This document shows, one piece after another, positions 1-24,634 of a stretch of 24,634 nucleotides of DNA (within the stretch, counting starts at the first letter, position 1; every line of letters begins with the position of its first letter). The position numbers and the translations under genes are program-made. The notes below the pieces were generated by a model that saw nothing but the letters and a program-made list of their open reading frames with translations, searched no databases and was not told where the DNA came from. Origin of the DNA: a virus; the IMG/VR virus record IMGVR_UViG_3300028829_003836, positions 1-24,634 of that record; one strand, given 5' to 3'.

Positions 1-747
1 GTAGCAGCTATGCACAGACAGATCGATAAACTGATGGATGAACTGTTCGCCGACAAGGCCCTGTTCGCGTTATCAGACCCGGACGTTAACTTTCGTAACA
101 GTGTATTACCGTCCTATAAGATGAGTCGTAAAGGGGCCGAGAAACCCCTCTACTATAACGCCTGTCGCCGCTACCTGATGGATGAAGCTGATGCAAAGGT
201 CGTGCCTACCTTAGAGGGAGACGATGTCTTAGGCATTATGTCGACCTCGAGCTACTGGCCGGGCGAGAAGATCATCGTATCCATCGACAAAGATATGAAG
301 ACTGTACCTGGACTATTGTATAGTCCGAATGACCCTGAGGTCCGTGAGATTACCGAAGAACAGGCCGACTACTGGCATATGTTCCAGACGCTAACTGGAG
401 ATACTGTTGACTGGTACCACGGGGTTCCTGGGTTAGGCGCGGGGCAGGCTTCGCACCTACTTAAACACCCAACCCTACAGGAAGTATATGAGCACACGTT
501 CAAGAAAGGACCCCGAGAGAGCCTTACAGAAATGCGGGTCAGACCTGGCGAACCATGTGATATCTGGTCTGCCGTCGTCAACCGATTTGATGTTGCTGCC
601 GCTCGTGGTAAGCTGGGAGATACTGAAAGGTACCCTAACGGGACTTCGGGCCTGGTTACTGCACTGGAGCAAGCTCGTTGCGCTCGAATACTCCGTCACA
701 GCGACTACCAAGGAGGTAAAGTAAGACTATGGACACCCCCAAAGTAA
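1..747 (+). CDS. 5'-3' exonuclease, T7 gp6-like (5' end outside window)
   Basis: Phage 5'-3' DNA exonuclease of the FEN/PIN-type family that includes T7 gp6. In T7 it removes RNA primers and degrades host DNA. The frame is open through base 1, and the first ATG (position 10) lies about 80 residues inside the T7 protein, so the gene starts upstream and only its last 249 codons are here. Visible family features are a DSVNWR-like block (SDPDVNFRNSVLPSYKMSRKG), the acidic cluster LEGDDVLGIM, the SIDKDMKT block and GDTVDWYHGVPGLG, which matches the metal-binding and helix-turn segment of FEN nucleases. The C-terminus (ARILRHSDY...VRLWTPP) also follows gp6. The next gene starts inside its last codons. 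Function is certain at family level; the exact start is unknown. Confidence 0.93.
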   Translation, partial: VAAMHRQIDKLMDELFADKALFALSDPDVNFRNSVLPSYKMSRKGAEKPLYYNACRRYLMDEADAKVVPTLEGDDVLGIMSTSSYWPGEKIIVSIDKDMKTVPGLLYSPNDPEVREITEEQADYWHMFQTLTGDTVDWYHGVPGLGAGQASHLLKHPTLQEVYEHTFKKGPRESLTEMRVRPGEPCDIWSAVVNRFDVAAARGKLGDTERYPNGTSGLVTALEQARCARILRHSDYQGGKVRLWTPPK

Positions 748-1070
748 CCCCCACTGGGCATCCCCAAGGAGACGCAGTAGTCCTCCCCGACCACTATGCT
801 AGATTTAAGGTCGAACCTATCACCTTTATTATGCAAAACGAACTGCCGTACGCAGAGGGTAACGTGATAAAGTACATCATGCGGCACCCTTTTAAGAACG
901 GGGAGGAGGATGTGCGCAAGGCAATGCGTTATTGTGAGCTCATTCTTGAGAATGTGTACGGACAAGAGCCCCGGCGTAAGGACTTCGCCCAGGCGGTTGG
1001 AGACGCTCTCCGGGTTCAAACCCCTGGATTGGTAGATATACCGCCCCTAAACAACGCTATGGATAACTAA
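729..1070 (+). CDS. DUF3310 family protein (T7 gp1.7-like)
   Basis: A 113-residue protein with the DUF3310 signature: DHYARFKVEPITFIMQNELP followed by AEGNVIKYIMRHPFKNGEEDVRKAMRY (about residues 21-68). The same domain occurs in T7 gp1.7, described as a nucleotide kinase, and in many phage replication modules; a direct role here is inference. The N-terminal 20 residues (Pro/Thr/Gly-rich) and the last 30 are not conserved features that I recognise. The start is well supported: AGGAGG at 711-716, 12 bases before the ATG, inside the end of the exonuclease gene, which it overlaps by 19 bases. It is the last gene before the phage promoter at 1088. Confidence 0.85.
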   Translation: MDTPKVTPTGHPQGDAVVLPDHYARFKVEPITFIMQNELPYAEGNVIKYIMRHPFKNGEEDVRKAMRYCELILENVYGQEPRRKDFAQAVGDALRVQTPGLVDIPPLNNAMDN

Positions 1071-1087
1071 TAAAATCAATGGGTTAA

Positions 1088-1109
1088 CAATTACGGACCC
1101 CTATAGCAA
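1088..1109 (+). promoter_or_regulatory. Phage RNA polymerase promoter, copy 1
   Basis: A 22-base sequence repeated exactly at 21631-21652, with no other exact copy noticed. Its core AATTACGGACCCCTATAG aligns with the T7 promoter (TAATACGACTCACTATAG): about 11 of the 17 bases before the initiating G agree, including TACG and the CTATAG start region. The predicted +1 is G1106. It lies in the gap between the DUF3310 gene and the head genes, where a middle/late promoter is expected. Identification as the promoter of this phage's own single-subunit polymerase is inference from repetition, position and T7 resemblance. Confidence 0.82.
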
Positions 1110-1127
1110 AACACACACCAAAACTTT

Positions 1128-1150
1128 GGGGACTTCGGTCCCCATCTTTT
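1128..1150 (+). terminator. UUCG-loop hairpin with short U-rich tail
   Basis: GGGGAC (1128-1133), loop TTCG, GTCCCC (1138-1143), then ATCTTTT. This is a perfect 6-bp stem with the very stable UUCG tetraloop, starting only 22 bases after the predicted transcription start at 1106. It could be a weak or partial intrinsic terminator for read-through from upstream, or a 5' stabilising hairpin for the late transcript. The U-tract is interrupted, so efficient termination is doubtful. Confidence 0.5.
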
Positions 1151-1182
1151 GGCGTTTCATAGTCAGCTATTATGGATATTTT

Positions 1183-1866
1183 ATGGACATCAACCTGGAC
1201 ATGCTGCCTCCCGGAACGCGTCAACAGATGATTGACAACGGGTATATCGACGCATCAGGTAACTGGTTGATCGATCCGTATACCGGCAACCCTCTGTCAG
1301 CCCCGACTCCTCCCGCGGTAGACCCTACGGTAGAGGAAACGTCTCCGCCCCCGCCTGCCCCTCCGGTTGTCGATCCGGCCCCTGAGGTCGATCCCGACGC
1401 GGTCGTGGATGATGAGACAGGCTACGTGATTGACCCTGAGACTGGACAATTCGTGGGCGAGGACGGCTACTACGTTGACGGTGATGGGAACTATACCGGC
1501 GGCGGCCCTGGAGGCCTCACGGGTACCCCCGATACGTCTAACGAAGGACCTAATGTCAACGGCGAGGGCGGCTATTACAACCCAGATACCGGTGAATGGA
1601 CGCCCTTCACTGGTTACTATGACCCTAATACAGGGGAATGGGTATCTCAGCCAGGCGCTCCTGACGCAGGATTGAATGAAGATTTACTCCTAGAAATCAG
1701 CAACAATATCTCCACCCTGGCGGACAGTGCCTATGCTTCTTTGCTTGAGTTCCAAGCCAACCAAGAAGCTCAAGCCCAAGCCTTGGTTGATGAGATAAAA
1801 CTATCTCGCGACATCGCCAACCCTCTCCCTCCTGAACGGGCGGGCAGCCGCAAGCTCAGTCTATGA
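1183..1866 (+). CDS. Repeat protein with Tyr-x-(Asn/Asp)-Pro-x-Thr-Gly motifs (T7 gp7.3 position)
   Basis: A 227-residue acidic protein of unknown function in the slot between replication and portal genes, where T7 has gp7.3 (tail assembly/adsorption). The central part carries about five imperfect repeats of the form G-Y-(Y/V)-(N/D/I)-(D/N)P-x-T-G-(E/Q)-(W/F): LIDPYTGNP, VIDPETGQF, YVDGDGNYTG, YYNPDTGEW and YYDPNTGEW. A Pro-rich stretch (about residues 45-72) precedes them. The C-terminus is predicted helical and Gln/Ala-rich and ends in a basic RAGSRKLSL. The start is ATG 1183: an in-frame TTG at 1126 lies within the UUCG hairpin and is unlikely. No strong Shine-Dalgarno is visible. Equivalence to gp7.3 rests on position and a basic tail only. 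Confidence 0.75.
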   Translation: MDINLDMLPPGTRQQMIDNGYIDASGNWLIDPYTGNPLSAPTPPAVDPTVEETSPPPPAPPVVDPAPEVDPDAVVDDETGYVIDPETGQFVGEDGYYVDGDGNYTGGGPGGLTGTPDTSNEGPNVNGEGGYYNPDTGEWTPFTGYYDPNTGEWVSQPGAPDAGLNEDLLLEISNNISTLADSAYASLLEFQANQEAQAQALVDEIKLSRDIANPLPPERAGSRKLSL

Positions 1867-1870
1867 GCGA

Positions 1871-3352
1871 ATGAAAACAGATCGACAGCCGTACCTCGAC
1901 CGAGCGTACGACGCTGCCGAGTTAACAATCCCCCACCTCCTCACTCGCCACACGACGAAGAATGCCGAGCTCTATACTCCTTGGCAATCCGTCGGTGCTG
2001 ATGGAGTGAACACCCTGTCTGGTAAACTACTCTTAGGATTGATGCCTCCAGCCAACCCTTTCTTTCGGCTTCGGATGGACCCTAAGATCACCAACGAGTT
2101 AGACCAGGTCGAAGGCGGAGCAGACGTTAAGGTCCTCTTAGAGCGCTCCTTGAGTAACTTTGAACAGACCGTGATGAACGACGTCAATGTGACGGGCGAC
2201 CGCACAAGCTTAGTCATCGCACTGAAACACCTACTGATCGCTGGTAATGTAGCCATGTATATGCCTCCTAAAGGGCAGATGCAGCTATATAAACTAGATC
2301 AATACACTGTCTTGAGAGATCGCGCAGGTAATGTCCTACGCTTGATCATCAAGGAAGAAATCGCGCGAGGCGCCCTGCCTGCCCCTATCGCTGACGTAGC
2401 GAAACCTAACGGCACGCTCGGCGCACAAGATGAACCCTTGTCTCTCTACACTGTCGTAGAGCGCATGGGCGATTTCATTAACGTGTACCAAGAGATCGAA
2501 GATGTCGAAGTTCCTGGTTCCCGCGGTAATGTTCCGGTCGAGAGCTCCCCTTACCTAGCCCTTCGTTGGTCTAGGATCGATGGCGAGAGTTACGGGCGAG
2601 GACGAGTCGAGGAATACCAAGGCGATATTCAGTCCCTCGAAGGGTTGAGTAAGGCTCTAGTTGAGGGTGCATCAGCCGCGTCTCGATTGTTAATTCAACG
2701 CGACCCTAACGCTCAAGTTCAAGCTGAGACTGTCGAGAGCGCCGAGAACGGTGACATCATCGACGCTGCTCAGGGCGACCTGTCGTTCCTCCAAGTGAAT
2801 AAGATGCAGGATTTCTCTGTAGCCTCGTCTATGGCAGACAAGCTCGAGAAGCGCATAGGGCGTGCCTTCATGGTAACCTCAAGTATCCAAAGGGATGCTG
2901 AACGGGTAACCGCGGAGGAGATCAGACAACTTGTGTCAGACCTAGAGGATACCTTAGGTGGTGCCTTCTCTATCCTGGCGCAGGAGTTTCAGTTACCGTA
3001 CGTTAAGAGACGTATTGCTATCATGCAGAAGCGTGGAGATTTACCTCAGCTTCCGTCTGACGAGATTACACCTAGCATTGTGACCGGCCTTGAGGCTATT
3101 GGTCGCAATCAAGAATTAAACAAAGCCGTGCAGTGGGCACGCTTAGGCTCAGAGGTCCTAGGACCAGAGACCTTTGCGAGCACTATTTCCACTGGGCGCT
3201 TCTTAGCTTTCCTCGGGACCAACCTCGGTTTCGTCGAAGCTTCCGACATCACCAAGACCGATGGCGAAAAGCAAGCTGAGAACCAGGCGCAGCAGCAGCA
3301 GCAAATGTTGCAGCAACTAGGCCCTGCACTAATGCAGAACCGAGGCGCTTAA
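1871..3352 (+). CDS. Portal (head-tail connector) protein, T7 gp8-like
   Basis: Forms the dodecameric portal at the capsid vertex for DNA passage and tail attachment. This 493-residue product (T7 gp8 536) matches the family over its length: PYLDRAYDAAELTIPHLL, YTPWQSVGADGVNTLSGKLL, the ALKHLLIAGN block, RIDGESYGRGRVEEYQGD, FMVTSSIQRDAERVTAEEIR and LEDTLGGAFSILAQEFQLP, then a Gln-rich tail. The first ATG of the frame is 1871, four bases after the stop of the upstream gene, so coupled re-initiation is plausible. However, the same frame is open back to 1799, and the five codons directly before this ATG read SVYER, continuing the T7 gp8 homology. The real N-terminus may therefore be longer, for example from a CTG at 1832. 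Confidence 0.96.
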   Translation: MKTDRQPYLDRAYDAAELTIPHLLTRHTTKNAELYTPWQSVGADGVNTLSGKLLLGLMPPANPFFRLRMDPKITNELDQVEGGADVKVLLERSLSNFEQTVMNDVNVTGDRTSLVIALKHLLIAGNVAMYMPPKGQMQLYKLDQYTVLRDRAGNVLRLIIKEEIARGALPAPIADVAKPNGTLGAQDEPLSLYTVVERMGDFINVYQEIEDVEVPGSRGNVPVESSPYLALRWSRIDGESYGRGRVEEYQGDIQSLEGLSKALVEGASAASRLLIQRDPNAQVQAETVESAENGDIIDAAQGDLSFLQVNKMQDFSVASSMADKLEKRIGRAFMVTSSIQRDAERVTAEEIRQLVSDLEDTLGGAFSILAQEFQLPYVKRRIAIMQKRGDLPQLPSDEITPSIVTGLEAIGRNQELNKAVQWARLGSEVLGPETFASTISTGRFLAFLGTNLGFVEASDITKTDGEKQAENQAQQQQQMLQQLGPALMQNRGA

Positions 3353-3374
3353 ACCCTAAGCCACCAAGGAGACT

Positions 3375-3749
3375 ATGGCTAAAACCCCGACTAAACCTGA
3401 GGCTCAGTCTAAGACTGTGGAGAAACCCACTAAAGAAGTCACGACTGAACAACCCCCGGTAGCAGCAACACCTGATATGACGACGCTGCTAGCAGAGGTC
3501 CGCTCACTGACAGATCGTCTAGTGATCGCGGAAGCCAAGAACACCGACCAAGCCGCTACCGACGGCGTGGACCGAGTACGCCCGGCTGGAAGTGTTATCG
3601 TATCTTCTCGCATGGGCAACGAACAGAACCAGTTGTCCGACCCTACCTGGAAAGGCGTACGCCGCCCTCCTAAGGTGGACCAAGTCGAAGCTACTATTTC
3701 TCGAAACGGGCGACTAACGAAGTTCCCAATGACGGTGCAGCATAACTAA
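3375..3749 (+). CDS. Unknown small protein between portal and scaffold
   Basis: A 124-residue protein that I do not recognise. Residues 1-35 are Lys/Thr/Pro/Glu-rich and probably disordered. A short helical segment follows (LLAEVRSLTDRLVIAEAK, about 38-55, possible coiled coil). The C-terminal half (WKGVRRPPKVDQVEATISRNGRLTKFPMTVQHN) looks compact and basic. The start has a strong Shine-Dalgarno, AAGGAGA at 3366-3372, and the stop overlaps the scaffold start as TAATG. The position between portal and scaffold suggests a role in head assembly or a minor virion component, but that is inference from context only. Confidence 0.8.
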   Translation: MAKTPTKPEAQSKTVEKPTKEVTTEQPPVAATPDMTTLLAEVRSLTDRLVIAEAKNTDQAATDGVDRVRPAGSVIVSSRMGNEQNQLSDPTWKGVRRPPKVDQVEATISRNGRLTKFPMTVQHN

Positions 3750-4510
3750 TGTCTGACGTCACAATTCCAGCTAAGTTCCAGAACGAAGACGGCACAACTA
3801 ACGTTGAGGCCCTCGCCAAAAGCTACACCGAACTGGAACGTCAACGTACTCAGCAACAGCAACAGCAAGTGACGCCACCAGCGGCAGCACCGGCTCCCCC
3901 TGTAGCTGCGCCGGTCGACCCTAACGCTGGCTTAACCTTTGACTCCACTCCTGCTCCTGTCGTGCCTCTCGCACAGACCTTGGAAGCAGCTTGGGTCGAG
4001 GCCTCTAAGTCTGGCGGTGTCCTCACCCCGGAGCAGGTGCGAACTTTCACCGCCAAAGGTGTCGAAGCGTCTGTCCTCGAGAGTCATCTAGCAGGCCGTC
4101 GGGCTATGCAAGAAGGGGCGCGTAGCGCTATCTTCAATGCAGCGGGCGGTGAGCAACAGTACCAAGCTATGCTGACTTGGGGTAAGTCCAACTTAACTCC
4201 AGGCGAACAAGCCGCGCTTAACAACGCTGTTAAGTCCGGTGATGCTTCGCAGATCAGCCTAGCGGTTAGTGGGGCCATGCAACGTTATAACACCGCTACA
4301 GGGCAGGAGGGCCAAGTGTTGACTGGTCAGAATTTCGCTCCCAATCCGTCCACCGAAGGCTACGCCACGAAGCGGGAATGGATTGATGCGATGAAAGACA
4401 ACCGCTACAGAACCAATCAGACTTACCGCGCCGAAGTGCAGGCTAAGTTTGAAGCCAACCCCGGTGTTGCGGATCAACTCAATGAACAGAATTGGCAAAA
4501 TGGGCAGTAA
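3749..4510 (+). CDS. Capsid assembly scaffolding protein, T7 gp9-like
   Basis: A 253-residue scaffold (T7 gp9 about 307) that directs procapsid assembly around the portal and leaves before maturation. The N-terminus VTIPAKFQNEDGTTNVEALAKSYTELERQ is the conserved opening of phage scaffolds of this group. It is followed by a Gln run (about 34-40) and a Pro/Ala linker (42-75), then a helical body with LTPEQVRTFTAKGVEASVLE and a domain TWGKSNLTPGEQAALNNAVKSGD (about 147-170). The C-terminal segment GYATKREWIDAMKDNRYRTNQTYRAEVQAK is the family's recognisable end. The start is fixed by the TAATG overlap with the preceding gene. The lipoprotein gene starts inside its 3' end. Confidence 0.92.
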   Translation: MSDVTIPAKFQNEDGTTNVEALAKSYTELERQRTQQQQQQVTPPAAAPAPPVAAPVDPNAGLTFDSTPAPVVPLAQTLEAAWVEASKSGGVLTPEQVRTFTAKGVEASVLESHLAGRRAMQEGARSAIFNAAGGEQQYQAMLTWGKSNLTPGEQAALNNAVKSGDASQISLAVSGAMQRYNTATGQEGQVLTGQNFAPNPSTEGYATKREWIDAMKDNRYRTNQTYRAEVQAKFEANPGVADQLNEQNWQNGQ

Positions 4511-4790
4511 GCTTTTAACAGCAGCGGTTCTCGCTCTAACTCTCTCAGCTTGTGGGTCGTTTGACGCCCTTCAAGGACGGGTGGCTGAGCGGGGCTCTAT
4601 GTTTTGGGATGAAACCCTCGAGACAGCAGAGTTTACCCAATGCCGCGGTGCTTCCGTCGGAGCAGTGGCTCGACGTTATTGGCAGGACGCAGATCGGAGA
4701 GAAGCCTGGGCTACCCTCTGCTCTACGGCTGACGATATCGTTCCCCCTCAGCCCGGTACATTCAACCCCTTAACTGGTGAGGTCGAGTAA
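4482..4790 (+). CDS. Small phage lipoprotein, function unknown
   Basis: A 102-residue protein with a lipoprotein signal: basic N-terminus (MNRIGKMGSK), hydrophobic core LLTAAVLALTLS, and lipobox LSAC with Cys24 as the predicted lipidation site. The mature part is about 78 residues and has a conserved-looking segment ETAEFTQCRGASVGAVARRYW and a second Cys in WATLCS. The gene overlaps the scaffold 3' end. ATG 4500 is an equally possible start and leaves the signal intact; a TTG at 4449 is unlikely. It is not proline-rich like Rz1-type outer-membrane spanins. A lipoprotein inside the head module is unusual. Superinfection exclusion, envelope modification or lysis help are possible, with no direct evidence for any of them. 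Confidence 0.78.
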   Translation: MNRIGKMGSKLLTAAVLALTLSACGSFDALQGRVAERGSMFWDETLETAEFTQCRGASVGAVARRYWQDADRREAWATLCSTADDIVPPQPGTFNPLTGEVE

Positions 4791-5251
4791 TGTTCAGGAA
4801 ATTCCTAGCTACTCTAACACTCACCCTTGCACTATGCACTGGGTTTGTCTCTGTAGCCGAGGCCGGGTATGCTCTACCTGCTCGACATATCACAGAGACC
4901 AGCCAGGATAAAACGTTCGCTCTATTCGTTACGACCACTCCAGTCGGAGACTTCTTGGTCCTCGCGGAGAACGTCAGCGGTGATTGGCTCGGGCGTTATA
5001 CTTCAACCCCTCGTTATAGTAACGGCGGACTTGAGGGTTTCATTCAGTCTACCTACGGCGGAAATGTAAACGCTTGGTTGGTTGATGAGACCGTAAAGGT
5101 CAATGCTACCTTGCAAGAGTTACTTACAGCGCCTGAGGATTTACCCCCTCCGGTTGCTGGTAATTATCTCGACGCGGTGAATAACATCCTTGTCCAGGAG
5201 TGGACCCTTGCGCCCACCGCGGACGGGAAGTTAGAACTTCGCCGTAAATAA
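4790..5251 (+). CDS. Secreted/periplasmic protein of unknown function
   Basis: A 153-residue protein beginning with a clear Sec signal peptide: MFRKFLATLTLTLALCTGFVSVAEA, with predicted cleavage after AEA (residue 25) before GYALP. The mature protein of about 128 residues looks like a small beta-rich domain (TFALFVTTTPVGDFLVLAENVSGDWLGRYT) and has no catalytic motif that I recognise. The ATG overlaps the lipoprotein stop as TAATG, so the two exported proteins are probably made together and may act together in the periplasm or at the outer membrane. It is followed directly by a hairpin-rich non-coding stretch. Assignment as exported is secure; the function is unknown. Confidence 0.78.
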   Translation: MFRKFLATLTLTLALCTGFVSVAEAGYALPARHITETSQDKTFALFVTTTPVGDFLVLAENVSGDWLGRYTSTPRYSNGGLEGFIQSTYGGNVNAWLVDETVKVNATLQELLTAPEDLPPPVAGNYLDAVNNILVQEWTLAPTADGKLELRRK

Positions 5252-5499
5252 CCAAGGAGCAGAAAGCTCCGCCACCCTGCCGACTACCGGCGGTGGCTGC
5301 TGCTATCAGGTTTCAGCATTAAATAGAACCTGCATATAGACCTCTCTTTAGAGGCTATCGAAGCCCAGTATGGGCACCGACTACCACGACCACCACGAAT
5401 AGTTCGAGGCCGTCCTGCTGGATGATAACCTAAGGCTTGAAGTGATAATGGTTCGGAGTGTCAAAACTTCCTATCAATCACAACAAGGATACCAGTCAC
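5252..5499 (+). promoter_or_regulatory. Hairpin-rich leader upstream of the major capsid gene
   Basis: A non-coding stretch of 248 bases with six consecutive potential stem-loops: GGAGC/GCTCC (5256-5270), GCCACC..GCCG/CGGC..GGTGGC (5271-5297, directly abutting the first), CTATCAGGTT/AACCTG..ATAG (5303-5339), CCTCT/AGAGG (5341-5354), GCCCA/TGGGC (5363-5375) and CGAA/TTCG (5396-5406). An AAGGAG at 5254-5259 is buried in the first hairpin and has no start codon at a useful distance. No good copy of the phage promoter is present. Likely a structured RNA leader, processing site or stability element for capsid mRNA; that role is inference. Confidence 0.55.
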
Positions 5500-6438
5500 A
5501 TGGCTGCACCTAATATGACAGTTGACCGGGTTGGTCAAGTCAACCAATCTGGTGACGTCGACGCTCTGTTTCTAAAACAGTTTGGCGGCGAAATCATGGC
5601 GATCTTCGAGAATAAACTCGTGATCGAAACCGCTCACATGCAGCGGAATATCTCTAACGGACAGTCGGCACAGTTCCCGGCTATCGGGCGCGCGACTGCT
5701 GCGTACCATACACCTGGTACAATGCTGGTTGGGCAAAACCTAAACCACGCTGAGCGCGTGATCACCGTTGATGACTTGCTCATCGCTGACGGCTTTATCG
5801 CTCAGATCGACCAGTTGATGAACCACTACGACGTTCGCGGTCCTATCGCTCAGGAACTCGCGTACGCCCTAGCGAACACGGCTGACTCCAACAGTGCTCA
5901 GGTAACTGTTAACGCTGCTCGCGCTTCTGCCACTGTCTCTGACGGTGTCGGTGGAACCGTGATCACAGACGCAGATGCTGACACTAACGGCACGTCGCTG
6001 GTAACATCATTGTTCACGGCTGAACAGAACCTTAGTGAGAAGAATGTCCCCGATGAAATGCGGAGCATCTTCCTTAAGCCTGCTCAGTGGAACTTGCTGG
6101 TTCAAGAAGACGGCTTGATCGACAAGGACTTCACCTCACAAGGTGGTGATATCCAAACCAACGCTATCGGCTTTGGTGTCGCAGGCATGCAGGCTGTTAA
6201 GACGAACAACGTGCCTGGCACGAACGTCACGACCGGCCCGTCTGCCTACCAAGGAAACTTCTCGACGACTGTAGCGTTCGGTTCACACCCAAGTGCGTCC
6301 GGTACTCTCTCGTTGCTCGGCGTTACAGCGGAAGCTGACTACTCCATCTTCCACCAAGGCTGGCTCTTGGTCGCGAAGTATGCGAAGGGTCACGGCATCC
6401 TGCGCCCAGAAGCAGCCTTTGAGATTAAGACTGCATAA
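5500..6438 (+). CDS. Major capsid protein, T7 gp10A-like
   Basis: HK97-fold major capsid protein, 312 residues (T7 gp10A 345). It shows the family's segments in order: DALFLKQFGGEIMAIFENK, NISNGQSAQFPAIGRATAAYHTPG, HAERVITVDDLLIADGFI, DQLMNHYDVRGPIAQELA, the central IFLKPAQWNLLVQ and the C-terminal AKYAKGHGILRPEAAFEIK. The start chosen is ATG 5500, where AAGGAT (5484-5489) precedes MAAPNMTVDRVG and the length matches T7. A GTG at 5458 would add 14 residues unlike the family. No 10B-type frameshift extension is possible, because the terminator begins 10 bases after the stop. It is probably the most highly expressed gene in the window. Confidence 0.97.
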   Translation: MAAPNMTVDRVGQVNQSGDVDALFLKQFGGEIMAIFENKLVIETAHMQRNISNGQSAQFPAIGRATAAYHTPGTMLVGQNLNHAERVITVDDLLIADGFIAQIDQLMNHYDVRGPIAQELAYALANTADSNSAQVTVNAARASATVSDGVGGTVITDADADTNGTSLVTSLFTAEQNLSEKNVPDEMRSIFLKPAQWNLLVQEDGLIDKDFTSQGGDIQTNAIGFGVAGMQAVKTNNVPGTNVTTGPSAYQGNFSTTVAFGSHPSASGTLSLLGVTAEADYSIFHQGWLLVAKYAKGHGILRPEAAFEIKTA

Positions 6439-6447
6439 TCGACCCAA

Positions 6448-6489
6448 GGGGGAACTCCAGGCTTCGGCTTGTGGTTCCCCCTTTTTTTT
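6448..6489 (+). terminator. Strong intrinsic terminator after the capsid gene
   Basis: GGGGGAAC (6448-6455) pairs perfectly with GTTCCCCC (6474-6481). The inner part CCAGGC-TTCG-GCTTGTGG extends the stem with wobble and a UUCG loop, and a run of eight T follows (6482-6489). It lies 10 bases after the capsid stop, the same place as Tphi of T7, and would lower expression of tail genes relative to capsid. Confidence 0.93.
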
Positions 6490-6506
6490 CTTTGTAGGGA
6501 TACCTA

Positions 6507-7121
6507 ATGTCAATACGTGTATTAACCAAACTCGATGCAGTGAACTTAATGCTGCGAAATATCGGCGAGGAGCCTGTATCTAGCCTGACCGATACCGGAT
6601 TGGCAGACGCGGTTTCCGCGGAGTCTACCCTAGACGATGTCAGCCGCTCGATCCAAGCAGAAGGGCTGCGCTGTAATACTATCTGGGGCTTCGAGACAAC
6701 CCCGACTCACCCAACGCCAGGCCGTATCACTCTCCCCGCGACTACCCTGATTGCTCAAGCTGATGGGTCAGATCGTTACAAGGATGTCTCTGTCTGGGCG
6801 GAGGACGATGCGTTCTTCCTCTACGATCACGACAATAACACAGATCAATTCACTGAGGGCGTTAAGATTAAACTAACGACTCTCAAAGAGTTCAAAGACC
6901 TCTCCCCAGTCGCCCGTGATTATATCACTATTGAAGCCGCTAAGGCATTTGCCGCGGTGGAGGTAGGGTCGACATTCCTGCAAGCGGTTAACGCGCGGGA
7001 AGCCCGGCGCATTGAGAGTGCTTTCAATAGCATTGAACTTAACTCAGGCCGGAAGAATATCTTTACTGGCAAACGCGCTTCCTATTCCATGGGACGCATC
7101 GTGCAAGGACGCCGCAACTAA
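6507..7121 (+). CDS. Tail tubular protein A (gatekeeper/adaptor), T7 gp11-like
   Basis: A 204-residue protein (T7 gp11 196) that forms the ring between portal and nozzle. The family opening is clear: LTKLDAVNLMLRNIGEEPVSSL, then DVSRSIQAEGLRCNTIWGFETT. The middle block RITLPATTLIAQADGSDRYKD and the C-terminal KDLSPVARDYITIEAAKAFA...AREARRIESAFNSIE also fit. Its ribosome site GTAGGGA lies just after the terminator T-run, so translation comes from read-through transcripts. The stop overlaps the next start as TAATG, which is typical for the gp11-gp12 pair that assembles together. Confidence 0.95.
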   Translation: MSIRVLTKLDAVNLMLRNIGEEPVSSLTDTGLADAVSAESTLDDVSRSIQAEGLRCNTIWGFETTPTHPTPGRITLPATTLIAQADGSDRYKDVSVWAEDDAFFLYDHDNNTDQFTEGVKIKLTTLKEFKDLSPVARDYITIEAAKAFAAVEVGSTFLQAVNAREARRIESAFNSIELNSGRKNIFTGKRASYSMGRIVQGRRN

Positions 7122-9535
7122 TGACCAGAGTTTCCCAACCCCTCCCTGATTTCTTAGGCGGAGTGAGCCAACAGCCTTACGTGCTGCGCGCTCCTAATCA
7201 AGCTGAGGATCAAATCAACGCCTCGAGTTCGACTGTCGCCGGGTTGGTGAAACGTAATCCCTCGGAGTTCATAGCGGACCTCGGCGCTGCCTCAGTGGCA
7301 GACGCCAAGATACACACCTTTAACCGGGACAGTGTTGAACAGGGCGCTATTATCATTCCAGGCGACGGCACGATTAGTATCGTCGATAACGACGGTGCCG
7401 CTCAGACTGTCAACAATAACGCCCCTAATCTCGACTACATTGATAACGTCGCCGATCCTGAGGCTGACCTAGAGATCATCACCTTGGCTGACTACACGTT
7501 CATCGTGAACAAGACCGTCACGCCTGCTATGACCTCTAACCGTTACTTCGACGCTACGACTAGCGCCGGGGGATACTTCAAGGCTGGTGGTTGGGTACGC
7601 GCTGGGTTGACCCACGCGCCTTACACTGTCCGCATCTACAGCGACAGCACTAAGGCTACGCTCCAGATCACAGCTACGTATACTCCGGGTTCCGCGACGA
7701 ACGCAGCCACCACCAACATAGCACAACAGCTAACCAGCCAGATTAACGGCGTCAGTGGGTACACCTGTACACAGTACGGGTCTACATTCTTTTTCCACAA
7801 CAGCGGTGCCTCCGACTTCTATATCGAAATGGAAGACGGCGCAGGCAACGAAGGTATGGTCATGATCGACCGAGCCTTAGATGACCCCACAAAGCTGCCC
7901 CCGACTGCTTTGGATCGATACCAGATCGAGATCGTTGGGGATACCTCCACTGATTACGATAACTACTGGGTTGAATACGATCCACAGAAGAATACCTGGC
8001 TCGAGATACCTGAGCCTAACCGCCTAGACACCATCGATAGCGCTACGATGCCCCATGTTATATCTTATGTATCACCTGGGGTTTACGCTTACGATGAGAT
8101 AGACTGGGACGATTGCTTCGCCGGGGATACCACAACGAACCCCGAGCCCTCTTTCATCGGCAATCCGATCAAAGACATCTTCTACTACGCAGATCGCTTA
8201 GGCTTCATGACTAACAAATCCGTCATCATGTCGCAAGCAGGGGACCTCTTTAACTTCTTCCGCAGTACCGTGACCCAGTTCTTGGCGAGTGCACCGGTTG
8301 ACGTCGAGGTAACCATGCGTAACCCTGCTCCGTTGGCTCACGCTGTTGAGCACGACGACACGGTGTTCTTTACCAATGACCGGGCTCAGTTCTCTATCGA
8401 TACCCAGGCTCAGATCATTACGCCTCAGACTTTCCGCATTCGCCAGACGTCCGCCTACAAGGTCGACACCCTAGCGGCGCCGGTCTCAGATGGTTCCCGT
8501 TTGTACTTCCCTACCCGTAATGGGGACTTCGCTGGCCTGTTAGAGTATAGCTCGAATGGTGTCGATGGAGACGGGCGCACGACGTATCAAGGGGTCAATG
8601 TATTCAAAGAAGCGCCCCGCTATGTCAACGGGCGCCTACGCAAGATACAACCAACTATCTCTGAGGATACTGGACTAGTCGCCTTGGTCACTGATCAAGA
8701 TGATGAGAACCTGTACATCTACCAATACAAGATGCGTGAAGATGGACTTAAGCTCCAGAACGCAGTTCACCGTTGGACCTGGGACACTGATGTCAATATC
8801 AAGACTACAGCGATTGATGGCAATCAGCTATTTCTCATCATGGCTAAAAGTGACGGGACGTATCTCGAGAAGCTAAACCTATCGCCCCTTGTGGTTGACT
8901 CAGGGTTAGCCATTAAGATATTGCTCGATCACCGCATGGATGAGACGCAGGTTACCTCAGCAACCTACAACGCGGGGACCGGTAAGACTACCATAATCCT
9001 CCCGTTGAATGAAGCCGGGGATGAAGCCTATGTCGTCTACGGACGCCTAGGGTCTACCTTAGTTAAGCCTGGTGAATTAGCCCAGATCACAACGACTTCA
9101 ACCTCTCCTCTCACCTTTACGGTCGACGGGGATTGGGAGTCGGAACCTTTCTACGTTGGGAAAAACTACCGCAAAGAATGGGAGTTTAGTCCTATCGTGT
9201 ACAGGGACAGGCGTGACGGAACAGCTAAGACCGCTAAGCGACTTCAACTAAAGCGTTTGATTGTCAACTACGGCCAGACAGGGTACCTCAGCGGCGACGT
9301 TACAGCCCAGGCGCGTACTTCTCGATCTGTCATATTCAATGGTATGCTCTTAGGTACATCCGAGACTGTCATCGGGGCTATCCCGTTAGCAGACGGAGCC
9401 TTAAGTATACCTGTGAAAACCCAGAACCTCAAAGCAACCCTCAAGCTAGTCAACGACAAGCCCTTCCCTTCCAGAGTTCTCTCTGGAGAATGGCGAGGCG
9501 ACTACGGGTTAACCACGGAGAGAACCGTAACATGA
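7121..9535 (+). CDS. Tail tubular protein B (nozzle), T7 gp12-like
   Basis: An 804-residue nozzle protein (T7 gp12 794), the largest tail-tube component; fibres attach at its junction with gp11. Diagnostic segments are QPLPDFLGGVSQQPYVLR and NQAEDQINASSSTVAGLVKRNPSEF at the N-terminus, the central FYYADRLGFMTNKSVIMSQAGDLFNFF, DDTVFFTNDRAQFSID and the C-terminal RRDGTAKTAKRLQLKRLIVNY, followed by PFPSRVLSGEWRGDYG. All are hallmark gp12 motifs. Start by TAATG coupling; the stop overlaps the acetyltransferase start as ATGA (9532-9535). Nothing in the length or composition is unusual. Confidence 0.97.
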   Translation: MTRVSQPLPDFLGGVSQQPYVLRAPNQAEDQINASSSTVAGLVKRNPSEFIADLGAASVADAKIHTFNRDSVEQGAIIIPGDGTISIVDNDGAAQTVNNNAPNLDYIDNVADPEADLEIITLADYTFIVNKTVTPAMTSNRYFDATTSAGGYFKAGGWVRAGLTHAPYTVRIYSDSTKATLQITATYTPGSATNAATTNIAQQLTSQINGVSGYTCTQYGSTFFFHNSGASDFYIEMEDGAGNEGMVMIDRALDDPTKLPPTALDRYQIEIVGDTSTDYDNYWVEYDPQKNTWLEIPEPNRLDTIDSATMPHVISYVSPGVYAYDEIDWDDCFAGDTTTNPEPSFIGNPIKDIFYYADRLGFMTNKSVIMSQAGDLFNFFRSTVTQFLASAPVDVEVTMRNPAPLAHAVEHDDTVFFTNDRAQFSIDTQAQIITPQTFRIRQTSAYKVDTLAAPVSDGSRLYFPTRNGDFAGLLEYSSNGVDGDGRTTYQGVNVFKEAPRYVNGRLRKIQPTISEDTGLVALVTDQDDENLYIYQYKMREDGLKLQNAVHRWTWDTDVNIKTTAIDGNQLFLIMAKSDGTYLEKLNLSPLVVDSGLAIKILLDHRMDETQVTSATYNAGTGKTTIILPLNEAGDEAYVVYGRLGSTLVKPGELAQITTTSTSPLTFTVDGDWESEPFYVGKNYRKEWEFSPIVYRDRRDGTAKTAKRLQLKRLIVNYGQTGYLSGDVTAQARTSRSVIFNGMLLGTSETVIGAIPLADGALSIPVKTQNLKATLKLVNDKPFPSRVLSGEWRGDYGLTTERTVT

Positions 9536-9951
9536 TCATTAGGGCCGCCACTCCCTCCGATCTAACAGCTATCTTAAAGTTAGCCTACGCTTTCTATCAG
9601 GAAAGCCCTTACTCTAAGTTAGTTGACTACAATGAAGACAGCGTAGCTGCTACTATTCTTGGCGCCGGGATATCCCTGGTCGCCGAGGATAGAAAGCAGA
9701 TCGTTGGAATGTGTGTCTGTCTGGTTGTCCCTATGTGGGTCGACCCATCGAAGACCCTAGTCAGTGAGTTATTGTGGTACATCCATCCCGACCACCGAGG
9801 TGGGGGGACTGGAACTCTATTACGAGAAGCCGCTGAACATGTCGCTGTCGAGAGTGGAGCTAACTTTATGGGGCTGACCTCGCTTGGTCCTGATATTCCC
9901 CTAGACGACACTTACACTCTTGCAGAGAAGACTTACCTTAAAGGACTATAA
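9532..9951 (+). CDS. GNAT-family acetyltransferase-like protein (gp13 position)
   Basis: A 139-residue GNAT-fold protein. It begins MIIRAATPSDLTAILKLAYAFYQESPY (beta1-alpha1 of GNAT). The acetyl-CoA pyrophosphate loop motif is HRGGGTG at residues 88-94, preceded by the strand SELLWYIHPDH and followed by the helix LLREAAEHVAVESGA. It sits exactly where T7 has gp13, itself a GNAT-like protein needed for virion morphogenesis, so it is probably the gp13 homologue. The intact glycine loop suggests that acetyl-CoA binding is retained. The start is ATG 9532, overlapping the nozzle stop (ATGA) with GGAG upstream; an in-frame ATG at 9490 would reach far into the nozzle gene. The substrate is unknown. 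Confidence 0.85.
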   Translation: MIIRAATPSDLTAILKLAYAFYQESPYSKLVDYNEDSVAATILGAGISLVAEDRKQIVGMCVCLVVPMWVDPSKTLVSELLWYIHPDHRGGGTGTLLREAAEHVAVESGANFMGLTSLGPDIPLDDTYTLAEKTYLKGL

Positions 9952-9954
9952 TAC

Positions 9955-10710
9955 ATGGCCGTAATTACAACTGCTGTTGCCGCTATCGCGGGCGTGGGCC
10001 TAGCCCTAAAGTCCGGCTCTGATGCTCGAAAATTTGCGGGAGAGCAGTCGGCCTACAATGCTGAGATAGCGGCCACGAACGCCGCGTATCGCCTTGAGAT
10101 CATGGACTACAATAATTCCGAGTACGTCAAGGACGTTGCTCATTATAACAGCCTGATCGACTGGCAGAAGACGGAGGCGGTTAAGGCCTTCGACTACATC
10201 GCTGACAGCAAGACCACCATCGAGACAGACGCCCTGCGCGAGCTCGGGGACAACCTAGTGAAACAGATAGAGACCGAAATGGTTGCTCTATTTGATACAC
10301 AACAGGTAGACCAACAGGCACTCGGAGAGACCGGAGGCCAGCGTGTTATCGCTGCGGCGTCAGGGACCTCAGGTAATACTGCACGTCTACTTGAAGGTGA
10401 TATCCAGAGACAAGCTGGAGTTGCTCGTACATCTATCGAGCGTAACTTCAAGTCTGCCCGCGCTCAGACCGTACGGGAAGCGACAGCTATCCGTGCTCGA
10501 CGCAATGCTCAGTTGGGACAACTCCCTCGCGCCTTACCGTCATTCCAACCGCTTAGTGCTCCACGTCCGCCTGCTCCAGTCTCACCGACTAATCCAGCAG
10601 CGCCAGTGTCGCGCCCGAGTTCACTTGCCGTAGGCTTAGGAGCCGTATCGACCGGCGTTAACCTAGGTCTATCCGCCTATAACTTAAGCACAGGACTAGC
10701 AGGGAGCTAA
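9955..10710 (+). CDS. Internal virion protein, T7 gp14-like
   Basis: A 251-residue internal core protein (T7 gp14 196). In T7 it is ejected first and forms the outer-membrane pore of the trans-envelope channel. The hydrophobic N-terminus (VITTAVAAIAGVGLALKSG, residues 3-21) and the long helical middle with alternating Asn/Tyr (YNAEIAATNAAYRLEIMDYNNSEY) are typical of gp14-like proteins, as is GQRVIAAASGTSGNTARLLEGDIQRQAG. The C-terminal part (about 185-225) is Pro/Ala-rich and ends in a second mildly hydrophobic segment. AAAGGA precedes the ATG. It lies in the normal gp14-gp15-gp16 order. Confidence 0.88.
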   Translation: MAVITTAVAAIAGVGLALKSGSDARKFAGEQSAYNAEIAATNAAYRLEIMDYNNSEYVKDVAHYNSLIDWQKTEAVKAFDYIADSKTTIETDALRELGDNLVKQIETEMVALFDTQQVDQQALGETGGQRVIAAASGTSGNTARLLEGDIQRQAGVARTSIERNFKSARAQTVREATAIRARRNAQLGQLPRALPSFQPLSAPRPPAPVSPTNPAAPVSRPSSLAVGLGAVSTGVNLGLSAYNLSTGLAGS

Positions 10711-10713
10711 TAT

Positions 10714-13539
10714 ATGGCCATCGAACCCCAACAGTTTCGACCTTCGGCTAACCCTACAGGGGCTCGTAGTGGTGCAATCGAACGTACCCCTACTGCTGCC
10801 CCTTCAAGGGGGCCTAGGGCGCCTGCACCAACACTCAGGCAGTCTGCTATACCAACAGCCCCAGAACCGCCTACAACAGGCCTCCTGGCCGCGGTAAACA
10901 GTTTCTCAGACTCCATGTCTCGACTAGGTAATACCATCGAGCGTGAGAGCTCAAAGCAGAGCGCTCAGCTAGCCTGGCAGTATCGTAATGAGTTCCTTGA
11001 GTTCGGAGATATGGATGCTCTCCTCTCCGCGCGTGATGTTGCGGTTGATGCGGCGACATCTAACAGGCAGATCAGAGCTATCAACTCAGCACAAGGAGGC
11101 CGCGCTGGTTCCTTATTCGCGGCTGAGATTGAGGGCTTCGGCGATCCCTCAGCGGCCTCTACCTTAGAGTTCGCTGTCGAGCGCTTTGCTGAATTAGCTG
11201 AACTTAACACAACCCCTGAATACCAAGAAGCTCTCAACAGAGCAGCCGGGGATCGCATTCCGAAACTCGAAGCTTTAACAGCTATCGAGCAGGCGGATCA
11301 ACTCAAAGAACAAGCCACTGCTGAGGTCGTCTCCACGGCTGTCGAGCAGATGGACGCTTTGCGACTCAGCGGTACCGCTGCACTTGTACAACAGACAGAC
11401 CCCGAGGCTTACCAAGCTGAACTCGGAGCGGCTGTTGGTCGATTTGAGAAAGGTCTCCGTGACCTAGGCTTATCGAATGAAGAAGTCAGCGATCACATGT
11501 TCATGCTGGCTGGCGAAGCCGTCGTTAAGGGAATGCCTGATCTAGCGAAAGCTATGGTCTCGGAGAAACTTAACGGTACTCCTTCCCTCAGTTCGCGCAA
11601 ACGATATATAGACCAAGACGTCGGGGACTTTGTCCGTCAGGCCACGTCTAATCGAACAGCGCGTCTAAAGAACAGTGAAGATGACTACGCCCATAACATT
11701 CGGGTACAAGCCGGGACAGGTAAACTCAGTCCTGACTTCTTCGATGATCCCTTAGCCAACGCTGTCTTCACAGCGACGGAACGCTCCAACCTTGTCATTC
11801 AAAACCAGAAGGTTATCGACGGACAACTACCTGAGCGTACCTTCCAGACCTTTACGAATGCCATGCAAGGCGCCCGTTCAGGTACCTTGGATAACATCGG
11901 GTGGATCAAAGAGAACGCCGAGGAAGCTATTGGTCTGTACGGATCAATGGCGAATGTTAACTCTATCATTCGAACTTATGATAGCGCTAAGCAGGCCGCG
12001 GCTAAATCTCGCTACGCTGCAACTAAAGCGACTCGAGAGAAGGCTGTTACTGATACCGCCGTACTTAATGCTGTCACGCTGATGAACCAAGATATTGGCA
12101 GCGGCGCTATTGTCTGGCAGTCCCTCCGCAAGCAGTCTTTGGAAGCAGGCGTTAACCCTTTCACTGGGGAAGCTAACGCCCCGGTTACGCTGTCTGAGGC
12201 TGAGTTTCGGAATAAGGTTGAGACAGCCTTCATGAACGACATCAGGTCGCAGATCGAGACCCAAGGCCCTGTCGCGGGACCTGACGGTACTCCTGACCCC
12301 GCCCTGACTGAACAGAAGATCATGACGTCCCAAGCGGCAGCTATTGTTGATCGCATGGGACAACTTCCCCGTCAGTGGAAAGACCAGTTCGAGATAGGCA
12401 CGTCCACCTTCGGCGCAGCCGCGGGTACGAGCCCTGCCTCAACCCTCCAAGACGAAGTCGTGCTCCAGAACATGTCACGCTACCGTGCCCTCAGGGACAA
12501 CGGCGGGGATGCTTTGATTTCAAACCTCTCTCAACGCACGCAGACATTCTATCGCACAGCGGAGTTATTCTCTAAGTATACTTATCCCGGCGACAACAAC
12601 GCCGCGATGATTAGTGCGAAAGAAGCTATGCGGGCCGACTCTGATGTCGTGGAGAACCGACTGAACTATATCGAGACGGAAGATTTCGTTAAGAATATGG
12701 ACGATGTCCTGCAAGGCAGTGATGTCCTTAACCCGACGGTCCTCCGTGGGGAATTTAAGGACCTCCTAGAAGCACACATCATGGTAGGTGTCGATCCTGA
12801 CCTAGCGTTAAGCTTAACCGCTGACCAGATGGAAGCTCAATCGACGAATGTTCGGGATTTCTACATCCCAGGCCCTATGGTTCTAGGTGATCCCACTACG
12901 CACAGTGAGATCAGTGAAGATATCGCCAAGCGATACGTCAGGTTCCTCGGGGACGCTCTCCCAGAGGACTTGCGAAACCCTGGAGACTACATGTTGGTCA
13001 ATGACGGGCGCGCTGGTTGGCGTCTAACCCACAGAGATCGCCCCATGATGGTGCTGGAGCAATCCACGGCTGTCGGTGATCTCACGGTTCTGGACGGAGG
13101 GGAATTATCTCCTCAACTTGCACCTCTAGGCGTGTTTACCAATGCGGATAAACGGCTATTGATGGGCTCCCGCGCTGCTCAAGTACATATGAACGCGATC
13201 AACGATAAGATGGCGTCCGACATGGCGGGCGGACAGGTCAAGATACCGTTCATGGACGGCGTCTATCTCAATAACCGCCCTAGCCTCGAGCTTGGGACTG
13301 CGGGATTAGATGTATTCGACATCAATGAGCTCCGCGATCTCGGAGAGAGGGCTAAGCCCGGTCAGAAACCTGACCAGGACGCTCCTCCTATCCCGAAACC
13401 GGCAACAATAAACCATCCGGCAAACGCTATGCTCCGATCTTGGCGATCAGGGCCTATCATGCCTACTAACAAACCCTCAGAGAATGAGAATCAGGTGCGT
13501 CCTACCGATAGACCTGATCCAGATTTCGTGAATAGGTAA
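10714..13539 (+). CDS. Internal virion protein, T7 gp15-like
   Basis: A 941-residue internal core protein, about 190 residues longer than T7 gp15 (747). In T7 gp15 joins gp16 in the periplasmic tunnel for DNA entry. Identification rests mainly on order, size and a largely helical, Ala/Gln-rich composition; recognisable family-like pieces are AWQYRNEFLEFGD near residue 90 and the LGDALPEDLRNPGDYMLVNDGRAGWRLT region near 750. The N-terminal 55 residues and the segment GQKPDQDAPPIPKPATINHP near the C-terminus are Pro-rich linkers. No lytic transglycosylase motif was found, so the extra length does not hold the domain missing from the gp16 homologue. Confidence 0.83.
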   Translation: MAIEPQQFRPSANPTGARSGAIERTPTAAPSRGPRAPAPTLRQSAIPTAPEPPTTGLLAAVNSFSDSMSRLGNTIERESSKQSAQLAWQYRNEFLEFGDMDALLSARDVAVDAATSNRQIRAINSAQGGRAGSLFAAEIEGFGDPSAASTLEFAVERFAELAELNTTPEYQEALNRAAGDRIPKLEALTAIEQADQLKEQATAEVVSTAVEQMDALRLSGTAALVQQTDPEAYQAELGAAVGRFEKGLRDLGLSNEEVSDHMFMLAGEAVVKGMPDLAKAMVSEKLNGTPSLSSRKRYIDQDVGDFVRQATSNRTARLKNSEDDYAHNIRVQAGTGKLSPDFFDDPLANAVFTATERSNLVIQNQKVIDGQLPERTFQTFTNAMQGARSGTLDNIGWIKENAEEAIGLYGSMANVNSIIRTYDSAKQAAAKSRYAATKATREKAVTDTAVLNAVTLMNQDIGSGAIVWQSLRKQSLEAGVNPFTGEANAPVTLSEAEFRNKVETAFMNDIRSQIETQGPVAGPDGTPDPALTEQKIMTSQAAAIVDRMGQLPRQWKDQFEIGTSTFGAAAGTSPASTLQDEVVLQNMSRYRALRDNGGDALISNLSQRTQTFYRTAELFSKYTYPGDNNAAMISAKEAMRADSDVVENRLNYIETEDFVKNMDDVLQGSDVLNPTVLRGEFKDLLEAHIMVGVDPDLALSLTADQMEAQSTNVRDFYIPGPMVLGDPTTHSEISEDIAKRYVRFLGDALPEDLRNPGDYMLVNDGRAGWRLTHRDRPMMVLEQSTAVGDLTVLDGGELSPQLAPLGVFTNADKRLLMGSRAAQVHMNAINDKMASDMAGGQVKIPFMDGVYLNNRPSLELGTAGLDVFDINELRDLGERAKPGQKPDQDAPPIPKPATINHPANAMLRSWRSGPIMPTNKPSENENQVRPTDRPDPDFVNR

Positions 13540-13542
13540 TAC

Positions 13543-16500
13543 ATGAGTGATCTATCTACCCTTCTGGACGAGACGCAGGGAGTAAACCGTACTCCCGATA
13601 CACGTCTAAGTCCGATACAACAACAGGTGCAACTTAACCAGTTGGCTGCTGAGAACCCTGATCTCTATGATCCTCGGTTCTCCGAGACTGCTACCGCGGC
13701 TGTTCAGACAGGGTGGCTCGCCTCATGGGTCTTGAGAGACCAACTAGGTAAGGCGTTCGGGAACTGGATCATTGAAGACGAATGGTCCGCCCAAACTGCC
13801 TCACCAGAACAGATTGAGAAGCTAGATATCGTAGGCCTGAACCAACGTCAGGTCAACCGCATCTATGACACAGCCACCTTCGGCCATGCCCAAGCTATTC
13901 GCGGGAACATGCGCAAGGAAGCTGAGTATCGCCAGGTCCTGGAGAACTCCGGGGTCCTCGGGACTGTCGCGTCGATTGCCGCTGAGGTATTCGATCCGAC
14001 GGTCTTAGGCGCTTTGGTAGCCACTGAAGGTGCAGTTGCCCCTTGGGTTCTGTCTGCCAAGGTTGGCCGCGTAGCTAACATCTTCCGGGGCGGGGCTGTC
14101 GGCTTCGCTACCGAAGGAACCGTTGAGGGAGCCCTGAGCTACCTTGACCCTGAACGTAATCCTGACGACCTGCCCCTCATCGGGTTAGCCGCTATGGGCC
14201 TCGGGGGTCTCTACGGAGCTTTAGGTAAGCGCGATGCTTCCTACTTGTTCAAAGACCACGCCACTGTTAACACCGTTGAGAATACGATTGAGAACGTCAT
14301 CAATAAAGAGGCAGCTGAACTTGGCAAAGCAGAGGTCAAGGTTGTCATCAAGGGCGATGAGGGTTTTGATGAGCACACTATAAGCGTTCCTGAGCCTGAT
14401 CAGGTACTCGGCCAACCAGCCGGTGCTACTACCGCCGGGTATCGGGACACATTCATTACACCATCCAAAGCTGAGGCTCTCCGTAATGCTGAGGCCGCGC
14501 GCCCTGACATGAACGACGTCTGGGCTATCGAGTTTAATATGTATGCCCGGAACATTCGATCCAAGAACCCCTTGGTCGCTGTGTTGCAGGATATCATATC
14601 ACCTAACCCTACAGGTGTACGTCTTTCAGGCAAGGCTCAAGCTGAGACCGCCTTCGAGACTAAAGAGATGCTATTCCGCACAGAGGCTGCCAGAACCATG
14701 GCTCCCTTGAAGGCCTCCTATGATAAGTGGGCTACTCGGAATGATGTCGGTGTGACTAACTTCATGCAGAAGCGTGAACAGTTCATGACCTCTGTAGGTA
14801 AGCAAGTGCGTGACCCTAAGTTCACTTCAGACGCTGATGTGATGCAGGCCGCCGACGCTATCCGCGCCAGCAATGAGCGTATGCGCCAGCTAGCTCGAAC
14901 CCACGGTGTTAAAGGCTTCGAAGACATTGAGACAAACCCCACGTACCTCATGCGTGTCCCTAAGTACGAGAACATGGCTAAACTGGATGAGACCTATGGT
15001 CCACGTCAGGTTGAGCGATTGATCGCTGAGGGTATCAAGCGAGGGCGTACAGAACCTATCAGCGATGAAGCTGCTTTAGCTCGCGCTATGCTGTACCGTA
15101 AGTGGATCAATGATAAACAGTTCGGTGTCAACCAAAGTATGGCTCTCAACTTCAACAAGGGATCGGAGAACGCTCTCCGCAAACAGCTGGTGGCGCTATC
15201 AACCGATCCTACATTGGTGAGGGGCCTTGATGAACTTCCTAACGGGGACGCTATAGCTGAGGCTATGCGAACCTTAGATGAAGACGACATCGATAGTATG
15301 GTTGAACTAATCCGCGGCTCAGGTCGTTCGGATATCACCAAGCGTGCTGAGAAGCGTATTAACTTCGACGAGAGTACCTCGCTGCCTATCTACAATACCC
15401 AGACCGGAGCTACCGATACGGTACGCCTAGACGACCTCTTTGAGAGTAACGCCGAGCGATTGTTCGTGATGTATGCTCACCAGATGGGAGGCCAGATCGG
15501 CTTCGCCAAGCAGGGCATTAAGTCCCCTGGCGATTGGGACGCCGCGCTGCAACGCGTGCGTGCTACAGCAGCTGAGACCGGCATGACCCCTGATGAACTT
15601 GAAGGTGCCTTAGGTAGACTTGAGGTACAGAAGCGGGCTATCGTCGGTGAACCTACAACCGATGCTGAGAAGATGTCACCCAAGTGGCGCAACCTTCTGC
15701 GTACGATGCGCGACTACCAGTTCTCCCGCGTGATGAACCAAGTGGGATGGGCTCAGGTTGCTGAGTACGGTACTGCTTCAGGCCAGATGGGCTGGGGCAT
15801 GATGGCTAAGCAAATGCCTATCCTAGGCCAGTTCAGACGGGACATCGATACTGGTAAAGTCAACAATGACTTCATCGAAGAGATCGATGCTATCTTTGGT
15901 ACAGGTGTAGACCGTCTACTTAACCTACCTTCAAGCCGGGCCGATGGGGACATTGTTCCTGACGGGCTGGAGAAGCTGGGGGGTCTACAGGCTGGGCTCC
16001 AGGTTGCCAAGAGGGTGACTGGGGATATCTCAGGCCTGATGCCTATCACTATCGGCCTAGAGCGCATGGCTGTGTCCGCGGCGGTCCACAGGTTCGCTAA
16101 GGATGCTATCTCTGAAACATCATCGCTATCATCTAAACGTCTATTGTCCATTGGACTAGACGAGCGGATGACCAGTCGCATCATGAAAGAGATGAAGTCT
16201 AGTGTGGTCACTGAAGCTGGCGATCTTACAGGTCAGATCAAGACCCTAGGGTTCGACAAGTGGAAAGACCTTGAGGCGCGTGATGCATTCCGTACTGCCA
16301 TCTTCAGATGGTCTCGGCGTGCAATACAGCGTAACGACATTGGTGACCTCCCTGAGTTCATGACTACGGAGATGGCTAGGACTCTCTTTCAGTTCAAGTC
16401 CTTCGCAATAGTGTCGTTCTCTAAGCAGTTAATCCATGGCTTGCGGATGGCTGACGCACAGACAGCGTCGTCTTTCCTAGGCTCAACCTTGTTCGGGGGC

Positions 16501-16920
16501 TTAGCTTACATGGCTCAAACCCATGTACGCTTCGCTGATGATCCAGACGAACGTGAACGCCGCCTGACGCCAGAGGCCATTACAGCCGCGTCATTCTCTC
16601 GTTCAAGTTTCTCTTCACTCATCCCAACTGGCGTTGACAGTGCCTTAGGCTTCGCTGGGCAAGACCCATTGTTCTCGCTCTCACGAGGCTCTGGGTTGAC
16701 TACGGGTTTCTCCTTAGGGGAAATCTTTACGTCTAACCCTTCGATGGATAGTGCTGATCTACTTACACAACAACTCGTCCCTGGTATAGCTCGAGCCATA
16801 GAGAATGGCGAAGCGCCTGACGCTAGGACACTCAACGCTGCTCGACGCCTTCTTATCTGGCAAAACGCCACAGGTGTTGAGAATGCACTCCGTAAAACCG
16901 CAGACATCCTAGGAAACTAA
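13543..16920 (+). CDS. Internal virion protein, T7 gp16-like, without transglycosylase domain
   Basis: A 1125-residue protein in the gp16 place. T7 gp16 has 1318 residues, with an N-terminal lytic transglycosylase of about 150 residues. Here the N-terminus (LSPIQQQVQLNQLAAENPDLYDP...) leads directly into the channel-forming part, with no SLT catalytic pattern, which accounts for most of the length difference. Membrane-prone segments are seen near 145-185 (VFDPTVLGALVATEGAV, VANIFRGGAVGFATEG), 205-225 and about 1000-1020 (FLGSTLFGGLAYMA). The C-terminal stretch LFQFKSFAIVSFSKQLIHGL is characteristic of gp16 homologues. Its last TAA is immediately followed by the fibre ATG. It probably forms the inner-membrane part of the DNA ejection conduit. 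Confidence 0.9.
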   Translation: MSDLSTLLDETQGVNRTPDTRLSPIQQQVQLNQLAAENPDLYDPRFSETATAAVQTGWLASWVLRDQLGKAFGNWIIEDEWSAQTASPEQIEKLDIVGLNQRQVNRIYDTATFGHAQAIRGNMRKEAEYRQVLENSGVLGTVASIAAEVFDPTVLGALVATEGAVAPWVLSAKVGRVANIFRGGAVGFATEGTVEGALSYLDPERNPDDLPLIGLAAMGLGGLYGALGKRDASYLFKDHATVNTVENTIENVINKEAAELGKAEVKVVIKGDEGFDEHTISVPEPDQVLGQPAGATTAGYRDTFITPSKAEALRNAEAARPDMNDVWAIEFNMYARNIRSKNPLVAVLQDIISPNPTGVRLSGKAQAETAFETKEMLFRTEAARTMAPLKASYDKWATRNDVGVTNFMQKREQFMTSVGKQVRDPKFTSDADVMQAADAIRASNERMRQLARTHGVKGFEDIETNPTYLMRVPKYENMAKLDETYGPRQVERLIAEGIKRGRTEPISDEAALARAMLYRKWINDKQFGVNQSMALNFNKGSENALRKQLVALSTDPTLVRGLDELPNGDAIAEAMRTLDEDDIDSMVELIRGSGRSDITKRAEKRINFDESTSLPIYNTQTGATDTVRLDDLFESNAERLFVMYAHQMGGQIGFAKQGIKSPGDWDAALQRVRATAAETGMTPDELEGALGRLEVQKRAIVGEPTTDAEKMSPKWRNLLRTMRDYQFSRVMNQVGWAQVAEYGTASGQMGWGMMAKQMPILGQFRRDIDTGKVNNDFIEEIDAIFGTGVDRLLNLPSSRADGDIVPDGLEKLGGLQAGLQVAKRVTGDISGLMPITIGLERMAVSAAVHRFAKDAISETSSLSSKRLLSIGLDERMTSRIMKEMKSSVVTEAGDLTGQIKTLGFDKWKDLEARDAFRTAIFRWSRRAIQRNDIGDLPEFMTTEMARTLFQFKSFAIVSFSKQLIHGLRMADAQTASSFLGSTLFGGLAYMAQTHVRFADDPDERERRLTPEAITAASFSRSSFSSLIPTGVDSALGFAGQDPLFSLSRGSGLTTGFSLGEIFTSNPSMDSADLLTQQLVPGIARAIENGEAPDARTLNAARRLLIWQNATGVENALRKTADILGN

Positions 16921-17937
16921 ATGGCTGACTCATTCGTTCAATACTCAGCGAGTGGATCGACAGATACCTTCACTGTGACGTTCCCCTTTATCTCAAGGGA
17001 TGACGTTTCAGTGGCGGTTGATGGTGTAGACGATCCCACTTTCACATGGACTAGCGATACCATCGTTGTCCTCTCCTCTACACCAACCGCTGGGCAGATT
17101 GTCGATATCCGACGGTCTACGCCGAGCACTAACGCGGCTGTTGATTTCTCTGATGGGTCAGTCCTGTCCGAGAACGCACTAGATACGAACACTCAACAAC
17201 TGCTTTACATCGGGCAGGAACAGTTAGACGCCGCTACGGTGTCCCTTAAGGTAGGCCTTTCAGGTCACTACGAGGGAGCTTCGGTGCGGATCACTGATAT
17301 CGCTGATCCTGTGGCTGATCAAGATGTCGTTACTAAGGCCTTCTTAGATGCGTCCCAGTCGGCTCAATTGTCGGTTATCAACGCCGCGGTAGCTTCAACA
17401 GCAGCAGACGTTGTATTAACTAATGCTGATGTTGTTTCAACCAACGCTGATGTCTTGCTTACGAATGCTGATGTCGTTTCAACCAACGCTGATGTTGTCA
17501 CAACGAACGCTGATGTGGTCTTAACGAATGCTGACGTTGTCCTCACAGGACTTGATGTTGTTGCAGCGGCAGCTTCAGCAGCTACAGCGGTAGCCGCAGT
17601 GAACGGCGGGCGAACATATGTCGATAAGAGCACCTCGTTCTCTCTAGGGGTAACTGGTGGCGGATTTCAAGGAAGCTTTGCGGTAACTGCCGCAGCAGCG
17701 TTGGATATCTCTCTCGACGGCTCCTATACCCCAGCCGAAGGTGACTGGTTTGAGATCAAAGACATCGCAGACACATTCGGAACGTACCCCGTGCGTCTCG
17801 TTCTCGATAACACAGAGTTCTATGACCCTGATGGTGACACCTTCAGCCATGTCAAGCTCGACTTCAAAGAAACATTATCATTGCGCGGAACTTCATACTT
17901 CTTCGTTTATGAAGCCGCCAAGTGGAGATACCTATAA
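16921..17937 (+). CDS. Tail fibre protein, T7 gp17 N-terminal type
   Basis: A 338-residue fibre (T7 gp17 553). Residues 1-110 are the T7 fibre N-terminal attachment domain (FVQYSASGSTDTFTVTFPFI, VAVDG, VVLSSTPTAGQIVDIRRSTP, LDTNTQQLLYIGQEQLD). Residues 160-215 are eight consecutive heptads based on TNADVVx, a likely trimeric coiled coil. Residues 229-338 form a short probably beta-rich tip (VDKSTSFSLGVTGGGFQGSF...FFVYEAAKWRYL). The tip is too small for an enzymatic or large receptor domain, so receptor binding may be passed to the glycine-rich protein next door. The ATG directly abuts the previous stop, with AGGAAA upstream. The stop overlaps the next ATG as TAATG. Confidence 0.92.
   Translation: MADSFVQYSASGSTDTFTVTFPFISRDDVSVAVDGVDDPTFTWTSDTIVVLSSTPTAGQIVDIRRSTPSTNAAVDFSDGSVLSENALDTNTQQLLYIGQEQLDAATVSLKVGLSGHYEGASVRITDIADPVADQDVVTKAFLDASQSAQLSVINAAVASTAADVVLTNADVVSTNADVLLTNADVVSTNADVVTTNADVVLTNADVVLTGLDVVAAAASAATAVAAVNGGRTYVDKSTSFSLGVTGGGFQGSFAVTAAAALDISLDGSYTPAEGDWFEIKDIADTFGTYPVRLVLDNTEFYDPDGDTFSHVKLDFKETLSLRGTSYFFVYEAAKWRYL
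17398..17565 (+). repeat. Eight in-frame 21-bp repeats in the fibre gene
   Basis: Eight 21-base units encode TAADVVL, TNADVVS, TNADVLL, TNADVVS, TNADVVT, TNADVVL, TNADVVL and TGLDVVA (fibre residues 160-215). Third bases vary between copies, so the array is not freshly amplified, yet the protein repeat is strict. Spacing of Ala and Val by 3 and 4 fits a coiled-coil shaft whose length could change by whole heptads. Confidence 0.9.
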
Positions 17938-18842
17938 TGGCTGATAAGAATTTAAGCGCGATCCTCGGAGCCGGTGGCGGAGGATCGAAAGACACCTTGG
18001 TTGAATATACATCCGGTGCAGGCACATACACTGTACCGGCTGGCGTGTACTCCATCCTTGTTAGACTCATCGGCGGCGGGGGCGGCGGTGGCGGCGGTGG
18101 CGGCGGTGGGGCGAACACTGCAAGTAACATGCAAGGTGCCCCTGGTGGTGGTGGAGGCGCTTGTGGCGAAGTCATTGAACAGGTTATCCAGGTCACGCCG
18201 GGAGATGTAATCCCTTACGTTGCTGGCGCTGGTGGTCCAGGTGGTACTGGCGGTGCTGGTGGCTCTGGCGCTGGTAACTTTAGCGGCGGACACGGCGTGG
18301 CGGGTACGGCTGGTTCGTTGACTTCTTTCGGGTCATTAACAGCAGCCCCAGGTGGTGCTGGTGCTCGTGGCCCAGGAGCTACCGGCGCGTCACAAATGAA
18401 CCCTGGTGTGGCGGGCAGCGGGGCAGAAACAGGTGACCAAGTTGTTGGGCTTGAATTTAAGGGATTAAACGGAACACCGAGTAAGTATGTTCTCCAGAAC
18501 AGAGGTGGTGCTGGTGGTGGTGGTGGTGCTTCCGCAGAAGTATTTAAGTTTAGTATCGCGGACAGAACCCCTGGAGAAGTGACAATACCAACCACTACGA
18601 GCGGGACCGCTGGTGGTGCTGGCGGTGGTGATGTTGGTGACGGCGGCGCGGGCGCGGATATGGTCACAGGGGCGAATGATGGCCTTGATGGGTCTGACGC
18701 TGCTGCCTCTGTTGGCGCCGGTTCTGGTGGTTCTGGCGGTGGTGGTGCTGGTGGCATAAATAGCACAAGCGGAACCCGTACGGGTGGTGATGGTGGTGAT
18801 GGTGCCGCTGGTGTCGATGGACTTATTCAGGTTTGGAGTTAG
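17937..18842 (+). CDS. Glycine-rich tail adhesin-like protein
   Basis: A 301-residue protein with very high Gly content. It starts MADKNLSAILGAGGGGSKDT and continues with a beta-type segment (LVEYTSGAGTYTVPAGVYSILVRLIG, 21-46), a run of 13 glycines (46-58), then repeated GGAGG/GGTGG blocks separated by short beta-like or polar stretches (ACGEVIEQVIQVTPGDVIPYVAGAG, LTSFGSLTAAPGGAG, FKFSIADRTPGEVTIPTTTS) and a terminal VDGLIQVWS strand. Phage Gly-rich domains of this kind occur at fibre tips and in T-even gp38-type adhesins, where polyglycine-II helices display receptor loops. The start at ATG 17937 is set by TAATG coupling to the fibre gene, so it likely caps or supplements the short fibre. 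Receptor-binding is inferred. Confidence 0.85.
   Translation: MADKNLSAILGAGGGGSKDTLVEYTSGAGTYTVPAGVYSILVRLIGGGGGGGGGGGGGANTASNMQGAPGGGGGACGEVIEQVIQVTPGDVIPYVAGAGGPGGTGGAGGSGAGNFSGGHGVAGTAGSLTSFGSLTAAPGGAGARGPGATGASQMNPGVAGSGAETGDQVVGLEFKGLNGTPSKYVLQNRGGAGGGGGASAEVFKFSIADRTPGEVTIPTTTSGTAGGAGGGDVGDGGAGADMVTGANDGLDGSDAAASVGAGSGGSGGGGAGGINSTSGTRTGGDGGDGAAGVDGLIQVWS
18072..18110 (+). repeat. GGN microsatellite encoding 13 glycines
   Basis: Thirteen consecutive Gly codons, mostly GGC and GGT in a repeating GGC-GGC-GGT pattern (residues 46-58 of the Gly-rich protein). Trinucleotide slippage here would change polyglycine length without breaking the frame. Shorter GGT runs recur at about 18510-18530 and 18720-18750. 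Confidence 0.85.
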
Positions 18843-18844
18843 AA

Positions 18845-19237
18845 ATGAAACGCATTGCAAAAATCAAAGATGTTACGTGCGTAGCTATCTATAAGGAATC
18901 AAATGATCACGAGCTGAGGTCAGGTGAAGTTGATGTAACAGGGATGAGTGTCGGGCCAGGATATATCTACAATGGTAGTGTATGGAGTGGACCTTCTGAA
19001 ATCCCAACCAAATCAGCCTATGACCTCTACGACTCCTTCACCAGTGCTGAACGTATTGCGATCCGCAACTCAGGGAATGACATGATTGACGATTTCGTGG
19101 ATCACCTCGATAAAGCTATAAACGCTGGGGTTACCCTGGATATGAGCGACGGCAGTAAGACCACGGTCGCGCTCGAAGGTCTTGAGGCTGCTGGTCTCCT
19201 TACAGAGGATCGCGTAGCCGCGATCAGGGCGCCATGA
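18845..19237 (+). CDS. Small protein after the adhesin gene, possible fibre chaperone or accessory
   Basis: A 130-residue protein. The N-terminal half (MKRIAKIKDVTCVAIYKE...GYIYNGSVWSGP) is beta-like; the C-terminal half is helical, with FTSAERIAIRNSGNDMIDDFVDHLDKA and LEGLEAAGLLTEDRVAAIRAP. The C-terminal pattern (short helix, small-domain DLxD, then a GLEAL-AAGLLT-RAAEIL-like ending) recurs in small proteins encoded next to phage tail or fibre genes, in my recollection. Start ATG 18845 has GGAG (18835-18838) six bases upstream; a TTG at 18833 is less likely. It may be a tail fibre accessory or assembly factor; the evidence is position only. The stop overlaps the next start as ATGA. Confidence 0.7.
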   Translation: MKRIAKIKDVTCVAIYKESNDHELRSGEVDVTGMSVGPGYIYNGSVWSGPSEIPTKSAYDLYDSFTSAERIAIRNSGNDMIDDFVDHLDKAINAGVTLDMSDGSKTTVALEGLEAAGLLTEDRVAAIRAP

Positions 19238-19566
19238 CCGGCATCGACCAACATGATCGTCTCTCCGTCACTGAACTCCAGTGGCGGGAGCGCCATGCCT
19301 CGGTTGATAAGCGCCTTGAGCATATCGCGCATCGTTTGGAGAAACAGGACGATACTCTCACTGCAGTTGCGACTACCCTCGCTCGTGTCGAGCAGGTGTT
19401 GGAAAACCAGGAGAGTGCTAAGGTCGACCAAGAGACAAGGATACGATCCTTAGAGACCGCCCGTAATTGGCTTGCAGGTGTCATCGCCGCTGCCGGTGCC
19501 GCGGGCGCTGCGAGCCTTGCTTCTATATGGGACTTCGTTACAGGAGGAACAAATGGCTTTAGCTGA
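19234..19566 (+). CDS. XhlA/holin-like membrane protein
   Basis: A 110-residue protein with a long amphipathic, probably coiled-coil region (residues 14-76; RLEHIAHRLEKQDDTLTAVATTLARVEQVLENQE) followed by one C-terminal hydrophobic segment (WLAGVIAAAGAAGAASLASIWDFV, 79-102) and a short tail. This layout matches haemolysin XhlA-type and related single-span lysis proteins. The gene lies just before the small terminase, where T7 encodes its holin gp17.5, so a holin or lysis-regulator role is likely. The ATG overlaps the preceding stop (ATGA), and the 3' end overlaps the small terminase start by 14 bases. No second membrane segment is visible. Confidence 0.68.
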   Translation: MTGIDQHDRLSVTELQWRERHASVDKRLEHIAHRLEKQDDTLTAVATTLARVEQVLENQESAKVDQETRIRSLETARNWLAGVIAAAGAAGAASLASIWDFVTGGTNGFS

Positions 19567-19828
19567 CAAAGGTACTCTTGAAGGTATCCACGGGCTCCTA
19601 GCAGCCTGTATATCCAATCGCCTCGAGGAAGCCGCTGAGGAGGGGACAGATAATCCCTTAAGCTCCGCGGAGATAACGGCTATCTCTCGCTTCTTAAGTG
19701 ACAACGATATCTCCGCTGTTCTCGGCCTAGACGATAGCAACTCCCTCGCTGCTACTCTACAAGGGCTTATCGACAGCGCAGGGGAAACCTTCGAACCCGG
19801 ACAACAGCCTAAGGAATACCATGGGTGA
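19553..19828 (+). CDS. Terminase small subunit, T7 gp18-like
   Basis: A 91-residue DNA-recognition subunit of the packaging motor (T7 gp18 is 89). The sequence (GTLEGIHGLLAACISNRLEEAAEE...LSSAEITAISRFLSDNDISAVL) is helical with the family's usual arrangement. Position immediately before the large terminase and length agree with gp18. Start ATG 19553 has a perfect AGGAGG at 19542-19547, inside the end of the holin-like gene; an upstream in-frame TTG at 19472 is rejected. The stop overlaps the large subunit start by 8 bases, so the two subunits are probably co-translated. T7 has Rz (gp18.5) between these two genes, and here it is absent. Confidence 0.88.
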   Translation: MALADKGTLEGIHGLLAACISNRLEEAAEEGTDNPLSSAEITAISRFLSDNDISAVLGLDDSNSLAATLQGLIDSAGETFEPGQQPKEYHG

Positions 19829-21608
19829 AACCCTAGCATCTAGCACAAGCTTGACCCAAGATCATGAAGGCTTAGGCTTACTGGCTGACTTTAGAAACGT
19901 ATTGAAATTGGTATGGGAGCACTTGGGGCTCCCGTGTCCAACCGATGTACAACTCGACATAGCCTACTATCTACAGTACGGTCAACGTCGGATGGTTATC
20001 GAGGCCTTTCGTGGGATTGGTAAGTCGTGGATAACGGCTGTCTATGTCCTATGGCGCCTTCTGATTAACCCCCAACTTGAGTTCTTGGTTGTCTCTGCGT
20101 CTAAAGAACGCGCCGACCAGTTCTCTATCTTTGCTAAACGTATCCGGGATGAAATGCCGTTGTTCGCTAGCCTCAAGGCCCGGCCTGATCAACGCGACAG
20201 TAACATCGCCTGGGACGTCGGACCTCACTTAGCCTCTCATGCACCCAGTGTTAAATCTCTAGGCATCACCGGTCAGTTGACTGGTAGTCGTGCTGATGAG
20301 ATCATCGGAGACGACGTCGAGGTCCCTAATAACTCAGCCACCCAAACACAACGCGAACAACTCAGTGAACGCGTCAAAGAGTTCGACGCTATCCTGAAAC
20401 CAGGGAAGGACACCCGTGTCCGGTTCCTTGGTACGCCACAGAACTTTGAGAGCCTCTACAATCGCCTAGGAGGCCGCGGGTACACCATGATGGTGTGGCC
20501 TGCACAGGTACCTACCGAAGCGGAAGGACTGACCTACGGGCCGACCCTAAGCCCTTTCATACGCAGTATGATGAGCGCCGGGGTAGTCCCAGGTATGCCC
20601 ACCGACCCCGAGCGTTTCGACTCTCAGGACCTAATGGAACGTTTCGTGTCCTACGGGCGCGCTGGGTTCCAGCTTCAGTTCATGTTGAATACTCAGCTAT
20701 CGGACGCTGATAAGTATCCGCTCAAGCAGAGTGATCTTATTGTCATGGACTTGGACCAGTACCGAGGCCCTCTTAACCTCTCCTGGGCTCGTACGGATAA
20801 ACTTAGGTACAACGAGTTGCCTAACCTCGGGTTCAACGGAGACTACTTCTACCAACCTATGGGGTATGGATCGGATGATCCTAATCAACCCGACACTGCC
20901 CCTTATACAGGGTCGGTGATGTCTATCGATCCCTCTGGTAAAGGTAAGGATGAGACCAGTATAGCTGTTGTTAACATGCTATATGGGCACCTATTCTTGC
21001 TCCAGAGTAAGGGGTACATGGGCGGGTATGATGAGGATACCCTAGGTGATATCGCCAAGCAGGCTGTACAGTACGGGGTTAATACCATCGTCATCGAAGA
21101 TAACTTCGGTGGAGGTATGTTCGCCCAGCTACTGCGCCCGATTTTGATCGAAGAAGGATGGGGAGGCTCCATTGAGGAGATCAACCACCAGGCTCAGAAA
21201 GAGAAGCGGATTATCGATACCATCGAACCTGTGATGAACCAACACAAACTGGTGGTCAGTCGCAGAGTTATCGACGAGGATCATCGTTCTGCGCGGGACC
21301 TAGAGGAGCATGTAGGGGACCGCTGTATGAACTACAGTCTGTTCCACCAGCTTACTCACATTACCTATGATCGAGGCTCCTTGCTCCAGGATGACCGATT
21401 AGACGCCCTCTCTATTGGGATCGCTTACTGGGTTGATCGTATGGCGCAGGACGGCAAGAAGCAGGCCGAAGGATACCGTCAGGGTCTCAAGACCAAGGCT
21501 CTGGAGGAGTTCATAGCCCTCGCTCAAGGTCGTAAACCTCGCCAGACCGGAGGGGTAAAAGCTCGCCCAATCGGGTCTCAGAGGCCTCGAGTCGGCGCCC
21601 GGCGCTAA
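19821..21608 (+). CDS. Terminase large subunit, T7 gp19-like
   Basis: A 595-residue ATPase/nuclease that drives DNA into the procapsid and cuts concatemers (T7 gp19 586). The N-terminal ATPase has the Walker A-type motif FRGIGKS (63-69) and the acidic Walker B region ADEIIGDDVEV (158-168). The RNase H-like nuclease domain shows SIDPSGKGKDETS (369-381, Asp370), VIEDNFGGGMF (424-434) and QDDRLDAL (523-530) as the acidic metal ligands. KFLGTP-type motif III is present as VRFLGTPQNFESLY. An AAGGAAT ribosome site precedes ATG 19821. It is full length with no missing key residue. It closes the conserved late block, and a second copy of the phage promoter follows. Confidence 0.97.
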   Translation: MGETLASSTSLTQDHEGLGLLADFRNVLKLVWEHLGLPCPTDVQLDIAYYLQYGQRRMVIEAFRGIGKSWITAVYVLWRLLINPQLEFLVVSASKERADQFSIFAKRIRDEMPLFASLKARPDQRDSNIAWDVGPHLASHAPSVKSLGITGQLTGSRADEIIGDDVEVPNNSATQTQREQLSERVKEFDAILKPGKDTRVRFLGTPQNFESLYNRLGGRGYTMMVWPAQVPTEAEGLTYGPTLSPFIRSMMSAGVVPGMPTDPERFDSQDLMERFVSYGRAGFQLQFMLNTQLSDADKYPLKQSDLIVMDLDQYRGPLNLSWARTDKLRYNELPNLGFNGDYFYQPMGYGSDDPNQPDTAPYTGSVMSIDPSGKGKDETSIAVVNMLYGHLFLLQSKGYMGGYDEDTLGDIAKQAVQYGVNTIVIEDNFGGGMFAQLLRPILIEEGWGGSIEEINHQAQKEKRIIDTIEPVMNQHKLVVSRRVIDEDHRSARDLEEHVGDRCMNYSLFHQLTHITYDRGSLLQDDRLDALSIGIAYWVDRMAQDGKKQAEGYRQGLKTKALEEFIALAQGRKPRQTGGVKARPIGSQRPRVGARR

Positions 21609-21630
21609 CCCGCAGAAAACCTAGGGTTTG

Positions 21631-21652
21631 CAATTACGGACCCCTATAGCAA
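21631..21652 (+). promoter_or_regulatory. Phage RNA polymerase promoter, copy 2
   Basis: Exact 22-base copy of 1088-1109, core AATTACGGACCCCTATAG, predicted +1 at G21649. Bases 21641-21658 can also form CCCCTAT-AGCA-ATAGGGG, so the start region is self-complementary here but not in copy 1. It lies 22 bases after the terminase stop, like T7 phiOR near the right end, and would transcribe the lipase cluster and the terminal region. Confidence 0.82.
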
Positions 21653-21715
21653 TAGGGGCCCCAATGCATACCTATAGGATACCTAACGGTGCTCAAGGCC
21701 TACCTTAAGATACCC

Positions 21716-21758
21716 ATAGCTGTCTAGCTTAGCCATCACAGCCAGGCTAGACAGCTAT
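21716..21758 (+). repeat. Perfect 13-bp inverted repeat
   Basis: ATAGCTGTCTAGC (21716-21728) and GCTAGACAGCTAT (21746-21758) are perfectly complementary with a 17-base loop. No T-run follows (ATCTCCCTTTAT), so it is not a classical intrinsic terminator. It lies about 65 bases into the transcript from the promoter at 21631 and before the lipase gene; an RNase III-type processing site or a phage-polymerase terminator are options. The rest of 21609-21899 holds no ORF that I would support. Confidence 0.8.
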
Positions 21759-21899
21759 ATCTCCCTTTATGGAACGTTAGGAGGCTACCTTTGTGTGTAG
21801 ATCGTTAATCATAGCCAAGAGGCTTATGACCTTGGCTCACCTAAAGTTAACCACTGTCGCCATCAACATGGCCTCAGGCAACCCTAAGGCTCCCTTAAA

Positions 21900-22538
21900 G
21901 TGAACCTATCCCAAACCTGCGTCCTCCTTAGCGAGCAGGCGTATAGAGACACGCCCGCCCCGGACGTACTAGCCAGGGTCGGAGCGAAGCTACACGACAC
22001 GTTCGACGACGGAGATACCCAAGGTTTCCTTGCGCGGCTCTCTGACGGCACGTGGGTCGTAGCCTTCCGCGGAACAGAGCGTGGCCTCGGCGATATCAAG
22101 ACAGACCTAGACGCAAGGTTCTACCGAACGTCAACCGGTCGTAAAACCCACCGGGGTTTCCTCAATGCCTGGCAGAAGATAAAGCCTCAGGTCTACCCAA
22201 CGCTGCCTGTAGACTCGAGCGCAATCTGCTTCACAGGTCACTCCCTAGGCGGCGCCTTAGCCACTGTCGCGGCAGACGATCTGCACGCCCGAGCGATTAC
22301 CTTCGGTAGTCCTAGGGTCTCCCATAAGGACATGCAACGGTCGGCCCCACACATGAGATATACCTATGGATACGATATCATCCCCCGCCTCCCTACTCGC
22401 CTGCGTGGTTTTGCTCACGCTGGTCGCCATGTCCACCTAAAGAACCCTGAGCCTTGGTACAAGTTTAGACCAAGCAAGTTCTTCACAGACCACCGTATTA
22501 GTAGATATGTCGATGCCCTCGGGCTGACTGTCGCCTAA
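21900..22538 (+). CDS. Class 3 (alpha/beta-hydrolase) lipase
   Basis: A 212-residue alpha/beta hydrolase of the lipase class 3 type. The oxyanion strand WVVAFRGTE (52-60) and the nucleophile elbow TGHSLGGALA (112-121, Ser115) are canonical. Asp159 in YDIIPRLP and His198 in DHRISRY complete a plausible triad, and ITFGSPRVS is the usual class 3 block. No signal peptide is seen, so it would be cytoplasmic until released or passed through a holin lesion. The start is a GTG at 21900 with only a weak upstream AAGG; no in-frame ATG fits better. A phage lipase next to the terminase is unusual. Outer-membrane or phospholipid attack during lysis is an attractive inference, since no spanins are visible in this window. 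Confidence 0.85.
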   Translation: MNLSQTCVLLSEQAYRDTPAPDVLARVGAKLHDTFDDGDTQGFLARLSDGTWVVAFRGTERGLGDIKTDLDARFYRTSTGRKTHRGFLNAWQKIKPQVYPTLPVDSSAICFTGHSLGGALATVAADDLHARAITFGSPRVSHKDMQRSAPHMRYTYGYDIIPRLPTRLRGFAHAGRHVHLKNPEPWYKFRPSKFFTDHRISRYVDALGLTVA

Positions 22539-22542
22539 GGCT

Positions 22543-22824
22543 ATGCTCAAGAAGGTCCAGGTCGGCCACCGGACCTACGAGCTAGTCCCCGTGAAGATGT
22601 TACCAGGTACCTATGGGATGTGTCTGGCCTCGGCTGGCACCATCCTATACGACCCCAATCAGCCTCCCTTAGAGCTATACGACACGCTCGTGCACGAACT
22701 GATGCATGCAGCCTGGCACGAGGCCTGCTTGGAGGTCGGCGACGATGAAGAACGGATAGTCACGGTACTCTCCCGGTTCCTCTCTCCGATACTCCCAAAG
22801 TTGACCCAGGCGGTCCTAGGATGA
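22543..22824 (+). CDS. Minimal HExxH metallopeptidase-like protein
   Basis: A 93-residue protein with the zinc-protease motif HELMH at residues 51-55, in the context LYDTLVHELMHAAWHE. It is preceded by a strand GTILYDPNQPP typical of small zincins (SprT/ImmA-like, where a beta-strand leads into the HExxH helix), and Glu69/Glu70 in DDEERIV, 14-15 residues after the motif, could give the third ligand. The N-terminal 40 residues resemble a small beta-sheet. It begins 4 bases after the lipase stop, with AAGG overlapping that stop, so the two are co-expressed. The target is unknown. Similar mini-proteins in phages are usually annotated hypothetical; activity is inferred only from the motif. Confidence 0.75.
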   Translation: MLKKVQVGHRTYELVPVKMLPGTYGMCLASAGTILYDPNQPPLELYDTLVHELMHAAWHEACLEVGDDEERIVTVLSRFLSPILPKLTQAVLG

Positions 22825-22867
22825 GCACCTGCGCGCAATCGTAAGGGCTGGGGTGTATGGGTAGTCT

Positions 22868-22917
22868 AACGCTACTCAACGCTCTCCAGCGCTCTCCTAG
22901 GCCCTCCTAGAGCCTAT
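22868..22917 (+). repeat. Degenerate 10-bp tandem repeat
   Basis: Five consecutive 10-base units: AACGCTACTC, AACGCTCTCC, AGCGCTCTCC, TAGGCCCTCC, TAGAGCCTAT. Neighbouring units agree at 7-9 positions and drift along the array. It lies in the 122-base gap between the HExxH gene and the oxygenase gene. The 10-bp period places the units on one face of the helix, as in protein-binding arrays. Confidence 0.6.
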
Positions 22918-22946
22918 ACCACATGTAGTACCATCAAGAGTACATT

Positions 22947-23417
22947 ATGCATATAGCGATATACGACGACTTCCTGGATGACCCAGATCAACATGTCAAG
23001 GATATCCTGAAGGGTACGTTCGCTGATCTTCAGCTTGGCCCCGACTTGTTCCGCGGCATCCAACTGCGCGCAATCGACAGCGCAGCCTACAAGCTACGAC
23101 AGCTCCTCCCTGGCTACCATGTCGCCCACAACTTTGTGCGCAGGAGTCCCTTGGGTCAACCTGAGCCTCACCTGGTGCATACCGATGAGATGATGGGGGA
23201 TGTCACTGCATTGCTTTACCTCTGTGCGCTATCGCCAGAGCAGGACGGCACCACACTCTATGACAGCCAAGGTAGACCTAAGGTTAACCTTAAGGCTGCC
23301 TATAACCGATTGGTAGTGTTCGACGCCAAGGAACCGCATAGTCGTAACATTGTGGAGAACTTCGGCGAAGGTAAGGATGCTAGACTGGTGCAGGTTATGT
23401 TTTTACGTGAGGTTTAG
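22947..23417 (+). CDS. 2-oxoglutarate/Fe(II) oxygenase-like protein (DUF6445-type)
   Basis: A 156-residue protein with the double-stranded beta-helix iron motif: HTD (His78, Asp80) in PHLVHTDEMMGDVTALLYL and the distal His131 in FDAKEPHSRN. Arg146 in DARLVQVMFL is positioned to bind the 2-oxoglutarate carboxylate. The DGTTLYDSQG turn (100-109) fits the DUF6445 group of small oxygenase-like proteins as I remember it. The substrate is unknown; phage members might modify a host protein, a nucleotide or a small molecule. ATG 22947 has only a weak AAGAG upstream. It is the last gene before the repeat-rich terminal zone and has no coding neighbour for about 530 bases. Confidence 0.75.
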   Translation: MHIAIYDDFLDDPDQHVKDILKGTFADLQLGPDLFRGIQLRAIDSAAYKLRQLLPGYHVAHNFVRRSPLGQPEPHLVHTDEMMGDVTALLYLCALSPEQDGTTLYDSQGRPKVNLKAAYNRLVVFDAKEPHSRNIVENFGEGKDARLVQVMFLREV

Positions 23418-23452
23418 CGTTAGGTCGCGATGATTTGACGAAAACTTGTGAA

Positions 23453-23471
23453 GGGGTGGGGTGGGGTGGGG
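23453..23471 (+). repeat. Perfect G-quadruplex motif (G4T)3G4
   Basis: Four GGGG tracts (23453-23456, 23458-23461, 23463-23466, 23468-23471), each separated by a single T. One-base loops give the most stable parallel DNA or RNA quadruplex type. It begins 36 bases after the oxygenase stop at the entry to the repeat-rich region, on the coding strand. Confidence 0.95.
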
Positions 23472-23550
23472 CGCGCAGCCATTCCCCCCGTGGCCCTAGG
23501 CCTACCCAGGGGTGCACCCAGGCCCTTCAATCGCGCACAGGTAGGGGAAA

Positions 23551-23647
23551 CCCAAGGCTTGACCCAAGGCCTACCAAGGGTTTCATGTGTCGTGCCAAGG
23601 CTTGACCCAAGGCTTGACCCAAGGCTTACCAAGGGTTTCACGTGTCG
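23551..23647 (+). repeat. CCCAAGGCTTGA tandem array within a 30-bp direct repeat
   Basis: Units CCCAAGGCTTGA occur at 23551, 23595 (lacking the first C) and 23606, with variants CCCAAGGC(C/T)TA at 23563 and 23618. Each sub-array ends in CCAAGGGTTTCA(T/C)GTGTCG, giving a 30-bp direct repeat (23563-23592 and 23618-23647) with two differences. It resembles in kind the short CCTAAAG repeat arrays SRL and SRR flanking the terminal repeat of T7, which suggests a genome-end function. The antisense and sense ORFs across it are composition artefacts. Confidence 0.85.
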
Positions 23648-23661
23648 CAGGGTGATGGGTG

Positions 23662-23691
23662 GCGTTGGGTTTAGCGTTGGGTTTAGGTTTA
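23662..23691 (+). repeat. GCGTTGGGTTTA tandem repeat
   Basis: Two perfect 12-base copies (23662-23673 and 23674-23685) followed by a half unit GGTTTA. A related GTTTAGCGTTAGG lies at 23412-23424. The unit is telomere-like by composition, but no special function is claimed. Confidence 0.8.
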
Positions 23692-23799
23692 GGCGTACAC
23701 GTTCCATACACCTAGGCCGCCCCTTAACTGACCGACACTCCGGCACACGCTATACCAGCGGTCTCTCTATTAGTTAGTCCTAGGTCACCCGTTGCGGTG

Positions 23800-23890
23800 C
23801 ACTAGGGCAGGCGCTAGGGCTTACCTAGTGGGGCCTATCTGTTTTAATTTGCATTATTGTCCAAAGATAGCTTGACACTAGGCAGGCGCT
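23800..23890 (+). repeat. CACTAGG direct and inverted repeats
   Basis: CACTAGGGCAGGCGCT (23800-23815) recurs as CACTAGGCAGGCGCT (23876-23890), one base shorter. CACTAGG at 23800-23806 is also inverted as CCTAGTG at 23824-23830, giving a 7-bp stem with a 17-base loop just upstream of the ATCTGTT element. The second direct copy overlaps the promoter-like sequence at 23872. Confidence 0.7.
23837..23843 (+). other. ATCTGTT element, like T7 concatemer-junction pause site
   Basis: TATCTGTTTT contains ATCTGTT, the core of the class II pause/termination signal that T7 RNA polymerase recognises at the concatemer junction, where it aids packaging and terminal-repeat formation. It lies just after the CACTAGG hairpin inside the repeat-rich zone. 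Seven bases can occur by chance, so the location is the main support. Confidence 0.4.
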
Positions 23891-23901
23891 CGTGATCTAA
23901 G
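23872..23901 (+). promoter_or_regulatory. Possible host sigma70 promoter
   Basis: TTGACA (perfect -35, 23872-23877), 18-base spacer, then TCTAAG (23896-23901) preceded by TGA, an extended -10-like TGn. The -10 matches only four of six bases. It lies 48 bases before the small acidic ORF, consistent with an early host-transcribed gene. Confidence 0.5.
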
Positions 23902-23948
23902 ATAGGCACCGGCCAATACCGGGCGGCAATCAGCTAAGGATTAACTTT

Positions 23949-24143
23949 ATGGAAACCATCACAGTCTACCAAGAAGGCAAAGTCATCAGCACACAGCACA
24001 TGATTTCCCGCATGCAATCAGCCTGTGCAGAACATGCAATAGACCCGGACGAAATGGCCGCGCTCTCTCTAAGGCTTATCACAGACGAAGACGCAAGAGA
24101 ACAATTCGAGGAATGGACCGGCTTAGAAGTGGTCCTAGACTAA
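23949..24143 (+). CDS. Small acidic protein, probable early gene
   Basis: A 64-residue acidic protein that I do not recognise. A short beta hairpin opening (ITVYQEGKVIST) is followed by helices (QHMISRMQSACAEHAIDPDEMAALSLRL and DEDAREQFEEWTGLEVVLD). Net charge is clearly negative, as in several small early phage proteins that bind host factors or mimic DNA, but no motif supports a specific role. AAGGA at about 23936-23940 is followed by ATG 23949, a normal distance. It stands alone between the repeat region with a sigma70-like promoter upstream and an inverted repeat 16 bases downstream, so it may be a single-gene early unit. Confidence 0.7.
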   Translation: METITVYQEGKVISTQHMISRMQSACAEHAIDPDEMAALSLRLITDEDAREQFEEWTGLEVVLD

Positions 24144-24158
24144 GCCAGCCCTTAGCGG

Positions 24159-24194
24159 GAAACCTAGGGTTAACCCTTACTGGCCCTAGGTTTC
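24159..24194 (+). repeat. Perfect 11-bp inverted repeat enclosing a promoter-like remnant
   Basis: GAAACCTAGGG (24159-24169) pairs perfectly with CCCTAGGTTTC (24184-24194) across 14 bases. No T-run follows. The interior begins with the palindrome GGGTTAACCC (24167-24176), and 24167-24190 resembles promoter copy 1 with one deletion. It could be a terminator for the small gene or a relic of a phage promoter. Confidence 0.75.
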
Positions 24195-24204
24195 ACGATA
24201 GTGG

Positions 24205-24233
24205 TTGACTTGATTGTCACAATCCTCTATCAT
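24205..24233 (+). promoter_or_regulatory. Host sigma70 early promoter with dyad in the spacer
   Basis: TTGACT (24205-24210), exactly 17 bases, TATCAT (24228-24233): five of six and four of six matches with ideal spacing. Within the spacer lies the perfect dyad GATTGT-C-ACAATC (24212-24224), an operator-like site between -35 and -10. Transcription would start near 24240, at the first hairpin of the following leader. Confidence 0.72.
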
Positions 24234-24240
24234 TCTGTTT

Positions 24241-24351
24241 CCGTTGATCACCAACGGTGCGAGGCCCTAGACTGGGGCGTATAGCAAAATACTAGTCTCG
24301 CTTGATAGTACGGCGCTTTGTCCGGGTTAAAATCCCGGTATAGCATAGCGC
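24241..24351 (+). other. Structured 5' leader of early transcript
   Basis: Stems: CCGTTG/CAACGG (24241-24257, 5-base loop), at the expected RNA 5' end; GCGAG..CTAG/CTAG..CTCGC (24259-24301); GCGCT..CCGGG/CCCGG..AGCGC (24313-24351), whose 7-base loop looks like a tRNA T-arm but has no acceptor stem or anticodon arm around it. No supported gene is present in 24144-24634, which consists of the inverted repeat, the promoter and this and the next stem-loop cluster. Confidence 0.5.
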
Positions 24352-24422
24352 GAACACCAATTCATGCCAGAAGGTCCGCAAAGAGGTCCGGGGCAAGGCT
24401 TAGGGGCAGTACAGAGTGTCAT

Positions 24423-24493
24423 GCAAGGGAGGATCGGCAGCCCTTGCGATCTCACACAGTGAGTAACCCTTGCCTAGGTCGCACCGGGCAAGG
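24423..24493 (+). promoter_or_regulatory. Three tandem hairpins with alternative pairing
   Basis: GCAAGGG/CCCTTGC (24423-24429 with 24441-24447), CTCAC/GTGAG (24451-24463) and CCTTGCC/GGCAAGG (24468-24474 with 24487-24493). Because the first and third stems share the same sequence in opposite orientation, strands can exchange partners: CCCTTGC at 24441 could pair with the last strand, or GCAAGGG at 24423 with CCCTTGC at 24467. Another GGCAAGG lies near 24392. This is an attenuator-like arrangement; function is inferred. The remainder to 24634 shows no supported ORF. Confidence 0.5.
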
Positions 24494-24634
24494 AAGGGCA
24501 GCTAGGCCGTCCCTTGGGAAACCTTGGAATAACCTAGTGAGCCAGGGGACCATACTACGGCCACTTAAATGGATAATCCCCGAATACAGGCCGACCACGT
24601 CGCCCAATGACGGGCCATTACACACAAGAAAGCG

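Follow-up and report, generated by a model that had tools for sequence, protein, structure and literature searches.

A covarying two-hairpin leader RNA of major capsid genes in T7-like podoviruses

Introduction

T7-like podoviruses of cyanobacteria, SAR11 bacteria and roseobacters are among the commonest viruses of the sea. How a shell protein is over-expressed without a T7-type promoter before its gene is left unexplained in the papers that we found. The question is raised in a sharp form by the 248-nt gap (positions 5252 to 5499) in front of the capsid gene of one virus record, IMGVR_UViG_3300028829_003836 from IMG/VR, which was analysed over its positions 1 to 24,634 and is called the window here. 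A preliminary description of this DNA had read the gap as an undescribed structured RNA. We therefore examined whether the RNA is real, whether it is conserved and what it might do for the capsid gene.

Results

The late region and its relatives

The 24.6-kb record comprises the late genes of a T7-like podovirus; the features discussed here are collected in Table 1. Among the 1421 phage records that match the window major capsid protein (MCP), the best identity was 49%, so that no close relative of this phage is known, and a search for close relatives by capsid protein alone found none. The comparison was therefore built, by way of an alignment, on distant relatives: 10 phage records and 80 viral contigs, whose capsid proteins are 42-53% identical, supplied the MCP leaders that we read.

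Table 1. Positions of the features of the window, with the basis of each assignment
Feature	Position	Strand	Basis and remarks
Probable phage RNA polymerase promoter CAATTACGGACCCCTATAGCAA	1088-1109	+	exact repeat at 21631-21652; 2 matches against 0.06 expected; nearest found upstream of MCP
Portal	1871-3352		late block of the window
Scaffold	3749-4510		late block of the window
Two abutting stable hairpins, GGAGC(AGAAA)GCTCC (5256-5270) and GCCACC..GGTGGC (5271-5297)	5256-5297	+	sequence, fold
P1, bulged hairpin ATAG-A-CCTCT(CTTT)AGAGG-CTAT	5336-5358	+	layout as in relatives; sole P1-pattern match on both strands, 0.07 expected in shuffles
P1 5' bulge	5340	+	fold; presumed equivalent of the LUZ100 T15 bulge
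P2, long rod-shaped hairpin around the conserved tip	5379-5462	+	RNA fold, similar rods in relatives; weakly supported below the tip
Conserved P2 tip: (R)GC, CGTCC TGCT GGATG, ATAA CCT	5405-5433	+	covariation in relatives; pattern match
Terminal loop TGCT, deviating from YNMG	5416-5419	+	comparison with relatives
ATAA facing invariant C5410; corresponds to the near-invariant AYAA of the asymmetric loop	5425-5428	+	alignment A5
AAGGA, likely MCP ribosome-binding site, outside P2	5485-5489	+	sequence
MCP gene, ATG at 5500	5500-6438	+	phrog_267 match, 1.5e-70; 1421 phage records match
Intrinsic terminator after MCP: long GC hairpin, T8	6448-6490	+	sequence; fold -27.2 kcal/mol, z -4.2
Terminase	19821-21608		late block of the window; tail genes lie between MCP and terminase

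Other features of the window were recorded in passing. Between scaffold and MCP, a 153-aa frame with a signal-peptide-like start (4790-5251) has no relative in phages, PHROGs or Pfam. Six tandem 21-nt repeats (17383-17550; about ADVVSTN, seven residues each) follow the T7 tail-fibre N-terminal domain in the tail-fibre frame, and a 306-aa glycine-rich frame with GGTGGTGG repeats (17922-18842) matched nothing in Pfam or PHROGs. The frame at 21900-22538 has a class 3 lipase domain (PF01764, 2.9e-17), which is unusual for a T7-like late region, and 22947-23417 gave a weak 2OG-Fe(II) oxygenase / DUF6445 match. Near the right end (23491-23694), near-identical direct repeats (CCAAGGCTTGACCCAAGGC and others) with a spacing of about 12-69 nt possibly mark a terminal or replication region.

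Structure of the gap before the capsid gene

Six consecutive stem-loops had been reported in the gap, and hairpins are indeed present at 5256-5270, 5271-5297, 5308-5334, 5336-5358 and 5363-5375, with further pairing to 5462. The Shine-Dalgarno sequence described as sealed in a stem is also there, as an SD-like AAGGAG (5254-5259) in the first stem. The gap had been said to hold no ORF; only two plus-strand ORFs of at least 20 aa start in it, one being a frame of 23 codons at 5442 and the other the MCP frame itself, read from an alternative GTG. Positions 5240-5505 fold at -87.6 kcal/mol, compared to -68.9 ± 4.8 for shuffled sequence (z = -3.9, 0/200 shuffles).

Two other parts of the preliminary description fared less well. 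The density of stem-loops had been said to exceed that between other genes of this phage; in a scan of 490 plus-strand segments of 150 nt the gap does fold well (z -3.8 for the segment from 5251), but it ranks only 7th, and several coding segments are equally extreme. The folding-energy signal lies mainly in 5101-5400, and the excess of the gap comes mostly from its 5' half, whereas the conserved P2 half (5379-5462) is only mildly stable (z -1.7). The six stem-loops had also been taken as a unit, whereas the hairpins at 5256-5297 were recognised in the leader of no relative and were rejected as the functional unit; what is conserved is P1 together with P2. The gap is a real structured RNA, to which the six stem-loops were a clue and not the conserved unit.

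A degenerate tRNA was considered as well, as LUZ100 and RHEph01 have a tRNA-Asn in this gap. This candidate was rejected, since ARAGORN and an Rfam tRNA search of the window gave no match.

Architecture and covariation in relatives

Most MCP leaders of the relatives carry the pattern GC-[4-5 bp]-YNMG-[4-5 bp]-AYAAY about 85 nt before the start codon, and the letters of the stem are free. As a whole, the element combines P1, a bulged hairpin, with P2, a hairpin shaped like a rod. P2 is tipped by a stem of 4-5 bp with a YNMG tetraloop, set above an asymmetric loop of an invariant C facing AYAA, and its terminal loop lies a median of 85 nt from the ATG.

The covariation analysis on relatives that had been proposed for this locus was performed, and covariation was strong. 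Two outcomes that would have spoken against the RNA, missing covariation and a folding energy like that of shuffled sequence, were thus not observed. We chose 47 non-redundant leaders by stem, loop and tail only and tested the pairs across the AYAA bulge pair by pair. As the inner stem had served in seed selection, the three outer pairs provide the cleanest test: outside the selection, -2:5 was paired in 98% of the leaders (z 7.2), -3:6 in 87% (z 6.2) and -6:9 in 85% (z 4.5). A CM alignment of 65 sequences showed standard pairing in 96.9% of cells and a covariation score of 0.83, compared to 0.23 when shuffled and at most 0.18 when slid, with the same result on A4. Mixed stem lengths had misaligned the stem in the MAFFT alignment A2, and the alignment was rebuilt from 4-bp stems only (A3); about ten relatives, among them LUZ100 and Pasto, have a longer terminal stem with loop and base unchanged. 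The tip pairs include 10 G-U and 1 A-C. G-U being far above A-C, it is the plus (sense) strand that folds, as RNA.

The unpaired letters are equally constrained. In alignment A5 the C is conserved in 100%, and the A positions of the AYAA loop in 100%, 100% and, for the last (A/C), 89%. A YNMG loop is present in 96 of 98 non-redundant leaders, mostly as TGCG, TGAG or CGAG, with letter frequencies that are biased by the selection score; loop position 4 is an invariant G in the relatives. Below the tip, a tandem U-U/U-C mismatch is often followed by an irregular, group-specific rod (GAAC..GUUC, CAC..GUG and similar). P2 flanks in their native combination pair somewhat better than chimeras do (mean z -0.41 ± 0.17).

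P1 is found 20-60 nt upstream and has a lower stem, a 5' bulge of 1-2 nt, an upper stem and a small loop. Its region folds better than shuffled sequence, with a mean z of -1.8 compared to -0.5 in a control further upstream (p 2e-7). A bulged P1 with a score of at least 14 was seen in 30% of relatives and 9% of control sequence. P1 is therefore real but variable, and at only 30% versus 9% a cleavage at the bulge, as discussed below, may not be general.

Two annotations near the element deserve mention. tRNA genes repeatedly lie just upstream of it (L003 2125-2200, L005 2240-2313, L075 2150-2301 and L080 2187-2258). In LUZ100, the annotated 42-codon CDS gp40 (L003 2365-2493) coincides with the P2 rod and probably does not represent a gene.

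The window copy

The plain core pattern has a single match in the window on both strands (5411; 0.33 expected). Both this match and the only P1 pattern of the 24.6 kb are located in the 248-nt gap, ordered and spaced as expected; the terminal loop is 84 nt from the ATG, the range expected for a tip being about 70-110 nt before the MCP gene. The pairs G5409-C5429, G5408-C5430 and A5407-T5431 are formed, -2:5 and -3:6 included, and the outer pairs -5:8 and -6:9 are not. Model R1 placed its best window match at the tip (9.8 bits, E 2.2), and with model R2 the tip ranked fourth (7.8 bits, E 5.9); neither match is significant alone. We count the window copy as divergent because its loop is TGCT while nearly all the leaders of the relatives carry YNMG. 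Judged from its sequence, the gap very likely holds a divergent member of a capsid-leader RNA family.

That the CM does not find the window copy significant alone is what would be expected of an ordinary, functionless gap that happens to be rich in hairpins. This explanation is hardly credible, as it leaves to chance the covariation and the MCP linkage in relatives, as well as the arrangement of the sole core and sole P1 pattern in the gap.

Specificity and distribution

Of the 72 relatives searched with model R1, 59 gave a match at the MCP leader; matches elsewhere numbered 2 in 388 kb. Nearly all complete or long records tested have a single R1 match, before MCP. Positive phages include the cyanophages S-TIP37, P-SSP6 and P-SCSP2, the SAR11 phages HTVC011P and HTVC025P, roseophage CRP-114, RHEph01 and BB8; the long stem of LUZ100 gives this phage a weak score. 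No R1 match was obtained in T7, gh-1, Pasteurella Pa7, Cronobacter Dev-CD or Desulfovibrio ProddE, and some relatives (L007, L048 and L098) seemingly have neither the element nor a visible substitute.

The exact 20-mer of one stem variant (RGCCCTCTGMGGAGGAYAAC) occurs in at least 120 viral contigs, and in 1 of 84,980 bacterial and archaeal genomes, there inside a coding gene. It stands before a T7-like MCP in 117 of 123 places, and of the 6 remaining places 5 are too close to the end of a contig; because the contigs were chosen by the motif, this count shows linkage and not frequency. As a DNA marker, the 20-mer thus picked out T7-like capsid genes with hardly an error.

Phages with the element infect cyanobacteria, SAR11 bacteria, roseobacters, rhizobia, Bordetella and Pseudomonas, and compensatory mutations preserve its shape in a very large number of distant phage relatives from ocean, soil and freshwater. 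The group of T7, gh-1 and Pa7 falls inside the element-bearing lineages (97/99 support), on a long branch. In T7 and gh-1, a promoter immediately precedes gene 10, and a swap of the element for a promoter in their lineage fits these observations but is not proved.

At the computational level, these comparisons show an element of P1 and P2 with a covarying tip stem, formed by the sense-strand RNA and linked to MCP. Rfam 15 had no match in the window, and the 15 relatives searched gave tRNAs only; literature searches, of partial coverage, found no description of the element. The view of the gap as an undescribed structured RNA is thus upheld by the covariation and the lack of an Rfam match, and the element appears to be new as a family.

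Promoters and transcript ends

No phage promoter had been evident in the gap, and this agrees with our results: CAATTACGGACCCCTATAGCAA, which resembles the T7 promoter TAATACGACTCACTATAG, is the sole repeated T7-promoter-like sequence of the window, and its copies stand before the structural block (1088) and after terminase (21631). A weaker relative lies near 24155-24186. There is no copy near 5252-5499, the nearest promoter-like repeat being 4.4 kb upstream of MCP. A sigma-70 or phage promoter inside the gap was rejected, as the scan stayed at chance level and the promoter-like repeat lies elsewhere.

Transcript ends were taken from the published annotation of one phage, LUZ100, whose transcriptome was determined by ONT-cappable-seq (PMC10134795). 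Its terminators are annotated as 3' end -60 to +40, and the ends were derived by that offset; as a check, five intrinsic terminators gave ends at or beside T-runs. T14 falls 1-2 nt before the 5' end of tRNA-Asn, as does an RNase P-type cut, so the data record processing too. T15 is at genome position 21030 (L003 nt 2324), the second of the two P1 bulge nucleotides, with a position inferred to ±1-2 nt. We estimate the chance of one of 22 ends falling so near a given 2-nt site at about 0.002. An endonuclease cut fits T15, because the 5' arm of a hairpin is not where termination or 3' trimming leaves a 3' end. No other end was mapped from T15 to the terminator behind MCP, and therefore the remainder of the element is retained in the MCP message. 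The nearest LUZ100 promoter is 0.6 kb upstream, before the tRNA. LUZ100 has mapped RNA 3' ends both at the tRNA 5' end and in P1, as if the gap were a processing zone.

The end-mapping method used for LUZ100 tails 3'-OH ends. That such a method recorded the LUZ100 3' end argues against a self-cleaving ribozyme, and this candidate, which has no Rfam ribozyme match, was set aside as unlikely.

T7 has its promoter at this same place and T15 could be a premature termination, so a signal acting on DNA or on transcription (promoter, pause, terminator or antiterminator) was weighed. We consider it improbable, with some likelihood left for an antitermination role: the pairing is kept with free stem letters and with G-U over A-C at 10:1, as in single-stranded RNA, P1 has no T-run, and the promoter-like repeat of the window phage is elsewhere. 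More improbable still is an independent small RNA or packaging-type RNA that leaves the gap and acts in trans. The element is compact, conserved, free of ORFs and single-copy in each genome, as such an RNA could be; but the LUZ100 RNA stays in the MCP message, strict linkage to MCP within about 85 nt would be superfluous for action in trans, and no Rfam family matches.

Discussion

Processing hub, mRNA stabiliser and independent small RNA had been offered as functions. The first two fit best, because of the mapped LUZ100 3' end in the P1 bulge, and the third is less likely, because LUZ100 has no mapped transcript end from the element to the end of MCP. We propose that the capsid-leader element is a cleaved, protective 5' leader of the MCP mRNA, and give this proposal about an even chance of being correct. 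It is based on the promoter positions, the LUZ100 ends, the phylogeny and the unimproved accessibility of the ribosome-binding site (RBS). MCP would be transcribed within a long late transcript, which a host or phage endoribonuclease would cut at the P1 bulge. The downstream product would start with what remains of P1, followed by the P2 rod, still attached to MCP, and end at the terminator behind MCP. Its folded 5' end may protect this short message and so allow over-expression of MCP without a promoter of its own; a candidate protein that recruits cleavage or protects the product probably docks at the conserved tip. Against the cleaved leader stand the atypical window copy, with its TGCT loop, unformed outer pairs and low CM scores, transcript ends that come from a single phage, a P1 that varies and is short for RNase III, and the relatives that seemingly lack the element.

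The T7 gene 10 leader boosts translation. That precedent and the position in the leader of the most expressed gene would suit an element whose fold exposes or hides the capsid RBS, or serves as a ribosome stand-by site. We regard such translation control as rather unlikely, because in 97 relatives the RBS region is no more open with the native than with shuffled upstream sequence (accessibility 0.49 and 0.52), and P2 ends about 20-40 nt before the RBS. Opening or hiding of the RBS by the element was rejected, as there was no consistent effect on accessibility.

The P2 tip could instead be a protein operator, bound by a phage protein such as capsid, scaffold or RNA polymerase and tuning MCP translation or mRNA fate, much as the coat proteins of RNA phages bind an operator hairpin. 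By analogy it has the look of a protein-binding site, being a small hairpin with free stem sequence and invariant unpaired bases, and its tie to MCP across phages with unrelated hosts speaks for a partner that the phage encodes or that all hosts share. We hold this to be the least unlikely of the rival readings, but still unlikely, since the tip is some 85 nt from the start codon, brings no consistent helpful change at the RBS, and would leave P1 and the mapped 3' end unexplained. In a wider form, which we offer tentatively and with considerable doubt, the tip would be an RNA operator recognised by a conserved protein of the phage, be it capsid, scaffold or RNA polymerase, which ties the synthesis of capsid to assembly or to processing of the message; this would apply to a large proportion of the T7-like phages in the environment. 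If true, it would be the dsDNA-phage counterpart of the coat-protein operator.

Found at the capsid gene of phages with unrelated hosts, a single-copy covarying RNA suggests that these phages have a step of post-transcriptional control in common, one that can be tested directly.

Comparison with known systems

The closest counterpart in place is the T7 gene 10 leader with phi10, likewise a structured 5' leader of a podovirus major capsid mRNA between the scaffold and capsid genes. In contrast to the window, which has no promoter there and another, covarying fold, that leader is made from a promoter directly upstream and has no P1/P2 homologue. Similarly, RNase III sites of the T7 group are internal-loop hairpins in late mRNA, a putative one, R10 of gh-1, is annotated at the same gene, and the LUZ100 3' end in P1 suggests endonucleolytic cutting. 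However, R10 comes directly after a promoter and lacks the P1/P2 signature, and P1 is shorter than known RNase III sites.

Like the P2 tip, the coat-protein operators of the MS2/R17 type are small hairpins close to a capsid gene, with a short stem, a tetraloop and unpaired bases that are conserved. They differ in the letters of loop and bulge; the present element belongs to dsDNA phages, lies about 85 nt from the capsid's own start and would bind a protein only by analogy. The cyanophage leader RNAs wcaG, manA and PhotoRC-II are in Rfam and stand before metabolic or photosynthesis genes (PMC2864571). They too are structured families recognised by comparative genomics of phages and marine metagenomes (PMC2864571), whereas the element described here has no Rfam match and precedes the capsid gene. 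By kind, it belongs with the cis-acting structured leaders of phages.
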